Of a stretch of 64,000 bases of DNA, positions 1-64,000 are shown one piece after another. The stretch comes from Dyadobacter jejuensis (GTDB taxonomy: Bacteria; Bacteroidota; Bacteroidia; Cytophagales; Spirosomataceae). Position numbers and translations under genes: made by a program. The notes beneath the pieces were generated by a model. It saw only the letters and a list, made by a program, of their open reading frames with translations. It did not search any database and was not told the origin of the DNA. The stretch covers positions 124,001 through 188,000 of the forward strand of contig NZ_QGDT01000004.1 of the NCBI RefSeq assembly GCF_003149085.1. The letters run 5' to 3'. How positions within the stretch are numbered: position 1 is the first letter of the stretch; each line of letters begins with the position of its first letter.

Positions 1-2
1 TG

Positions 3-2645
3 GAAAAATATATGGACAAGATGGAGGCCGTTTTGAAAACCATTCCAGAAGTATCTAAGATAAACCGCTCGGGTGGGCAACGGCAGCAGATCTATGTCAC
101 TGTGGACGATCGAAAGATGCAGCAATACGGATTCGACATGTCAGTGATTGTCCAGACTTTGCAAATGCAGAATATTACCGCTCCCTCGGGAGAGCTGACG
201 GTAGCCTCAAACATCATACCCGTTTTTACAAACAGCCAATATAAAACCCAAGACGATATCGCCAACCAGATCGTATATACCAGCCCCCAAGGCGTAGTGG
301 TACGTCTGAAAAATGTGGCCACTATCGAAAGGCGCTATGAAGAAGAGTCGTCTTTTATTCGTATTGGAGAGGATAAGGTAATGCTCATTACCACAGAGAT
401 GCAACCGGGCAATAATATCGTGGCTTTCGGGGAAAAGGTAGATAGACAGCTGGAAGAACTAAAGGCGGAGTTTCCCGATGATATTAGTATCAATACAATC
501 GTCAATCAGCCAGAAGTGGTAGGAGAAAGTATCAGTCATTTCATGTTCGAATTTTGTTTGGCAATTCTTTCAGTAATCATTGTGGTGATGCTCCTGCTTC
601 CCATCCGAGTAGCGGCCGTTTCTTCGGTGGCCGCGCCGATCGCCATACTGATCACCTTTGGTGTGCTGAGCATTATTGGGATAGAGCTGCATCAAGTGTC
701 ACTGGCAGGTCTTATTATCGTCTTAGGAATGGTGGTAGACAATGCCATAGTGGTGGTAGATAATTATATAGAAAAGCTCGATGAGGGCGTGACGCCCTGG
801 ACGGGCGCTTGGCAGGCGGCACAGCAGTTGTCCTTACCCATATTTACAGCAACGTTGGCTATTATTTTTGCCTTTGCTCCATTGGCCTTTTTTATGAATG
901 GAATAGCCAAAGACTTTATGGCTTCTCTGCCCATCACGGTGGCGGTAGCGCTGATCGCCTCTATGCTGGTGGCCCTTCTGCTGACCCCTTATATGTGCTT
1001 TGTATTTATCAAAAAAGGGTTAAAACATCAAATTAGCGAGCGCCCGCCACGAAAGTCCTTACTCGATAGGCTTCAAAATGTTTTCAATATGGCCGTAGAG
1101 TTTTGCTTCCGATGGCCCAAGAGCACCATGGCAGCGGCTGTTGGGGCGGTTATCTTGGCCTTTGTCGTGGCTGCCAATGTGGAGCAAGAGTTCTTTCCAG
1201 TCAGTGAAAGAAACCAGTTTAACGTCGAAGTATGGATGCCAAATGGAACGGCATTGTCGGAAACTGAATCGACTGTAAAGGGCATAGAGGCCATACTAAA
1301 TAAGGATCAAAGGGTCGTGAACATTGCCAGTTTTGTAGGTACCAGCTCACCTCGCTTCCAGACTTCTTATGCGCCTGAAATTCCTCGACGAAACTTCGCA
1401 CAATTATTTATAACCACCGAAAGTAATGAGGCCACCAATGAATTGGTGAAGGAGTATCGGCCCAAATTTGAAGGTTTCGTTAAGGATGGTTACGTACGTT
1501 TTCGTCAGCTAAGCTTCCAAGAGGGGTCTCCTTTGGCTATTCGCGTAATCGGAGAGAATCTTAAAGATCAGAAAAGAGTCGCTCAACAAATAGAAGACAT
1601 GTTGAGAAATACGGAAGGAACCAACTGGGTCCGCACCGATTATGAAGATGATTATCTGGCGGTAAGTTTGAAGGTCAAAGAGGATGTAGCCGCCAGGCTA
1701 GGGGTCCCCAATCAGGCCATAACCCAGACACTTGCAGCCGGACTCAAGGGGTTTGCAGTATCTCAAATATGGGAAGGGGATAAGCCTGTAGATATATTTT
1801 TGCGCCTTAATGAGAGCAGTCGTAAGGACTTTGGAAGCCTTGAAAACCTCCATATTAGCTCGATGTATGGAAACAAGGTGGCCCTGAAGGAAGTCGCCGA
1901 CCTAGCGCCTTCTTGGCATACAGGTGTGCTGGCGCATCGCAATGGGCTACGTACCCTAACGGTATTGTCAGAAGCCCAGCTGGGCCGCAGGGCGTCCAGC
2001 ATTCTTAAGGAGTTGCAGCCAAAGATCGAACAGATGCAACTTCCCGATGGTATCAGCATCCAGTATGGTGGCGATGCCGAGTCGAGTGGAGAGAACATGC
2101 CAGGGATGATGACCGCCTTGAGTGTATCACTCGTGCTGATTTTTATCACCTTGTTATTTCAATTCAAAAGCTTTGGAAAGAGTGTCATTATCCTGGCTAC
2201 CTTTCCGCTTAGTCTTCTGGGGGCATTTTTGGGGTTGTATCTGACGGGGAATCCAATTGGTATGACGGCCTTTATGGGGATTATTAGTTTGATTGGAATT
2301 GTGGTTCGTAACGGAATTATACTGGTCGACTACGCCGATGAACTGGTATTGGATCACGGATATTCCATAAGAGCGGCAGCCTTATCGGCGGCCAAACGGA
2401 GGATGCGCCCCATCTTCCTGACCTCTGCGGCCGCTGCTGTGGGTGTTGTGCCTATGATAATAGGAAAATCTCCCCTATGGGCTCCGCTTGGAAGTGTCCT
2501 AGCATTTGGCTTGATCGTATCCATGATCCTGACACTATTTGTGGTGCCCGTGTTATACTATAGGTTTATAAAACCTGTGCCCGAAGAAGAGCTCCCAGCA
2601 CCCACCAGTGAGCATATCCAATTCAAGCCTTCTCATTCTAAGTAA
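3..2645 (+). CDS. RND efflux transporter inner-membrane subunit (HAE1/AcrB-like), 5' partial
   Basis: The reading frame is open from the first bases of the window, so the 5' end (roughly 150-170 residues of a usual ~1,040) lies outside. The remaining ~880 residues show the RND pattern: periplasmic porter segments, a first membrane block with a GMVVDNAIVVVDN stretch (the TM4 proton-relay region), a second large periplasmic loop, and a C-terminal membrane block with GIVVRNGIILVDYADE (TM10 region). RND pumps export drugs, solutes or lipids from periplasm or inner membrane by proton antiport, with a periplasmic adaptor and a TolC-type channel. The TolC-like gene follows 128 bp downstream; the adaptor probably lies just upstream, out of view. 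Compared with E. coli AcrB, the aspartate pair of TM4 reads Asp-Asn and the TM10 lysine position reads Arg, a variation I believe occurs in other Bacteroidota pumps. Substrate cannot be inferred. Confidence 0.93.
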   Translation, partial: EKYMDKMEAVLKTIPEVSKINRSGGQRQQIYVTVDDRKMQQYGFDMSVIVQTLQMQNITAPSGELTVASNIIPVFTNSQYKTQDDIANQIVYTSPQGVVVRLKNVATIERRYEEESSFIRIGEDKVMLITTEMQPGNNIVAFGEKVDRQLEELKAEFPDDISINTIVNQPEVVGESISHFMFEFCLAILSVIIVVMLLLPIRVAAVSSVAAPIAILITFGVLSIIGIELHQVSLAGLIIVLGMVVDNAIVVVDNYIEKLDEGVTPWTGAWQAAQQLSLPIFTATLAIIFAFAPLAFFMNGIAKDFMASLPITVAVALIASMLVALLLTPYMCFVFIKKGLKHQISERPPRKSLLDRLQNVFNMAVEFCFRWPKSTMAAAVGAVILAFVVAANVEQEFFPVSERNQFNVEVWMPNGTALSETESTVKGIEAILNKDQRVVNIASFVGTSSPRFQTSYAPEIPRRNFAQLFITTESNEATNELVKEYRPKFEGFVKDGYVRFRQLSFQEGSPLAIRVIGENLKDQKRVAQQIEDMLRNTEGTNWVRTDYEDDYLAVSLKVKEDVAARLGVPNQAITQTLAAGLKGFAVSQIWEGDKPVDIFLRLNESSRKDFGSLENLHISSMYGNKVALKEVADLAPSWHTGVLAHRNGLRTLTVLSEAQLGRRASSILKELQPKIEQMQLPDGISIQYGGDAESSGENMPGMMTALSVSLVLIFITLLFQFKSFGKSVIILATFPLSLLGAFLGLYLTGNPIGMTAFMGIISLIGIVVRNGIILVDYADELVLDHGYSIRAAALSAAKRRMRPIFLTSAAAAVGVVPMIIGKSPLWAPLGSVLAFGLIVSMILTLFVVPVLYYRFIKPVPEEELPAPTSEHIQFKPSHSK

Positions 2646-2660
2646 TCAAAAAAATAGAGT

Positions 2661-2748
2661 ATGACGGTAGTAGCAGTAATGATGAATGGTAGGCGGCGTC
2701 CAGTCTTCAGCTGCTTACCATTTTTGTGACCGATGTTACTACCGACAT
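2661..2748 (+). other. Long imperfect hairpin between efflux pump and TolC genes
   Basis: An inner stem pairs 2685-2697 with 2710-2722 (13 bp, two G-U pairs) around a 12-nt loop. An outer stem pairs the GGTAGTA block (2666-2672) with TACTACC (2737-2743) and continues imperfectly outwards. There is no U-tract after it, so it is not a classical intrinsic terminator. It could be an mRNA-stability or processing element setting pump-to-channel ratio, or a REP/MITE-like palindrome; I saw no second copy. Confidence 0.6.
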
Positions 2749-2773
2749 CATCAATACTAAATTTTAATCCAGT

Positions 2774-4078
2774 ATGAAATTATCAATCACCGGTAAAAGG
2801 GGTTATAATACCAACGCATCGAGCCTCCTGGTTCCAATATTGCTGCTTATGGCTTTTGTCGCTCAAGCACAGCAATCCTTAAGCTTGCAGGAGATCCGTC
2901 AACTGGCCACCGAACATAACAGAAAAATTGCCCAGGCCCAGTATAATATCAAGGCTGCTGAGGCCGTACAGGCTGGGACCAAAGGTCTCAATAAGCCACA
3001 GATCGATGGTTCTGTCTCTGCTTTTCATGTAGGTAAGCCTCTGAGTAGCCTTCTACCCTCTGTTGGGGTTAGCCCTTCGCTAACGGTCTCTCAGGCTATT
3101 TATGCAGGAGGTAAAATAAAACTCGGGCAGTCTGCTGCAGCAAAAGGGGTAGAAATATATCAAAACCAGAAGACATTAACAGAAACTCAGGTGTTGCTCC
3201 AGGCCGAAACGGCGTATTGGCAGATCGTGAGTCTGAAAGAAAAAATAGGTCTGACCAATCGATTTATCGTTTTGTTAGACTCTTTGGACCAGCAACTTTC
3301 CAATTCCTTTGATGCCGGGTTAATCTATAAAAACGACCTCTTAAGAGTAAGGGTACAACGAAATGAAACGGCCCTCAATTTGGCGAAAGCAGAGGATGGA
3401 CTCATGCTTGCCAAGTTAAGCCTAGCCCAAATCATTGGCATGCCCGGAGATGTAAATTATTCTATCAACGACTCGGTTTCAGGTACATTTCGCCCCCTTG
3501 CTAGTGAGCCGTTGCCTGGTATAGCCGAAAACCGCATAGAAATCCAAATGCTGAAAACCACCATGGAAGCTCAGCAGCTTCAGAAGGAAATACTTAAGGC
3601 CGATTTTAAGCCCACCGTTGGTCTACTTTTCGGTGGATTTACCGGTGTAGGAAAGAAGATGAATTTTACTACTGGGGAAAATACCCTGTCTTCCTATTTT
3701 GGTATGCTGAGTGTAAGTGTGCCGATTTGGGACTGGGGACAGAAAGCGAGTAAGGTGAAGGAACAATCCTACCGTATGGATGCCTTACAGAGTCAGATTG
3801 ACGAAACCAAAGAGTTGCTTACGCTGGAAGTCCAGGAGGCCTATTCGAAGCTCAATCAGTCGGCCCGTCGAATTAGCTTGTCCTATGCGTCGGTGATACA
3901 GGCAGAGGAAAACCTGCGCTTAAGTACGGATCGGTTTGCGGCTGGGACCGTTACCGGACAGGATGTCCTGGAAGCTCAGACACTCTGGGAGCAGGCCAAC
4001 AGTAATATCATCGATGCTAAAATAGCGTATAAAATAAATGAGGCCGCCTATAGAAAGGCAATAGGGGATATCAAATAG
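2774..4078 (+). CDS. TolC-family outer-membrane efflux protein
   Basis: This 434-residue protein begins with a signal peptide (hydrophobic LLVPILLLMAFVAQA, cleavage near residue 32) and then the SLQEIRQLATEHNRKI opening typical of the OEP family (PF02321). Two OEP repeats can be followed: long alpha-helical stretches rich in Ala, Gln and Leu alternate with short strand regions such as PSLTVSQAIYAGGKI and SVSVPIWDWGQK. Length fits the family (about 420-480). It should trimerise as the outer-membrane channel of a tripartite pump with the RND protein encoded upstream. An extended hairpin fills the 128-bp gap between the genes. The ATG at 2774 is the first in frame before the signal peptide. Confidence 0.93.
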   Translation: MKLSITGKRGYNTNASSLLVPILLLMAFVAQAQQSLSLQEIRQLATEHNRKIAQAQYNIKAAEAVQAGTKGLNKPQIDGSVSAFHVGKPLSSLLPSVGVSPSLTVSQAIYAGGKIKLGQSAAAKGVEIYQNQKTLTETQVLLQAETAYWQIVSLKEKIGLTNRFIVLLDSLDQQLSNSFDAGLIYKNDLLRVRVQRNETALNLAKAEDGLMLAKLSLAQIIGMPGDVNYSINDSVSGTFRPLASEPLPGIAENRIEIQMLKTTMEAQQLQKEILKADFKPTVGLLFGGFTGVGKKMNFTTGENTLSSYFGMLSVSVPIWDWGQKASKVKEQSYRMDALQSQIDETKELLTLEVQEAYSKLNQSARRISLSYASVIQAEENLRLSTDRFAAGTVTGQDVLEAQTLWEQANSNIIDAKIAYKINEAAYRKAIGDIK

Positions 4079-4080
4079 AA

Positions 4081-4506
4081 GTGTGGTATATGCCAAATGA
4101 CATTGCCGACAACAACTATAAGCCAGCGATACTGTATGTAGACTCTGAGGTGCATAATATAACGGCCTTTGTGGCGATGTTGCGCCGAGAGTACCATATC
4201 GTATCGGCTGGCTCGGCCTTTGTGGGGCTAGAAATATTACAGTCACAACATTTTGAAATTATAGTGAGTGCAAAAAATATGAAAGAAATGAATGGGGCGA
4301 CGTTTTTGGCCAAATCGATGGCTACCCATCCTTGCTCTATCCGGCTGATGGTATCGGACTATGCCGATGAGGACAGGGGACAGGGGCAGGGGCGCCTGAT
4401 ACATGATTTTTTGATTACCCCCTGGGATCAGTCGCAGGTAAAGGCGATATTGAAAAGAACTTATGCAGATTATTTGCTAACCTGCAAGGCGAAAAATATT
4501 GAGTAG
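4081..4506 (+). CDS. Receiver-like protein lacking the phospho-acceptor Asp (pseudo-receiver)
   Basis: This 141-residue single-domain protein follows the TolC stop by two bases, so it is probably co-transcribed. The start is GTG at 4081 or ATG at 4090. It follows the response-regulator fold: ILYVDSE (acidic pocket strand), an amphipathic helix, FEIIVSAKNMKEMNG where a receiver normally reads like SDVRMPxMxG, IRLMVSDYAD (Thr/Ser switch region) and FLITPWD where receivers have the FITKPWD lysine motif. The phospho-acceptor aspartate is thus Ala and the conserved lysine is Thr, so phosphorylation is unlikely. It may act as a protein-interaction module or a phosphorylation-independent sensor; no output domain is present. 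Confidence 0.65.
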   Translation: MWYMPNDIADNNYKPAILYVDSEVHNITAFVAMLRREYHIVSAGSAFVGLEILQSQHFEIIVSAKNMKEMNGATFLAKSMATHPCSIRLMVSDYADEDRGQGQGRLIHDFLITPWDQSQVKAILKRTYADYLLTCKAKNIE

Positions 4507-4602
4507 GTCGCCATATGATACTTTTGGTAAATGGTCCAGGATAGCATATTCAGCGATCTATATCAATCTGAGTGAAAAGGTTCTCGATTAGAAAGTCGGA
4601 CC

Positions 4603-5847
4603 CTATCGAATATCCAGGCCTTCTGGAGGTGAGGCCTTGGCACCCACGGGTTTGTACAAAAACCGTAAGTGAACGATGCCAATAAATAAGGCCAAGATAC
4701 CTTCGCCTAGTACCGTGTTTTGCACCCCAATGTACTTGGTTACCGTGCTGACTAGCAAACTGCCAATTGGAACCATGGCCGAATAGGACATGACGAATAG
4801 GCTGATGACCCGCCCACGCATGGCCGGGGCTACGGAGGTCTGGATTAGGGTATTACTGATCGTAACCTGCGACATCATACCAAAGGCACCGATCATGATA
4901 AAGAGGAGGGCCAGGGGGTAGACGGTTGTATGAGAGAATAGGATTAACCCAAATCCAAAAACAAAGGTGTTGATGGCTAGCACCTTACTGAGGTTCGTTT
5001 CGGGCATTAAGGATGCGAGGAAAATGGCGCCTATAAAGGCCCCTAGTCCTATGGCGCTGTCGATAAATCCAAAAGTCTTGGCCGTTCCATTGAAAATGTC
5101 TTTGGCATAGACGGGCATTAGAGTGGTAAAAGGTAAACCAAAGAGGCTAATAGCCGATAACATCAGGATGATAAAGCCGATAGAAGGGGTTTCTTTTACG
5201 TATTTTATTCCGTCTTTAAGGTCGCCCAAAATATTTTGGGTACGTTCCTTGGCGATATGCTTGGGTAAACGAATCAGGCTAAGGGATCCTATAACCGCTA
5301 CAAAACTTAGGGCGTTAATGCCGAAACATACTACTTCCCCCCAATGGGCTATCGCTACGCCGGCCACGGCCGGCCCCAATAATTTGGACAAGTTGACCAT
5401 TGACGAATTTAATGCTACCGCATTGGGCAGGTCTTTTTTATCGTCGACCATGCTGAACACCAACGATTGCCGAGCGGGTACGTCGAACCCGTTGATGATT
5501 CCCAATAGAACACTCAATCCAATGATTTCCCAAACGGCGTTATCTTTATAATAAACGACCAGGGTTAGCAATAAAGCCTGAACCATCGATAATATTTGAG
5601 TCGCCAACAGGACTCGGTACCGATCGTATCGGTCCGACACCACCCCACCTAAGGAGGTAAACAGGGCAGAGGGCATCAAGGTGGCAAAAACACTTAGACC
5701 AAGCATCGTTTTGGAGTGGGTGTAGGAGTATATTACCCAGCTTACGGCCGTTTTCTGCATCCAAGTGCCCAGCAATGAAATGGACTGACCCATAAAGAAA
5801 AGACGATAATTATGGCTTTTGAATGCACGAAAGGTATTCTGGTTCAT
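4603..5847 (-). CDS. MFS exporter, EntS-like (MFS_3 type)
   Basis: This major facilitator protein of about 414 residues starts with MNQNTFRAFKSHNYRLFF, a common opening for enterobactin-exporter-like MFS proteins (PF05977). A first-half motif GGVVSDRYDRYRVLL matches the MFS loop 2-3 signature, and about 12 hydrophobic segments can be counted. An upstream in-frame start at 5880 would add 11 residues, but the internal Met gives the canonical N-terminus. Members export siderophores or small hydrophobic compounds by proton antiport. The gene is convergent with the efflux operon and alone on its strand; substrate unknown. Confidence 0.88.
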   Translation of the reverse strand: MNQNTFRAFKSHNYRLFFMGQSISLLGTWMQKTAVSWVIYSYTHSKTMLGLSVFATLMPSALFTSLGGVVSDRYDRYRVLLATQILSMVQALLLTLVVYYKDNAVWEIIGLSVLLGIINGFDVPARQSLVFSMVDDKKDLPNAVALNSSMVNLSKLLGPAVAGVAIAHWGEVVCFGINALSFVAVIGSLSLIRLPKHIAKERTQNILGDLKDGIKYVKETPSIGFIILMLSAISLFGLPFTTLMPVYAKDIFNGTAKTFGFIDSAIGLGAFIGAIFLASLMPETNLSKVLAINTFVFGFGLILFSHTTVYPLALLFIMIGAFGMMSQVTISNTLIQTSVAPAMRGRVISLFVMSYSAMVPIGSLLVSTVTKYIGVQNTVLGEGILALFIGIVHLRFLYKPVGAKASPPEGLDIR

Positions 5848-5880
5848 AGGAGCAATAGGTAGTATTTTAATTTTGCACAT

Positions 5881-6424
5881 ACAAAAATAGAGTGCCTGAC
5901 CGTGTGGATAGGGACGTTCGGCCGTATTGTCAATAGGTCCATCTGTCTGGCTATTCCCACTGGAATATGTGCATTACCTAAGAGGTTCAACGAAAATTAG
6001 CCACTAAAGTTTCAGCTCAGCTGTGGCCAGGGTATATTTTTGTCAGTGGCTACAGGGCCGACATAGGAACTGATGTGCTGGTGGGGGTTAGAGGATTTTA
6101 TTCGATACGACTATAGTTTTCTATCCGCTTTTCTAGTCCGTAATCTCAACATGGAAGTGCCATATAATGGGCCCGGGAAGCCCAGCCCCCATCGTGCCGA
6201 CGGGGTAATTGGGTAGCCATCACCGATCGGAAAAATATCAGTCAGGAAGAGGTACGTGAGGGAGTTTTTAAACTGCACCCTCATTCATGAAGAGCAGAAT
6301 TCTACCCTATTCGTTGTGGATCAGCCTTAAATAGTTGGTATGGATTAATATTTTGGGGACGTCGGTATCAATTGTAACCATAATTAAGCTATTTTAGCAG
6401 AGGTTTGTTCTTATCGTTTCTGTC
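5881..6424. other. Non-coding stretch, no recognisable gene
   Basis: About 540 bases between divergent genes. One frame (around 6208-6290) is open for some 30 codons ending in KLHPHS and a stop, but has no start and no recognisable homology. It may be a decayed gene. No clear terminator or promoter was identified. Confidence 0.4.
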
Positions 6425-7567
6425 ATGAAAAAAACGGGTTATATAGCTTTTTTCGTCGTGGCCTTGGCAGGTCTTTTCTATCTGGTTTTAACGGAAAAGC
6501 CCGCCCTAAGGCATTCTCAGGAGCCAATTCCACCGTATCCCTATTATAGTGAGGAAGTGTCCTTTAAAAATATAGAAGATAGTATCACGTTATCGGGAAC
6601 GTTGACCATACCAAATAAAGAAGGCAATTTTCCGGTGGTGATACTAATCACGGGAAGCGGACCACAAGACCGGAATGAAGAAGTGTTTGGACATAAGCCT
6701 TTTCTTGTTATTGCCGACTATTTTACGCGCCAGGGATTAGCTGTCTTGCGGTATGACGACAGGGGTATTGGAAAGTCTACGGGTTCTTTCATGACAGCCT
6801 CATCACAAGACTTTGCTTCAGACGCCATAAGTGCTTTGAACTATCTGAAGACAAGGAGTGAAATAAATGTCCAGAAGATAGGTCTTTTAGGACATAGTGA
6901 GGGAGGGCTGGTGTCGGCCATCGCGGCTTTTCAGTGCAAGGAGGTGCGCTTCGTTATTTCTTTGGCAGGCCCTGGCGCCAGGGGGCTAGAAGTGCTCGGC
7001 TTGCAGACCGAATTGATCGCAAGAGTTGGTGGTGTTAATGAAGCTGGTATTGCTTTGATTAAAAAGTCTAATCGAGAAGTCGAAGAAATATTGAATACTA
7101 CTCCTGATACGACTGTGTTGAGAAAGGCGCTAATGGCTTACTTTAAGGCCAATGCAAAACAATTTCCAGAAGAAATGGTACCTCCGGGTCAATCGAAGGC
7201 CATGTTTTTTGAAAATTCCGTCAATTTCATGTGTACGCCCTGGTACCAGTGGTTATTAAAGGTAGATCCAGCCGATTTTTATGGAAAAATTGCTTGTCCG
7301 GTACTGGCACTGAATGGATCGAAAGACTTACAAGTAGATGCAAAACAAAATTTGCCTCTCATTTATAAAGCCGTCAAAAATGGAGGGAACCCTAACGTTG
7401 CCATAAAGGAACTACCAAACCTCAATCATTTTTTTCAAAATTGTAATTCGGGGCATCCGAATGAATACGCCGATATTCAGGAAACTTTTTCTCCCCTGGC
7501 ACTGACGACAATGACTGACTGGATTTCTATGACTATTGATCAGAACATTAATCGGCTGTCCCAATGA
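6425..7567 (+). CDS. Alpha/beta hydrolase (serine esterase/peptidase-like), exported
   Basis: The 380-residue protein begins with an N-terminal hydrophobic segment (TGYIAFFVVALAGLFYL), a signal peptide or anchor. The hydrolase core follows: strand-rich FPVVILITGSGPQDRNEE (oxyanion region, residues ~75-92), RYDDRGIGKSTG, nucleophile elbow GLLGHSEGG (Ser near residue 159), acid region CPVLALNGSKDLQVDA and a histidine near the C-terminus in LPNLNHFFQ. This layout matches the secreted Bacteroidota hydrolases annotated as alpha/beta hydrolase or S9-like peptidase. Natural substrate unknown. A small lipoprotein gene follows 60 bp downstream. Confidence 0.88.
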   Translation: MKKTGYIAFFVVALAGLFYLVLTEKPALRHSQEPIPPYPYYSEEVSFKNIEDSITLSGTLTIPNKEGNFPVVILITGSGPQDRNEEVFGHKPFLVIADYFTRQGLAVLRYDDRGIGKSTGSFMTASSQDFASDAISALNYLKTRSEINVQKIGLLGHSEGGLVSAIAAFQCKEVRFVISLAGPGARGLEVLGLQTELIARVGGVNEAGIALIKKSNREVEEILNTTPDTTVLRKALMAYFKANAKQFPEEMVPPGQSKAMFFENSVNFMCTPWYQWLLKVDPADFYGKIACPVLALNGSKDLQVDAKQNLPLIYKAVKNGGNPNVAIKELPNLNHFFQNCNSGHPNEYADIQETFSPLALTTMTDWISMTIDQNINRLSQ

Positions 7568-7627
7568 AAAAAGGTTGCTAGTATAGAGAAGCGATTAAAA
7601 CTGTACCCATTTAAAAATGAAATAACA

Positions 7628-8032
7628 ATGGAAAATAGGTTTTTACTAATATCAATGATCTGTTTTTTGAGTTCCTGTAGATTCGAGTTGGATAAGGATC
7701 CAGAGATGATTCAATTTGTCTTCTACAATTCAGACAAAACTGTATTTGAGGAAGTAAAGATTATAGCCTTTGAGTTAAAAAATGGTATGTTAACCCCAGT
7801 TGATTCTGTATATCACTATCCACTAAAATCTCCTAGTATACCGTACTATAGTAATATAGGGATTGGTTTTTTGGCAAACGATATAGATTCTCTGCAATCA
7901 GGGTTCTTTCAGGCTATCGCTATAAAAAAAGATAGTACCGTTTTTAAGATTCCGATAGGTGAAATCGAAGGCAAAGCTACTAAGCGCTCATTCAGTATTG
8001 AAATGACCAGTAGTGGAATTCAGGCACAGTAA
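7628..8032 (+). CDS. Small putative lipoprotein, unknown function
   Basis: The 134-residue product starts with LLISMICFLSSC, a signal peptide ending in a plausible lipobox (LSSC, Cys near residue 17), so it is probably a lipidated exported protein. The rest is beta-rich and polar with no family I recognise. AT content is higher than in the hydrolase gene upstream. The ATG at 7628 is preceded by an A-rich leader typical of Bacteroidota starts. Confidence 0.6.
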   Translation: MENRFLLISMICFLSSCRFELDKDPEMIQFVFYNSDKTVFEEVKIIAFELKNGMLTPVDSVYHYPLKSPSIPYYSNIGIGFLANDIDSLQSGFFQAIAIKKDSTVFKIPIGEIEGKATKRSFSIEMTSSGIQAQ

Positions 8033-8286
8033 CTTCAAACTGATAATAAGTTTGCCCAATATTTCTTTGTTAGGACCAAATTAACTTTAAATAGAATGGG
8101 GGCACTAATGGAAAATCTTTAAATTCCGAATGAAGAACCCTCACAGAATATATGGATGCTACTAGCGCCACAGGGAAAATTATGATTGATTTGTTTAAAA
8201 TGGCTGAGCACTATAGGCGTATCGCATTGTTGAAGGAAGAGGATCCGACCCATTAGTCTTTTAGCAGCTTTAACATAGATGGACTT

Positions 8287-8919
8287 TTATTTTATTACTT
8301 CCTGCGAGGCGGCCATGAATTCCTTTGGCGTTAGGCCCGTAAATTTTTTGAAATGGCTGATAAAGTGTGACTGATCAAAAAATCCTACATCCAGGGCCGA
8401 GTCCAGAACGGTACTGGTCAACATTGGACTATGGATGAGTTGCTTCATCCGCACTATATTGGCATATTGCTTTGGAGATGCGCCAATGGTTTTTCGGAAT
8501 CTCTATTCAAATGCATCCAAACTCATATTCAGACTAGAGGATAACTCCTTAATGCTGATGAAACCATTAACGGCTTTTATTTTTTCGATTGACCTATCGA
8601 TAATTAGATCGGTATTTTGAAAATGGAGGTTAGCGATCAGGAATTTTTGAAGAATCTGTATTTTCTTTGTGATGGAATCGGTCAGAGCCAGCCGTTCTTC
8701 TAAAGCCATTAAATCAGAGGATCTAAAGAAATGATCCGTAGAAAAATTGAGAAAGGACAATTTATATGTTCCGCCTTCCTGAAACTCCCTGTAATGCATG
8801 TTACAGCTAAATCCATATGGAGGGAGCCAAGTGCAAAAGGCCTGGGAGTTTGAAAATGCCCGGAAGACTTTCTCTGGAGGGGTCGATAGTGCCCGTTATA
8901 AGGTTACTGAGTTGCTCAT
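8287..8919 (-). pseudogene. Chimeric pseudogene: SRPBCC (AHSA1-like) N-terminus fused to AraC-type regulator C-terminus
   Basis: From the ATG at 8919 the frame reads MSNSVTL, a stop (8896-8898), then RALSTPPEKVFRAF, FCTWLPPYGFSCNMHY and GGTYKLSF, the start of an AHSA1/SRPBCC protein. After about 8720 the same frame becomes an AraC-family DNA-binding region: helices ending SSSLNMSLDAFE, a second in-frame stop (8503-8505), then RFRKTIGASPKQYANIVR and FFDQSHFISHFKKFTGLTPKEF, the two HTH motifs, ending at 8287. The halves belong to unrelated families, so a deletion joined two genes and nonsense mutations followed. An intact SRPBCC gene lies at 10350-10784. A short internal frame (8503-8799) is unlikely to be functional. 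Confidence 0.8.
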
Positions 8920-8973
8920 AATACAATTATTTTGATGCGGTAGCACGCTCTCTTTGAGTGTCTAGGGTTCTTG

Positions 8974-9234
8974 TTAGAGGTCTTCAGTAGCGACCGGTAT
9001 GGCAGGGCAAGGAGGAAGGTCTGAAAGCACCTGGGCGACAACCCCCAGGTGCTTCAGATGTTTACTCAGCCGCCTTTTATCAATGGTCTCCCAAGCCGAT
9101 TCTACCCTAAGAATGTTGTCACAATCCTCTAGGTCAAAGTTGATTTCATAGGCAGGGAAGAGGGCGCCCAGATGTTGTAAAAGAAGGTTTGCCTGATGTT
9201 GATTCTCCACGTTCGTGCTATACACCTCCACCAT
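8974..9234 (-). CDS. Small conserved-looking protein, HMA-like fold suspected
   Basis: This 86-residue acidic protein (MVEVYSTNVENQHQAN, then INFDLEDCDNILRVES) resembles small Bacteroidota proteins with a ferredoxin-like beta-alpha-beta pattern as in heavy-metal-associated domains, but without the CxxC metal motif. It sits at the 3' end of a minus-strand series (Crp/Fnr, SRPBCC, DinB-fold, VOC), 72 bp after the VOC gene. Function unknown. Confidence 0.6.
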   Translation of the reverse strand: MVEVYSTNVENQHQANLLLQHLGALFPAYEINFDLEDCDNILRVESAWETIDKRRLSKHLKHLGVVAQVLSDLPPCPAIPVATEDL

Positions 9235-9306
9235 ATTCTTAAAATATAAGTTCGGAAATAATCATTGAATGGTAAAAAATCTAGTATTTGCTTCTTGATA
9301 TGAAGA

Positions 9307-9747
9307 TTACTCGTTTTCAAGTAGATCGTGATTTACCATCCAGTTGATGCCGAATTGATCTTTCAACATTCCAAAATAAGAGCCCCAAAAAGTTTCGTCT
9401 AAGGGCATAGTTATGGTGCCTCCTTCCGAAAGTTTCGCAAATAACGAATCCGCCTCTTCTTTGGAATCTACATTTAAGGATATTGAAAAGTTATCTCCCA
9501 TCGTTACATCCGGTCCAAAGCCGGGTACTGTGTCGCTGCCCATTAAAACAGTTTCTGTACTAATGGGAAGAGACACATGCATCAGCCTGTTTTTCATCTC
9601 GTTCGAAAGCTCCGGCATACCTTCTTCTGGAGGCATCTCACCAAACCGGCTTAGATCTTTAAATTCTCCGCCGAGCGCCGATTGATAAAAATTAAATGCC
9701 AGCTCGCAGTTTCCTTGAAAAGTTAAATAAACATTTACTTTTGCCAT
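9307..9747 (-). CDS. VOC/PhnB-like glyoxalase-fold protein
   Basis: From MAKVNVYLTFQGNCELAFNFYQSALGG the 146 residues match the PhnB/3-demethylubiquinone-like branch of the vicinal-oxygen-chelate superfamily, ending with the characteristic FWGSYFGMLKDQFGINWMVN. An upstream in-frame ATG (9804) would add 19 residues and overlap the previous gene by 4 bp, but the extension is unlike the family. Many such proteins are annotated only as VOC family; a catalytic activity cannot be assigned. Likely co-transcribed with the DinB-fold and SRPBCC genes, a set often found together in Bacteroidota. Confidence 0.85.
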   Translation of the reverse strand: MAKVNVYLTFQGNCELAFNFYQSALGGEFKDLSRFGEMPPEEGMPELSNEMKNRLMHVSLPISTETVLMGSDTVPGFGPDVTMGDNFSISLNVDSKEEADSLFAKLSEGGTITMPLDETFWGSYFGMLKDQFGINWMVNHDLLENE

Positions 9748-9800
9748 GATTTTATCGATTTCGTGATTAAATTTTAAGGTGTTTCCCGAATTTTGATTGT

Positions 9801-10331
9801 TCAATAGCTCAGACTGTCGTCTATGTCGTAGCGCATACCTTTTAGGCCGAGTAGTTTTCGCATCAAGCCAATCTGGCCCAGAAGATAATCCTCTCTACCT
9901 ATGCACATCCCTATCATATTCAGCACGTTTTCCTTAACGAAGGAAACGTTCATTCCGAAGGGATAATCCATTTCGAGGAGTTCGTCGGGTGCTATAAGCA
10001 GCATTTCATACACTTTAGGGGAAATGATTGCAAAACTGTCCTTTAGCTCTTCCAGTGTGGGGTAGGCAAAGTTTTCATCCAATGCCCTGGCTTCGTTAAA
10101 TAAGTGCTCATAAGGGTCTTTATCGTCTATACCCAACAGGTTGCCGATCCAATACCGGCAGTTAACCAGGTTTCCAGCCATCCAGACGACATGGTTGGTG
10201 TTGTTGTCCATTCGCCTTAATGCCGCTTCTTCGGAAATACCGTCCAATGCATTTCTAAAACTTTGTGAATGCATGCGATAAGCAGGAATGATAATGTCCA
10301 GTTTTTTTGATACTGAAGTGTCTATAGTCAT
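9801..10331 (-). CDS. DinB-superfamily (four-helix bundle) protein
   Basis: The 176-residue protein has the DinB/YfiT-like helical bundle pattern: an N-terminal helix, NNTNHVVWMAGNLVNCRYW (first metal-His position, residue ~44) and a C-terminal GREDYLLGQIGLMRKLLGL helix, where classic members carry HxxxHxGQ. The C-terminal metal-histidine position appears to be Glu, so metal binding may be altered. DinB-fold enzymes include thiol-transferases and damage-inducible proteins of unknown role. It lies 18 bp after the SRPBCC gene. Confidence 0.75.
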   Translation of the reverse strand: MTIDTSVSKKLDIIIPAYRMHSQSFRNALDGISEEAALRRMDNNTNHVVWMAGNLVNCRYWIGNLLGIDDKDPYEHLFNEARALDENFAYPTLEELKDSFAIISPKVYEMLLIAPDELLEMDYPFGMNVSFVKENVLNMIGMCIGREDYLLGQIGLMRKLLGLKGMRYDIDDSLSY

Positions 10332-10349
10332 CGTATTAATTGGTTAAAT

Positions 10350-10784
10350 TTAGGATTCAGAATATTGCTTGATCCGCCCTAAGGCCTTAGGAAATGCATC
10401 GTTGAAATATTCCTCCATTTCTGGGGTAATATCCATAATCACCTGTAATTCGATACTTGTGTCAGATTCTTTCTTTAGAAAATAAATCTCCTTGGCCCCT
10501 TGCCAAGTTGTTGCGGTTTCTACGCCCTCTTTCAACTCCTTTTGATGCGAGAATACCATCTGCTCATTGACGATCAATTTTTCGACCAGTGAACGCATAC
10601 CATCCCCATTTTTGGCTAGAAAATCAATGGTATGTCCCTGCTTCAAGTCTCCTTTATAATGGCTGCCTTCCATAAAGACACTGGTCCATTTTTCGTACGT
10701 TTTAGGCTGCCACAGAACTTCCCAGATTCTTTCTCTAGGAGCATTTATAGAGACAGAAAATGATATGGTTTTAAGTTTTTCCAT
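10350..10784 (-). CDS. SRPBCC domain protein (START/Bet v1 fold)
   Basis: The 144 residues show the SRPBCC hallmark start (ISFSVSINAPRERIWEVLWQPKTYEKW) and C-terminal helix (EEYFNDAFPKALGRIKQYSES). This fold forms a hydrophobic ligand cavity; members are lipid-binding or stress-linked, and no ligand can be read from sequence. It leads a minus-strand gene group with the DinB-fold and VOC proteins. The truncated SRPBCC part of the chimera at 8287-8919 belongs to the AHSA1 branch and is not its duplicate. Confidence 0.85.
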   Translation of the reverse strand: MEKLKTISFSVSINAPRERIWEVLWQPKTYEKWTSVFMEGSHYKGDLKQGHTIDFLAKNGDGMRSLVEKLIVNEQMVFSHQKELKEGVETATTWQGAKEIYFLKKESDTSIELQVIMDITPEMEEYFNDAFPKALGRIKQYSES

Positions 10785-10855
10785 TGCCTACCCGATTTGA
10801 TTTCTCAAAGTTAGATATTGGAAAAGCAAGGCCACTTTACCTATGTCAAGAAATG

Positions 10856-11434
10856 CTAGTTGGTAATCATTTCCTTGCGAATACGGCTGAGGGAGGTGTC
10901 TGCAATGCCTAAGTAAGAGGCAATCTGTTTCAGGGGAGCCTGTTGCACAATTTGAGGTCGGTGTTCTATCAATTGTAAATATCGCATGGAGGCAGAGTGT
11001 GTAATCATTTCAATAGAGCGCTGCTGCGTCTGGAATAGTTGTCCAGACATCCATTCCCGGCCCCATTCCCGTATCGATTCCATGCTATGGTATAAATATT
11101 GAAAATCGTTAAATTCAATCTTCCACACGACGGCATCGGTGACAGATTGTATATTCTGTATGGATGGTAGGTGTTGAAACAAAGACGACACTTCATTCGC
11201 TATTTCATTTTCGCAGATAAACTGGGTGGTGATTTCTTGGCCATTAAAATCATTCACGAAAAAGCGTATCAACCCTTTTTCTACCAGATAATAAGCATTA
11301 GAAGTTTTGCCTTCCCGCAGTAAAAAATCGTTTTTCGATAAGATCACCCTTTGATGTAAGGAGGCTATAATTTCTAAATCCTCTGGGTTCATCAGCGGAT
11401 GACTGTAAATTTTTTGAAATAGTGTGTCTGCCAT
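10856..11434 (-). CDS. Crp/Fnr-family transcriptional regulator
   Basis: The protein has 192 residues, with a cyclic-nucleotide-binding-like beta-roll at ~20-115 (REGKTSNAYYLVEKGLIRFF) and a short C-terminal helix-turn-helix (PLKQIASYLGIADTSLSRIRKE). The phosphate-binding Arg-Ala motif of cAMP receptors is absent, as usual in this Bacteroidota subgroup. It lies 71 bp upstream of the SRPBCC-DinB-VOC group on the same strand and may control it. A second member of the subgroup is encoded at 54358-54924. Confidence 0.88.
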   Translation of the reverse strand: MADTLFQKIYSHPLMNPEDLEIIASLHQRVILSKNDFLLREGKTSNAYYLVEKGLIRFFVNDFNGQEITTQFICENEIANEVSSLFQHLPSIQNIQSVTDAVVWKIEFNDFQYLYHSMESIREWGREWMSGQLFQTQQRSIEMITHSASMRYLQLIEHRPQIVQQAPLKQIASYLGIADTSLSRIRKEMITN

Positions 11435-11884
11435 AATTTTGGTTTACCGTGAATATATAAATCTTCAATTGTGGAAAGAATAGGATCTGTCTTGATTCTG
11501 ACATCCCAAATAATTTAAACTACTGACTATGAGTATATATTAACTGATAATTTTACATAAAGCTAAATTAAAAAGTTGAGTAAGCTAATCTCTAGAAGCT
11601 AAGTTTTTCGGGATTAGCATGTACAGTTCCGTTTTAAACGGAAAGCACAACAGTCTGTCAACGCACTACGCGAACCCCTCCTGCGCTTTTACCCCCTATC
11701 GGCACGACTATTGTAGGTCAGCAGGTATATCCATACCATCGTGACCAGCAATGGCGCGTCCTTCTTGATTTTATATGCTGAACCATGGAGGGAGACTTCC
11801 ATGACCTACCGGCAAGGATGGCCCGCAGACGAGGCTATATGGTTAAGGGTATTAACAAATTATTTTCAACTAAATAGGAATACG
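11435..11884. other. Non-coding stretch between divergent genes
   Basis: About 450 bases. The frame of the downstream gene stays open back to 11741, but that extension shows no family similarity and is probably chance or a decayed fragment. AT-rich near 11510-11580, where promoters of the flanking divergent genes may lie. Confidence 0.4.
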
Positions 11885-12520
11885 ATGCATAACGAAAAGC
11901 AAAATATATTGGTAGCGGGGGCGAATGGAACGACAGGCAAGATCATTATTGATTTATTGAAAAAGTCTGAGAAATATACGCCTGTCGCCATGGTGAGAGA
12001 ACAGGAGCAAAAAGAAGCGTTTGAAAAGGAGAACGTATCTGCCGTACTGGCCGATTTGGAAAAAGACCTCAGTCAGGCAGTGATGAACGTGCATAAAGTG
12101 ATTTTTGCTGCAGGATCAAAGGGGAAGAATGTAGAAGGGATCGATCGGGATGGGGCCAAGCGCCTTACAGATGCTGCCAAAGAAGCGGGTGCAACCAAGT
12201 TTGTAATGCTTAGCTCTATGGGTGCCGACAACCCTTCGGCCAATGAGGATCTAAAAGCATATTTACAGGCCAAACAAGAGGCTGATGAGCACTTGATGGC
12301 AAGCGGTATGAATTATTCCATTATTAGGCCCGGCTCATTGTCAAACGAAAAAGGGACTGGCAAAATAGAGTTACAGGAAAAATTTGAAAGGCAGGGGAAT
12401 ATTACACGAGCCGATGTAGCCCAGACTCTGGTTGCAGTTTTGGAAGACGGAGTACAGCAAAATCAGGTATGCGAAATTTTAAGTGGAAAGATTCCTATAG
12501 AGGTAGCCGTACGCGCATAG
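11885..12520 (+). CDS. NAD(P)-binding atypical SDR (NmrA/YwnB-like)
   Basis: From MHNEKQNILVAGANGTTGKIIIDLL the 211-residue protein shows the GxxGxxG dinucleotide motif (residues ~12-18) of atypical short-chain dehydrogenases, then VIFAAGSKG, FVMLSSMGAD and a helix AYLQAKQEADEHLMASGMNYSIIRPG. Family members bind NAD(P) and act as sugar-epimerase-like enzymes or redox sensors; the substrate is unknown. An in-frame start at 11741 would add 48 unsupported residues, so the ATG at 11885 is preferred. Confidence 0.85.
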   Translation: MHNEKQNILVAGANGTTGKIIIDLLKKSEKYTPVAMVREQEQKEAFEKENVSAVLADLEKDLSQAVMNVHKVIFAAGSKGKNVEGIDRDGAKRLTDAAKEAGATKFVMLSSMGADNPSANEDLKAYLQAKQEADEHLMASGMNYSIIRPGSLSNEKGTGKIELQEKFERQGNITRADVAQTLVAVLEDGVQQNQVCEILSGKIPIEVAVRA

Positions 12521-12692
12521 GCATAAACGTAAATGATTTTTAGGAGTCTATTCCTTAATTGTACCTTTGAAGCGAGTCTGAGTAGATTAGAGTCTCCCCT
12601 TGCTTTCCGAATCATCATTTCTCATGATAGGCACACGACGATTTGGGTTTTGATATTTTCCAGAGATCATTTTACAAAGTAAGAGCAAAGAC

Positions 12693-13745
12693 ATGCTGAG
12701 AACTGCATTAGTGATGGTACTGCTATCCATTTTGGGGCACAAGGCGATTTCGCAATCGAGCTATTCCCCGCCTTTATTTGAAGGAAAAATTACCGATATA
12801 GATGATACCAACATTTTCCGCACCAAGGATTATTATAATTGGTGCGGATCGATCGTAAAGTCCGAGGATGGGCTCTATCATATGTTTTATTCCCGCTGGC
12901 CCAAAGCGACAAAATTCACCGGCTGGCTACTGTACTCTGAGGTAGCCCATGCGGTGTCGACCACTCCCAGCGGGCCCTGGGAGTATAAAGAAACGGTACT
13001 GAAGGGCAGGGGTGCAGGACATTGGGATGCCATCACGGCGCATAATCCTAAGATCAAATTTTTCGAAGGCAAGTACTACCTGTATTATATCTCCACGAAC
13101 ATGGGCGATAGGGCCTATAGCGAGGATGAACTCATGGAAATTAGCCATAAAGGATATACCCATCCTAAATGGGGGATTTTACGCCCTAACCAAAGGACTG
13201 GTGTGGCCGTAGCCACCTCCTTGGAGGGCCCTTGGGAGCGTTTCGATGCACCCTTAATCGAGCCTTCGGGGCCAATCGCCACTTTGACCGTAAACCCAGC
13301 CATCGACCGGGGTCGGGATGGACGCTACTATCTCATTATAAAAGGGGACAAGCCCAATGAAACCAAGTTTATTAGAAATCAGGCCATGGCCATCTCAGAC
13401 AGTCCATTGGGCCCGTTCGTCATTCAACCCAAGCCGGTGATCGATTATATTGACACGGAGGATATGTCCCTTTGGTACGATCAAAAAAGGAATAAATATT
13501 TCGGTATTTTCCATGCCCATAAATTCATAGGCCTGGTAAGCTCCGACGATGGCATTCATTGGGAAAAGGCTCAGGAGTATGAGGTGATGCCTAAGAAAAT
13601 AAATAGAAAGGATGGCACTACCATGGTCCCCGACCGTCTAGAACGGCCCTTTGTGTATAGGGAGGATGGTGACCTACAGGTGCTGGGCCTGGCCTGTAAG
13701 CTGGGCGACGACTCCTTTATTATAACCATTCCTATCAACGAATGA
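12693..13745 (+). CDS. Secreted glycoside-hydrolase-like five-bladed beta-propeller protein
   Basis: A signal peptide (LVMVLLSILGHKAISQ) precedes about 330 residues of repeated blades: GLYHMFYSRWP, GKYYLYYIS, GRYYLIIKGD, NKYFGIFHAH, with SPLGPF and SLEGPWE inter-blade motifs. This is the pattern of GH43/GH117/GH130-type propellers and the Bacteroidota proteins annotated as glycoside hydrolase family protein. Substrate and exact family are not decidable here. A TACCTTTG box (12562-12569) matches the Bacteroidota -7 element, about 120 bp upstream. A terminator follows at 13766. Confidence 0.82.
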   Translation: MLRTALVMVLLSILGHKAISQSSYSPPLFEGKITDIDDTNIFRTKDYYNWCGSIVKSEDGLYHMFYSRWPKATKFTGWLLYSEVAHAVSTTPSGPWEYKETVLKGRGAGHWDAITAHNPKIKFFEGKYYLYYISTNMGDRAYSEDELMEISHKGYTHPKWGILRPNQRTGVAVATSLEGPWERFDAPLIEPSGPIATLTVNPAIDRGRDGRYYLIIKGDKPNETKFIRNQAMAISDSPLGPFVIQPKPVIDYIDTEDMSLWYDQKRNKYFGIFHAHKFIGLVSSDDGIHWEKAQEYEVMPKKINRKDGTTMVPDRLERPFVYREDGDLQVLGLACKLGDDSFIITIPINE

Positions 13746-13765
13746 GGGCGATCTGGTAGGGCTAG

Positions 13766-13786
13766 GAAGGTGGAAACCTTTTTTTT
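13766..13786 (+). terminator. Intrinsic terminator after the propeller gene
   Basis: AAGGT (13767-13771), GGAA loop, ACCTT (13776-13780), then a run of T. The stem is short, but position and U-tract fit, 20 bp after the stop. Confidence 0.5.
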
Positions 13787-13897
13787 ATATTAAATCTGGA
13801 AAATTGCTGGGGTTTCAGTTCGTGGAATGGTCCTGGCCTGAAGCGCATACTTTGGTCAATAGCCCGGAGTCGATCCTGATAAGCGGGTTCCCGGATG

Positions 13898-14106
13898 CTA
13901 ATTAAAAGATTGTTTAAAGGCAAGGGGTGAAGTGTTGGTTTTACTCTTAAATAACTTCATTTCTTCGGCAAGTGCTTCGGTAAAGCCGGCTACGGCAAAT
14001 TTGGTGGAACAATAGATCCCAAACCCAGCAAAGTTGCCCGTATAGCCGCCAATATTCCCAAGCCTTTAGACGCCCCGGTTATAAACCATACTTTTTTAGT
14101 GTTCAT
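13898..14106 (-). pseudogene. Collapsed short-chain dehydrogenase pseudogene
   Basis: The minus strand from the ATG at 14106 encodes MNTKKVWFITGASKGLG, a normal SDR N-terminus with the TGxxxGxG cofactor motif. A different frame then directly continues GGYTGNFAGFGIYCSTKFAVAGFTEALAEEM, the YxxxK catalytic segment, and stops at 13898. About 120 residues between these motifs are missing and the halves are out of frame, so an internal deletion inactivated the gene. The segment 13787-13897 upstream on the plus strand also holds an open frame without a start and no recognisable match. Confidence 0.8.
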
Positions 14107-14283
14107 CTTTTTAGTGTTTTAAATTTACACTGCAAAGTTGCCAATGCCCAGCCGTTAATACTTTTCCAAATCTATCGAAGGCTTAGCAAAATCTACTTTT
14201 ATGTGGTTCTCTTCCGGTATTACTTACCGTTCACTCATTTTGTCGAAAGATTTAGTAGGGTATATGTTGGTGAATGGTGTGAT

Positions 14284-14493
14284 ATGGATATTTTTATCAA
14301 TCTGAATATAAAACGTATTGATAGGATGGGATCTACTGGAGTTTTAATCGTGGTATTTATTCTGGCGGCCTTGCTGCTGTTCATAGGGATCAAAAAGAGG
14401 AATAAGCTGCTGATCACAGTGGCCTCAGTAGGCCTTTCTACATTATTTCTTGTCGTTTTGGCTATCCTGTATGCCGTTAAGTATACGATGTGA
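14284..14493 (+). CDS. Possible small two-helix membrane protein
   Basis: A 69-residue frame from the ATG at 14284 carries two hydrophobic helices (GVLIVVFILAALLLFIGI and LLITVASVGLSTLFLVVLAI) separated by KKRNK. The same frame is open back to 14203 but the extension is less convincing. No family recognised; it could be a genuine small membrane protein or a remnant in this decayed stretch. Confidence 0.45.
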   Translation: MDIFINLNIKRIDRMGSTGVLIVVFILAALLLFIGIKKRNKLLITVASVGLSTLFLVVLAILYAVKYTM

Positions 14494-14800
14494 TCCTTTT
14501 ATGTATAAGTCGGTAGGGGAGTATTTCCCCTAGTAGGGATAGCCTTTTTAGTAGGTTATGTTTGGTCTTTGGAATAGACCACAAAAAAGCCCCCTCCCCC
14601 GATCCTCCATTTTTTCGCCGTTCCCGGACCCTATTTCCCTTCAATAACCTTCCCTCGCCGACTGCCGACTGCCGACTGCCGACCACCTTCCCAAAGGGAT
14701 AAGGGTAGACCTGTTGCGAAAGTCATTGAAATTGAGGAACTTTTGGACTTAAGCGGGAAGAAAATTGAGGTGGAAAATGTTTAAAATAGTAGTTCTTGAA
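14494..14800. other. Gene-free stretch with a repeat and a short coding relic
   Basis: Contains the dispersed 58-bp repeat and a heptamer array (14602-14684). Bases 14713-14784 hold a start-less open frame reading VAKVIEIEELLDLSGKK and ending ENV-stop, which looks like the 3' relic of a lost gene. Confidence 0.4.
14602..14684. repeat. 58-bp dispersed repeat copy A plus GCCGACT heptamer array
   Basis: Bases 14602-14659 match 15725-15782 at 53 of 58 positions with no gaps. Immediately after the shared segment, a heptamer array runs as three GCCGACT units plus GCCGACC (14657-14684). Confidence 0.85.
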
Positions 14801-14833
14801 TTTGTCAACATAACCTAAAGGGGGTTATATTTG
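14801..14833 (+). promoter_or_regulatory. Promoter with operator-like inverted repeat for the toxin-antitoxin pair
   Basis: TTTG at 14801-14804 and TATATTTG at 14826-14833 match the Bacteroidota -33 and -7 elements with suitable spacing. Between them, ATAACC-N7-GGTTAT (14810-14828) is a perfect inverted repeat overlapping the -7 box. Antitoxins usually repress their own promoter through such sites. The antitoxin ATG is 38 bp downstream. Confidence 0.6.
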
Positions 14834-14870
14834 TTTATAAATGAAGCAACCTTTTTAACTGTATAAAAAA

Positions 14871-15062
14871 ATGATAACGTTCACAATTGAGTTGCCAGAG
14901 GAAGAAAGCTCCTTTTTTAAGGAATTTTTAAGCAAGATTCATGGTAAAATTATTTCGGAGGAAAGAGTTCCTAATAAGGAAACTATTAAGGCCATGAAAG
15001 AGCTTAAAAATGGGAAAGGTAATAGGGCAGGAAGTGTTGATGAGTTTTTGAAATTAGTATAG
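14871..15062 (+). CDS. RelB-like small antitoxin
   Basis: The 63-residue acidic protein begins with beta strand ITFTIELPEEE and continues with helical KETIKAMKELKNGKGNRAGSVDEFLKLV, the pattern of small RelB/DinJ-like antitoxins in Bacteroidota (a regulatory N-terminus and a toxin-binding C-terminal tail). The next gene starts 2 bp downstream and is a YafQ-type toxin, which supports the call. The antitoxin looks intact while the toxin is frameshifted. Probably self-repressing via the inverted repeat upstream. Confidence 0.7.
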   Translation: MITFTIELPEEESSFFKEFLSKIHGKIISEERVPNKETIKAMKELKNGKGNRAGSVDEFLKLV

Positions 15063-15064
15063 TC

Positions 15065-15348
15065 ATGTTTGAAATACTATACTCAACGAAATTTCTTACA
15101 GATGCTAAATTACTCAAAAAGCGTAGTTTAAGGGATTTTGATGAATTGGCGAATGTGCTAGAATATTAGCAGATAAAGGGCATAAGGGACTGGATAGGAA
15201 GCATAATGCCCATAAATTAAGAGGTGGATATAGTGGCTATTGGGAATGTCATGTTCGACCAGATGTATTACTTATTTGGGACGAAAATGAAAAACTAATG
15301 CTACTGGAATTGGTAAGAACGGGTACGCACTCCGACCTGTTTAAATAA
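15065..15348 (+). pseudogene. Frameshifted YafQ/RelE-type mRNA interferase toxin
   Basis: Frame one reads MFEILYSTKFLTDAKLLKKR to DELANVLEY and stops at ~15169. The continuing frame picks up at ~15157 with ARILADKGHKGLDRKHNAHKL, then GYWECHVRPDVLLIWDENE and ends LVRTGTHSDLF, the strongly conserved YafQ C-terminus. One missing base near 15156 explains the break. RelE/YafQ toxins cut ribosome-bound mRNA; the catalytic C-terminal region survives only out of frame, so the toxin should be inactive unless the shift is a sequencing error or bypassed. Confidence 0.85.
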
Positions 15349-15355
15349 TAAATCA

Positions 15356-15573
15356 ATGCAAATCACAAGAAAAGTCATGGGAGATAATAATGGCTATTTT
15401 GTTGAATTCACTCCAAAAAAAATGATTTTACCTCTTTTGAGCTAGCTCGAATGATGGATTTTATCTCAACTATTATACAGTGGCAAGTCCCAAAGGAGAG
15501 GTTCAATATTGAATTCGCAAAGATTAAGGATCTTGAGCGGCATTTTGAAATCCGTGATCTTGATGTACTATAA
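15356..15573 (+). pseudogene. Small hypothetical gene with a homopolymer frameshift
   Basis: An ATG at 15356 opens MQITRKVMGDNNGYFVEFTPK, then an eight-A run (15415-15422) shifts the frame; one more A would continue NDFTSFELARMMDFISTIIQ to LERHFEIRDLDVL and a stop at 15573. The joined 72-residue protein looks coding, but no family is recognised. It begins 7 bp after the toxin gene. The break could be mutation, slippage-based recoding or a sequencing error. Confidence 0.5.
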
Positions 15574-15724
15574 AAGAGCTGGTCTCAAAAAACCAAGACA
15601 ACATGTTCTCTACTAATTGGTTAATTGAATTATGAAGGTTAGACGGAACTAGGAGATTGTAAAATAAATTCGAATGATTCATCAACAAGACAGAGTTCAT
15701 TTTACACAGCCCAAGATTAATAAT

Positions 15725-15804
15725 ATCCTCCATTTTCCTGCCGTTCCCAGAACCTATTTCCCTTCAATAACCTTCCCTCGCCTAAACCCTAATCCCTAAA
15801 CCCT
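15725..15804. repeat. 58-bp dispersed repeat copy B plus CCTAAAC heptamer array
   Basis: Bases 15725-15782 repeat 14602-14659 (53/58). At the same junction a different heptamer array starts (CCTAAAC/CCTAATC units, 15781-15804), resembling telomere-type repeats by chance. The array runs into the 3' end of the polymerase gene: its stop and last codons (Ser-Arg-Val) are built from these heptamers. Confidence 0.85.
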
Positions 15805-18762
15805 AGAAACCATATCCAACCTTTCCACTGCCGATACTTCCAGGGACAGGAAGCCGAATTCTTCGGTGACTTTCCCCTGGATTTTGTACAGGCCTCGACC
15901 GGTGAGTTTGAACTTCTTGACGATGGGAGGGAAGTGTACCGTATCGATAAAATCTCCGTTTTGGTCTACAAACGTTCCAAACTGCATGGTCTCGCCCTTG
16001 TTGGTACGGGTGTTTTTGACCGTTACCAGGTAGCCATACTGGGTTACGGGTAAGTTGATAAACTCGTGTATCTGGCTGCTCATCACCCCGGGGGGGATGG
16101 GCTCCTGGGAGAGCTCGAAGGGGCTGCAGAGTGGGAAGCCGAGCAGTTCGATCTGATCGAAGGCATTGTCGATGAAAGTCTCCTGGAACTGGGGAAGTTT
16201 ATAATCCTTCACCTGGTTCTGAAACAGCTGTTTTTGGGGCGTTTTGTTGGGGCTTTTGTTGAGGCGGAAAGTGGCTTTCCAGAGCAGGGTCTTTTTGTCG
16301 ATGCCCGTAAACCGAAAGGCGTCGATACGGATCAGGATGGTCAGCTGTTCGATGCTGATAGGCACCCGGTCGAGGAAGTCGTTGAGGGAGGAGAAGGGAC
16401 CTTCCTGTTGCCGGGCCTGCAGGAGCTGCTGTATGGTGCGCAGCTCCAACTGGTGGAGCATCTGCAGGCCCAGGTAGATGGTGGTGCCGGCGATGCAGGT
16501 CTCGGCTTCGCTGTGGTTGATACAGGGGGCTTGTATCTGCGCTCCCCGCATGCGTGCCTCGTGGATATAGAGCTCCTGGCTGTAGAAGCCGCCCCCGTTG
16601 TTGAGGGTAGCCACCATATATTCCAGAGGGTAGTAGGTCTTTAGAAACAGGCTCTGGTAGCTCTCTACGGCATAGGAGGCGGAGTGCCCCTTGGCGAAGG
16701 CGTAGCCGGCGAAGCTGGCGATCTGATCCCAGATCTGCTGGGTCTGCACGGGGTCGTAGCCCTTGTGCTGGCAGTTTTCGAAGAACTTCGTCTGGACCAT
16801 TTCAAACTCGGCCCTGCCGCGAAACTTCCCACTCATGCCCCGGCGGATCACGTCGGCCTCGGCCAGGGTGAGTCCGGCATAATAATGCGCCACCTTGATG
16901 ACGTCCTCCTGGTAGACCATCACCCCGTAGGTATCTTCCATCAGGCGCAGGAGCTCGGGCGGGGCGTCGAGGCGGCGTTCGGGGAAGCGGTGGCGGAGGA
17001 TATAGGCGCGCATCATCCCGCTTTTGGCCACGCCAGGGCGGATAATCGAGCTGGCCGCCACCAGCCCCAGGTAGGTGTCTACCTCCAGCTTTTTGAGTAG
17101 CATGCGCATGGCGGGCGACTCCACATAAAAGCAGCCTATGCAGGAAGCCTGGCGGATGAGGGCGTTGATGTTGGGGTCGACTTTGAACTTCTTGACGTCG
17201 TGGATGTCTATCGCTGGGGCTTCGGGGCGGTTATAACGGATCACTTCCAGGGTGTCTTTGATCTTGGCCAGGCCCCGCTGGCTGAGGATGTCGTACTTAT
17301 AGAGGCCCACATCTTCGGCAATCACCATGTCGAATTGCGTAGTAGGGTAGCCCTTGGGGGGCAGGTCGGTGGCCGAAAAATAGTGTATGGGTTTTTCGGT
17401 GATCAGCACCCCGCCGGCATGGATGCTCAGGTGGTTGGGCTGGTTATTGTCTTGTAAGTAGCGGGCGTAGCGGAGTACCAGCTTCGAGAGGTCGTCGAGC
17501 TTGGCAGGGTCGAACTTCTTGTCGCTCAGGGCGTCTATCTCATGGGTGGGCAGGCCGAAGACCTTCCCCAGCTCTCGCACGGCGGCACTGTGCTGGAAGG
17601 TGTTGTAGGTAGCCAGCAGGGCGGCCTGGTTATTTTTGCCATATTTTTCAAAAATGTAACGAGTGATGTCGTCCCGGTCTTTCCAAGAGAAGTCGATGTC
17701 GAAATCGGGTGGGTTCTTCCGGTATAGGTTCATAAACCGCTCAAAATACAGGTCGAGCTCTATAGGGTCTACGTTGGTGATGTTGAGCAGGTAAGCTACG
17801 ATGCTGTTGGCTCCACTTCCTCGTCCTACATAATAGTAGTCTTTGTGGCTGGCATAGGAGACGATGTCGTGGTTGACCAGGAAGAAGGGCACGAAGTCCT
17901 GCTGGCGGATCAGATCCAGCTCCATGGCGATGCGGTCGAGGATGCGGTCGTCGACCCCCGTGCCATAGCGGTAGCCCAGGGCGTTATAGCTCAGGCTGCG
18001 GAGTTTTTCGTAGTCTTCTTGGGCGCTTTTGCCATAGACTTTTAGGTTCTGGTGTTGCCGTCCTTCACCAAAGGCAAAGTGTATCTCGCAGGACTCCAGG
18101 AGTTTTTCGGTATTGTAGATCAGGTTAGGATAGTCTTTAAATCGGGCTTTAAGCTCCTCGATGGGGAGCATCTGTTCGTTTTCGTTGGCCACGTCGAACA
18201 CCGTCAGCTTCTGCAGCATCGTGTTTTCGTCTATAGCCCGCAGGAGTCTATGGGTGTTAAAGTCTTTTTTGTGGCGGAAGCTTACGGGCTGCAGGATCAC
18301 GAAGCGGTCCTGGTGCTGGTAGAGCCTGGAGAAGCGCACTTTAAGTAGGTCCTGGGAAGAGATACCGATGTATTCATGGTCCAGAAATTGATTTTTTTCG
18401 GTGTCGAGTAGGGTTTCGAAGGGGTATATCACCACGGCGTTGGCGAAAGGAGGCGCCTGGTCGAGGATTTCTTTTTTATGGTGCAGGTGCTCGGACAGGT
18501 ACCGGTTGAGTTCCTGGAAGCCCTGGTTGTTGCGGGCCAGGGCCACATATTTAGAACGAATGCCGCTGCGGAAGTCGATGCCCAGTACCGGGCGGATGCC
18601 ATAGCGTGGGGCCATACGCACGAAGTTGAGGCAGCCCGAGGTATTGTTGATATCGGTAAGGGCCAGGCAGCGGTAGCCGTTCTGCTGTGCCAGCTCCAGC
18701 AGAGATTCTTCCGGAATGGTACCGTATCGTAGGCTAAAGAAACTGTGGCAATTGAGTAACAT
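15796..18762 (-). CDS. dnaE2: Error-prone DNA polymerase III alpha subunit (DnaE2-like)
   Basis: The 988-residue C-family polymerase is shorter than replicative DnaE (about 1,150-1,200). It has an N-terminal PHP domain (LLNCHSFFSLRYGTIPEESL; ALTDINNTSG), the palm with catalytic PPDFDIDFSWKDRDDI (~345-360), the GRGSGANSIVAYLLNITNVDP motif, a fingers/tandem-HhH region and a C-terminal OB-like domain. The PHP metal ligands look degraded: one His of the first motif remains and ALTDHG reads ALTDIN, so no intrinsic proofreading is expected, as in DnaE2/ImuC. It lies 59 bp downstream of a Y-family polymerase, matching mutasome operons that copy past DNA damage. Its 3' end is embedded in a heptamer repeat. 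Confidence 0.88.
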   Translation of the reverse strand: MLLNCHSFFSLRYGTIPEESLLELAQQNGYRCLALTDINNTSGCLNFVRMAPRYGIRPVLGIDFRSGIRSKYVALARNNQGFQELNRYLSEHLHHKKEILDQAPPFANAVVIYPFETLLDTEKNQFLDHEYIGISSQDLLKVRFSRLYQHQDRFVILQPVSFRHKKDFNTHRLLRAIDENTMLQKLTVFDVANENEQMLPIEELKARFKDYPNLIYNTEKLLESCEIHFAFGEGRQHQNLKVYGKSAQEDYEKLRSLSYNALGYRYGTGVDDRILDRIAMELDLIRQQDFVPFFLVNHDIVSYASHKDYYYVGRGSGANSIVAYLLNITNVDPIELDLYFERFMNLYRKNPPDFDIDFSWKDRDDITRYIFEKYGKNNQAALLATYNTFQHSAAVRELGKVFGLPTHEIDALSDKKFDPAKLDDLSKLVLRYARYLQDNNQPNHLSIHAGGVLITEKPIHYFSATDLPPKGYPTTQFDMVIAEDVGLYKYDILSQRGLAKIKDTLEVIRYNRPEAPAIDIHDVKKFKVDPNINALIRQASCIGCFYVESPAMRMLLKKLEVDTYLGLVAASSIIRPGVAKSGMMRAYILRHRFPERRLDAPPELLRLMEDTYGVMVYQEDVIKVAHYYAGLTLAEADVIRRGMSGKFRGRAEFEMVQTKFFENCQHKGYDPVQTQQIWDQIASFAGYAFAKGHSASYAVESYQSLFLKTYYPLEYMVATLNNGGGFYSQELYIHEARMRGAQIQAPCINHSEAETCIAGTTIYLGLQMLHQLELRTIQQLLQARQQEGPFSSLNDFLDRVPISIEQLTILIRIDAFRFTGIDKKTLLWKATFRLNKSPNKTPQKQLFQNQVKDYKLPQFQETFIDNAFDQIELLGFPLCSPFELSQEPIPPGVMSSQIHEFINLPVTQYGYLVTVKNTRTNKGETMQFGTFVDQNGDFIDTVHFPPIVKKFKLTGRGLYKIQGKVTEEFGFLSLEVSAVERLDMVSRV

Positions 18763-18821
18763 GGTGCTGGGGGGAATAAAGATTTTGCGTATTCAGTATA
18801 GATTTGGTGTGAACGGTCGGT

Positions 18822-20051
18822 TTAGGCGTTGCGGTGCGCCGGGATAATCGGTGGCTCTCCGTTGAAGGGGTTGCCCATGCTCCCCATATTGGGGATGCCC
18901 AGGGTGGTCCCCCAGCTGAGGATGGGAGAGCCCTTGCTATTGTACCCATAGCGGTTGCGGATATGGTCCATGGCCTGGTATAGGTTGAGTTTCTCTTCGG
19001 TGTCGTCGAAGAGGTTGATCTGGTAGTGGCCGCTGACCAGGTCGCTGAAGTTGACGCCGATGAGCCGCACGAGCATGCGCCGGTTATAGAGCTGGTCGAA
19101 CAGATGCTCAATATGGGGGATCAGCACGTGGTCGGCGGAGGTATAGGGTATTTTTAGTTGCCGCGAATAGGTGTTGAAATCGGCATAACGAATCTTTACC
19201 GATACGCAGGAGGTGAGCTTGTTGCCATTGCGAAGCTGAAAGGCCAGGTTCTCGCCCATAGCCCGGAGCATCTCGCGCATGCGGCGTAGGTCGCCGGTGT
19301 CCTTGCCGAAGGTGCGCTCGTTGGAGATAGACTTGCGCTCATGAAAGGGAATCACCGGGCTTTCGTCGCGGCCATGGGCACGGTTCCACAGCAGCAGCCC
19401 ATTTTTGCCCAGTACGGTACCCATCATCTCCATGGGCATTTCCTGTATGGTACGCACCTGTTTGATCCCCAGGTTGTAGAGGATTTGATTGGTCTTTTCG
19501 CCCACCATGGGTATTTTTTTGACGGGCATAGGGGCCAGGAATTCTTTTTCGGTACCCCAGTCGATCTTGAGTTGGTTGTTGGGCTTGGCCTCACCCGTGG
19601 CCACTTTGGACACGAGTTTATTGGTCGACAGCCCAAAGGAAATGGGCAGCCCCGACTCCCGGATGATGCGCTGGCGCAGCTCGGAGGCCATATGATAGCA
19701 GCCAAAAAACTTGTCCATGCCCGACAGGTCGGCATAGAACTCGTCGATGCTGGCTTTCTCGAAGAGCGGGACGGCCTCACGGATTATCTCGGTGACGACT
19801 TTGGAATGTTGGGTATAGGTGCCCGCCTCCCCGCGTATGACGATGGCTTCGGGGCACATCATACGGGCCATTTTCATGGGCATGCCCGAGTGCACCCCAA
19901 AGCTGCGGGCCTCGTAGCTACAGGCGGCCACTACGCCGCGGTCGCCCGTGCCCCCCACCAGTATAGGCTTGTGGTTGAGCCGGCTGTCGAGCCGGCGCTC
20001 TACCGACACAAAAAACGTGTCGAGGTCCAGATGTAGTATCGTTCGGTCCAT
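18822..20051 (-). CDS. dinB: Y-family translesion DNA polymerase (DinB/Pol IV-like)
   Basis: The 409-residue protein opens MDRTILHLDLDTFFVSVERR with the first metal-binding aspartates and has SIDEFYADLSG (second catalytic acidic pair, ~100) and SFGLSTNKLVSKVATGEAKP of the palm and thumb. The C-terminal little-finger domain is followed by QINLFDD (~residue 362), a good beta-clamp-binding motif, so the enzyme should be recruited to the sliding clamp. The catalytic residues are present, unlike ImuB proteins that have lost them. The ATG lies only about 10 nt after the predicted transcription start. It leads the dinB-dnaE2 operon, divergent from the S24 repressor. Confidence 0.92.
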   Translation of the reverse strand: MDRTILHLDLDTFFVSVERRLDSRLNHKPILVGGTGDRGVVAACSYEARSFGVHSGMPMKMARMMCPEAIVIRGEAGTYTQHSKVVTEIIREAVPLFEKASIDEFYADLSGMDKFFGCYHMASELRQRIIRESGLPISFGLSTNKLVSKVATGEAKPNNQLKIDWGTEKEFLAPMPVKKIPMVGEKTNQILYNLGIKQVRTIQEMPMEMMGTVLGKNGLLLWNRAHGRDESPVIPFHERKSISNERTFGKDTGDLRRMREMLRAMGENLAFQLRNGNKLTSCVSVKIRYADFNTYSRQLKIPYTSADHVLIPHIEHLFDQLYNRRMLVRLIGVNFSDLVSGHYQINLFDDTEEKLNLYQAMDHIRNRYGYNSKGSPILSWGTTLGIPNMGSMGNPFNGEPPIIPAHRNA

Positions 20052-20067
20052 TGGTTTGGAATTTTTA

Positions 20068-20147
20068 CAAATTTATGGATTATTTCCAATATCATGGATA
20101 GGTTCCATAAAATTCAAAGGATTTATTCCAAAAATTATATATATTTG
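20068..20147. promoter_or_regulatory. Divergent promoters with three GGA-N5-TCC operators (mutagenesis cassette control)
   Basis: Minus-strand -7 box TAAATTTG (20075-20068, driving dinB) and plus-strand -7 box TATATTTG (20140-20147, driving the repressor gene) flank three inverted repeats: 20077-20087 and 20096-20106 (TGGA-N5-TCCA, the second extended to ATGGA-N5-TCCAT) and 20119-20129 (GGA-N5-TCC). Spacing between sites is 19 and 23 bp, so they lie roughly on one helix face. Both promoters share TTTGTAAA at the -7 end. This is what an SOS-type repressor acting on both directions would need. The SOS box of other bacteria is not seen. Confidence 0.75.
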
Positions 20148-20176
20148 TAAAGTAGGGGCATTCGGAAGTAGGGCGA

Positions 20177-20260
20177 AAGGAGGCAGGGTATGTAGGAATG
20201 CTAGTGTTCACTCCCGGACCGGTGCCGGGGACCAATCAAGACCATGGAAGTAGAATATAA
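20177..20260 (+). promoter_or_regulatory. Repressor leader with start-stop codon and overlapping upstream ORF
   Basis: A strong AAAGGAGG (20177-20184) sits 5 nt before an ATG-TAG minimal ORF (20190-20195). Two bases later an ATG (20198) opens a 20-codon frame that runs across the repressor ATG (20244) and stops at 20260 in another frame. A TCCCGG/CCGGGG hairpin (20212-20230) lies between. Strong SD sites are rare here, so translational control of the repressor is possible. Confidence 0.4.
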
Positions 20261-20999
20261 GCGATTCAAGCAGGTGCGTGAAGAACTGGGGCTTACCCAG
20301 TCGGCCTTCGCCGAGCAGCTAGGCCTAGGGGCCACCACTGCCGATATAGAAAGGGGGCGTACTCGCATACCCGGGCAGGTGGTTAAGGAGCTCCTCAAAC
20401 AATTTCATATCAACCCCTTATGGCTATTTGGAGAGAGTGAGCAACGGCTCTTGCATCCCGCGCAGATTCGCACGAGTCCTAACGTGATCACCGTCGACAC
20501 CACCGGTAAGGAAAATATTGTATTGGTGAGTGCCAAAGCGGCGGCGGGGTATCCACATAATATTGGGGATGCTCAGTGGTTTGAGAAGTTGCCCGCCTTT
20601 AGTATCCCTCTGCCCGAATACCGCAATGCGTCCTTTCGGGGCTTTCAGGTGGAGGGCGATAGCATGCTTCCCGTGCTGCATTCGGGAGAGTGGATCGTCT
20701 GTAAGGCCCTGGACACTTGGGACAACCTGGCCAAAGACCGTATGTATGTGGTAGTGACCGACGATAGTATATTGGTAAAAAAAATACAACAGGAGCCGGG
20801 TAGTCCTTATTTGCATCTGGTATCGTTGAATCCCGAGTATGTCCCTATTCGTATCGAAATAGGGGGGATAAGGGAGCTTTGGCAGGTCAATAGCAAGATT
20901 ACCTTCGAGCTGGAGGCCGACTTACAGGGCATAAGCTTACAGAGCCTGCATCAGGAAATGAAAGAGTTAAAGGAAGAAGTAAGGCGTATGGTGCGCTAA
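20244..20999 (+). CDS. XRE-HTH/S24 self-cleaving repressor (LexA/UmuD-like)
   Basis: The 251-residue protein has an N-terminal XRE helix-turn-helix (FKQVREELGLTQSAFAEQLG to IERGRTRIPGQVV, ~8-45) rather than the winged helix of classical LexA. The C-terminal S24 peptidase domain shows the Ala-Gly cleavage site (SAKAAAGYP, ~96), nucleophile Ser in VEGDSMLP (~139) and the general-base Lys in ILVKKI (~177). A charged helical tail follows (QEMKELKEEVRRMVR). RecA filaments trigger self-cleavage in relatives. Placed divergently from dinB-dnaE2 over shared inverted repeats, it is probably the damage-responsive repressor of that operon and of itself. Confidence 0.88.
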   Translation: MEVEYKRFKQVREELGLTQSAFAEQLGLGATTADIERGRTRIPGQVVKELLKQFHINPLWLFGESEQRLLHPAQIRTSPNVITVDTTGKENIVLVSAKAAAGYPHNIGDAQWFEKLPAFSIPLPEYRNASFRGFQVEGDSMLPVLHSGEWIVCKALDTWDNLAKDRMYVVVTDDSILVKKIQQEPGSPYLHLVSLNPEYVPIRIEIGGIRELWQVNSKITFELEADLQGISLQSLHQEMKELKEEVRRMVR

Positions 21000-21010
21000 A
21001 TGCGCTTGGG

Positions 21011-21349
21011 TTATAAGGGAAATTTTATTTTGGTCTCCTCTTGGGCATATTCCCATAAATCTTTCCCCAGGTTGGCGTCTTGTGCATAAGGGTCCATATA
21101 GGCGGGAGCGGGGTAGCCATTTACCTCACCCTGGCCGTCGGGGCCGTAGTAACCACCCATGTCGACTACATCGGTAGCGGCGAACAACGTCGGTAGGGCT
21201 CCCTGGGCGGGGATATTAGTCAATGCCCCCACATGCGCCTCTTTCCTTGCTAGTTCTAAGGCCGTATGAAAACCAATGCCCGTGTTGGCTCCGGTTATCA
21301 GAACGGTCTTTCCTCTCTGGGAGGGCAGATTTTGTGTAGTCCAGCTCAT
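21011..21349 (-). pseudogene. SDR oxidoreductase remnant with in-frame internal deletion
   Basis: The 112-codon frame starts as a retinol-dehydrogenase-like SDR (NLPSQRGKTVLITGANTGIGFHTALELARKEAHV) and then jumps to the C-terminal part (GALPTLFAATDVVDMGGYYGPDG to LWEYAQEETKIKFPL). About 190 residues, including the catalytic YxxxK region, are missing, yet the frame is kept. The product could not be a functional dehydrogenase. It is convergent with the repressor gene, 11 bp away. Confidence 0.8.
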
Positions 21350-21487
21350 CGATCCTAGATTAATGGTTGTGAAATATTTTTAGTCGGTATATCGGACCTA
21401 TGAAGTCCCTGGTATATTCCGGAGTAAAAAGATACACTTAAATTAGGTAAGAAATAACTTTTTAGAGCTGAACTTGATGGATAAAGT

Positions 21488-23269
21488 CTAGGCTTCTTCG
21501 GCCATCAATTGCTTTTCATACAGCTCTTTATAGGCACCATTGATGGCCAGCAGTTGGTCGTGGGTGCCCTGTTCGATGATATGGCCATCGTCGAGCATTA
21601 CGATGCGGTCGGCGAGCTTAGCCGACGACACCCGGTGCGAAATGATGACGGAGGTCCGACTATCCATAATACGTTTCAGGTTGTTGAGGATGATATTCTC
21701 CGTATTGGTGTCGACGGCCGACAGGCAGTCGTCCAGGATCAGGATCTTGGGGTCTCTGGCTATGGCTCTTGCGATAGACAGCCGTTGTTTTTGCCCGCCC
21801 GAAAGCGTGATGCCCCTTTCGCCCAGCACCGTCTGGAATCCCTTGGGGAAGTCCTCAATATTGTTCAGCAAATCGGCGTCTTTAACGGCTCTTTCAATCC
21901 TTTCGAAAGGCATATCGTTGGTGCCGAAGCGTACATTATTTTCAATGCTATCCGAAAATAGGAATACATCCTGAGGTACGTAGCCCAGTTGCCTCCTATA
22001 GGCATGCACTTCGAGGTCCTTTAACGGGGTTCCGTCTATCAGAATTTCCCCTTGTGTAGGGTCGTAAAGTCGCCCTAGGAGGTTGGCTAGGGTACTTTTG
22101 CCCGATCCGGTGGTGCCCAATATGGCTACACTTTCTCCGGCCCTAATGTCCAGGTCGAAGTCGTGCAGGGCGGTGATGCCCGAGTCGGGGTATACAAAGC
22201 TCACATGGGCGAAACGTATAGCTCCCTGAAGCTCCATCATGATGTTTTTGTCGGAAGTAAGGGTGTTCTTTGCTTCCAGGAATTCATTGATACGAAGCTG
22301 GGAAGAGGCGGCCCGCTGAATCTGGCTCGTAGTCCAACCCAGGGCCATAACCGGCCAGGTGAGCATATTGACATACAAGATAAACTCGGTAATATTGCCT
22401 GGGGTCAGGTTGCCATTAATGATCTCTTTACCACCTACATAAATGATAAGGATATTACTAAGGCCTATTAATAACAATATAATTGGATAGAAAAACGCAT
22501 CTACTTTAGTGAGTTTCAGGGATTTCTTTTTAAAGTCCTCGGCTTCTATTTCAAAATTCTGGAAGGAATGCTTTTCCTGGACAAAAGACTTGATGACGCG
22601 TATCCCCGAGAAAGCCTCCTGTACATAAGTAGACAATTCGGAGAGTTGTTTCTGGATAGCCTGGGAGCGTTTCATGATCATCTGATTGACCACATAGACA
22701 CTCACCGAAAGAATGGGAAGTGGCAGAAGGACATAGAGGGTAAGCTTGGCATTTACACTCACCATATAGGAGATCACCAAGAAGAATAGTACGACCAGGT
22801 TAATGCCGTACATCAGGGCAGGGCCTACGTACATGCGCACATTGCTGACGTCTTCGGAGATCCGCGCCATCAGATCACCGGTGTTATGCTGCCGAAAAAA
22901 GCTTGTAGGCAGGGTTTGGTAGTGGCTATAAATGTCGTTTTTGAGGGCATACTCGATATGCCGCGACATGACGATGATGGTTTGCCGAACCAAGAACAAG
23001 AAGATACCTTTGAGCAAGGCCATGGCTAGTATCAACAAGCCATATAGCAAAATGCTAAAAGCGAAGATGTCGTACATCTTGCTTTGTAAGGCTAAGTCGT
23101 TAAAAAGGTAATATACATCTAGGGTTTCAATGACCAAGTCGAGGGCGTACCGTACCAGCTGAGCGGGAAGGATGCCGAAGAGGTTAGAGATGATCGTAAA
23201 AATGGTACCTAGGATCAGATACCATTTATATTTCCATAAGTACTTATTGAGGTACTTTAATGCTTTCAC
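21488..23269 (-). CDS. ABC transporter, fused permease/ATPase (MsbA-type exporter half)
   Basis: The 593-residue half-transporter has six membrane helices in residues ~15-300 and an ATP-binding domain at ~340-580: Walker A ILGTTGSGKST, Q-loop YVPQDVFLFSDS, signature LSGGQKQR, Walker B ILILDDCLSAVD and H-loop VIISHR. The acidic residue after Walker B is Asp-Cys where Glu is common in the catalytic position, which may lower hydrolysis. Start is GTG at 23269. Homodimers of this type export lipids or drugs; substrate unknown. It is divergent from nusB. Confidence 0.9.
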   Translation of the reverse strand: MKALKYLNKYLWKYKWYLILGTIFTIISNLFGILPAQLVRYALDLVIETLDVYYLFNDLALQSKMYDIFAFSILLYGLLILAMALLKGIFLFLVRQTIIVMSRHIEYALKNDIYSHYQTLPTSFFRQHNTGDLMARISEDVSNVRMYVGPALMYGINLVVLFFLVISYMVSVNAKLTLYVLLPLPILSVSVYVVNQMIMKRSQAIQKQLSELSTYVQEAFSGIRVIKSFVQEKHSFQNFEIEAEDFKKKSLKLTKVDAFFYPIILLLIGLSNILIIYVGGKEIINGNLTPGNITEFILYVNMLTWPVMALGWTTSQIQRAASSQLRINEFLEAKNTLTSDKNIMMELQGAIRFAHVSFVYPDSGITALHDFDLDIRAGESVAILGTTGSGKSTLANLLGRLYDPTQGEILIDGTPLKDLEVHAYRRQLGYVPQDVFLFSDSIENNVRFGTNDMPFERIERAVKDADLLNNIEDFPKGFQTVLGERGITLSGGQKQRLSIARAIARDPKILILDDCLSAVDTNTENIILNNLKRIMDSRTSVIISHRVSSAKLADRIVMLDDGHIIEQGTHDQLLAINGAYKELYEKQLMAEEA

Positions 23270-23548
23270 TTACGCTTCGTTTAATAAAAAATCAGGTACT
23301 ACCGATGTCACAGGGAGGGAGCGGTACCTTTGAGGCTTGGCTCGGCACTCCGCTAGTTGCAACATTCAAACGATTTAAATCGTTGCAAATTTAAAACCTG
23401 CCCTTACATTTTTTAGTTTCTGGACAAAATAGACTATTTTTGCGGACAATTTATAAAAAAGCGGTGAGGTAAATTCAAATTCCTTGCACAATTATGCAGA
23501 TACGTTCTTTGGTTTACTGTACCTTATACCCCATTAGTATTGCGGCTT

Positions 23549-24715
23549 ATGCTGAATAGAAGATTATTGCGAACAAAAGCTGTACAGGCATTATATGCTA
23601 GTCAGTTATCGGCCGAGGCCAACAGATTACTAGGTATCGATCAGATTGATCTGGCCTTTGCACCCGATCTTAACTCGATGGAGTACCAGGATCGTCCCAA
23701 GCTTACCCGGATGAAGGGCATGGCGGTAGTGACTCTGGATGAGTTGATTAAGGATGGAAAAATTAGTTTGGATAATGAGGCGCCTTCCGAGGTTACCAAG
23801 GTTTCTAAGCGGGTTTTCGAAGCCTATAACCGACAGACCATCGGCGACCGAGAGAAAATGGTTCGTCGGGTGTTGAACGAAACCGAGTTGATACATGTCG
23901 ATTTTGTAAGGGTATTATCCTTAATAATGGAGCTAGCTTACCAGGCGCAAATCGATCGGCAGCGTACTTATGAAGACCCCGATGCGCCTTTCCCTAAGGA
24001 ATCGGGCTTGGATAGCAATCGGGTGATAGAGGTACTGAAACAGAACGAAGGCTTACAAGAAGAAATAATCCGCAACGGGATTAACTGGAGCAACGACATG
24101 GCCGTGGTACGGAAAACCTACAAAGAGGCCATGAAGAAGGATGAAAAGTACATCGCCTATTGCAAGGAAAAGACCCATACCGAGGAGGAGGATCAGCTAC
24201 TGGTACAACATATTCTCCGTCAAATCATTTTGAAACACGAGGTTCCCCTCAATTTTTTAGAGCAGCGCGATTTATATTGGGACGATCATAGCGAGCTAAT
24301 ACGAAGCTTAGCCATCAAAACCCTGAAGTCGGCCGACAGTGCGGAAACATTTCAGCTTTCGCCCCTTACCAAAGACTGGGAAGAGGACAGAGCCTTTGTG
24401 GAAGAACTTTTTAAGATTGTGATAGAAGAAGGAGATCAATATGATCGTTATCTAGATGAGCAACTCAAAAACTGGGAATTAGAAAGGATCGCATTAGTCG
24501 ATTTGATCATTATCAAAACCGCCTTGGCCGAGCTCATTCACTTTCCTGGTATTCCGGTAAAAGTTACCATCAACGAATTTATAGAAATAGCCAAACGCTA
24601 TAGTACCCCGAAAAGTGGTAAATTTGTAAACGGCGTGTTGGACGTGTTGTCGGTAAAACTTGCAAATGAAGGAATTATAAGGAAAAGTGGCCGTGGATTG
24701 ATCGATAATAAATAA
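23549..24715 (+). CDS. nusB: Transcription antitermination factor NusB, long Bacteroidota form
   Basis: The C-terminal ~130 residues are a typical NusB domain (WELERIALVDLIIIKTALAELIHFPGIPVKVTINEFIEIAKRYSTPKSGKFVNGVLD). The N-terminal ~230 residues are a helical extension beginning MLNRRLLRTKAVQALYAS, seen in Bacteroidota NusB proteins. NusB with NusE binds boxA RNA in rRNA antitermination. The ATG at 23549 is preferred over an in-frame TTG at 23540. A TATTTTTG box (23435-23442) fits a -7 element about 105 bp upstream. The gene leads a run of ytxH-like, DUF1573, yajC, ybbR and coaE genes. Confidence 0.92.
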   Translation: MLNRRLLRTKAVQALYASQLSAEANRLLGIDQIDLAFAPDLNSMEYQDRPKLTRMKGMAVVTLDELIKDGKISLDNEAPSEVTKVSKRVFEAYNRQTIGDREKMVRRVLNETELIHVDFVRVLSLIMELAYQAQIDRQRTYEDPDAPFPKESGLDSNRVIEVLKQNEGLQEEIIRNGINWSNDMAVVRKTYKEAMKKDEKYIAYCKEKTHTEEEDQLLVQHILRQIILKHEVPLNFLEQRDLYWDDHSELIRSLAIKTLKSADSAETFQLSPLTKDWEEDRAFVEELFKIVIEEGDQYDRYLDEQLKNWELERIALVDLIIIKTALAELIHFPGIPVKVTINEFIEIAKRYSTPKSGKFVNGVLDVLSVKLANEGIIRKSGRGLIDNK

Positions 24716-24838
24716 AAAGCCGCAAAAGGTATGGGGTAAAACCATGTACTATGGAATGGTTTTTTATAAATTTGAGGAAAATTTAAATTTATCAAGCCAA
24801 TTGGCAGGCTCGTAAGAGCTATAAAATAGGAACAGGTC

Positions 24839-25141
24839 ATGAGTAAAAGTACAAATCATCTAATCGCCTTTTTGACGGGTGTAGTAACTGGTGCAGCGGT
24901 GGGCATATTATATGCTCCCAATCGGGGTGAAGAGCTCCGTACCCAGCTCACCTTCCGCCTGTCGAAGTACAGAGAGAAACTACAATCGGTTATTGAAGGA
25001 TTAATAGATCGAGAAGCCCAACCCGACAATCAAATGCGTACCGAAAGCGAGCGTGTGGTAAATGATGCCCGGGAAAAGGCCGAAAAATTGTTAGAAGATG
25101 TTGACCGCCTGATGGCACAAATTAAAGGACAAACCAGCTGA
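24839..25141 (+). CDS. YtxH-domain protein
   Basis: The 100-residue protein has an N-terminal glycine/alanine-rich membrane helix (HLIAFLTGVVTGAAVGILYAPNRGEELR, YtxH PF12732) and a charged coiled-coil C-terminus (NDAREKAEKLLEDVDRLMAQ). YtxH-like proteins are membrane-associated and often stress-linked, with no defined biochemistry. A TAAATTTG -7 box lies at 24767-24774. Its TGA overlaps the next ATG by one base (TGATG), suggesting translational coupling to the DUF1573 gene. Confidence 0.85.
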   Translation: MSKSTNHLIAFLTGVVTGAAVGILYAPNRGEELRTQLTFRLSKYREKLQSVIEGLIDREAQPDNQMRTESERVVNDAREKAEKLLEDVDRLMAQIKGQTS

Positions 25142-25572
25142 TGAAAAGGAATGCATACGTATTAGTGCTCTTGATAGGCTTGGCGGCATCATTTACGTCG
25201 TGTAACCAGTCGAGCAGCCAGAAAACCGATGAGGCCATTGCCTCCAAGTTACCTGTAATGACGCTGACCGACAGTGCGTCGTATGATTTTGGTACCGTGA
25301 CAGAGGGGGATATTGTTGAACATACCTTTCATTTCCGAAATGATGGGGAGTTTCCGTTAATTCTCAATAATATTACTTCCTCCTGTGGGTGTACCACGCC
25401 CGAATGGCCCAAAGAGCCTATCGGTCCCAAGGAAGAGTCCAGTATCGTAGTTCGCTTTGATACCAAAAACAAGACGGGGCCGCAGGTCAAAACGATCACC
25501 GTTTACGCCAACACGGAGCCCGCTTTCTCAGAACTAAAACTTAGAGGTATCGTAGATGCTTCCGGTAAATAG
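25141..25572 (+). CDS. DUF1573 lipoprotein
   Basis: The 143-residue product carries a lipoprotein signal (LVLLIGLAASFTSC, lipobox Cys ~21) and a DUF1573 Ig-like domain (YDFGTVTEGDIVEHTFHFRNDGEFPLIL, then SSCGCTTPEWPKEPIGPKEES). The CGC motif and FDTKNKTGPQVKTITVYAN are hallmarks. These proteins are very abundant in Bacteroidota envelopes but their role is undefined. Coupled to the upstream YtxH gene by a 1-bp overlap and followed 47 bp later by yajC. Confidence 0.9.
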   Translation: MKRNAYVLVLLIGLAASFTSCNQSSSQKTDEAIASKLPVMTLTDSASYDFGTVTEGDIVEHTFHFRNDGEFPLILNNITSSCGCTTPEWPKEPIGPKEESSIVVRFDTKNKTGPQVKTITVYANTEPAFSELKLRGIVDASGK

Positions 25573-25619
25573 TCGATTTTTAATATAATAATTCATAAAA
25601 TACCTTATCTATCTTAATA

Positions 25620-25922
25620 ATGAACTTCTCTCTTTTAGCACAAGCGGCCTCCGGTGGCTCCACCGCCATGATTTACCAAGTAGTAATGTGGGTTGGTATC
25701 ATTGGTGTATTTTACTTTTTCATGATTCGTCCACAACAAAAAAAGCAAAAGGAGCAGAAAGAGCTGATCAATAACTTGAAAAAAGGAGATAACGTGGTTA
25801 CGATAGGCGGTATACATGCCAAAGTATATGCGGTAGATGAAGCCGTAGTGACACTAGAACTAGACAAAGGCGTAAAGCTAACCATAGACAAGACTTCGGT
25901 TGCCCGTACGGTAACTGCTTAA
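25620..25922 (+). CDS. yajC: Preprotein translocase accessory subunit YajC
   Basis: The 100-residue protein has one membrane helix (MIYQVVMWVGIIGVFYFFMI) followed by RPQQKKQKEQKELINNLKKGDNVVT, then GGIHAKVYAVDEAVVTLEL, the YajC signature. YajC joins SecDF in the Sec holotranslocon. A perfect 38-bp palindrome begins 2 bp after the stop. Confidence 0.95.
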   Translation: MNFSLLAQAASGGSTAMIYQVVMWVGIIGVFYFFMIRPQQKKQKEQKELINNLKKGDNVVTIGGIHAKVYAVDEAVVTLELDKGVKLTIDKTSVARTVTA

Positions 25923-25923
25923 T

Positions 25924-25961
25924 GATAATAGCCGGGAGCCCATGGGCTCCCGGCTATTATC
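25924..25961. other. Perfect 38-bp palindrome between yajC and ybbR
   Basis: Each arm is 19 nt with no mismatch and no loop; the centre CATG lies at 25941-25944 and the core GCCGGGAGCCC is GC-rich. No T-run follows, so termination would be weak on the plus strand. It may fold as a hairpin protecting the yajC mRNA end or serve as a protein-binding site. An in-frame ATG for ybbR at 25942 lies exactly in its centre. Confidence 0.85.
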
Positions 25962-25992
25962 AGTTCCTTTAGGATTAACCAATGAAATACCC

Positions 25993-26688
25993 GTGAGTGA
26001 AGCGCAAACCAGGAATAATAAGATCAAAACCTTTATAGGTTGTATAATTGCGGCTACCTTTTTTTGGTTAATGAATGTACTCAACAAGGATAATTATGCG
26101 ATCAAGATCAACTATCCTTTACGCATTGAGTACGATCAACAGGCCTTCGTTCCTATGCAGCCCCTGCCTAAGCGGGTGTCGGTCAATGTGTCGGGCGATG
26201 GCTGGAGTTTACTACAGAAGTCGTGGCTCAACTTTAACGCCATGCCGGTAACCTATAAGGTGCTCAATCCCAACCAATCGAGTTATATCAACTCCACCAC
26301 CTTAACCGATCAGATTACCAGTCTTTTTCCCAATCTGAGGGTCAATTATGTCGTTGCCGATACTTTCGAATTAAGCTTCGAGCGCAAATTGCGGAAAATA
26401 ATTCCTATTCGGGTCGATAGTCTGTCTATTAACATGCGGGAGGGATATGTGATTTCTAGCGTTATTAATGTTTCTCCATCGCTAATTTCGGTCGATGGGC
26501 CCATGTCCATTATTCAATCTTATCCGGACACCATTCGTATAAGCGTTCCCACATCCAAAATTCAGAATAATTACGACGAAACCTTACCCATCCCTTTTCC
26601 TATGTCGCCATTGGTAGAGATAAGCCATAAGGATGTGTATGTAAGCTTCGAAGTGGCACAGTTTCTGGGGGACCAAAAAGAAGAGTAA
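25993..26688 (+). CDS. YbbR-like domain protein (CdaR-type)
   Basis: A single N-terminal membrane helix (IKTFIGCIIAATFFWLMNVLNK) is followed by YbbR-like repeats (YPLRIEYDQQAFVPMQPLPKRVSVNVSGDG; later IRVDSLSINMREGYVISSVINVSPSLISVDGP). YbbR/CdaR proteins can bind and regulate the membrane diadenylate cyclase, though no cyclase gene is visible here. I prefer the GTG at 25993, as the ATG at 25942 lies in the centre of a palindrome and its first 17 residues look non-native. coaE starts 3 bp after the stop. Confidence 0.85.
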   Translation: MSEAQTRNNKIKTFIGCIIAATFFWLMNVLNKDNYAIKINYPLRIEYDQQAFVPMQPLPKRVSVNVSGDGWSLLQKSWLNFNAMPVTYKVLNPNQSSYINSTTLTDQITSLFPNLRVNYVVADTFELSFERKLRKIIPIRVDSLSINMREGYVISSVINVSPSLISVDGPMSIIQSYPDTIRISVPTSKIQNNYDETLPIPFPMSPLVEISHKDVYVSFEVAQFLGDQKEE

Positions 26689-26691
26689 ACT

Positions 26692-27306
26692 ATGGGTGTC
26701 GATAAGGCCAACCATCCTTTACAGATCGGAGTAACCGGAGGCATTGGCTCGGGTAAGTCCTTGGTTTGTAAAATATTTTCGTGCTTGCAGGTGCCCATTT
26801 ACGAGGCCGACAGCAGGGCCCATTGGCTCATCAACCATCATGATGCCATCAGGGAGCGTGTGGTTGCCTTGCTAGGGCCTGAGGCTTATGATGCCGCTGG
26901 GGTGTACAACCGTCGGTATGTGGCCGAACAGGTATTTGCCCAACCCGATAAGTTGGCCGCCCTCAATGCCATTATCCATCCAATAGTGCGGCAGGACACT
27001 GCAGAATGGGTGCAACAGCAATCGGGACAGCCCTATATCATCAAAGAGGCGGCTATCATGAAGGCCGCTGGCGATGGCAATAATCTCGATTTTGTGGTCG
27101 TGGTGGAGGCTCCGGAATCCTTGCGGGTTCGGCGGGTGTTACACCGAGACGCGCGGTCTGAGGCCGAAATAAAGGCCATTATTGCCAGGCAAACCACCGA
27201 GCTCGAGCGCAAACAAATGGCCGATTTTGTCATTCATAACGACGAAGTTCAGGCACTAATCCCTCAGGTATTTCACCTTCATCAGTTATTTCTCGCAAAG
27301 TCCTAA
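26692..27306 (+). CDS. coaE: Dephospho-CoA kinase
   Basis: The 204-residue protein has the P-loop GVTGGIGSGKS (~13-23), then VPIYEADSRAHWLI (Asp of the DxD-like site), HPIVRQDTAEWV, the lid segment and the C-terminal ERKQMADFVIHNDE typical of CoaE. It phosphorylates the ribose 3'-OH of dephospho-CoA, the last step of CoA synthesis. Translationally close to ybbR; its 3' end overlaps that of the convergent dnaX by 4 bp. Confidence 0.95.
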   Translation: MGVDKANHPLQIGVTGGIGSGKSLVCKIFSCLQVPIYEADSRAHWLINHHDAIRERVVALLGPEAYDAAGVYNRRYVAEQVFAQPDKLAALNAIIHPIVRQDTAEWVQQQSGQPYIIKEAAIMKAAGDGNNLDFVVVVEAPESLRVRRVLHRDARSEAEIKAIIARQTTELERKQMADFVIHNDEVQALIPQVFHLHQLFLAKS

Positions 27307-29030
27307 AAGTCGACATCGAGCCCTAAAGCCTTTTGGAGGTCTTTAAGATGGGGGTTTTTTTCGGCCAGATAATTGAATTTCTCTGCGGAGGTATAGGGCT
27401 GTCTGTTGACCTCCTGCGGGGCCACCCTAGGTTGTAATTCTAAAGTAGGGGCATCGAATTTTCTTTTTAGGAAACTGAGCAAATCATAGCGCATTCCTTG
27501 AATGGCGTCCATTTGATGGTCGTTGTCGAGGACTATTTCTATGCGATTATCTACCAGTTGAAAGGTCTTTCTTAAGGCTATTTCTTCCGTTGTAGAGTTT
27601 ATTTCCCTTTTTCTTTTATCTGCAAATTGGTACCAAGCCAACTGTAATTTTTCGGATGTCAAGGGTTCTTTCACCACCGGTTCCTCTTCGGTGGGAGTAG
27701 GGGCATCGGCCGTGGGCTGGGGGGTAGTAGCTGCGCCATGCAGGGACGGAGTAAGCAAGGCAGTACTCCGCAGTTTGGAGCGCTTGGGGGGCACGTCGGT
27801 GGCAGCAGGCTGGGCTATGGGGCCGCTACCAGGCTGAGGAGCCGTCTCATTCGGAGCCTTGCTCGGGTTTAAGCTTACGGTATCAACTTTTTTTTTTGCC
27901 GTTTCTTCAACGGCTTGAGGATCCAGGTTAAGGACGTGCGTCAAATTGGCCAGTTTCATCAAGCAGAGTTCGACGAGTAAGCGCTGATTTTTGGCTGATT
28001 TATAGTTGATATCACATTGGCCCGCAATGCTCATGCCCGAAAGCAAAAAGCTAGGGCTAGCGGTAGTCGATTGTTGGGCATACTTTTGCATGGCCGACTC
28101 GGATACTTGTAGTAAGGGTATAGTGACCGGGTCCTTGCTGACGAGCAAGTTGCGGAAATGCTCCAGAAGCCCAACTACAAATAGGTGTCCGTCAAAACCT
28201 TTTCTTAATATTTCGTCAAAAATAATGAGAGACTGAGGGGTGCTGCCTTCCAAAAGGGCGTCTGTCAACCTAAAGTAATAGTCATAGTCCAGCACGTGCA
28301 AGTTCTCCAACACGGCCTCATAGGTAAGCCGGTTGTCGGTAGAAAAGGTCACGTTAAGGTCGAACATCGACAAGGCGTCGCGGAGGCCGCCGTCGGCCTT
28401 TTGGCCAATAAGTTCTAAAGCTTCCTGGTCCACGGTAATGCCCTCCTTGTCGGCTATAAACTGCAGATGCTCCGCGATGTCACGAGGCTGGATCCTGTTA
28501 AAATCGAAGATCTGGCAGCGGGAAAGGATGGTGGGCAGAATCTTATGCTTCTCGGTGGTAGCCAGGATGAAAATGGCATAGGAAGGTGGTTCTTCCAACG
28601 TCTTCAGGAAGGCGTTGAAGGCCGCTTGCGAAAGCATATGAACTTCATCGATGATGTATATCTTATATTTTCCGGTCTGTGGAGGGTAGCGCACCTGGTC
28701 TATCAGGTTGCGGATATCTTCTACAGAGTTGTTGGAAGCCGCATCTAACTCGTGTATATTAAAGGAGGCATTATTTTGAAAACTGACGCAAGACTCACAA
28801 ACTCCACAGGGCTCCACATCTTCAGTTAGTTGTAAACAGTTGATGGTTTTGGCCAAAATCCGTGCACAAGTGGTCTTACCTACCCCCCGAGGACCACAAA
28901 AAAGAAAGGCTTGGGCCAGGTGATTGGTCCGGATGGCGTTTCTTAAGGTGGTGGTGATATGCGACTGTCCTACGACCGATTCAAAGGTTACCGGCCGGTA
29001 CTTTCTGGCCGATACTACAAAATTCTCCAT
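27303..29030 (-). CDS. dnaX: DNA polymerase III subunit gamma/tau
   Basis: The 575-residue clamp-loader ATPase shows ARKYRPVTFESVVGQSHI, Walker A GPRGVGKTT (~46-54), the zinc-binding cysteines (C64, C79-x2-C-x2-C pattern around CGVCESC), Walker B IIDEVHML, sensor 1 LATTEKHKI and the arginine finger region SRCQ. Domain III continues to ~365; a Pro/Ala/Thr-rich linker (~370-450) leads into a C-terminal tau-like domain. I saw no obvious slippery A-run for gamma/tau frameshifting. Confidence 0.95.
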   Translation of the reverse strand: MENFVVSARKYRPVTFESVVGQSHITTTLRNAIRTNHLAQAFLFCGPRGVGKTTCARILAKTINCLQLTEDVEPCGVCESCVSFQNNASFNIHELDAASNNSVEDIRNLIDQVRYPPQTGKYKIYIIDEVHMLSQAAFNAFLKTLEEPPSYAIFILATTEKHKILPTILSRCQIFDFNRIQPRDIAEHLQFIADKEGITVDQEALELIGQKADGGLRDALSMFDLNVTFSTDNRLTYEAVLENLHVLDYDYYFRLTDALLEGSTPQSLIIFDEILRKGFDGHLFVVGLLEHFRNLLVSKDPVTIPLLQVSESAMQKYAQQSTTASPSFLLSGMSIAGQCDINYKSAKNQRLLVELCLMKLANLTHVLNLDPQAVEETAKKKVDTVSLNPSKAPNETAPQPGSGPIAQPAATDVPPKRSKLRSTALLTPSLHGAATTPQPTADAPTPTEEEPVVKEPLTSEKLQLAWYQFADKRKREINSTTEEIALRKTFQLVDNRIEIVLDNDHQMDAIQGMRYDLLSFLKRKFDAPTLELQPRVAPQEVNRQPYTSAEKFNYLAEKNPHLKDLQKALGLDVDF

Positions 29031-29268
29031 GGGTGCAAGTTAGCTTGCCGTCGTGGAATTTCAAAGCCTGGCAGGGCTTACTATTTCCCTTTCCTGCTTG
29101 CATATCGGTCCCTTCTGCGGAGTAAGGGCTTACAACCTGTTGGCTCTTTTTGACTTATCGATGAATATGCTCAAATATTATGGATTGGGATGATGCTTGC
29201 CTGGTGCAAATTTTAAATACGCATTTTATACTCGTACCTTTGTGGCTATTACTATATAAACAGCCGCA

Positions 29269-30273
29269 ATGAAACTACCCGCTACCACCACCGAAGTGGC
29301 CATCCAGCCGGCAAACTGGCAGATGAACTTGCATACCAAGGTTATTACTATGGGTTCTTGTTTTGCTGAGGTACTTGGTCAGCAGCTTTCCGATCATAAA
29401 TTTGAGGTGATGAACAATCCCTTGGCGACAATATTCAACCCCTTGACGATCTCCAAGATCCTTAACCAGGCTGTAGGGGGGAATATCAGTCTATCGCCCT
29501 TATTTATTGAAAATTTAGATGGGATTTGGTTACACCACGATTTTCATTCTAGTTTCTGGCAAACGCGCCGGGAGCTGCTCGAAAGTCATATAAAAAATAA
29601 GTTAGCCCAGGTGCGCGCCTTCCTGCGCGAGGCCGATCTACTGGTGATCACCCTAGGAACGGCTTTCGCATACCGCCATAAAGCGACCAATCAGCTGGTA
29701 GGGAACTGTCATAAGGTGCCCGCCGACCGGTTTGTAAGGGAACTGTTACACCCCGATCAGATCAGCAACGCCTTGGAAGATACCATTTTCCAATTATTGA
29801 CGTATAATCGGAACTTAAAGATTCTGGTTACGGTGAGTCCCGTAAGACATACCCGGGATACATTATCGCTCAACCAGGTCAGCAAGTCTACGTTAAGATT
29901 GGTTTGTCATCGACTCACCGAAAAGTTTAAGCATGTTACCTATTTTCCTGGTTATGAATTGATGATCGATGAGCTTCGCGATTATCGGTATTATAAAGAG
30001 GACCTCATTCATCCGAATCGAATGGCTGAAGACTATATATTTCATGTTTTCGTTCGCCATTTTGTAGAAGAGTCTACCCAGAAATTTATTGAAGAGTGGC
30101 AGTCAGTAAGGCATATGATGGACCATAAGCCTAGGCATGGGTTCACCGAAAGCTATAGGAAGATGCTGCTGGCTGTGGATAAAAAGTTGGTAGAATTGTG
30201 CAAGCAAGTGGATGTTACTTTAGAAAGAATAGAGGTGGCACGTAGGCTAGAGGAATTTTCGGACAAAACTTAA
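29269..30273 (+). CDS. GSCFA-domain protein
   Basis: The 334 residues contain the family-naming motif (ITMGSCFAE, ~25-33) and downstream LLVITLGTAFAYRHK, ILVTVSPVRHTRD and YYKEDLIHPNRMAEDYI, a GDSL/SGNH-like Ser...Asp-x-x-His layout. GSCFA proteins are conserved in Bacteroidota and proteobacteria; biochemical function is unknown, with an esterase/acyltransferase fold suspected. A TACCTTTG -7 box lies at 29235-29242, only ~27 bp before the ATG. Confidence 0.9.
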   Translation: MKLPATTTEVAIQPANWQMNLHTKVITMGSCFAEVLGQQLSDHKFEVMNNPLATIFNPLTISKILNQAVGGNISLSPLFIENLDGIWLHHDFHSSFWQTRRELLESHIKNKLAQVRAFLREADLLVITLGTAFAYRHKATNQLVGNCHKVPADRFVRELLHPDQISNALEDTIFQLLTYNRNLKILVTVSPVRHTRDTLSLNQVSKSTLRLVCHRLTEKFKHVTYFPGYELMIDELRDYRYYKEDLIHPNRMAEDYIFHVFVRHFVEESTQKFIEEWQSVRHMMDHKPRHGFTESYRKMLLAVDKKLVELCKQVDVTLERIEVARRLEEFSDKT

Positions 30274-30397
30274 ACTCAAAGTGTGGAATAGATGTTACAA
30301 TAAGTCAAGGCGGGTTGACGGCCTTTAGTCCAAAGTATATTATAAACTATAAATAAGAGTGATCCTCGTCGGTATTACCGACAAACTATCAGCACGA

Positions 30398-31504
30398 ATG
30401 GGAGAATTTACATTGAATAAGGAAAAGGTATTGGCGGCCTTAAGCACAGTAGAAGAACCAGATCTTAAAAAGGACCTGGTGACGCTTGGGATGGTACAGG
30501 ATATTGAGGTAGGTGTTAATCAGGTGCGATTCACCGTAGTGCTCACCACACCCGCTTGTCCTCTAAAAGAACTTATTAAGAGTCGGTGTGTAGCGGCCAT
30601 TCATACCCTGATAAGCCCCGATGTAGAGGTGGTCATTAATTTAACCGCCAATGTGACTACTGCCAAGCCCACAGGTCCACTATTGCCGGGAGTAAAAAAT
30701 GTCATTGCAATTGCTTCGGGCAAGGGTGGTGTAGGAAAGTCGACCGTCACCGCCAATTTGGCGATGGCCTTGCACCGGTCAGGGGCTAAGGTGGGGATAG
30801 TAGATGCCGATATATTTGGCCCCTCCATTCCGGTTATGTTCGGTGCCGAGGATATGCAGCCCACCATTACCTCCCATAATGGAAAGAATTTGATAAACCC
30901 CATACGGCAATATGGCATCAAGCTGATGTCGATTGGGTTCCTTACCCCACCCGATAGTGCGGTGGTATGGCGTGGACCTATGGCGAGCCAGGCTTTGAAG
31001 CAGTTTTTTGGGGATACCGATTGGGGCGAATTGGATTACTTGTTGATAGACTTACCTCCTGGTACCAGCGATATTCATATTACCTTGGTACAAACTATCC
31101 CGGTAGCGGGGGCGGTCATCGTGACTACTCCTCAAAAGGTCGCTTTGGCCGATGCCACCAAAGGGTTGTCGATGTTCCGTCAGCCACAGATCAATGTTCC
31201 GGTGTTGGGCGTAGTAGAGAACATGGCTTGGTTTACCCCCGCCGAATTACCCGACCACCGCTATCCTATATTTGGCTCGGGTGGTGGCCAGTTGTTGGCC
31301 GATAAATGGGACGTTCCCTTATTGGGACAAATCCCGCTCGTTCAAGGAATACGGGAGGCAGGAGATGCGGGAAAACCCGCTTTTATGGAAGAAAACCAGA
31401 TCGTTATCGATGCCTTCAATGATGCCGCCCAGGCTTTGGCCCAGCAATTGGCCATTAGAAACGCCGAAAAGGCAGAAACTAAAGTGGTGGAAATGAATAC
31501 CTAA
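30398..31504 (+). CDS. Mrp/NBP35-family Fe-S cluster carrier ATPase
   Basis: Residues ~1-95 form a MIP18/DUF59 domain (VEEPDLKKDLVTLGM; TPACPLKELIKSRC) and ~100-345 a deviant Walker A ATPase (ASGKGGVGKSTVTANLA, DADIFGPSIP, IDLPPGTSDIH). The CxxC that bridges Fe-S clusters in canonical Mrp/ApbC is replaced in the ENMAWFTPAELPDHRYPIFGSGGG-type region, as I believe is usual in Bacteroidota. The ATG at 30398 gives a conventional start; an in-frame GTG at 30359 would add 13 residues. A NifU-like scaffold gene follows, consistent with Fe-S assembly. Confidence 0.9.
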   Translation: MGEFTLNKEKVLAALSTVEEPDLKKDLVTLGMVQDIEVGVNQVRFTVVLTTPACPLKELIKSRCVAAIHTLISPDVEVVINLTANVTTAKPTGPLLPGVKNVIAIASGKGGVGKSTVTANLAMALHRSGAKVGIVDADIFGPSIPVMFGAEDMQPTITSHNGKNLINPIRQYGIKLMSIGFLTPPDSAVVWRGPMASQALKQFFGDTDWGELDYLLIDLPPGTSDIHITLVQTIPVAGAVIVTTPQKVALADATKGLSMFRQPQINVPVLGVVENMAWFTPAELPDHRYPIFGSGGGQLLADKWDVPLLGQIPLVQGIREAGDAGKPAFMEENQIVIDAFNDAAQALAQQLAIRNAEKAETKVVEMNT

Positions 31505-31575
31505 TCGATTGCGTATAGGTATTATTTGATTTTAATGGTAAAATCTTGCAACTTAGCATTATAGATTGATTAAAA

Positions 31576-31833
31576 ATGGATTCAAAAGAAAAAACCTTGG
31601 CCTTGATCGAACAGGCTTTAGATACGGTAAGGCCCTATCTGCAGGCCGATGGCGGCGATGTTAAACTCATTGAGATGACAGAGGACCGAACCGTAGTATT
31701 GGAGCTGTTAGGGTCGTGTCAAAGCTGCCCGATGAGTATGATGACCTTTAAGGCGGGTCTGGAGGAGTCGATTCGGAAGGCTGTGCCCGATATCAATAGG
31801 GTAGTGGCCCAAAATGTTCCTTCGTTAGCCTAA
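31576..31833 (+). CDS. NifU C-terminal-domain Fe-S scaffold
   Basis: The 85 residues are a complete NifU-like domain (VRPYLQADGGDVKLIEM; LLGSCQSCPMSMMTFKAGLEESI) with the CxxC cluster ligands at ~52 and 55. Such stand-alone Nfu proteins hold and deliver [4Fe-4S] clusters. It lies 71 bp after the Mrp-type ATPase, forming a two-gene Fe-S delivery unit. Confidence 0.93.
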   Translation: MDSKEKTLALIEQALDTVRPYLQADGGDVKLIEMTEDRTVVLELLGSCQSCPMSMMTFKAGLEESIRKAVPDINRVVAQNVPSLA

Positions 31834-31969
31834 GTTGGTCGATTTAGGATAGGCAAAGCCATTCTGCTTGTAAAATTATTGGTGGGAGGGTTCAACGTAA
31901 TTGGTTCATCTCTATTTGTGCATTATATTGCAGGCATCATTTATGAAATGAATTAATTGTCACTGCCGT

Positions 31970-33721
31970 ATGCGTATTGGAATCTTTTTTGGTGGGCCAT
32001 CCCGGGAGCGTGAAATTTCCTTCTCTGGAGGAAAAACCGCTTTTGAATATTTAGATCAGTCATTATTTGAACCCGTTCCGGTCTTCGTCGATAGCTTCGG
32101 TCGGTTTATTTTACTCAATAATTCGCTGATGTACCGTCCGGGAATCCGGTCGTTTTACCCCGCCGTCGACGGGCAGAATGGTAGTTTTAACCTATATATT
32201 GAATCTTTTCCTGAACTGGCCCAAAAGCCAGTTCCAGCAGAAATAGGAGTCGAATTGCTTCCTACCGATTTTGGGAAGCATTTCGACTTTGCTTTTTTAG
32301 CCATGCATGGTCCCGACTGTGAGGATGGGGCGATCCAAGGTTTGCTCGAATGGTATCGGATTCCCTATAGCGGACCGGGACTTATGGGCTCGGCACTGGC
32401 TATCGATAAGATTCTTCAAAACGATATGATTGCCTTGGTCAACCAGCAGGAGAAGAAAAGCTGGACCTTGACGCATCACCAGTGGATTCCACAGGAACAA
32501 GAAATATTGTTTAGGGTGCTCAAGAAGCACCTTGGGCTGCCTTTGGTGATCAAGGCTCCCCATCAAGGCTCTTCCATTGGGGTGGCCATCGTGAAGAACG
32601 ATTCGCTGGAGGAATTTATATCGGCCGTTGATCAGTGTTTTTTCCAACTAACCCTTCGGGCCCCGGAATGGCTGGGGTGGAATCAGTCGCAAAAGCAGAA
32701 TTGGGCACAGCGAATAGCCAATTTGGACGAAGGTATAGGCTATCCTGTGATGGCCAATGGACTGGAGCTAATACACCACCCCGACACGCTGATAGCCTTT
32801 GTAGAAGGATATTTTGGAGCGAATCCATCCGGTGAATTGCTCTTGAGTAGTTCCAATGCCGAAGACCAGGTGTTGATCGAGGAGTTTATCGAAGGTCAGG
32901 AGTTTTCTTGTGGCTGCATACAATTCGACAACGGAGAGCCCCTTGCCTTACCCCCCAGTGAGGTGGTAAAAATGGTTGATGTCTTCGATTTTAATTCCAA
33001 ATACAAGCCAGGGGCTAGCCGTAAGCGAATTCCTGTAGATACTACTTTAGAAAAAAACCAGGAGATACAGCAGATGATTACCGCTGTTTTCAAGCAGCTG
33101 GGTATGACGGCCTGTGTCCGGATCGATGGATTCCTTACGGCCGATGGGCGGATATTGCTCCATGACCCCAATACCATTCCTGGTATGTCGCCTACCTCAT
33201 TTATCTTCAAGCAAATGGCCGAAATAGGCCTGGATGTCACCCAAGCACTTACCTATCTAGTTCGACAGTCGCTCCGGGAGCGCATTCGTCTGGGAAAGAA
33301 CACTTGGGAGTGGCGTAAGCTTTTGAAGGAACTGGATGTCGCTATTATTGAGCGGTCTACTGGTAAAAAGAAGCAAATCGGCGTTCTTTTTGAGGATAAT
33401 AATGACCAGTATCAGTTGGCAAGACAAAGATTTGGCGCCATCAATGCCACAGGAACGCAGGAGGCCATCCCCGTACTACAGGCCAAGGATGGGTCGGTGT
33501 ATCGGCTCACCAAACCGATGATGTTTAAAGATACGATTGTGGATGTGCAGGATCTGATGGAGCGGCCTCGACATGCCCTATTGCAGGAGACTAGCCAAAG
33601 GGCACAGACACTTACCCACTTTTTTGCCGGAACGGTTGATTTTGAGATATATAAGGTAAAAGATAAAGATTTAATAGGATCTATCGATGAATGGGTGGTA
33701 GTGAGTCAAGATTATACCTAA
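31970..33721 (+). CDS. D-alanine--D-alanine ligase family protein, long form
   Basis: The N-terminal ~430 residues are an ATP-grasp ligase: IGIFFGGPSREREISFSGG, AMHGPDCEDGAIQGLLE, YSGPGLMGSALAIDK, LPLVIKAPHQGSSIGV, and the catalytic loop HDPNTIPGMSPTSFIFKQM. With 583 residues it is far longer than typical Ddl (300-370): there is an insertion around ~215-300 and a ~150-residue C-terminal domain (from ~440, GKKKQIGVLFEDNN). It may form D-Ala-D-Ala for peptidoglycan, or a related dipeptide; family membership is clearer than substrate. A terminator follows. Confidence 0.82.
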   Translation: MRIGIFFGGPSREREISFSGGKTAFEYLDQSLFEPVPVFVDSFGRFILLNNSLMYRPGIRSFYPAVDGQNGSFNLYIESFPELAQKPVPAEIGVELLPTDFGKHFDFAFLAMHGPDCEDGAIQGLLEWYRIPYSGPGLMGSALAIDKILQNDMIALVNQQEKKSWTLTHHQWIPQEQEILFRVLKKHLGLPLVIKAPHQGSSIGVAIVKNDSLEEFISAVDQCFFQLTLRAPEWLGWNQSQKQNWAQRIANLDEGIGYPVMANGLELIHHPDTLIAFVEGYFGANPSGELLLSSSNAEDQVLIEEFIEGQEFSCGCIQFDNGEPLALPPSEVVKMVDVFDFNSKYKPGASRKRIPVDTTLEKNQEIQQMITAVFKQLGMTACVRIDGFLTADGRILLHDPNTIPGMSPTSFIFKQMAEIGLDVTQALTYLVRQSLRERIRLGKNTWEWRKLLKELDVAIIERSTGKKKQIGVLFEDNNDQYQLARQRFGAINATGTQEAIPVLQAKDGSVYRLTKPMMFKDTIVDVQDLMERPRHALLQETSQRAQTLTHFFAGTVDFEIYKVKDKDLIGSIDEWVVVSQDYT

Positions 33722-33740
33722 CAACCTAAATTTTTTTAAG

Positions 33741-33768
33741 AAAGGAACATGATACTGTTCCTTTTTTC
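33741..33768 (+). terminator. Intrinsic terminator after the ligase gene
   Basis: AAAGGAACA (33741-33749), six-base loop, TGTTCCTTT (33756-33764) and a T-run. Lies 20 bp after the stop. Confidence 0.8.
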
Positions 33769-33860
33769 CTAAATTTCCAGATAAAGGTTTTAGCGATCTT
33801 GTACGAAGACCTATTAACCAATGAGTTTTCAATCGACATTTCAACAAAATCAACATACGA

Positions 33861-36551
33861 ATGGCACAAGGTGCGGAAAAAGTAAGACTTCGACTTCAAA
33901 AGGAGAATAGAGGCTGGAAAAAATGGGGACCGTATCTATCGGAACGGCAGTGGGGTACGGTACGTGAGGACTACAGCGGAAATGGTGATGCGTGGAATTT
34001 TATTACGCACGAAATGGCTTATTCCAAAACCTATAGATGGGGGGAAGATGGCATAGCAGGGTTTTCTGATAGCAAGCAGCATATTTGTCTATCCTTCGCT
34101 TTTTGGAATCATAAGGATAAAAATATAAAAGAACGCATCTTTGGACTTACCAATGGGGAGTCTAACCATGGAGAGGATGTGAAGGAGATGTACTATTACC
34201 TAGATAGTACCCCCACACATTCCTATACCAAAATGCTCTACAAATACCCCCAAAATCCCTTTCCCTACGACCAGCTGAGGCAGGAAAATCGTCGTCGTGG
34301 GAAGCAGGACCCGGAGTATGAAATTACCGATACGGGGATTTTTGATAACAACGAATATTTTGATATTCAAATAGAACATGCCAAGGCCGATCAGGAAGAT
34401 ATCCTCATGAAGGTCAGCATTACCAACCGGGGGCCTCAGGATGCGCCTATCACGGTATTGCCCACTGTTATGTTTCGCAATACTTGGTCGTGGGGCTACG
34501 AGGCGTATAATTACAAGCCCATGATGAATGGGATCTCCAATAGGCTCATTGAGCTTACCCACCGGAAACATGGTAAGTTTAACTTATATCTAGAAGATGC
34601 CGACGAGCTTCTCTTTTGTGAGAACGAATCGAATCTTAAAAAACTCTACGGTACTGCCAATACCACCAACTATCCTAAGGACGGTATCAACGACTATGTG
34701 GTGAGTGAGGGGAAGAGCAATACCGTAAATCCTAATAGCATAGGTACCAAGGCAGCGGCCAAATATGCCCGGACTGTAAAAGCGGGAGAAACCATTGTGC
34801 TTCGTCTACGACTGGTCAATCATACCATTGGGGAGCCGTTTGGTGGATTTGAAGACCTGTTTAACAAACGAATTCGGGAAGCCGATGAGTTTTATGATGA
34901 CATTCAGTCGGATGTTACCGACGACGACCTGCGCTCTATTCAGCGACAAGCCTATGCAGGGATGTTGTGGAGTAAGCAATTCTATTATTATAATGTATAT
35001 GAATGGCTAAAGGGCGACCCAGCCCAGCCCAGCCCCAACCAAGGGCGTAAATGGGGGCGTAATTCGGGATGGAAACACCTGTATTCGGCCAATTTGATAT
35101 CTATGCCCGACAAATGGGAGTATCCCTGGTTTGCGGCTTGGGACTTGGCTTTCCACTGTGTGCCTCTGGCAAGGGTAGATGCCGATTTTGCCAAGCGACA
35201 GTTAGAAATATTGCTCAGGGAGTACTATATGCATCCCAATGGGCAGATACCCGCTTACGAATGGAATTTTTCAGATGTGAATCCGCCCGTTCATGGCTGG
35301 GCCACCTGGAAAGTATATGAGATCGACCGGGATCAAAATAATGGAGTAGGGGATATTGAGTTTCTGGAAAAGATATTCCACAAGTTACTACTGAATTTTA
35401 CCTGGTGGGTCAATCAAAAGGACGACACCGGAAACAATATTTTCAGTGGAGGCTTCCTGGGGCTCGATAATATTGGGGTATTTGACCGGTCCACCCCCAT
35501 GCCTTTCGGAGGAAAGCTACAACAAGCCGACGCCACTGGATGGATGGCCATGTACACGCTCAATATGTTGCGTATTTCCGTAGAAATAGCCTTAGTCCAT
35601 CCGGTGTACCAGGATATGGCCTCTAAGTTTTTTGAGCATTTCCTGCATATTGCAGGCGCTATGGAGTCCATTGGAGGTAAAAACTCGTCGATCAGCCTGT
35701 GGGATGAGGAAGATCAGTTCTATTACGATGTAATTCATATTCCTAATGGGCAAAGTATCCTGTTAAAGGTACGGTCGATAGTGGGCTTAATACCTTTATT
35801 TGCCGTAGAATTGCTCGACCCGCAAAACCTAGACAAATTGCCGGTATTCAAACGGAGAGTAGAATGGGTATTGGCCAACCGTCCCGATTTGGCACGCCTT
35901 ATTTCGCGTTGGTTTGAGTCAGGAAAGGGCGAGAATAGGCTGCTGTCGATCCTGAGAGGACACCGGATGAAGATGATCCTTAAACGGATGCTGGATGAGT
36001 CCGAATTCCTTTCGGATTATGGGGTGCGGGCACTGTCTAAGTATCATGAAGAAAACCCATATAAGTTTTATATCAATGGGGAGGTACTCCAGGTAGACTA
36101 TACCCCTGGAGAGGCCCTTACCAATATTATGGGTGGAAACTCCAACTGGAGAGGCCCCATCTGGTTCCCTCTCAATTACTTGATATTTGACTCCTTGATG
36201 AAGTTTCACAAATATTATGGGGAAGACTTTATGATCGAATATCCGACCAATTCGGGAGAATTGAAATCGATCAAAGATGCCGCTATGGGCCTAGCCGACC
36301 GGTTGATTGATATTTTTAAGAAAGATGAAAATGGATACAGGGCCGTATATGGTCATGACGAAAAAATGCAGAAGGATGAGCATTTTAAAGACCATGTACT
36401 TTTCTATGAGTACTTTCATGGAGACAATGGCCGTGGGATAGGGGCAAGCCACCAGACGGGCTGGACAGGCCTTGTCGCTGAGTTGATATTGAAAACTGCG
36501 CAAGAGAGAAACCAGATAGAGGAGAAAGTGGAAACGGAAGTGAGTAAATAA
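33861..36551 (+). CDS. GH63-type glucosidase (MGH1-like)
   Basis: The 896-residue protein starts with RLRLQKENRGWKKWGPYLSERQWGTVREDYS, the conserved opening of the bacterial GH63/mannosyl-oligosaccharide-glucosidase-like family. The central and C-terminal parts show an (alpha/alpha)6-type pattern with MPDKWEYPWFAAWDLAFH, PAYEWNFSDVNPPVHGWA, GLDNIGVFDR and GNSNWRGPIWFPLNY. No signal peptide is seen, so it is likely cytoplasmic. Expected to hydrolyse alpha-glucosidic bonds in small glucosides or glucosylglycerate-like solutes. It precedes a phosphohexomutase by 122 bp, consistent with intracellular glucose handling. Confidence 0.9.
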   Translation: MAQGAEKVRLRLQKENRGWKKWGPYLSERQWGTVREDYSGNGDAWNFITHEMAYSKTYRWGEDGIAGFSDSKQHICLSFAFWNHKDKNIKERIFGLTNGESNHGEDVKEMYYYLDSTPTHSYTKMLYKYPQNPFPYDQLRQENRRRGKQDPEYEITDTGIFDNNEYFDIQIEHAKADQEDILMKVSITNRGPQDAPITVLPTVMFRNTWSWGYEAYNYKPMMNGISNRLIELTHRKHGKFNLYLEDADELLFCENESNLKKLYGTANTTNYPKDGINDYVVSEGKSNTVNPNSIGTKAAAKYARTVKAGETIVLRLRLVNHTIGEPFGGFEDLFNKRIREADEFYDDIQSDVTDDDLRSIQRQAYAGMLWSKQFYYYNVYEWLKGDPAQPSPNQGRKWGRNSGWKHLYSANLISMPDKWEYPWFAAWDLAFHCVPLARVDADFAKRQLEILLREYYMHPNGQIPAYEWNFSDVNPPVHGWATWKVYEIDRDQNNGVGDIEFLEKIFHKLLLNFTWWVNQKDDTGNNIFSGGFLGLDNIGVFDRSTPMPFGGKLQQADATGWMAMYTLNMLRISVEIALVHPVYQDMASKFFEHFLHIAGAMESIGGKNSSISLWDEEDQFYYDVIHIPNGQSILLKVRSIVGLIPLFAVELLDPQNLDKLPVFKRRVEWVLANRPDLARLISRWFESGKGENRLLSILRGHRMKMILKRMLDESEFLSDYGVRALSKYHEENPYKFYINGEVLQVDYTPGEALTNIMGGNSNWRGPIWFPLNYLIFDSLMKFHKYYGEDFMIEYPTNSGELKSIKDAAMGLADRLIDIFKKDENGYRAVYGHDEKMQKDEHFKDHVLFYEYFHGDNGRGIGASHQTGWTGLVAELILKTAQERNQIEEKVETEVSK

Positions 36552-36673
36552 AGAGGCGATTGAAGGCTCTTTTTGGGCCAAACTTCCCAATATGTACCAT
36601 CTTGGCAGGAAATACATAAAAATGAATGAAAGAATAACTGTATCACGACAACTCTTAATATTTTAAACAAGTT

Positions 36674-38437
36674 ATGACTGCAAAATTAGAGCCGAATGTA
36701 TTAGACAAGGTAAACGGTTGGCTAACTGGCGAGTATGATATCGAAACCAAACAGCATATTCAACAGTTGATCGACGACGGCAATGAAACGGAGCTGACGG
36801 ATGCCTTTTATAAGGACTTGGAATTTGGGACGGGTGGGTTACGCGGCTTGATAGGTATCGGCTCTAACCGAATGAACCGTTACACAGTAGGGGCAGCGAC
36901 CCAAGGGTTAGCCAATTATCTGAATACGGCCTTTTCTGGAGAAGAGATAAAAGTAGCCGTGGCTTACGATAGCCGGATCAAATCCGACGAATTTGCTGGT
37001 ATTATAGCAGATATATTCTCGGCCAATGGCATTACCGTCTATCTATTTGAGGCGCTAAGGCCTACCCCAGAGCTCTCTTTTGCCATTCGTTTGCTGGGTT
37101 GTAAGAGTGGGGTAGTGGTAACTGCCTCTCATAATCCAAAGGAATACAATGGCTATAAGGCTTATTGGGACGACGGATCGCAGGTGGTGGCCCCACACGA
37201 CAAAAATGTGATAGCCGAGGTGAGCGCAATAAGTAGCATCGATCAGATAAAATTCGATGGTGATGCCGCAAAAATCATAAAGATTGGCGCCGATGTGGAT
37301 GCCAAATATTTGGAGCATATCCTTTCCTTGTCTATCTCTAAGGAGGCCATTGCACGTCAGAAAGACTTGAAGATCGTATATACTCCCCTGCATGGAACAG
37401 GGGTGACTTTGGTGCCAGCCCTGCTGGAAAAAATGGGCTTCGAGTCGGTAACGATGATAGAGGAGCAAGCCGAACCGGCTGGAAACGGTCTCTTTCCAAC
37501 AGTAGTATATCCTAATCCCGAAGAGAGTGAGGCCATGTCTATGGCTATGAATAAAGCCAAGGAGCTAGATGCCGACCTGGTGTTGGGGACCGATCCCGAC
37601 GCCGACCGAGTAGGGATAGGTGCTAAAAATCACCATGGCGAGATTCAGCTGCTGAATGGTAATCAAACCGCTAGCGTTTTGATATACTATTTGCTCAATG
37701 CATGGAAAGACGCTGGGAAACTGACAGGAAGCCAATTTGTATGTAAGACCATCGTAACGTCTGACCTGATCGACAAGATGGCCGAAGCTTATGATGTGAA
37801 ATGTTATAACACCCTGACCGGCTTTAAATATATAGCACAGGTTATTCGTGAAAAAGAAGGCCAAGAGCAATTTATAGGTGGGGGAGAAGAGAGTTATGGC
37901 TACTTGATAGGCGATGCCGTACGCGATAAGGATGCCATTGCTTCTTGCGGGATGATAGCCGAACTGACCGCCTATGCCAAAGATAGCGGACTGAGCTTGT
38001 TTGATATGCTCATGGAAATCTACAAGAAATTTGGCTTCTACTATGAAGGACTTATTTCCTTGACCAAAAAGGGTAAGGCCGGAGCCGATGAGATTCAGCA
38101 AATGATGGCCAACTTCCGTGCTAATCCTCCTAAAACTTTGGCTGGTTCACCGGTGATTCGTATGGACGATTATAAGGCCCTAACGACCACGGATTTCGTG
38201 ACTGGAAAAATCACCAGTATTCCTTCTGGAGAAATGGGGATTGAATCGTCCAACGTACTTCAGTTCTTTACCGAGGACGGTACCAAGTTTACTTGTCGCC
38301 CATCGGGTACTGAGCCTAAGATTAAGTTTTACGTAGGGGTTCGCGCCGAATTACTCCGCAATGAGGATTTCGATTCGGTATATGCTAGCCTTAAAGAGAA
38401 GGTGGTGGCCATTGGCGATGAGCTAGGTTTGAAATAG
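36674..38437 (+). CDS. Phosphoglucomutase/phosphomannomutase
   Basis: The 587-residue alpha-D-phosphohexomutase has the catalytic serine loop VVTASHNPKEYNGYK (~143-157), the magnesium loop GTDPDADRVGIG (~300-311), sugar-specificity loop IGGGEESYGYL (~393-403) and phosphate-binding CRPSGTEPKIKFY near the C-terminus. It interconverts hexose 1- and 6-phosphates; PGM2-type length. It follows the GH63 glucosidase and has its own terminator, so the two may be co-transcribed. Confidence 0.95.
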   Translation: MTAKLEPNVLDKVNGWLTGEYDIETKQHIQQLIDDGNETELTDAFYKDLEFGTGGLRGLIGIGSNRMNRYTVGAATQGLANYLNTAFSGEEIKVAVAYDSRIKSDEFAGIIADIFSANGITVYLFEALRPTPELSFAIRLLGCKSGVVVTASHNPKEYNGYKAYWDDGSQVVAPHDKNVIAEVSAISSIDQIKFDGDAAKIIKIGADVDAKYLEHILSLSISKEAIARQKDLKIVYTPLHGTGVTLVPALLEKMGFESVTMIEEQAEPAGNGLFPTVVYPNPEESEAMSMAMNKAKELDADLVLGTDPDADRVGIGAKNHHGEIQLLNGNQTASVLIYYLLNAWKDAGKLTGSQFVCKTIVTSDLIDKMAEAYDVKCYNTLTGFKYIAQVIREKEGQEQFIGGGEESYGYLIGDAVRDKDAIASCGMIAELTAYAKDSGLSLFDMLMEIYKKFGFYYEGLISLTKKGKAGADEIQQMMANFRANPPKTLAGSPVIRMDDYKALTTTDFVTGKITSIPSGEMGIESSNVLQFFTEDGTKFTCRPSGTEPKIKFYVGVRAELLRNEDFDSVYASLKEKVVAIGDELGLK

Positions 38438-38464
38438 TCACACCCATCATTTCGATAAGACATG

Positions 38465-38497
38465 GAGGCTTTCCGCGATGGAAAGCCTCTTTCTTTT
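38465..38497 (+). terminator. Intrinsic terminator after the phosphohexomutase
   Basis: GAGGCTTTCC (38465-38474), five-base loop, GGAAAGCCTC (38480-38489), then T-rich tract. Confidence 0.88.
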
Positions 38498-38607
38498 AGG
38501 GTTTGGCGGGGGAAGATCGCCTCATTGATAGGAAGTTTTGCTGGTGATTGCGAATCATGATTTATCTTTGTGGACTTTAACCCTAAGTCCAATTGGTATT
38601 TTCTTCC

Positions 38608-39741
38608 ATGATGCATACTCATTTATCTGAAGCCCGGCTTACCTTGCTGGTGCTTTTTTTTCTTTTTTTTCAAGTACCTATTTCCCAAGCTCAAAGTCCC
38701 ACAGTGACTTTGGTTGGGAAGGTGACGGATCAAAAAACAGGCCAAGCTTTACCCTTTGCCAACGTATTTATAAACAACTCCTCTATAGGAACTACCACCG
38801 ACGAGCACGGTGCCTATAAATTGGTCAATTTGCCAATAGGGAGTATGGAGGTGGCCGTTTCCTTTTTGGGATACACGACCATCAAGCAAACCCTTCGTTA
38901 TGAGACAGGCGGGGTAAAAACCGTCCCCTTTCAGATGCGGGAGGGAATGGAGCTAGAAGGCGTAACGATATACTCCAAGAGGAGTAAAAAGCGAGAACGC
39001 TACTTAAAAATAATAGCCAAGGAACTTCTTGGCCAAGGGCGATTTAGCAAACAATGCAGGTTGGTCAATCCGGAGGTACTCCGAATCAGAATGGAGGATA
39101 ATGGCCATCTTACTGCACAAACAAGGAGCCCTTTAATCATCGAAAACTTGGCCCTGGGATATATCATTCACCAAGATCTCGACGATTTTGACTTTTATGA
39201 AGGCCGAGTCTATTATGGTGGAAGCACCCGTTTTGAGCTCCTAGATCCCAAGACCGATCAACAGAAAGCCGAATGGAGAGCCAATCAAAAGGAAGCGTAT
39301 AAAGGATCTTTAAAGCAGGTATTGACCGCCATGGTGGCCGATAGCCTCTCAGAATATGGATTTCGGGTCTTTCAAGAGATCCCCGAATCGCTCAGGATGT
39401 TTAGTGAAGTGCGGTATGTAAATGGCCAGAATCCCTTACGCAATCACCTCAATAATCGTATTCTGGAAGTACGAGGAGCCCAACTCATCCAGCCTGGCGA
39501 GCTGCCAACTGAGAGGCTGGTAGTGTCGCAGACTAAGCTGGAGATCTTCGATATGAATAAAAAGGGGAGGTCGCCTTATACCGATATTTCTCGGGCCTAT
39601 ACACAGATTACCCTGCCCAATGGTTATTTTATTATAACCCCCGAGGGCTGGGTAGTGATGCCCATGGGTTTCGAAATCGCCGGCGATCTGGGAAGCGACC
39701 GTTTTTCAAATCTACTTCCCGCCGATTGGAAACGAGATTAG
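38608..39741 (+). CDS. Carboxypeptidase-regulatory-like domain protein, exported
   Basis: A signal peptide (LTLLVLFFLFFQVPISQAQ) is followed by a CarboxypepD_reg-like Ig domain (VGKVTDQKTGQALPFANVFI; GTTTDEHGAYKLVNLPIGS; FLGYTTI), as found at the start of TonB receptors, but no barrel follows. The remaining ~250 residues are a family I know only as uncharacterised Bacteroidota outer-surface proteins. ATG at 38608 (or 38611) is preferred over TTG at 38593. A TATCTTTG -7 box (38563-38570) and TTTTG (38536-38540) form a convincing promoter. Confidence 0.82.
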   Translation: MMHTHLSEARLTLLVLFFLFFQVPISQAQSPTVTLVGKVTDQKTGQALPFANVFINNSSIGTTTDEHGAYKLVNLPIGSMEVAVSFLGYTTIKQTLRYETGGVKTVPFQMREGMELEGVTIYSKRSKKRERYLKIIAKELLGQGRFSKQCRLVNPEVLRIRMEDNGHLTAQTRSPLIIENLALGYIIHQDLDDFDFYEGRVYYGGSTRFELLDPKTDQQKAEWRANQKEAYKGSLKQVLTAMVADSLSEYGFRVFQEIPESLRMFSEVRYVNGQNPLRNHLNNRILEVRGAQLIQPGELPTERLVVSQTKLEIFDMNKKGRSPYTDISRAYTQITLPNGYFIITPEGWVVMPMGFEIAGDLGSDRFSNLLPADWKRD

Positions 39742-39774
39742 GGCTTAAAGCAGCGCTGAAGCATTCTTGATCAT

Positions 39775-39812
39775 AAAAAAGAGGCCGTCCCCTTACGAGA
39801 CGGCCTCTTTTT
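39775..39812. terminator. Bidirectional intrinsic terminator
   Basis: GAGGCCGTC (39781-39789) pairs with GACGGCCTC (39799-39807), flanked by A6 on the left and T5 on the right, so it can end transcription of the converging genes from both sides. Confidence 0.92.
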
Positions 39813-39832
39813 ATAGAAACGTTGGGGTTAGC

Positions 39833-41611
39833 TTATTGGTACCCTGGATTTTGTTTTAAAGAAGAAACTCCACCTTTAGTGCTCAAGTCGATCTGACGCT
39901 GTGGGATGGGGAAGTACTCAGAAACACCCTTAATAAAGTTACCGCCTTGCACGTCGGGAGTAACACTACTTTCGAAAGAAATGTAGTTGTTAAGCACCTG
40001 GTCGGCGATACCCCATCGGGAAAGGTCGAAGAAGCGGTGGCCTTCCATGGCTAATTCGAGTTTACGCTCGAAATAGATGGCTTTGAGGGCTGCTTCTTTA
40101 CCTTTGGCTAGAAAGTCTCCCGCTGGATATTGAGAGATTTTATAGTTGGCAGCAGGCGTATCTGTAAAGCCTGCCATAGGAGCAGCAGGGTCTTTATAGG
40201 TGTGCACCTGGCTAGCGGGTTGTGCCGCTCTAGCCCTTACTAAGTTAACATACTCTTGAGCCTTGTCCAGGCTTCCAGCTTGCGCTTCGGCTTCGGCAGC
40301 CATCAACAGCACATCGGCATAGCGAATAACCAGAACATTGATAGCCGTTCCAGGAGCCCAGGAATGCTGGTCCGAATACAAGTCCTGAGTAGCCTGCCAA
40401 TAAATATTTTTCTTAGGCGAATAAGGTCCGGCATAGGCTTGGTCACGAATCCAGGTACGGCCAGGGTGATTGCCCCAGTCTAGATAAGGAATACCACGGC
40501 GGCCTACCGTCCAGTCGATACGGGGATCTAATGGAGTGGTTTTGTCGGGGGTAAAGGCGGTTTCCGAATCGATTCCCATATCATTTTTTAGGGTCTTGCT
40601 GTTGTAGCTATCTACGAGAGGCAAGCCGTCAGCAGAAGTCTGGAATGAATTGGCCAGGTCGGTGCTAGGCTGGAAGAATCCACAGCAACGGAAAGGTGAA
40701 TTATATGGGAAGTTAAGCATTCCACCCTCGTTGGCATGGGCAATGGTACCAGTCACATCGTTGGCCGTCATCTGGATGGCAAAAACCGATTCTTGCATGT
40801 TTTTCTTAGCAGCATCGAAGTTCTCCTGGAATGCGGGCATCAAGCCATATTTAAGGCCGTTACTGGTTACCCCTTGCGAAATCACTTGGTCAAACATGGT
40901 TTTGGCCTCGGCAAATTTGTCTTGATAGAGGTAGGTCTTACCCAGATATGCCGCAGCAGCCCATTTGTTTGCCCGTCCTACTTCCGACTGTACGGCCGGA
41001 AGGTTGTCGAAGGCATATTGGAAGTCGGCTTCAATATTAGGCCAGATATCACTATCGTTGGCTACAGCAGCAGGATCCTCGGTATTTTCGTCTACCCAAG
41101 GTACCATATTGAACATCTTCTTGAGCTCGAAGTAATAATGAGCGCGTAAGAAGCGTGCCTCTGCCTGGAAGTCGGTGATTTCGGCTTCAGTTATATTTCC
41201 AGTAATGGTAGGTGCCAAACGTAGGACGGTGTTAGTCCTGTTGATTCCCTCATATACCGCTTTCCATTTGCTATTGAAGAATCCGTTGCTAGGACCCGAC
41301 GAATAAAGCATGATGGAGTTGATACCGGGTTGGTCAGAGCCTTGGCTTCCCTTTTTGGCATCTCCCCCGGCTATGCTACCGTAGATCCAGTTGTCGGGAG
41401 CGGCGTCCCAAGCACTAGCGGCACCTACGCCGTTGCCATCTAAGGCAGCGTATGCCCCGATTAATACGTTCTCAACTCCAGCCTTGGTATTGAGCTGGGC
41501 ATCACTTAAGGCGCCAAGAGCCGGTTGTTCCAAAAAACTATCTTTGCAAGCGTTGCTTCCAATGGTGAGTGCAACAGCCAAGGCTATTTTTGAAATATTT
41601 GGTATTTTCAT
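39833..41611 (-). CDS. SusD/RagB-family outer-membrane lipoprotein
   Basis: The 592-residue protein has a lipoprotein signal (ALAVALTIGSNACKDSF, lipobox Cys ~22) and a SusD fold with TPR-like helices: ARFLRAHYYFELKKMF (residues ~130-146), NVLVIRYADVLLMAAEAEAQ and the C-terminal FERKLELAMEGHRFFDLSRWG and FPIPQRQIDLS. SusD proteins lid the SusC channel and bind the ligand, usually a glycan. No carbohydrate enzyme is linked here, so the ligand class is open. It lies 28 bp downstream of susC in one operon. Confidence 0.95.
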   Translation of the reverse strand: MKIPNISKIALAVALTIGSNACKDSFLEQPALGALSDAQLNTKAGVENVLIGAYAALDGNGVGAASAWDAAPDNWIYGSIAGGDAKKGSQGSDQPGINSIMLYSSGPSNGFFNSKWKAVYEGINRTNTVLRLAPTITGNITEAEITDFQAEARFLRAHYYFELKKMFNMVPWVDENTEDPAAVANDSDIWPNIEADFQYAFDNLPAVQSEVGRANKWAAAAYLGKTYLYQDKFAEAKTMFDQVISQGVTSNGLKYGLMPAFQENFDAAKKNMQESVFAIQMTANDVTGTIAHANEGGMLNFPYNSPFRCCGFFQPSTDLANSFQTSADGLPLVDSYNSKTLKNDMGIDSETAFTPDKTTPLDPRIDWTVGRRGIPYLDWGNHPGRTWIRDQAYAGPYSPKKNIYWQATQDLYSDQHSWAPGTAINVLVIRYADVLLMAAEAEAQAGSLDKAQEYVNLVRARAAQPASQVHTYKDPAAPMAGFTDTPAANYKISQYPAGDFLAKGKEAALKAIYFERKLELAMEGHRFFDLSRWGIADQVLNNYISFESSVTPDVQGGNFIKGVSEYFPIPQRQIDLSTKGGVSSLKQNPGYQ

Positions 41612-41639
41612 GTTGTTTCTTTTTTAAGGTTCAGAGGAT

Positions 41640-44600
41640 TTAGAACGACAGATTTAAACCAATCAAGAATTGACGGGTATTTGGATAAACCCCTTCATCC
41701 AGTCCAAATGCGGTAGAACCATCTACTTGGCTTTGTCCTACTTCAGGGTCTGGACCTGAGTATTTGGTGATGGTAAATAAGTTAGCCGTCTGAATATAGA
41801 TTCGTGCCCTCTCAATTTTAAATTTGGTTAAAAGCTCCTTAGGTAAGGTGTAGCCTAGTTGTGCATTCTTGGCACGTAGGTAGTTCCCTTTTTCTACATA
41901 GTACGAGTTAGGTACGTTGGTAGTACTGAACGATCCTGTATTCTCTTGAATAGGGGCCGTAGCATTCATATGATCGGGAGTCCAGGAGTCGTATAAGGCG
42001 GTGTTGCTTTTGGCACCTTGGAAGTTGCTGTAGAAGTCGTGCCACCATTTAAGGTTATTCCAGATGTCGTTTCCAGCCACTCCATAGAAGAATATTCCAA
42101 AGTCAAAGTTTTTGTAATTGGCGCCAAGGTTTAGACCGTAGCTCATTTTTGGACTTGGATTTCCTAGATAGGTACGGTCATCAGAAGTGATTTGTCCATC
42201 GCCATTGATGTCCTCATAACGGAAACGTCCCACTTTAACCTCACTCTGGTATACCGCATTGGTATTGCCAGTTGCAGACTGAGCCGATGCGTTAGCGGCG
42301 TCAATTTCCTCCTGGCTGTTCCAGAATCCATCTATTTTATATCCGAAAAACTGGCCAATAGAATGTCCTACACCGTTTCTTACGATACTACTTCCGTTAA
42401 AACGGCGAGACTCCTGATCGAAGTAATCGACGCCATCGGTGATCTTAACGATCTTGTTATTATAAGTCGTTAAGGTAACGGTGGCGTTTAACTTAAAGTC
42501 GTTGGTCACCTTCTTTTCACCAAAGATAGAAAGGTCTATACCGTTGTTTTTCATTTTACCGATGTTGACGGCTGGGGCAGTACCTTGGCCAATCGTACCG
42601 GCCAATTCTGGTGAGAACAACAGATCCTGAATGTTCTTTTGGTAATAGTCAATGCTCAAATCGATGGCACCATTGAACAATTGGGCGTCGATACCGATGT
42701 TAGAGTTGATATTACGTTCCCATTTGGCTTGTGGGTTCCCTACACTGGTACGCTGAAAACCTTGGACCAAAGTGTTACCCGAACCCGTAATGTCATAGAA
42801 CGAGTACTGGCGATTTTGTCCGTAAGTGGTAAAGGCATTGGCAGTCGAAATATTGAACTGGTTACCCATGATACCGTATCCACCTCTAAGCTTTAATTCT
42901 GACAACCAATTCAGTGGTTTCATGAAGTTCTCTTCGGAGATTCTCCATCCCGCACTCACGGCAGGGAAAAGACCATACTGTGATTCGAACTTAGAGGAAC
43001 CATCGCGACGAGCGGTAACGCTAAACAAATAACGGTCCTTTAAAGTGTAGTCGATACGACCAATATAGGAGAACAAGGCCTCTGCAAAGCGACTGCTGTA
43101 GTTGGTTGGCGTAGAGGCACCAGTAGATAGATTGACGTAGTTGGGGTCAAAAGAGAAATATCCTTGAGTGGTCCCACCCACTTCCCGGCCTGTAGAACGG
43201 TAAGCTTCCGTACCTACCAATACTTTCAGGTTATGGACGTTATTGAAATTCTTTTCGTAAGAAAGGGTGTTGCTCCAGGTCCAGTTATAGCCCGAAGACG
43301 CACTTTCTGAATAAGAATTGGTGGTGTTATTTTCTGAGTTCTCCCATTCAGGGTAAGTGAATGAATGGCTGTTGCTGGAGTAAATAGTTCCTCCGAAGCT
43401 GGTACGGGCCACCAAATTTTTGGCTATGTCTATCTCTGCATACATATTACCCAAGAGCAAGTTGCTCAGGCTTTTGTTATTACGCATCCGATCCTGGATA
43501 GCTACTGGGTTTTTGGCATTTCCAAGGCCACTTCCGTAAGAACCAGCATAGTTTCCGTTAATATCGTATACCGGAATGATGGGTTGCATTCTAAAGGCCA
43601 TACCAATACCGCCACCTTCTTCTAAAATGCCCGCTTTGGGGTTGTCTACTAGAGAAAATGCGATATTTTCACCGATTCGAATGCGTTTACTTACATTGTA
43701 CTGGCTGTTAGCCCTTAAAGTATACCGTTTTAAATAGGTATTTTTAAGGTTTCCTTGTTGGTTGAAATGGTTGAAGGAGAATAGATAGTTACCCTGATCC
43801 CCTCCACCACTTACCGAAAGGTTATGGCTTTGGATGGGCGCATTGCTAAATATCTCGTGAAACCAATCTGTTCCTTGCTTGTTGGCCTTTACAATTCTGT
43901 TAAAAGAATCTAGGTCTCCTTGGTCGGTATAGTTGGGGTTTACGTAGTAATTGCTTAAATCCACTTCCGACTCACTTTTGCCACTCGGCACGATATAATC
44001 GGGAAGGGTAGGGTTGGGGCCCGATCCGTATTGATCGTCTTTGAAAGTAGGGTCATTAAGGTTGGTTCCAGAGTTGGCCAAAGCTTTGAATTGAAGTTCC
44101 GCCATTCCTTGTGGCGACAATATATCATATACATTGCCTTTACGTACCGTTTGAACGCCATAGTACATGTCGTAGTTGACGGTCACTTTTCCCTTACCTC
44201 TTTTGGTCGTGATGATCACCACCCCATTAGAAGCCCTCGAACCATAGATGGAAGCCGAGCCGGCATCTTTTAGAACCTGCATCGTCTCCACGTCGTTGGG
44301 GTTTAGGTTGTTGATATCCTGGGTAGGAACACCATCTACAACGAAAAGAGGGGTGTTGTTACCAAAGGAGTTAATACCTCTAATCCGAATCTGTGGCGCT
44401 TGTCCGGGCTGTCCAGAGCTAAGTACCGTAACCCCCGAAGCCCGACCTTGCAACTGGTTGGAAAGGTTAGAATTGGGGTTTTGAGTAAGTTCTCCCACTT
44501 TAACTACCGATACTGCTCCAGTCATATCCTGCTTTTTGGCCGTACCATATCCCACTACCACTACCTCACTAAGTAGTTTTTGATCTTGTGTCAGGGTTAC

Positions 44601-45227
44601 ATCTACTTTCGATTGAGAAGGGGATACCACTACATCCTTAGGAGCAAAACCTACGAAACTAAAGGTAAGCGTTACCTCGCCATCTGGAGTTTCTATTTGG
44701 TAATTTCCTTCTCCATCCGTATTGCTTCCTCTTTGGGTGCCTTTTACGACAATGGATACTCCTGGTAGGCCCATACCCGTATCATCGATAACCTTACCAC
44801 TAATTTTGCGGTCCACCATACTTTGCTCTACGCTTTGGGTGGGGCGCATTAATGGGGTCGTAGTTTTTTGTCGTTTTAGGATGATTTGCTTTCCCGAAAC
44901 TTCAAAGTCCAAATCCAAAGGGGTCAAGATGGTTTTTAGTGCCACCCCTAATGGCTCCTTGTCTAGATGAATACTAACCGTCCGGTCGGCCTTGATAAGG
45001 GATGAACTGTACAAAAATTTGATATTAACCTGTGCTTCTATTCTTGATAGGGCAATTCCAACCGCCTCGTTCTTTAAATGAAGGGTGATTTTGTTGTTGA
45101 GAACCTCTTGTGCTTCACTCGTACGGGCAAAGGCAAGAGTAGAAATAAGGGCAGCTATGAGCAGCTGCGAAAAACTAAATCTCATAAGGGTCGTCCAGTG
45201 AGGATAGTTAAAAAACTTTTTTTGCAT
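41640..45227 (-). CDS. SusC/RagA TonB-dependent receptor with N-terminal STN signalling domain
   Basis: About 1,195 residues. After the signal peptide ([18 protein letters not shown]) comes an STN domain ([39 protein letters not shown]), then a carboxypeptidase-regulatory domain ([21 protein letters not shown]), plug ([54 protein letters not shown]) and a 22-strand barrel ending FLIGLNLSF. The ATG at 45227 is preferred to TTG at 45266. The STN domain should contact the periplasmic FecR anti-sigma encoded upstream, coupling ligand uptake to transcription. Confidence 0.95.
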   Translation of the reverse strand: [1195 protein letters not shown]

Positions 45228-45424
45228 AACTTTACAAAGTTTTGTTTGAGTATGATAATTGGACAAAACAAATCCTCTATCCGGTTATTCCGGATATCAT
45301 TACGATTTGAGGAAATTGGTGGAGGGTTGGTGATGCTGCAACATCATCAACCTTTTTTTATGAAGTACTACTGCATAAGCGGGGGGGATTTTAGTTAAAA
45401 ATTAGATTAGGTTTGTTATAGGTC

Positions 45425-46522
45425 TTATAAGCAACCCGGACCTTCGATCCAGATCTTGCCATCTTTTACGCTATACGTCGACTCCAACCCTTTGCATATC
45501 AGGTTGATTCGGTCAAAAAGACTCTCGTTGGTAAAAGATGCTGTCAAAACGCAGTTGCGGTATAAATTGCGATCGAATTCTATTTTAATTCCATATATCG
45601 CTTCAAGATTGTCCAATATGGCCCCCACGCCAGTATCCTGATACTGACTGACCTTACCCAGTTGGTAAGGAGTGAGCAAAGGGGCGGGATTTTCTATCAG
45701 TTGTTTTTCAATATCGATAATGTCCCGCGTATATATAGCACGCTGATTGGGGGTTAACGTGGCGTTTGGTCGCTGGTCTTTCTGCAAAAAGGAATGACTC
45801 TTTGATTTTCTGGAGAAAACCGAAACCTTACCCGTTTTTACCGCCACTTCCATCACTTTCGATTTTTCAAAGGCCTTTATAGTAAAACTGGTACCCAGTA
45901 CCTTCGTGACTAGCTCATGCGAATAGACGAAAAAAGGTTTATTCGCATTTTTTGTTACATTAAAGAAAGCTTCACCAGTAAGGTATACCTCCCGCTTTTC
46001 ATTGCGGGCGAATGCCGTGGGATAACTAAGCTTGCTATTGGGTTGTAGGGTAATGGTGCTACTATCGGGGAGTATGACCATTAAAGAACTCGGCCCCAAG
46101 TTTACCTTTTCAATAAGGGTATTTCGGATGGGGAAAGTCTGGGATTGGTAGCTGTAGTCAGGTTTTAAAACATAGGACCATATAGCCCAGCCGCATACGA
46201 GGAGTACAACGGCGGCGGCACTATAAGTTGCCAGGAATCGAAAGGTCCTATTGGGTGTGATTTGTTTTTCATCACTTACAATATAATGGTCAATTTGAGA
46301 CCACATGCTCGTCACCTGCTTTACTGTAGGTGCGTTTAAGTTGGACTCCTTATGCAGGCTGACCAGCAATTGCCTGGCCTGCTGTATTATTTCATTTTTT
46401 TCGGGATACTCCTCTATAACACCTTGCCAATAGGCATCAGACTCTGGGTCGGGTGCAAGGCACCATTCCCTAAAGGGCTGATACAAAAGGAAATCGTCTA
46501 ACTGGTAATGTTTATAGGACAT
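45425..46522 (-). CDS. FecR-family anti-sigma factor
   Basis: The 365-residue protein has a cytoplasmic N-terminal sigma-binding part (~1-85), a membrane helix (YSAAAVVLLVCGWAIWSYVL, ~93-112), a periplasmic FecR domain (LPDSSTITLQPNSKLSYPTAFARNEKREVYLTGEAFFNV) and a C-terminal DUF4974-type domain (VGAILDNLEAIYGIKIEFD to IWIEGPG). It transmits the SusC STN signal to the ECF sigma factor. It sits between sigma and susC on the same strand, the usual order. Confidence 0.95.
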   Translation of the reverse strand: MSYKHYQLDDFLLYQPFREWCLAPDPESDAYWQGVIEEYPEKNEIIQQARQLLVSLHKESNLNAPTVKQVTSMWSQIDHYIVSDEKQITPNRTFRFLATYSAAAVVLLVCGWAIWSYVLKPDYSYQSQTFPIRNTLIEKVNLGPSSLMVILPDSSTITLQPNSKLSYPTAFARNEKREVYLTGEAFFNVTKNANKPFFVYSHELVTKVLGTSFTIKAFEKSKVMEVAVKTGKVSVFSRKSKSHSFLQKDQRPNATLTPNQRAIYTRDIIDIEKQLIENPAPLLTPYQLGKVSQYQDTGVGAILDNLEAIYGIKIEFDRNLYRNCVLTASFTNESLFDRINLICKGLESTYSVKDGKIWIEGPGCL

Positions 46523-46613
46523 TTCTTATCCTGATTTGGGATATTTACTTAACTCGTTCTATAATACCAGAGACCACCTTGGGAGGTTTTAACTCACTTA
46601 ATTAGAAATTTTT

Positions 46614-47231
46614 TTATAATAAAAATAAAAATAGGAATAGAGAGAGGGCTAAAGCTAGATGTTTCAACTTCAGTACTGCCCTCTGAATTAGGTTACGGAC
46701 CGATTGTTCGTTGATTAGTAAAATGTCCGCTATTTCAGCATAGCTAAGGTCTTGATAGTAACGGAGCGTAAGGGCCTCATACTGGCGTAAAGGAAGGGAC
46801 TTGAGATGAAACTCCAGGTCCTTGCGTTGTTGAGTCTCCCCTTCTTGCTGAATAATCTCGTATTCTATAGGTACGGTGGGGGGTAAAATATCGGAATCTT
46901 CCGAATCGAGTTCCCGGAATCGGTTAATATGTCTTTTTTCGGCCTTGTAGATACGCCTTCTTAAGGAGCGAAAGAGGTAGTATTTAGGAGATACGGCCTC
47001 AGACAGGCGTTCGCGACTCTGCCACAGATCAATGAAAAGATCCTGAATGAGGTCCTCAATTACGGATGCATCTGGGAGTATTTTGTACCCATACGAATAC
47101 AAAACCCTAACGTAGCGCTTATACAGCTTTTCAAAGGCTTTGCTATCCCCTTGTTGAAAGGCACTCCAAAGCAATTGGTCTTCAGTATTGTCGGCGAAAG
47201 GGATCAAGAATAACGATGGATTTTTTATCAA
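46614..47231 (-). CDS. ECF RNA polymerase sigma factor (FecI/sigma-70 Bacteroidota family)
   Basis: The 205-residue protein shows region 2 (GDSKAFEKLYKRYVRVLYSYGYKI; IEDLIQDLFIDLWQSRERL) and region 4 (LRQYEALTLRYYQDLSYAEIADILLINEQSVRNLIQRAVLKLK). The frame contains no methionine codon; the only plausible start is TTG at 47231 (M-I-K-N-P), preceded by an in-frame stop upstream. A hydrophobic Leu/Phe tail ends the protein. It should direct transcription of the FecR-SusC-SusD genes. Confidence 0.92.
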   Translation of the reverse strand: MIKNPSLFLIPFADNTEDQLLWSAFQQGDSKAFEKLYKRYVRVLYSYGYKILPDASVIEDLIQDLFIDLWQSRERLSEAVSPKYYLFRSLRRRIYKAEKRHINRFRELDSEDSDILPPTVPIEYEIIQQEGETQQRKDLEFHLKSLPLRQYEALTLRYYQDLSYAEIADILLINEQSVRNLIQRAVLKLKHLALALSLFLFLFLL

Positions 47232-47505
47232 AAGTATTAAAATCTTACTATATATGATATTCTAAAGGATAATATATTCTTAATATTGATATAATTTAAG
47301 CTTATTTTAATCAAATAATGTCAAATTCATCATTTCAAGCTAAGGGCTCAAGTGCTATACAGAGCAGTTAATGTGCGGTAACATCGCATGATGGAGAGTA
47401 GACAACTGGACTCATTTTAATGCCTCGGACTGGGGAATCCTCCATGGGGCTTTTCGTGGCATGATCTTTGTGCTCTTAATCTAAAAACATGAACGATTTA
47501 TTAAT

Positions 47506-48081
47506 ATGAAAAAATTAAGCATCACATTCGTATTGGTTATCACGGCCTTGATGGCCCAAGCCCAGACATTTAGCTTTGGACCCAAAGTAGGACTCAATGT
47601 CAGCAATTATACCGGGGGAAATATAGAATCGGACGCCTTGGTGGGAGCCCACCTGGGTGGTATCTTGAACTTTGGCATAGGGCAGAACTTCTCCATTCAA
47701 CCGGAGGTGTTGTTTTCTACACAAGGAGCCAAAATCGACGTGGCGGGGAGTAAGAGAGATTATAAAACGTCCTATGTTACGGTTCCTGTGTTGTTTAAGC
47801 TTAAAGCCAATGGAGGCCTTTTCGTGGAGTTGGGGCCGCAGTTTGGCTTCCGGACCTCCGAGGATATTCCGGATCAAACCATCGATCATTTTGCCAAAAA
47901 CCTAGATTTAGCAGCAGCCTTAGGTCTGGGATATCAAGCCAATTTTGGACTTGGTTTCGGCGCAAGATATATTGCTGGCCTATCCAAGGTAGGTAACTTT
48001 GATGCGGGTAATATTGGTCCCGATTTTAAGAACAGTGTTCTCCAGTTTAGCATCTATTATGCCATACCAGTCGTGAAATAA
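47506..48081 (+). CDS. PorT-like outer-membrane beta-barrel protein
   Basis: Signal peptide (LSITFVLVITALMAQAQ), then about 170 residues with alternating barrel strands: FSFGPKVGLNVSNYTG, LVGAHLGGILNFGIGQNFSIQPEVLFSTQGAKI, SYVTVPVLFKLKANGGLFVELGPQFGF, ALGLGYQANFGLGFGARYIAGLSKV. This is the porin/PorT-like family (PF13568), common and functionally undefined in Bacteroidota. A strong terminator follows. Confidence 0.9.
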   Translation: MKKLSITFVLVITALMAQAQTFSFGPKVGLNVSNYTGGNIESDALVGAHLGGILNFGIGQNFSIQPEVLFSTQGAKIDVAGSKRDYKTSYVTVPVLFKLKANGGLFVELGPQFGFRTSEDIPDQTIDHFAKNLDLAAALGLGYQANFGLGFGARYIAGLSKVGNFDAGNIGPDFKNSVLQFSIYYAIPVVK

Positions 48082-48111
48082 GATTAGTAACATCCATTTA
48101 CATCAGTAGGC

Positions 48112-48157
48112 ATGGCCCTCACCAAGGAGATTTTCCCCAGGTGAGGGCCATTTTTTA
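48112..48157 (+). terminator. Strong intrinsic terminator after the barrel gene
   Basis: ATGGCCCTCACC (48112-48123) pairs with GGTGAGGGCCAT (48140-48151), followed by six T. Confidence 0.92.
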
Positions 48158-48372
48158 TAGACGGGATTTTCTAAGAGATCAATTTTATTCGAATGGAGTT
48201 TTTATTATAAAGCATATAATTTTATTTCTATACTGAATAGAAAACTATGCAAATGATTTAGATTATTTATTTAGATTTGCGGTCATTTTAAATTGCCCTA
48301 TAGAGGTAATGTGGTGAAGTTTGATTTTAATCCGGGTTTTCTTGTCAAGAAAACTCGTCGAAAATGTTCTAA

Positions 48373-48558
48373 TTATTGTCCAGAAGTGGGGATCTTACTC
48401 GTTGGCGTAAGTGACTTTTTGCGCTTCATTTTTACGGTCAAATTGATCAAGAAGTAGAGAATAAGCAGGGGGGATACCAAAAGAGCGGCAACTAACGTGG
48501 CTACGATTAGAATAGATCCTAAAATTAAATGGAGGGTGACTCTTACTGCTTTATTCAT
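48373..48558 (-). CDS. Possible small membrane protein
   Basis: A 61-residue frame with a long hydrophobic centre (LHLILGSILIVATLVAALLVSPLLILYFLI) flanked by basic residues (MNKAVR; KMKRKKS). This looks like one or two membrane helices with a cytoplasmic basic tail. No family recognised; ATG at 48558 with an A-rich leader. Confidence 0.45.
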   Translation of the reverse strand: MNKAVRVTLHLILGSILIVATLVAALLVSPLLILYFLINLTVKMKRKKSLTPTSKIPTSGQ

Positions 48559-48743
48559 TTGACTGGTCGGAATACGGAGCTGTTACTTCGCTCATTATAA
48601 GAATAATACGGGGTTTACAGCCCTAAAGATGGCAAATAAAAGGTTACTAGAAAATACTTACTTATTTAAATGCAAATTTTAGATTTTCAGATTTCCTGCC
48701 AAGAGAGATTGTCTAGCATTGTTTAATTATTATTTTTTTTTGA

Positions 48744-49250
48744 ATGAAAATTTGGGTATTCGTTTCGCTTTGGTCCTTAGTATATTTCCCGACCATGGCC
48801 CAGGATAAGATTGTCATGCATAATGGCGAAATTATAGAAGGGAAGGTTAACTTCCTCACTACTAGTGAAGTACATTACAGAAGTAACACCACGCTTAAGG
48901 CCGAAACGATTCCTAAGCCGCTCGTTGAAAAAATAATCTATAAAAAAGGGATTGTAGAAGGGATTTCGACGAAGGTCGACGTGCAGGGGGCCAAGGACTG
49001 GGAGAAGGTACAGCTTACCGATAATCCTTTAAAAGTTAAGGGGCTGACGCCAAAGGGGGAGATTGGGATCCGTAGCATAGGGGATATAAAGCTCTCTGGA
49101 GTGAATGGTTATGAAAACAAGGAGCTACAGCGGGTAAAAAAGCTAGCAGCGAAGCAAGAAGGGCATTTGATATTCTTAACCAAAGAAAACAAGTTGGATG
49201 CGGGGCGTTCTAAGCATAAAATGGAAAAGGCCATTATCTACGGGTATTAA
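48744..49250 (+). CDS. Exported protein of unknown function
   Basis: Signal peptide (IWVFVSLWSLVYFPTMAQ), then DKIVMHNGEIIEGKVNFLTTSEVHYRSN, an SH3/Sm-like beta pattern often seen at the start of Bacteroidota exported proteins with no known function (xxGxxIxGKV). Total 168 residues, basic. Its 3' end codes part of a terminator shared with the converging SDR gene. Confidence 0.7.
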   Translation: MKIWVFVSLWSLVYFPTMAQDKIVMHNGEIIEGKVNFLTTSEVHYRSNTTLKAETIPKPLVEKIIYKKGIVEGISTKVDVQGAKDWEKVQLTDNPLKVKGLTPKGEIGIRSIGDIKLSGVNGYENKELQRVKKLAAKQEGHLIFLTKENKLDAGRSKHKMEKAIIYGY

Positions 49251-49268
49251 CCCGAAACAATGGCCTTT
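49226..49268. terminator. Shared terminator hairpin overlapping the 3' coding end
   Basis: AAAGGCCATT (49226-49235) pairs with AATGGCCTTT (49259-49268), with an inner CGGGT/ACCCG pairing. The left arm lies within the last codons of the upstream gene; the SDR stop is at 49273 on the other strand. Confidence 0.75.
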
Positions 49269-49272
49269 AGGT

Positions 49273-50073
49273 TTACTCCGGTATATTTTTACGAACCTGA
49301 TCGAAAAGAACATTAGGCAAAAATCTTTTTAAGTATATAGCCGCTACTTCTTTTAATCCGCCAATGTAGATTTCTTTTTTATCCTTTTTTACCGCCTTTA
49401 GGATGGTCTGTGCGCAAGTTTCCGGGGGGATCCCGTTGGCCTGATTTTGGTCCATCTTTCCAAATTTTCCTCCCCCTTCATTCAGCGCGTTCAATGAAAT
49501 ATTGGTGCGGATGTAACCAGGACATACCGTAGTAACGCCTATGCCATACTGATAACCTTCGGCCCGAAGCGAATCATAAAAGCCATGAAGCGCATGTTTG
49601 GACGCATTATAGCCCGATCGCATAATGGTTCCAATTTTTCCGGCTACGCTACTCATGACTATAAAATGCCCTTCCTTTTGTGCCATCATATGGGGTAGGA
49701 CGGCCTTGGTGAGTGCTACCGTACTAAAGAAGTTGACGTCCATGAGTCGCTTATAAACAGTAAAATCCGTTTCATTTATATAGGATCGTTGACTCACTCC
49801 GGCATTATGGACCATCAGGTCTATTCGGCCAAATTTCTGGATGATTTTGTCGACAGCGGGTTGGGCTTGCTCAAAGTCGGTGACGTCGAGAGGAAGCACT
49901 AGGATGCGATCGTCGGGCAATTTGCTTTTGTTTTTAACCCTTTCTAGTTCCTCTATTCGGCGTGCTGATATCACTAGCTTAGCCCCTTCCTGGGCGAAGG
50001 CTAAGGTTAGGGCTTCTCCTATTCCGGAGGATGCTCCGGTAATCCAAACGATTTTGTGGTTAAAATTTTTCAT
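49273..50073 (-). CDS. Classical short-chain dehydrogenase/reductase
   Basis: The 266-residue SDR has TGASSGIGE (~12-20), NAGVSQRS, the catalytic Ser in VMSSVAGKIG and YNASK (~155-159), and a C-terminal membrane-proximal tail like the DHRS7 group. Cofactor NAD(P); substrate unknown. Its ATG abuts the stop of the LD-carboxypeptidase (50073/50074), so the two are co-transcribed. Confidence 0.9.
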   Translation of the reverse strand: MKNFNHKIVWITGASSGIGEALTLAFAQEGAKLVISARRIEELERVKNKSKLPDDRILVLPLDVTDFEQAQPAVDKIIQKFGRIDLMVHNAGVSQRSYINETDFTVYKRLMDVNFFSTVALTKAVLPHMMAQKEGHFIVMSSVAGKIGTIMRSGYNASKHALHGFYDSLRAEGYQYGIGVTTVCPGYIRTNISLNALNEGGGKFGKMDQNQANGIPPETCAQTILKAVKKDKKEIYIGGLKEVAAIYLKRFLPNVLFDQVRKNIPE

Positions 50074-51024
50074 CTATGATCGGGTGATCGGGTTGGTATT
50101 AGAAAAGTAAAGGATAGATTCGGTTGCCGAAACCTCCAGGACGGCTGGTGCTCCTATTCGGAGTGGTCGGTTGTCGGCTACATGTCCGGCAGGGAAGTTA
50201 TGGCATACCGGATAGTGGTATTCTTGGATATGTTCTGCTATAATCTCGGTATATGTTTGCCCAAATGTGGGATCCGAATTATCTTTCATATCCGTAAATT
50301 GTCCAATAATGATACCTGCCAATCCAGCTAATTTTCCAGCCCTTTTCAGTTGAAGCATCATGCGGTCGAGGTTGTACAGGTATTCGTTAATATCCTCTAT
50401 AAATAGGATACAGCCTCGGGTGTCGACCTCGGAGGCGCTACCGATCAGGTGCGACAGCAAGCACAGGTTGCCTCCCACCAGATTCCCTTCGGCGCGTCCT
50501 AGCCTGTTGAGGGCATGTGGCGGACAGTGATAGGCAGGCTCTTCTCCAAAAAGCATATTTTTTAGCGCCAAGCTCGCTTGCTCGGCACCGATCAACGACA
50601 TCGATTTAACCATGGGGCCATGTATGCTTTGTACCCCTATGTTGTACAAATGGTTGCCTAGTACGGTGAGGTCGCTGAAGCCGATGATCCATTTGGGGTT
50701 TTCCAAAAACTTGGTAAAGTCGAGTTGGTCAATAATTCGAGAACAGCCATACCCCCCACGAGCGGCAAAGATGGCTTTTAGCTCTGGATGATCGAGCATA
50801 GTTTGCAGATCCTGGCTACGGCGTTGGTCCGTATCGGAAAACTGAAAATAGCCGCTATGCAGGGTCTGACCCTCTACGACCTTGAGGCCCCAGTCGTCGG
50901 TGAGGGTGGCTATCCCTTCCTGCAGGTCTTCGTAGCGAACGATACTGGCTGGAGCTAATAGGCCCACTGCGTCGCCGGCACGCAAATCGGCCGGTCGTCT
51001 GGGAGATGTATTTATATCTATCAA
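50074..51024 (-). CDS. LD-carboxypeptidase (peptidase S66, MccF/LdcA-like)
   Basis: The 316 residues match S66: AVGLLAPAS, FAARGGYGCSRIIDQLDF, nucleophile Ser in IIGFSDLTVL (~113), catalytic Glu in FIEDINEYLYNLDRMML and His in NFPAGHVADN. Enzymes of this family remove D-Ala from murein tetrapeptides during recycling, or inactivate microcin C-type peptides. No signal peptide, so cytoplasmic. Directly upstream of the SDR on the same strand. Confidence 0.92.
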   Translation of the reverse strand: MIDINTSPRRPADLRAGDAVGLLAPASIVRYEDLQEGIATLTDDWGLKVVEGQTLHSGYFQFSDTDQRRSQDLQTMLDHPELKAIFAARGGYGCSRIIDQLDFTKFLENPKWIIGFSDLTVLGNHLYNIGVQSIHGPMVKSMSLIGAEQASLALKNMLFGEEPAYHCPPHALNRLGRAEGNLVGGNLCLLSHLIGSASEVDTRGCILFIEDINEYLYNLDRMMLQLKRAGKLAGLAGIIIGQFTDMKDNSDPTFGQTYTEIIAEHIQEYHYPVCHNFPAGHVADNRPLRIGAPAVLEVSATESILYFSNTNPITRS

Positions 51025-51105
51025 AACTGATTATGTACTAAAACTTGAAATATGGTGCGTTTCTAAAACCCGGCGAATGGTGGGCGGTGGGGGGTGGGGG
51101 GAGCG

Positions 51106-51432
51106 TTATATAAATATTACATCTTCCACCAATTCAGAACCCATTTCCCGGTTGATGAGCTCGATGATTTTACTTTTGGCCCTTACCAACTCATTCCGTA
51201 AAGGAGCCGATTCTATTTGCAAATACAGCGATCGATCCTTGATGAATACTTTCTTGGTACGAGAGGCAATGGTAGATCCCATAATTTTATCCCAATGAGC
51301 CACTACATACGACTGCTCGAAGCGGTTGCGAAGCTGGTACTTGTCTAGCATTTGCTCTATGGCGTCCTTGAGAGGGGTTACCCCTGGGCGCCTAGAGGCT
51401 TTTTCTCGATCGAATCTATATTGTTGTGCCAT
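51106..51432 (-). CDS. DUF721 (DciA-like) protein
   Basis: From MAQQYRFDREKASRRPGVTPLKDAIEQMLDKYQL the 108 residues match DUF721, with the SLYLQIESAPLRNELVRAKSKIIELIN helix-strand core. Some DUF721 proteins (DciA) load the replicative helicase in bacteria lacking DnaC; whether this one does is inference. The ORF is open to 51492, but the extra residues are hydrophobic and unlike the family. Confidence 0.82.
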   Translation of the reverse strand: MAQQYRFDREKASRRPGVTPLKDAIEQMLDKYQLRNRFEQSYVVAHWDKIMGSTIASRTKKVFIKDRSLYLQIESAPLRNELVRAKSKIIELINREMGSELVEDVIFI

Positions 51433-51654
51433 GAGTCGTAAGATATGAAAACAAAGATAAAAAAGTAAATGTGGACCTACTAGTAAATACATAAATCCAA
51501 ACGAATTTAAATGGGCCCACTGGCCGGGGTGGTATCAGCCGGCAATGGGCCTCTATGGCCCATTTTCTTCCAGAGCGTGGATATAAAATTTGGTATTTTG
51601 GAGCTGGAGACTTAATATTGTGCTATCAAGTCAATTGCTTCACATATTCTGGCG

Positions 51655-51770
51655 ATTGATTTATAGAGAAGAGGCGAGAGAATGGGCTCTACGAACCTCT
51701 GGCAACCTGCTACCACTGTTGGAGAAAGGTGCTAATTCCCACCTAAGCAATTAGGAAATATAAACTCAAT
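51655..51770 (+). promoter_or_regulatory. SAM-I-type (S-box) riboswitch upstream of metX
   Basis: Conserved S-box landmarks are present: GAGGCGAGAGAATGGGCTCT, then GAACCTCTGGCAACC, and AAGGTGCTAATTCCCACC. Closing helix P1 is formed by ATTGATTTATA (51655-51665) and TATAAACTCAAT (51759-51770) with one bulge. SAM binding should lower expression of homoserine O-acetyltransferase, 220 bp downstream. The expression platform is not obvious: no strong terminator stem was found in 51771-51990. Confidence 0.88.
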
Positions 51771-51776
51771 TCGTTG

Positions 51777-51941
51777 ATGCATATTTTATTCTATTTAGCG
51801 GGAAGCGTACAAGCTTCAATTCATTCACATCTCAGTTGGCCTTCTCCAAAGCCAGCAAGGGCCTCTGTTTTTGTCCAGAGCAGCCGTTTACTTGCTAGCT
51901 ATGGGATAGATGTGGCTGTAGATAAGGATCGATGGCTCTAA
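51777..51941 (+). CDS. Small ORF between the SAM riboswitch and metX
   Basis: An ATG 6 bp after the aptamer opens a 54-codon frame (MHILFYLAGSVQASIHSHLS ... LLASYGIDVAVDKDRW) ending at 51941. It has no recognised family. It could be a leader peptide tying riboswitch state to metX translation, a relic, or chance. Confidence 0.3.
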   Translation: MHILFYLAGSVQASIHSHLSWPSPKPARASVFVQSSRLLASYGIDVAVDKDRWL

Positions 51942-51990
51942 TGGGTATAGCAAATTGATAGTAATAGGTTCACGACAACAAAAACATGAA

Positions 51991-53034
51991 ATGGCGAATA
52001 TGCAAGCCGAACAAAAAATATTTAAATATCCCTACGCGTACACACTAGAATTGGGTCAGGAATTGAGTGGGTTTGAGTTGTCCTATACTACTTACGGTAC
52101 TCGTAACGAGGCCGACGATAATATCGTTTGGATTTGCCATGCCCTTACGGGTAGCTCCAATGTAACCGAATGGTGGGACGGCCTGGTAGGAGCGGGGAAA
52201 TACTTTGATCCGGAAAAAGACTTTATCATTTGTGCCAATGTGCTGGGTTCGGCCTATGGCTCTACCGGTCCCCTATCTACCAATCCCGCTACCAAGGAGC
52301 CATACTATAGAGACTTTCCCGTCGTAACGGTCAAGGATGTGGTGGGCGCTTTGGATCTACTAAGGGAGGAGCTTGGAATTCGTAAAATTAAACTTTGTAT
52401 TGGCGGTTCATTGGGGGGGCAACAGGCCGTAGAGTGGGCCGTAGAGGTTCCCGATCTTTTTGAACAATTGATTCTGATTGCCGCCAATGCGGTGCATTCG
52501 CCTTGGGGAGTGGCCTTCAACGAGTCTCAGCGCATAGCAATGGAGGCAGATGCTAGTTTTATGGAGAAGCGTGCCGATGGTGGTAAACTGGGGATGAAGG
52601 CTGCTCGGTCTATGGCCCTGCTGTCGTATCGTAATTATGATACCTACAACTTTACCCAGGCCCGGGACAACCCTGACCAAGTCGATAATTTTAGGGCTTC
52701 ATCCTATCAACAGTACCAAGGGGAAAAATTTATGAAACGGTTTAATGCCTTTTCCTATTGGACGCTTACCAAGCTGATGGACTCCCATAATGTGGGGAGA
52801 AATAGAGGGGGGATTGTACATGCACTGGGCATGGTAAAGGCCAAAACGCTGGTGCTAGGAATAAAATCGGATATTTTGTTCCCACCTGCCGAACAACAAT
52901 TCTTAGCGCGTCATATCCCTATGGCCACTTACCAGGAAATTGATTCGCTATATGGTCACGATGGATTCCTGATAGAGTATAAGCAGCTCACTCAAATTAT
53001 AAGAGGCTGGCAACAGGACAAAGGATATCTGTAA
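51991..53034 (+). CDS. metX: Homoserine O-acetyltransferase
   Basis: The 347-residue alpha/beta hydrolase-fold acyltransferase has ALTGSSNVTEWWDG, FIICANVLGSAYGSTGP, nucleophile elbow CIGGSLGGQQAVEW, Asp in IKSDILFPPAEQ and His in YGHDGFLIE, the MetX triad. It transfers acetyl (or succinyl) from CoA to homoserine in methionine synthesis. ATG at 51991 is preferred; ATG at 52000 is possible and an upstream TTG at 51955 is less likely. The SAM riboswitch upstream supports methionine feedback. A terminator follows. Confidence 0.95.
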   Translation: MANMQAEQKIFKYPYAYTLELGQELSGFELSYTTYGTRNEADDNIVWICHALTGSSNVTEWWDGLVGAGKYFDPEKDFIICANVLGSAYGSTGPLSTNPATKEPYYRDFPVVTVKDVVGALDLLREELGIRKIKLCIGGSLGGQQAVEWAVEVPDLFEQLILIAANAVHSPWGVAFNESQRIAMEADASFMEKRADGGKLGMKAARSMALLSYRNYDTYNFTQARDNPDQVDNFRASSYQQYQGEKFMKRFNAFSYWTLTKLMDSHNVGRNRGGIVHALGMVKAKTLVLGIKSDILFPPAEQQFLARHIPMATYQEIDSLYGHDGFLIEYKQLTQIIRGWQQDKGYL

Positions 53035-53070
53035 GCAGCTATAGGTCGCACCAACTACAAAAAAATACTT

Positions 53071-53113
53071 CCCCGGATCGGAGCCTTATAAGGGCCTGTC
53101 CGGGGATTTTTTA
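53071..53113 (+). terminator. Intrinsic terminator after metX
   Basis: CCCCGGA (53071-53077) pairs with TCCGGGG (53099-53105), followed by ATTTTTTA. Confidence 0.88.
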
Positions 53114-53171
53114 TTATAGTTTTCAAGTAAATGCTGAATCGGTTCAATCCTGGGCTTTTTCTATTTTAAGT

Positions 53172-53303
53172 CGGCCTATGGTAAAGCCCGCCTATGCAGT
53201 TGGCAGGGGTAGGCCGCAAGGAGGCGATTGCGGACTTCAAACTTATCGTGCCGCCACCAAGTTGAAGCGGGCTGCAATCGTTGATTTTACTGCTATCTCG
53301 CCT
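53172..53303. other. Heavily base-paired ~130-nt element of unknown nature
   Basis: Hairpin I: CGGCCTA (53172-53178) with TAGGCCG (53210-53216) enclosing CCCGCC/GGCaGGG. Hairpin II: CGATTGC (53225-53231) with GCAATCG (53274-53280), inner CTTCAA-a-CTT with AAGTTGAAG. Long-range pairs: AGCCCGC (53185-53191) with GCGGGCT (53267-53273), and AGGCGA (53222-53227) with TCGCCT (53298-53303). Not a tRNA, and the ORF across it is not coding-like. Candidate recombination site (attC-like), MITE or structured RNA, at the edge of an AT-rich gene pair. Confidence 0.55.
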
Positions 53304-53356
53304 GTTATTTATATACATTGTTACCTGCTGCCATTTTTTCCAAAAGTTTCTTTATG

Positions 53357-54274
53357 TTATTCTGTACATATGGTTTTTGTCAGTTCGAGGCTACCATTCC
53401 ACAGGCTTTTTTGAAAAACCTTGTTATAAGAATCAACTGATGTTTTAACAACTTTTCCATCTGAGAAATAAATTCCCTTTAAGTCTTTATACTTGTCAGA
53501 ATACGCAAGGTTTGCTAAATTTCTTCCCGCTTGAGCTGGGGTATGTATGTTGCTTTTAAATAGGGTCAAAACAGGGAATACGTTTTTCCATAAAAATCGC
53601 ATAATAGGTGAATACGTTTTGGCAAGTCCTGTTCCTGGTGTCATTCCTGGGTCATAGGCATTTACCCGAATGTTTGTGTTTTTCAACCGCTCTTGTAATT
53701 CATAAGTGGTCATGATGTTACACAGTTTTGATGTAGAATACCTTCTTTGCCCAACAAAGTTAGGTTTTTCGGAAGTTTCTTTTGGGAAAGCAAGCTCTTG
53801 AACACTGGTATAAATAGGGGGTTCTATTGGTGTTTTGAGTGCTGGGTCGTGTGTTTCGCTAGATGTGAATGTTATGTGTCCTTCATTTTTCACAAAGGGT
53901 AATAATTGCATAGTCAAGGCAAACGAACCAAGATGATTTACACCAAATGTCTGTTCAAATCCATCTGCCGTAAATTGTGTTTCGCCAATATTCTGTACTC
54001 CTGCATTATTTATCAAAATAGAAATGGAGTTGTTTTTTTCTTTGGCAAATGATTCAGAGAATTTTCTTATAGATTCTAAAGAAGCCAAATCTAATTCCAA
54101 GCATTTCAGGTTTTTATGACCTGTTTTGGTTTTTATTTTTTCTATTACTCCTTTTCCTGCTTCAATATTTCTGGCAGGAATGATAATTTGTTCGTCTTTG
54201 GCCATTTGAGCCATTTGTAAAGCACACTCAAAACCAATTCCACTGGTTGCTCCTGTAATAATAATTGAATCCAT
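53357..54274 (-). CDS. Retinol-dehydrogenase-like SDR in AT-rich DNA
   Basis: From MDSIIITGATSGIGFECALQMAQM the ~305-residue SDR shows TGxxxGIG, NNAGVQN, SSETHDPAL and catalytic YSTSKLCN. Base composition is clearly more AT-rich than the flanking housekeeping genes, as is the Crp/Fnr gene 83 bp upstream on the same strand, suggesting the pair was acquired together. Cofactor NADP is probable; substrate unknown. The start at 54274 is preferred over 54307. Confidence 0.88.
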   Translation of the reverse strand: MDSIIITGATSGIGFECALQMAQMAKDEQIIIPARNIEAGKGVIEKIKTKTGHKNLKCLELDLASLESIRKFSESFAKEKNNSISILINNAGVQNIGETQFTADGFEQTFGVNHLGSFALTMQLLPFVKNEGHITFTSSETHDPALKTPIEPPIYTSVQELAFPKETSEKPNFVGQRRYSTSKLCNIMTTYELQERLKNTNIRVNAYDPGMTPGTGLAKTYSPIMRFLWKNVFPVLTLFKSNIHTPAQAGRNLANLAYSDKYKDLKGIYFSDGKVVKTSVDSYNKVFQKSLWNGSLELTKTICTE

Positions 54275-54357
54275 ATTTTCTTGTTTTCTATTAAAATGAT
54301 GAAGCAAAGTTCAGCACTTCAAAAACAAAAGCTTTTGCCATTTGGCAAATAGTGAAT

Positions 54358-54924
54358 TCAGATACTTTTTCGAATCCTGCTCAATGATGATTGCGTGATT
54401 CCTAAATAAGAAGCGAGATAGGAAAGCGGAATTCTGTTGGCTAAATTCGGAAACTTTTCTAAAAAACTAAGATACCTTGTTTTGGCATCTTCGGCTAACA
54501 TTGGACTTAGTTTATTTACCTTTTCAACCAATGCTTTTTCTGTTATTTTATTGATAATGCCGTCCCACTGAATGATAGTTGCTGATAAATCGTGGAGTGA
54601 TTCTGTAGAAAATACAAGTAGCGTACAATCTGTTACAGCCTGTACATATTCTGAAGAGGGGATTTTTTGATTGAAGCTGTTTATGTCCACTGCAAAATTG
54701 TTTTCATCAACAAAGTATTTGGTGATTTCATCTCCTCCGCTGTTATAGTAACATACCCGTAAAATACCTTCTTCAATAAAAGCTACTTGTTTTGGTATTT
54801 TTCCTGCTTCGGAAAAGTAATCGCCCTTTTTCAACGCCAATACCCGTGCTTTTCTTTTTATCAAGTCAATTTGCTGTTGATTTAGCTGCCCAAATTCCAA
54901 CAGATAGTTTATTAATTTGTCCAT
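54358..54924 (-). CDS. Crp/Fnr-family regulator in AT-rich DNA
   Basis: From MDKLINYLLEFGQLNQQQIDLI, 188 residues with cNMP-binding-like beta-roll (FSEAGKIPKQVAFIEEGILRVCYY) and a C-terminal HTH (IPLSYLASYLGITQSSLSRIRKS). Same subgroup as the regulator at 10856-11434. It lies directly upstream of the SDR on the same strand and probably regulates it; Crp/Fnr-SDR pairs of this kind are common accessory modules in Bacteroidota. Confidence 0.88.
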   Translation of the reverse strand: MDKLINYLLEFGQLNQQQIDLIKRKARVLALKKGDYFSEAGKIPKQVAFIEEGILRVCYYNSGGDEITKYFVDENNFAVDINSFNQKIPSSEYVQAVTDCTLLVFSTESLHDLSATIIQWDGIINKITEKALVEKVNKLSPMLAEDAKTRYLSFLEKFPNLANRIPLSYLASYLGITQSSLSRIRKSI

Positions 54925-54987
54925 AGTCGCAAAGATTGTCATTGCATTTTAATCGGAATTTGTCAAATGGCAAAATGTTGATTGATT

Positions 54988-56193
54988 GTAAGCAACCACC
55001 CATCCCCTTCTTTCCACCCAACGCTTTTCTTTGGAGCTTGTCGAATGGAAAATATACAAATAAAAAACGAGCATTACTACCAGCAGCTTCATGGACAGTG
55101 GAAGGATAGTAGCTTAGGAGTCAAGGCCTTTTGCGAGCAGCCATCGGCCCAATTTGCCACATTTAGATATTGGGTTCGAAAAATTGGAGTAATCGATAAA
55201 AGACGCTACTGGCTTTACTGAGTTAAGATTGGGAGTTGGACCTAACCCATCAAATCCCGTAGCGGTACTTAGTTTTGCGCTAGGACCAGCTTGTCGTTTT
55301 ACGAATTCCCAGACCTTACTGGGATTAAATCGCTGCTTTCATAAAGTCATGTTGCTTTTAACACCCAACATTCGTTACTTTCTTTATAACCAACCTGTAG
55401 ACAAGCGTTACGGCATATACTCATTAGCTGGACGGGTACAGAATGGTCTGCACCTAAATCGTGTGTCGGGGGATGTATTCGTTTTTAGCGGTAAGCGGTG
55501 CAATCAAATCGGTTTGCTTTAACGGTCCGACGGTCGGTGGGACAAAGGCTGGTTTGCCCACTAAACAAAACGCCTGGAGTTGGGTACTTTCGAACGCCCC
55601 TAGGATGGAGAACTGCTAATCTCTTCGAGAGATCCGATAAAGTCAGACAAAAAGTGGTAGTCATCGCTCCGGTCCCCATCAGAACGATCCAAAAAGGGCT
55701 CTTCGATAAATCGATACTGGTATTCCTTCGGGTAAATACGTTAGTCGATCACTTACCGCTCCACCGGCAGAAACAAACCGTTGAACGAATGGGCTTAAAA
55801 AATCGGAAAGGCCATAGCCTATGCATTGCCTTTGCTGGACAACCGCGGCAGTGGACCGCATGAAGAACTATACAGTACATGAGGATCTGCAGCTGTACAA
55901 CAACCTGATCGAAAATGCCATCAGACCGGTGGACGTGGGGAGAAAGTGGCGAATCACCGCACCGTACCTGTTCGCCAATACACACGAACAGCCCCAAATG
56001 CGGCTATGATCTACTCCTTGTTAGCTGCCTGTAAAAAACATAAAGTGAATCCAAACGACTGGCTATTGGACGTGTTATTCAAACTCAACGATATCAATTA
56101 CGACGGTAAGTTCTTTGAACTACTTCCACTTAGGTGGAAAATATCCTAAGCCCTGTTAACTAAATAGCAATAGGGGGATGGTCTACTGCTTAC
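54988..56193 (+). mobile_element. IS66-family element, internally deleted and frameshifted
   Basis: Ends match: GTAAGCAACCACCCATCCCC (54988 on) and, reversed from 56193, GTAAGCAGTAGACCATCCCC; GTAAGC is the IS66-family terminus. Inside, in order: an accessory-protein start (MENIQIKNEHYYQQLHGQWK, 55054 on), a TnpB-like part (LLTPNIRYFLYNQPVDKRYGIYSLAGRV; LNRVSGDVFVFSGKRCNQIGLL, ~55350-55522) and the 3' end of the TnpC transposase (LYNNLIENAIRPVDVGRK; AAMIYSLLAACKKHKVNPNDWLLDVL, to 56149) with several frameshifts. At 1.2 kb it is half the usual size and cannot move itself. The flanks show no 8-bp target duplication. Confidence 0.85.
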
Positions 56194-56545
56194 GCTTAGG
56201 AAATGATCGTATTCTCCATAAAGATGCCCGTTACTGGCAAAACATACTTGACTTCAAAAGGCTCACATTCTAGATACTTTTTTGCTTGCTGCATTCCTTT
56301 TAACGGATCTTCATCTTCTTTTTCTGCTACAATAATCGCAACTGGCAAATATTTTTGGCATGTCACCAACTTGAACATAAAGTAGATAATCCGTATTTCC
56401 CCTTTCTTTTTTTCGTCCTTTTGGACCTGTACATTCTTCAGGAGCTGGTGTTTTGCATTCCAGCCATTTGATTATTATCGTCACCCTTTTTCCTGAGTAT
56501 TAGGTCAATTAAATGATATCTTATTTCTTGCTCGTTTATTCTCAT
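56194..56545 (-). pseudogene. N-terminal stub of a type I restriction R subunit (hsdR), cut by IS66
   Basis: From the ATG at 56545 (MRINEQEIRYHLIDLILRKKG) the sequence continues through at least three frameshifts: TPAPEECTGPKGRKKERGNTD and YLLYVQVGDMP, then LPVAIIVAEKEDEDPLKGMQQAKKY, then FASNGHLYGEYDHFLS, the conserved N-terminal nuclease-domain region of HsdR/DEAD-box restriction subunits. It ends exactly at the IS66 terminus. Its start is 5 bp after the AbiEii-like stop, so it was the third gene of that operon. Confidence 0.75.
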
Positions 56546-56550
56546 GGCTA

Positions 56551-57654
56551 TTATTTTTTGGCTGTTAAAAGTTCAACCGTTTTGAACCAATAGAAGAAGG
56601 AAGATTTATCAGGCTGTTTTTTTAACTTATTCAAGAAGGTCCAATCTTTGTCTTCGATCATCAAATCTTTAATATCCTGACCTTCATAGTATATAATTGG
56701 GGAAAGATCATTTACCTTGATTTTTGCTACCAGGTAAGCAATTCTGGCAGATGCCGGTATCGCATCATCAATCCTAAAGTTTCCTGCGATTAAGAATCCG
56801 GTACCAAAAGCAATGATCCCTTTTTGCAATTCTTTGAATTTTGCTTTTTCATCATCATTGCCACTATCACGCTTGGCCAGAATGATGCAAGTATCAATCG
56901 TGTCCTGTAGTACCATTTCCGGAGTTAGTTTAGCTTCTTGGGTTCCCTTTTTCCGGTAAAAAATTTCATGTTCAGCAAATACCTGAAAACTGGCCGCTAC
57001 CACTTCCATGTTTTGAATGTTCTCGAAGAGCTTGCTCAAATCGAAAAGCTGTTTACAAATCTCCATGGAGAACGGTTGCTGGTCTTTCCCCTTGAAGTAA
57101 GGGATGCCAATGGTGTTTGGAGCAAATGCTGTTAGTTTATCTCCTGTGATTGAATCAATAGATGGCATGGTGACCATAGTCTCATTTTCTGTTTCGATCC
57201 ATTTGGTAATCACAGGTTTTTCGATCACATCCGGATAAATTGAATCTTCAATTAGAATATCTAATAGAATGGTACCAGATCCTTGTCTAGCAGAATCAAA
57301 TTTGAATTTGTAGTGCGCTTTTGGTACTCCTGGTTTGTAGCTCCGATGTTCGTCAAGTTCAACACTCGTGAAATTGGAAGAATCTATAACCTTTTGCAAA
57401 ATATCCTCCAGTTCTTTCCGATCAGTTTTGCTAATTATGTCGATATCAATGGAGAATCGGTTTCCTGATTCTAATAAAAGGACCAAACTGGTACCTCCTT
57501 TGAAAACAAAATGAAGTCCATTGCTTTTTAATCGCTCCAGCAAATGCAAAGCGTAAATCATTTTTTCCAAAATGATTTTGTCAATTCGCTTATGGTCTTT
57601 TTGCTTCTTAAAACCCTCTAACCATTCATCAGTAAAGCAATGCTCCTTTATCAT
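56551..57654 (-). CDS. AbiEii-type nucleotidyltransferase toxin (type IV TA)
   Basis: The 367-residue protein carries the DUF1814/AbiEii signature: FVFKGGTSLVLLLESGNRFSIDIDIISK (GGTSL and paired Asp of the nucleotidyltransferase, ~50-77), then SIDSITGDKLTAFAPNTIGI with the conserved Lys. Such toxins act bacteriostatically, and relatives modify tRNA ends; in phage defence they abort infection. Its ATG overlaps the upstream partner's stop by 4 bp, the normal antitoxin-toxin coupling. The hsdR stub follows immediately. Confidence 0.88.
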   Translation of the reverse strand: MIKEHCFTDEWLEGFKKQKDHKRIDKIILEKMIYALHLLERLKSNGLHFVFKGGTSLVLLLESGNRFSIDIDIISKTDRKELEDILQKVIDSSNFTSVELDEHRSYKPGVPKAHYKFKFDSARQGSGTILLDILIEDSIYPDVIEKPVITKWIETENETMVTMPSIDSITGDKLTAFAPNTIGIPYFKGKDQQPFSMEICKQLFDLSKLFENIQNMEVVAASFQVFAEHEIFYRKKGTQEAKLTPEMVLQDTIDTCIILAKRDSGNDDEKAKFKELQKGIIAFGTGFLIAGNFRIDDAIPASARIAYLVAKIKVNDLSPIIYYEGQDIKDLMIEDKDWTFLNKLKKQPDKSSFFYWFKTVELLTAKK

Positions 57655-58415
57655 TCAATAATGTCTTTTACGAGGTGGTACATGTGGTTCGTCATGAACT
57701 GCTTAATGTCTTGTTCTCTTTCCCTTCGTTTTGCGTAGCTGAAGAGCTTGGTGAAATTGATGGCATAGTTGCTAATGGCATTTTCGTAGATGTGCATCAA
57801 TTCAGAACCTTGCAGATAATAGAAAAGCCTTTCTTCTGCAAAGAGGTCCACCAAGATCTTCTCAAGTAGTGGAGTATAAAAATTCACCCTTTTCTCCGAT
57901 CTTCGGGCAATTGGGGATCGCGTAATTAATTTTTTAATAATTACTGGATAGTCACTTTCAGCGATATAAAAATCGATGGATTTATTATCAGGATTGAGAT
58001 AAAGCTCGTTTCTTGATGTGTCCTTTAAATCGTAATACAAGGACTCAATGAAATCTTTTTCTATTTCTATCAGGATGATTCGTCTGCTGGCCTGATGCTG
58101 TGAAAACTCATTAAGCCATTCTGTTTCCCAAATGCAATGTTTGGCGTCCTCAAATTTGTCTGTGATTCGCTTTGCGAGCTTAATAAGTTCTGGCGATATT
58201 TCGGGTTTGTACTTGGGTTTATATGAAATAACATAGAGCCCTCTCTTGAGTGGTCTAATTAGGTTTTTGCCTTTGAGTTCGAAGATTCTCCAGCCAAAGG
58301 TTCCCTCTTTCAGATCAGGTTCAAAATAGCGATAGAATTCAAAGAGGTCTTTTCGGGTAAAATACTCCCTGTCCTTAAATTCTTCAATCAACCTATTCTC
58401 TATTATTTTTGGCAT
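57651..58415 (-). CDS. AbiEi-like antitoxin/regulator (DUF6577-like)
   Basis: The 254-residue protein has an N-terminal winged-helix region (EFKDREYFTRKDLFEFYRYFEPDLKEGTFGWRIFELKGKNLIRPLKRGLYVI) like AbiEi antitoxins, followed by a mixed domain ending in a helical tail. It is coupled by a 4-bp overlap to the AbiEii-type toxin. Type IV antitoxins antagonise toxin action and repress their promoter through inverted repeats; a hairpin lies 60 bp upstream. Confidence 0.8.
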   Translation of the reverse strand: MPKIIENRLIEEFKDREYFTRKDLFEFYRYFEPDLKEGTFGWRIFELKGKNLIRPLKRGLYVISYKPKYKPEISPELIKLAKRITDKFEDAKHCIWETEWLNEFSQHQASRRIILIEIEKDFIESLYYDLKDTSRNELYLNPDNKSIDFYIAESDYPVIIKKLITRSPIARRSEKRVNFYTPLLEKILVDLFAEERLFYYLQGSELMHIYENAISNYAINFTKLFSYAKRREREQDIKQFMTNHMYHLVKDIIE

Positions 58416-58467
58416 TTCAATTCAAATTTTTACCAAAACTACAAAATTCTGGTGAATATTTGAAATC

Positions 58468-58497
58468 AAAAAAACGCCAGTAAATCAGAATACTGGC
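58468..58497 (-). terminator. Minus-strand terminator hairpin upstream of the TA operon
   Basis: GCCAGTA (58476-58482) pairs with TACTGGC (58491-58497); read on the minus strand it ends in a run of seven T. It would insulate the abiE-like operon from upstream transcription, or act as an operator-type inverted repeat for the antitoxin. Confidence 0.6.
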
Positions 58498-58816
58498 AAA
58501 TATTGGAATTCTCGTTGGGCCAGAGATTTGGCTCTTTTGCAAAGCCTAGTTTGTGGGTTGCCTTGCGTTGTAAATGTGCCCAATGAGCGATGGTATTCCT
58601 TTGTCCCATGGCATACACAGGCTGTTTAACTCCCAAATAATACACCATATCGTGTATATCCTTATTGTAAATACTTATTTTTTCTTTAAATATCTAAATT
58701 ATCAAGCGGACTCTTTGGTGCTTTATTATTATAGACAATAGGTGGGGGTATGGTGGTAAAAGCCTGATAAATTACTGGACACAAATTTATGTTTACTATG
58801 TTTAAATCTATGTTCT
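58498..58816. other. Intergenic stretch without a supported gene
   Basis: A 60-codon minus frame crosses 58466-58648 but ends inside the terminator stem and has no recognisable family. The remainder is AT-rich and non-coding, leading into the IS3 remnant. Confidence 0.4.
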
Positions 58817-59152
58817 AGGAGCAAGCACCGTAAGAGCTAGAATCAGCAACAAGAATTGGAGATTATCCATATCTATCGCGAGAAAGGTTTAAGCACTACC
58901 TCGGTTGAGTTTGTGGTGTCTTCTACCAGTATTTATAAGTGGGATGCTCTTTATACGGAGAACGGCGAGGCGGGTTTAACACTTGGAACACGCTCGGATA
59001 AAGATGCTGAAATGCAGCGGATCTTACGTGAAAACCGAGAACTAAAAGCCATCGTTGCTGAAAAGCAATTGACCTTAAAAATAAAGGATTCATTATTAAA
59101 AAAAGCTAATTTCAGAAGAATTAAGGATGCAAGTGGCAACCGATTTTATTAA
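58817..59152 (+). mobile_element. IS3-family OrfA remnant
   Basis: The frame reads RSKHRKS, a stop (58838-58840), then NQQQELEIIHIYREKGLSTTS and the HTH/leucine-zipper part ENRELKAIVAEKQLTLKIKDSLLKK, diagnostic of IS3-family OrfA. OrfB and recognisable ends are missing. The next 330 bases (59153-59487) hold only a hairpin. Confidence 0.75.
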
Positions 59153-59414
59153 AATGGCTTTCCTTAACAAACGGTTGTAAGCCTTTGCGCCGTGGCTAGA
59201 AGTTCGTTTTGATACAAATCTTTTGATGGTAAACCAAGGTGAAGACCATGGGCGAAAATGATTCAAAGGAATGGTCAAATAGTTTCAGAATTTGAGATGG
59301 AAACCTTGGTATAGAGCTCTTGAAAACCGTTTATTGATTTTGGTTAATTAAAAACGTATCATTATTTAAAAGAATCGTCTTAGGAAATCAGCAGGAGGAA
59401 AGTTATAAAATAGA

Positions 59415-59464
59415 AGAGGTTACTTAATTTCTAGCGACCTTCTCACTGAAATTAAGTAACCTCT
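59415..59464. terminator. Large hairpin/terminator downstream of the phosphodiesterase gene
   Basis: A perfect 17-bp stem pairs 59415-59431 with 59448-59464 around a 16-nt loop. On the minus strand it is followed by TCTATTTTAT, and it lies 24 bp after the stop at 59488. The stem is AT-rich and unusually long. Confidence 0.7.
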
Positions 59465-59487
59465 ATCTTTAATGCCTTTACCTGATT

Positions 59488-60270
59488 TTACTTTAAAAGC
59501 TCAAAAAGAAGTTCCGGCTCATTGGTCGTCATATAGTCCAGGCCTTGATCCATAAGGTCCTTCATGGTCGACTTATCGTTGACGGTCCATGCGTTTGTGA
59601 TAAGACCCAATTGTTTGAATTCTGCAATCCAGGTCGGGTTTTTCTTAAAGGCAGAATAGTGATAGTCTACCCCATCGAGCCCAGAAGCCTTAATAACCTC
59701 TGGAGATTTATCTCCCGATAAATATAGCACCTCGGCTTTAGGGTTTATTTTTTTTACCAATAAACATACGTCATAGTCGAAGCTGATATAGTCGGTTATA
59801 GCCTCCACTTTAAGGCGCTCTACCAACTCCACACATTTTTTTGCCAAAGCCAGAGAATGCTCTTTACTCTGCTTAGAGGCTTTGATTTCTAATACCAGTC
59901 GGGTTCTTTTTTGCTTTTTGCCAGCCTTCAAATAGCTTTCGAGCCGGGGGAGGGGTTCGCCGTTGCTCAGTTGTATTTTATCGAGATCCGTGGAATTATT
60001 GGTTTCGATGTCGGTGCCTTTTATATCGTGGTCATGGTGGACGTACAACACCGAATCGGCAGACATATGGACGTCAAACTCACTGCCATAACACTTCATT
60101 TTGATGGCTGCTTGTAAAGCTGCCAGGGAGTTTTCGGGGACCTGGGTATTTTTCCAAGCCCCTCTATGTGCTATTACCTTGGTTTTTGATTCCATTTTAT
60201 GACCTTGTGAAAAAGCCGCCGACTGGGACATCAGGCCGGCTATGAGGGCTAATACTATTATTTTCTTCAT
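59488..60270 (-). CDS. Glycerophosphodiester phosphodiesterase, exported
   Basis: A signal peptide (IIVLALIAGLMSQSAAFSQ) precedes a GDPD TIM barrel: VIAHRGAWKNTQVPENSLAAL (catalytic His-Arg and Glu-Asn), GSEFDVHMSADSVLYVHHDHDIKGT (metal ligands and second His), LVLEIKA, and a C-terminal NAWTVND. It hydrolyses deacylated phospholipids to glycerol 3-phosphate and an alcohol in the periplasm. Length 260 fits. Confidence 0.93.
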   Translation of the reverse strand: MKKIIVLALIAGLMSQSAAFSQGHKMESKTKVIAHRGAWKNTQVPENSLAALQAAIKMKCYGSEFDVHMSADSVLYVHHDHDIKGTDIETNNSTDLDKIQLSNGEPLPRLESYLKAGKKQKRTRLVLEIKASKQSKEHSLALAKKCVELVERLKVEAITDYISFDYDVCLLVKKINPKAEVLYLSGDKSPEVIKASGLDGVDYHYSAFKKNPTWIAEFKQLGLITNAWTVNDKSTMKDLMDQGLDYMTTNEPELLFELLK

Positions 60271-60377
60271 CTGTCTTTTAGCGGATTTGGTTTAAATAAC
60301 AAACTTAGGCTATTGATTAATTTTTTTGTTTACCCATCCGTTAACTTTTACTGAAACTGGTGCGGGTGGAAGCCTAT

Positions 60378-62678
60378 TTATGCCTTGGCCAGGGTAATAA
60401 TCACATTTTTAGAAACGGGTGTGTTGCTATGGTCGGCTACGCTCCCGATGGGCACCAGTACGTTGGCTTCGGGGAAATAGGTAGCACAGCAGCCTTTTGG
60501 AATAGGATAGCTGACTACAACAAACCGATGAGCCGTTCGGGTACGGCCATCCGCTTGATTGATCAGGTCCACAAGGTCGCCTTCGGCCAGGCCTTGGTCA
60601 TCCATATCCGTTTTATTCAGGAGCACTACGCGCCGTTCGTTATAAATCCCCCGGTATCGGTCGTTTAGTCCGTAGATCGTCGTGTTGTACTGGTCGTGAC
60701 TCCGGATGGTCATCATCATAAGCTCACCGGGAGCCAGCGCCGACTGAGTTGGCTTCGCTACGTGGAACTTGGCTTTGGCGGTCGGGGTATCAAAACGGCC
60801 ATCACGGGTGCAATTGGGAAGGTAGAAGCCTCCCGGCAGCCTTACTTTTTCGTTGTAATTTTCGAAACCGGTTATGCATTTGGCAATATCTTCCCTAATC
60901 ACGTCATAGTCCTCCACATAGCGATTCCAATCGATGGTCTTTTTAGAAAGAGTAGCCTTGGCGATGCCACAGACGATGGCCGGTTCGCTCATGAGCTGAT
61001 CGGAGATGGGTGCCAATACCCCTTTTGAAAGTTGGACCACGCCCATGGAGTTTTCGCAGGAAACGAACTGGTCGCCTATCCCGGTAGCATCCTTATCGCT
61101 ACGCCCTAAGCAGGGTAATATCAATGCCTCCTGCCCGTGTACCAAATGGCTGCGATTGAGTTTGGTCGACACATGGACCGTCAACGTACAGTTGCGGAGT
61201 GCTTCGGCAGTGTACAGGGTGTCGGGGGTGGCCGAGAGGAAGTTGCCTCCCATGGCAATAAAAACCGATGCCTTCCCTTCGTGCATGGCCTTGATGCTAT
61301 CGACGGTGTCGTAACCATGAGCTCGGGGAGGCTCAAAGCCGAAGGTGCGCTGGATGGAGTCCAGGAATGCTTTTGAAGGTTTTTCGTATATGCCCATCGT
61401 TCTGTCGCCTTGTACGTTGCTATGGCCGCGAACTGGGCAGGTTCCTGCACCTGGCTTACCTATACTGCCCTTTACCAGCAGCAAGTTGATGACTTCTTTG
61501 ATGGTGTCAACGGCATTTTTGTGTTGGGTGAGGCCCATGGCCCAGCAGGTAATAATTTTCTTTTTGGACTGTAGGACCTTGGCGAATTTTTCCACTTCCA
61601 AAAGGCTCAATCCCGCCATTTCGGCGTAGGAAGCCACGTCGACTCCATCGATGTTTTGCATCCAAGCCTGGTATCCTTCAGTGTTTTGGTTTATGAATTC
61701 GGGGTCAAACACGGTACCTGGCGCCAGTCTTTCTTGTTCCAAGAGGAGCTTGGCCGTAGCCTGTAAAAGGGCCAGGTCGCCATTGATTTTGACCGGAAGA
61801 AACAGATCCGTTAATTCGGGTTTTAGCCCTAATACTCCGCGAATGGTTTGCGGATTGTTAAATCCCATGAGGCCGGTTTCAGGAAGGGGGTTTATGGAAA
61901 CGATTTGTGCTCCTCGTGCCTTGGCCTTTTGCAGGGCCGTGAGCATGCGCGGGTGGTTGGTGCCGGGGTTTTGGCCTAGGATCACAATGACTTCGGCTTC
62001 ATTAAAATCGTCCAGGGTCACCGATCCTTTTCCTATGCCCAGCGAATCGCCCAAGGCTACGCCACTGCTTTCATGACACATATTACTGCAGTCGGGAAGG
62101 TTGTTGGTGCCATAGGCCCTTACAAATAATTGATAGAGAAATGCTGCCTCATTGCTCGTGCGGCCTGAGGTGTAGAAAATCGCTTCTTCCGGAGATTTAA
62201 GCGTATTAAGTGCGAAACCGATTTTTTTGAAGGCCGACTCCCAGCTTATGGCCTTATAATGCGTAGCTCCCGAAGGCAGGTACATCGGCTGGGCAATCCG
62301 GCCTTTTAGTCCAATTTCATAATCCGATAGCTTTGAAAGGCTTTCTACCGAATTTTTTTCGAAGAAATCAGGAGTTAGTTTTTTGGCCGTTGCCTCGTCG
62401 GCTACGGCCCTTGCGCCATTTTCGCAATATTCCGCTATTCCCGAACGCTCATCGTCGGGGTCGGGCCAGGCACAGCTAGGGCAGTCGAACCCTCCTTTCT
62501 TGTTGAGGCTCCAGAGTGCCTTCATGCCACGGGATAGTCCAGCCTCTTCAACAGTTTTTTGAAAGCTCGATACTACGGCGGGAATACCTGCTGCCACCTT
62601 TTTGATAGCTCCTTTCTTGAGTCCGGTCAGCGCCAAGGGGTTTTCTGCTTCCGGTATTTGGTTTTTAGATTCAGACAT
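60378..62678 (-). CDS. YdeP/FdhF-type molybdopterin oxidoreductase alpha subunit
   Basis: The 766-residue protein belongs to the FdhF/YdeP group: CPSCAWPDPDDERSGIAEYCENGA near the N-terminus, FYTSGRTSNEAAFLYQLFVRAYGTNNLPDCSNMCHESS, VILGQNPGTNHPRMLTAL, CPVRGHSNVQGDRTMGI, and a C-terminal molydopterin-binding domain (MMMTIRSHDQYNTTIYG; VVVSYPIPKGCCATYFPEANVLVP). No Tat signal, so cytoplasmic. The substrate is unknown; E. coli YdeP is linked to acid resistance. fdhD downstream in the cluster supports a formate-dehydrogenase-like cofactor. Confidence 0.92.
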   Translation of the reverse strand: MSESKNQIPEAENPLALTGLKKGAIKKVAAGIPAVVSSFQKTVEEAGLSRGMKALWSLNKKGGFDCPSCAWPDPDDERSGIAEYCENGARAVADEATAKKLTPDFFEKNSVESLSKLSDYEIGLKGRIAQPMYLPSGATHYKAISWESAFKKIGFALNTLKSPEEAIFYTSGRTSNEAAFLYQLFVRAYGTNNLPDCSNMCHESSGVALGDSLGIGKGSVTLDDFNEAEVIVILGQNPGTNHPRMLTALQKAKARGAQIVSINPLPETGLMGFNNPQTIRGVLGLKPELTDLFLPVKINGDLALLQATAKLLLEQERLAPGTVFDPEFINQNTEGYQAWMQNIDGVDVASYAEMAGLSLLEVEKFAKVLQSKKKIITCWAMGLTQHKNAVDTIKEVINLLLVKGSIGKPGAGTCPVRGHSNVQGDRTMGIYEKPSKAFLDSIQRTFGFEPPRAHGYDTVDSIKAMHEGKASVFIAMGGNFLSATPDTLYTAEALRNCTLTVHVSTKLNRSHLVHGQEALILPCLGRSDKDATGIGDQFVSCENSMGVVQLSKGVLAPISDQLMSEPAIVCGIAKATLSKKTIDWNRYVEDYDVIREDIAKCITGFENYNEKVRLPGGFYLPNCTRDGRFDTPTAKAKFHVAKPTQSALAPGELMMMTIRSHDQYNTTIYGLNDRYRGIYNERRVVLLNKTDMDDQGLAEGDLVDLINQADGRTRTAHRFVVVSYPIPKGCCATYFPEANVLVPIGSVADHSNTPVSKNVIITLAKA

Positions 62679-62700
62679 ATTCTTTTCGTTTGGCGAGGCC

Positions 62701-63069
62701 CTAACAAGTACTATTGGGGTTTTCGTAATTATCGGATTGATCTTCTGAGGTATTGTCCAGGCATTTAAAATCCTTTTCTATCAATATATATAAATTTTGC
62801 CCGTCGGGCAGAGGCTGGTTGGCGTTCATGCCGACGACGTCGTTGGTGGGCCAGGTATTCAAAAAGTCGACAGGGACCTCTATGGTTATTTTCTGGTCGA
62901 CGAAACGGGCCGACAAGGTATCCTGGCTAGGGTGTTGGGCAATTGCGTAGATGAGCTCGCCCGTACCAAAAAGGGTGCGACTTTCCAGATAACCTGTTTC
63001 ACTCAATTGAGCTACTTCCTTTTTGGAAAGTCTTATCCGTACCGAATTGTCGAAAATTCTAATTTTCAT
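62701..63069 (-). CDS. Small conserved protein linked to molybdoenzymes (DUF7009-like)
   Basis: The 122-residue protein begins MKIRIFDNSVRIRLSKKEVAQL and includes FGTGELIYAIAQ and ITIEVPVDFLNTWP. I recall this as a small family found beside YdeP/FdhD genes in Bacteroidota (DUF7009); this is from memory. It ends in a Cys-terminal NPNSTC. It lies between fdhD and the oxidoreductase on the same strand, so a role in that enzyme's maturation or regulation is inferred. Confidence 0.65.
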   Translation of the reverse strand: MKIRIFDNSVRIRLSKKEVAQLSETGYLESRTLFGTGELIYAIAQHPSQDTLSARFVDQKITIEVPVDFLNTWPTNDVVGMNANQPLPDGQNLYILIEKDFKCLDNTSEDQSDNYENPNSTC

Positions 63070-63110
63070 AAGGGGTATGATGATTAAAAGTCAAACTTAA
63101 GACTTTAGGT

Positions 63111-63938
63111 TTATTTGATTCTTTCTGGAAAGGTATAAATATTAAAGCTATGGGTTTTAAGGAAGCCAATCAAGGTAATACCAAAACTTTGGGCCGTCTG
63201 TACCGCCAAGCTAGAGGGGGCTCCAAGTGCCACTACTATGGGTATCCCCGCCATATTGGCCTTCTGAAGCAGTTCGAAACTAGCTCGTCCACTGAGCAAA
63301 AGAATATTATCTTTCAAGGGGAGAAGTTCCCCCTGAAGGGCCTTCCCTATCGCTTTGTCCAGGGCGTTGTGCCGGCCCACATCTTCACATAGATAGGCCA
63401 AGGTGCCATCGGTAGTGAATAACGCCGAGGCGTGAAGTCCACCGGTTGTCGAAAATACGCTTTGCTGGTGATGAAGGCTGTCCATAAGGCCATAGATGAC
63501 GTCCATACCAACAGGAGCGGTATGCCGGTTTATTACAAAACTGGACACGGTTTTGATGGCTTCTATACTGGCCTTGCCACAAACTCCACAACTAGAAGTG
63601 GTATAAAAATTTCTTTTTTGGTCTGGCATTTTTATCGTGGCTCCTTTTTGTAGGTGAACCGTAATGCTATTTGGAGTCCAAAATGGAGCCTCTACGTAGT
63701 CGACCTGCTGTGGGGAGGTTATGATGCCTTCGGTAAATAAAAAACCTAAGGCTAGGGCTTCATCCTCTCCGGGGGTTCTCATCGTCACGGCCAGCGTATG
63801 CGTTTCGCCAGGCCCCTCCTCGGGATGTTTGATCTTAATTTCCAATGGCTCCTCAATGGCCAAAATATCTTCTAAGTCAGTCGGTTGAGTGCCCTTGTAT
63901 TTGACAATGGAATGAAGTATGGTCGCAGTGTCTTCCAT
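63111..63938 (-). CDS. fdhD: Formate dehydrogenase accessory sulfurtransferase
   Basis: The 275 residues include EEPLEIKI, TMRTPGEDEALALGFLFTEGII, the sulfur-transfer loop SSCGVCGKASIEA (two catalytic Cys, ~117-120), GGLHASALF, CEDVGRHNALDKAIG and LLSGRASFELLQKA, all FdhD hallmarks. FdhD moves sulfur from IscS to bis-MGD before insertion into formate-dehydrogenase-type enzymes. The partner is probably the YdeP-type protein two genes downstream. The upstream MobA-like frame ends 2 bp before its ATG. Confidence 0.95.
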   Translation of the reverse strand: MEDTATILHSIVKYKGTQPTDLEDILAIEEPLEIKIKHPEEGPGETHTLAVTMRTPGEDEALALGFLFTEGIITSPQQVDYVEAPFWTPNSITVHLQKGATIKMPDQKRNFYTTSSCGVCGKASIEAIKTVSSFVINRHTAPVGMDVIYGLMDSLHHQQSVFSTTGGLHASALFTTDGTLAYLCEDVGRHNALDKAIGKALQGELLPLKDNILLLSGRASFELLQKANMAGIPIVVALGAPSSLAVQTAQSFGITLIGFLKTHSFNIYTFPERIK

Positions 63939-63939
63939 A

Positions 63940-63999
63940 TTATAAGCTTTTTAGGATAGAGCGAACTCTTTCGAATCCCTCTGGAGTGTCTATACTGGT
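63940..63999 (-). CDS. 3' end of a MobA-like nucleotidyltransferase, partial
   Basis: Only the last 19 codons are in the window: TSIDTPEGFERVRSILKSL and a stop at 63940. The IDTPEGFERV ending resembles the nxNTPEDhexx tail of molybdenum-cofactor guanylyltransferases and related NTP transferases. Position before fdhD in a molybdoenzyme cluster supports this. The call rests on a very short segment. Confidence 0.4.
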   Translation of the reverse strand, partial: TSIDTPEGFERVRSILKSL

Positions 64000-64000
64000 C

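Follow-up and report, generated by a model that had tools for sequence, protein, structure and literature searches.

A fixed-spacing GGA-N5-TCC operator array between dinB-dnaE2 and a non-canonical LexA repressor gene in Dyadobacter: a probable self-contained SOS switch

Among the non-canonical LexA repressors of Bacteroidetes, one group was assigned the operator GGA-N5-TCC in 2021 and tested by EMSA (PMC8565304, in which two figure legends and one sentence give TTC for TCC). The Salegentibacter agarivorans protein WP_075324850.1 binds this palindrome, as supported by EMSA with altered arms; mitomycin C induction was also reported, and the published regulon is led by dinB-dnaE and includes umuDC, COG2135 (SRAP) and a COG1573-COG4277 operon, with two or more sites in several promoters and without induction of recA in S. 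agarivorans (PMC8565304). Homologues from Cytophagaceae could not be assigned in that study, whose main text is without Dyadobacter (PMC8565304), and a literature search found no paper joining Dyadobacter, 'SOS response' and LexA. UmuDAb of Moraxellaceae and HdiR of Streptococcaceae are comparable non-LexA S24 regulators with small regulons of mainly error-prone polymerases, of independent origin and likened here by description only (PMC8565304). Furthermore, Francisella FddR is a co-opted phage repressor regulating itself and divergent genes, and SOS networks have been proposed to be rebuilt from such repressor units (PMC13148647).

The region described here looks like an FddR-type self-plus-divergent unit, although FddR recognises another motif, GTG-N11-CAC, and belongs to another phylum (PMC13148647). 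It lies in a 64,000-nucleotide stretch of the Dyadobacter jejuensis genome, hereafter the window, to which all coordinates refer. Reading of the sequence finds three GGA-N5-TCC palindromes in the 192 bp that separate dinB from a divergently oriented HTH-S24 repressor gene, arranged among the following features:

15796-18762, minus strand: dnaE2-like C-family DNA polymerase, 988 aa, on the same strand as dinB and 59 bp downstream of it
18822-20051, minus strand: dinB, Y-family DNA polymerase, 409 aa, with a SIDE motif and matches to DNA polymerase IV models
20058-20068, no strand: site 0, an imperfect fourth seat (GGA-ATTTT-TAC) with one core mismatch, 19 bp outside site 1 and over the expected dinB start region
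20068-20075, minus strand: dinB -7-like box CAAATTTA (TAAATTTG on the minus strand), a TAnnTTTG match
20076-20088, no strand: operator site 1, TGGATTATTTCCA (TGGA-TTATT-TCCA), PWM 25.0 bits
20095-20107, no strand: operator site 2, TGGATAGGTTCCA (TGGA-TAGGT-TCCA), PWM 16.1 bits
20118-20130, no strand: operator site 3, AGGATTTATTCCA ((A)GGA-TTTAT-TCC(A)), PWM 21.7 bits, in the -33 zone of the repressor promoter
20140-20147, plus strand: repressor -7-like box TATATTTG, a TAnnTTTG match
20244-20999, plus strand: HTH-S24 repressor (non-canonical LexA, GGA-N5-TCC group), 251 aa, assigned from Pfam, alignment and tree

Three cores in a gap of this size were reached in 0/20,000 dinucleotide shuffles (mean 0.08, maximum 2), and among the 27 GGA-N5-TCC cores of the 64-kb window the sole triple within 150 bp is the one between dinB and the repressor gene. 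The three repeats reported by the earlier sequence-only reading, two of them TGGA-N5-TCCA, are thereby borne out; its three-site operator holds as regards the perfect sites and needs amending in that the array has four seats, the imperfect one having been missed. TAnnTTTG is a promoter consensus, and the two divergent matches, whose outer edges span 80 bp, lie where that reading had placed them, their promoter role being putative. The positions it gave relative to these boxes likewise agree: the dinB box directly adjoins site 1, and site 3 falls in the repressor -33 zone because it ends 10 bp before the repressor box. The three repeats are most likely docking sites of a DNA-damage repressor known from relatives. 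In phage lambda, the right operator of CI likewise has three palindromes in phase, set between divergent promoters that include CI's own; the window array is similar in placing palindromes between divergent promoters, its repressor's own included, and dissimilar in its spacing of 19 and 22/23 bp, its imperfect fourth seat and its setting in a presumed chromosomal DNA-repair switch.

The repressor carries a CI-type HTH at its N-terminus (HTH_3, PF01381, 32.2 bits, cut-off 23) and an S24 domain (PF00717, 46 bits, cut-off 23.3), and its PHROGs matches are phage repressors. Ala101-Gly102, Ser140 and Lys179, the last of which we take to be the serving lysine of the Ser/Lys dyad, are invariant in 10/10 and 17/17 aligned relatives, in support of the cleavage site and dyad previously read from this S24 protein. 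The AlphaFold model has a helical N-terminus of low confidence (mean pLDDT 58.8), and a sequence search against solved structures returned three weak N-terminal matches. Canonical LexA was considered and rejected, as Pfam shows just HTH_3-type and S24 matches, without a winged-helix LexA DNA-binding domain. The S. agarivorans group and the window repressor are alike in having an HTH (PF01381) and S24, Ala-Gly, Ser/Lys and a C-terminal helix after S24, and that group and Dyadobacter share GGA-N5-TCC sites at the repressor's own promoter as well as dinB-dnaE, umuDC and COG2135 among the targets, which in Dyadobacter are putative (PMC8565304). Thus, the HTH, the S24 residues, the sites at its own promoter and at dinB, and a clade shared with Flavobacteriaceae place the window repressor in the GGA-N5-TCC group; it differs in being divergent from dinB-dnaE2 and in that its genome bears the tandem signature, two sites 19 bp apart, at one locus. 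A system of this kind can no longer be called little-described, as the sequence-only reading had it, given that a 2021 study had already reported this operator, its repressor family and the dinB-dnaE target along with EMSA and mitomycin C data (PMC8565304).

On the polymerase side, the Y-family protein looks, from its sequence, like an active DinB, with SIDE presumably forming the catalytic motif. The dinB gene leads the dinB-dnaE2 operon, in and beside which no ImuA-sized ORF was found; past dnaE, the dinB strand is free of ORFs of 100 aa or more down to 12000. An ImuA-ImuB-DnaE2 cassette in the strict sense was rejected on the retained SIDE motif, the DNA polymerase IV matches and the lack of imuA in or next to the operon; the suggested dinB-dnaE2 mutagenesis cassette stands as a dinB-dnaE2 pair. 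Elsewhere in the window, a short SDR-like ORF (21011-21349) aligns with oxidoreductase models at their two ends only and may be what is left of a gene after an internal deletion, and a SAM riboswitch (RF00162, 70 bits) lies at 51658-51766.

The array is conserved in all loci of the genus that were read. A repressor orthologue is present in 37/37 same-genus genomes, and all 30 of the 37 loci that were fetched, own included in both counts, carry three sites spaced 19 and then 22 or 23 bp. The best 80 named repressor relatives comprise 34 Dyadobacter loci, which overlap in species with the 30 (many are the same), and 46 others at 52-57% identity from Flavobacteriaceae genera or MAGs, two of them (L195, L202) named to class or order only; the closest among these 80 is that of Dyadobacter tibetensis (88%). 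In 34/34 named Dyadobacter loci the three sites recur at 19 then 22/23 bp with dinB and then dnaE alongside, so that the alignment of orthologous intergenic regions proposed with the sequence-only reading finds the sites conserved upstream in both sets. At least two sites occur in 46/46 of the other loci, and 34/46 have a triple spaced 18 and then 22/23 bp (ten of the remaining 12 have two sites and two have irregular spacing), with dinB in the fetched flanks of 0/46. The gene divergent from the repressor in these 46 often resembles TIGR03916 or TIGR03915 (one representative each, 70 residues, scanned at scores below the whole-protein cut-offs), which we take to be the COG1573-COG4277 operon of the published regulon. 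In seven Flavobacteriaceae loci (L172, L177, L184, L185, L193, L207, L211), the divergent ORF has 60-62 residues and ends in QLRLF, QLNLF, QLSLF or QISLF, presumably resembling a beta-clamp binding motif; the one such ORF tested had no NCBIfam match. Among the best 80 loci, TAnnTTTG adjoins site 1 in 16/34 Dyadobacter and 34/34 other arrays and stands 9-12 bp past site 3 in 33/34 Dyadobacter arrays.

A further regularity concerns the fourth seat. Exactly 19 bp outside site 1, a one-mismatch core occurs in 68/68 triple arrays (34 Dyadobacter and 34 others) and in 30/30 same-genus loci, compared with one mismatch in 0.2% and zero mismatch in none at control offsets 21-59 from site 1. Its form is GGA-N5-TAC (33) or TGC (1) in Dyadobacter and GTA-N5-TCC (33) or GCA (1) in the others. 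Because the final base of the divergent -7-like box is also the first of site 0, constraint from that promoter and its start site alone is a reasonable rival to a repressor seat, strengthened by the fact that the full core is never matched, and we would put it at a little under even odds; set against it are the five of six core bases kept at an exact distance in every triple array and the broken arm, which lies on opposite sides in the two groups.

The origin of the repressor can be approached through its distribution. At E<=1e-30 it was found in 11/121 family genomes, namely ten Dyadobacter and one genome of another genus (G106), that is, in 1/111 non-Dyadobacter family genomes, and at E<=1e-25 in 18/345 phylum genomes, own included. 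In a tree of 74 of 114 sequences (every second named row omitted, bootstrap not settled, S. agarivorans protein not among the rows), a single clade (42 rows, support 100/99) unites the repressors of the window, Dyadobacter, G106 and Flavobacteriaceae, and a long stem sets it off from other S24 regulators; Dyadobacter and G106 are weakly joined (91/39). Transfer between Flavobacteriaceae and Dyadobacter is the simpler reading of these sequences, and not a proven one, because the spread of the repressor is so sparse. Vertical inheritance from an old Bacteroidota ancestor with loss in most Cytophagales would fit the placement of Dyadobacter beside, not inside, Flavobacteriaceae, yet the sparse counts within family and phylum would then demand many losses, and we regard it as less likely than not. 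Two repressor matches were found in viral contigs, one of them close (54%, L390) and accompanied by two sites 29 bp apart.

Equally important is the question of what else the repressor may govern. A one-locus regulon, first suggested by a loose motif scan of the window genome and its off-locus sites, was overturned for the genus by a search for the tandem pair at 19 bp, which gave 119 forward matches against 3 for a reversed-pattern control (one of the 3 in the window genome) and covered 47/48 Dyadobacter genomes, the dinB locus included; such off-locus pairs had first come to light through a strict search for single sites in 41 genomes of the genus (34 with a match). Fifty-nine pair loci were read (L292-L344, numbering 53, and six picked from another set because they hold a pair). 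They precede dinB (6), umuD (10, of which 6 divergent from SRAP), a small-protein gene (19), a GDSL hydrolase (9), a secreted protein (2), an AHSA1 protein (1) or none of these (12, two of them, L293 and L307, inside long genes), and TAnnTTTG lies within 3 bp of the pair in 31/46 assigned loci, including 19/19 small-protein loci. The tandem pair thus marks what is, on sequence pattern, a genus-wide regulon including umuDC/SRAP and the small protein; no site was found at recA in 25/25 genomes with a recA match. The GDSL/SGNH hydrolase gene behind tandem operators (L294, L303, L319, L329, L333, L341, L273, L281, L287) encodes a lipoprotein, one copy having been Pfam-scanned and the rest assigned by similarity. 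At L291 (G010:C12) a tandem pair lies near a phage terminase gene (Terminase_3), so that a prophage gene may be controlled by the SOS repressor of its host.

In the window genome itself, the tandem pair occurs at the dinB/repressor locus only (1 match, control 1); with one mismatch allowed there are 16 matches against 22 in the control, two of the 16 being the dinB/repressor array. A scan of this genome for the loose motif WWDGGAWNNNWTCCWWW gave no enrichment (23 forward and 28 reverse, control 28 and 29). Of ten single off-locus sites examined in a non-exhaustive scan, eight lie inside ORFs, and the two outside (L077 at 14.7 bits, L079 at 15.6) fall short of the 16.0 bits of the lowest-scoring true site.

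On this evidence, we assign a probability of roughly 90% to the region being the control of a self-contained SOS switch in which a GGA-N5-TCC-group repressor governs itself and dinB-dnaE2. Dimers of the CI-like HTH-S24 repressor would sit on the phased palindromes and shut both divergent promoters, with sites 1 and 2, 19 bp apart, covering that of dinB and site 3 that of the repressor. DNA damage, through the RecA filament, would provoke self-cleavage at Ala101-Gly102 via Ser140 and Lys179; the array would then empty, error-prone polymerases and fresh repressor would be made, and the latter would reset the switch. Site 0, the imperfect seat where dinB is expected to start, may tune release. 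Counting against such a switch are the siteless recA, the single signature locus of the window genome and a dinB box that fits TAnnTTTG in just 16/34 Dyadobacter arrays. That single locus would also suit ordinary autoregulation of the own and divergent promoters under a signal other than DNA damage, an improbable alternative in view of the intact S24 cleavage residues, the umuDC and SRAP targets of sister species and the mitomycin C response of the genes of the characterised relative (PMC8565304).

Moreover, the sites accompany the repressor across genomes. A dinB search of 101 family genomes gave 47 strong matches, from which 30 loci were returned and read: three sites lie upstream of dinB in 7/7 Dyadobacter, and G106 has two sites spaced 19 bp at dinB with its repressor unlinked, 1.5 Mb away. 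Within 300 bp of dinB, sites are present in 8/8 genomes with the repressor and in 0/22 taken to lack it (their handles fall in the 121-genome draw, where they gave no listed match at E<=1e-30), the independent cases being essentially two because Dyadobacter is one lineage. CTAA-N5-TTAG stands upstream of dinB in two of these 22; of the 20 loci read for order-level homologues, 3 carry CTAA-N5-TTAG and none a proximal GGA site, the one GGA site seen lying at -244. That the neighbouring repressor is a bystander and the palindromes serve another regulator, such as the second HTH-S24 protein of the window genome (L002, 34% identity; 37/37 same-genus genomes have at least two matches), is highly improbable, as the sites track the neighbouring repressor across families, even unlinked in G106, and are absent at dinB where it was not found, and as no GGA-N5-TCC core occurs upstream of L002, which neighbours a MerR gene and a gene of the amine-oxidase/NAD-binding type. 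This second protein (L002, 1477-3759) is divergent from the MerR regulator, which has a B12-binding domain, and from the amine-oxidase type gene, and its upstream region shows AGTATCA...TGATACT. The damage switch with an operator code of its own, as first proposed, therefore keeps its support in the S24 residues, the conserved operators and the restriction of sites at dinB to genomes with the repressor, and gives up its novelty, the code being already published (PMC8565304).

Another lead emerging from the operator search is an undescribed protein of 50-70 residues (consensus MxxLHYTIVSEEMVWIWYYDE...GKHLKELL). A profile from ten operator-found copies matches in 28/48 Dyadobacter genomes, the window genome not among them, and an operator pair at 18 or 19 bp lies upstream in 29/30 small-protein loci read, including 11/12 loci new to the operator search. 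Searches of Pfam, NCBIfam, PHROGs, viral contigs and plasmids all gave no match, and a literature search on small proteins and cell division brought up nothing recognised as this family. The gene stands directly behind tandem operators (L360-L389, e.g. L360), often downstream of a BrxC-like gene; four copies (L315, L325, L332, L338) have a partner of about 125 residues, L325 and L338 being beside ArdC-type genes, and two copies carry in-frame stops. A bolder proposal, which we offer tentatively and consider unlikely as it stands, is that the repressor responds to a quantised operator of four seats, of which the one covering the divergent start region stays a single base away from a perfect match in two families as a built-in weak seat setting the order or speed of release, and that in Dyadobacter the same repressor commands this small SOS protein family, a candidate damage-checkpoint effector also adjoining ArdC-type anti-restriction genes.

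Altogether, the repressor is of a known kind, and what is new is the conserved site spacing with an always-imperfect fourth seat, a fixed array absent from the main-text passages of PMC8565304, together with a small protein family whose genes in sister species bear such sites. For Dyadobacter, this answers the question of which SOS operator code is used, left by that study for Cytophagaceae (PMC8565304). The fixed spacing and imperfect seat amount to an operator logic that can be put to a direct test, and the small protein family offers a definite starting point in the search for a damage effector. In the window genome the switch is reduced, by the tandem signature, to a self-contained divergent unit, whereas sister species have the same operators at umuDC/SRAP and other genes; therefore, the gain and loss of such a regulon can be traced inside a single genus.
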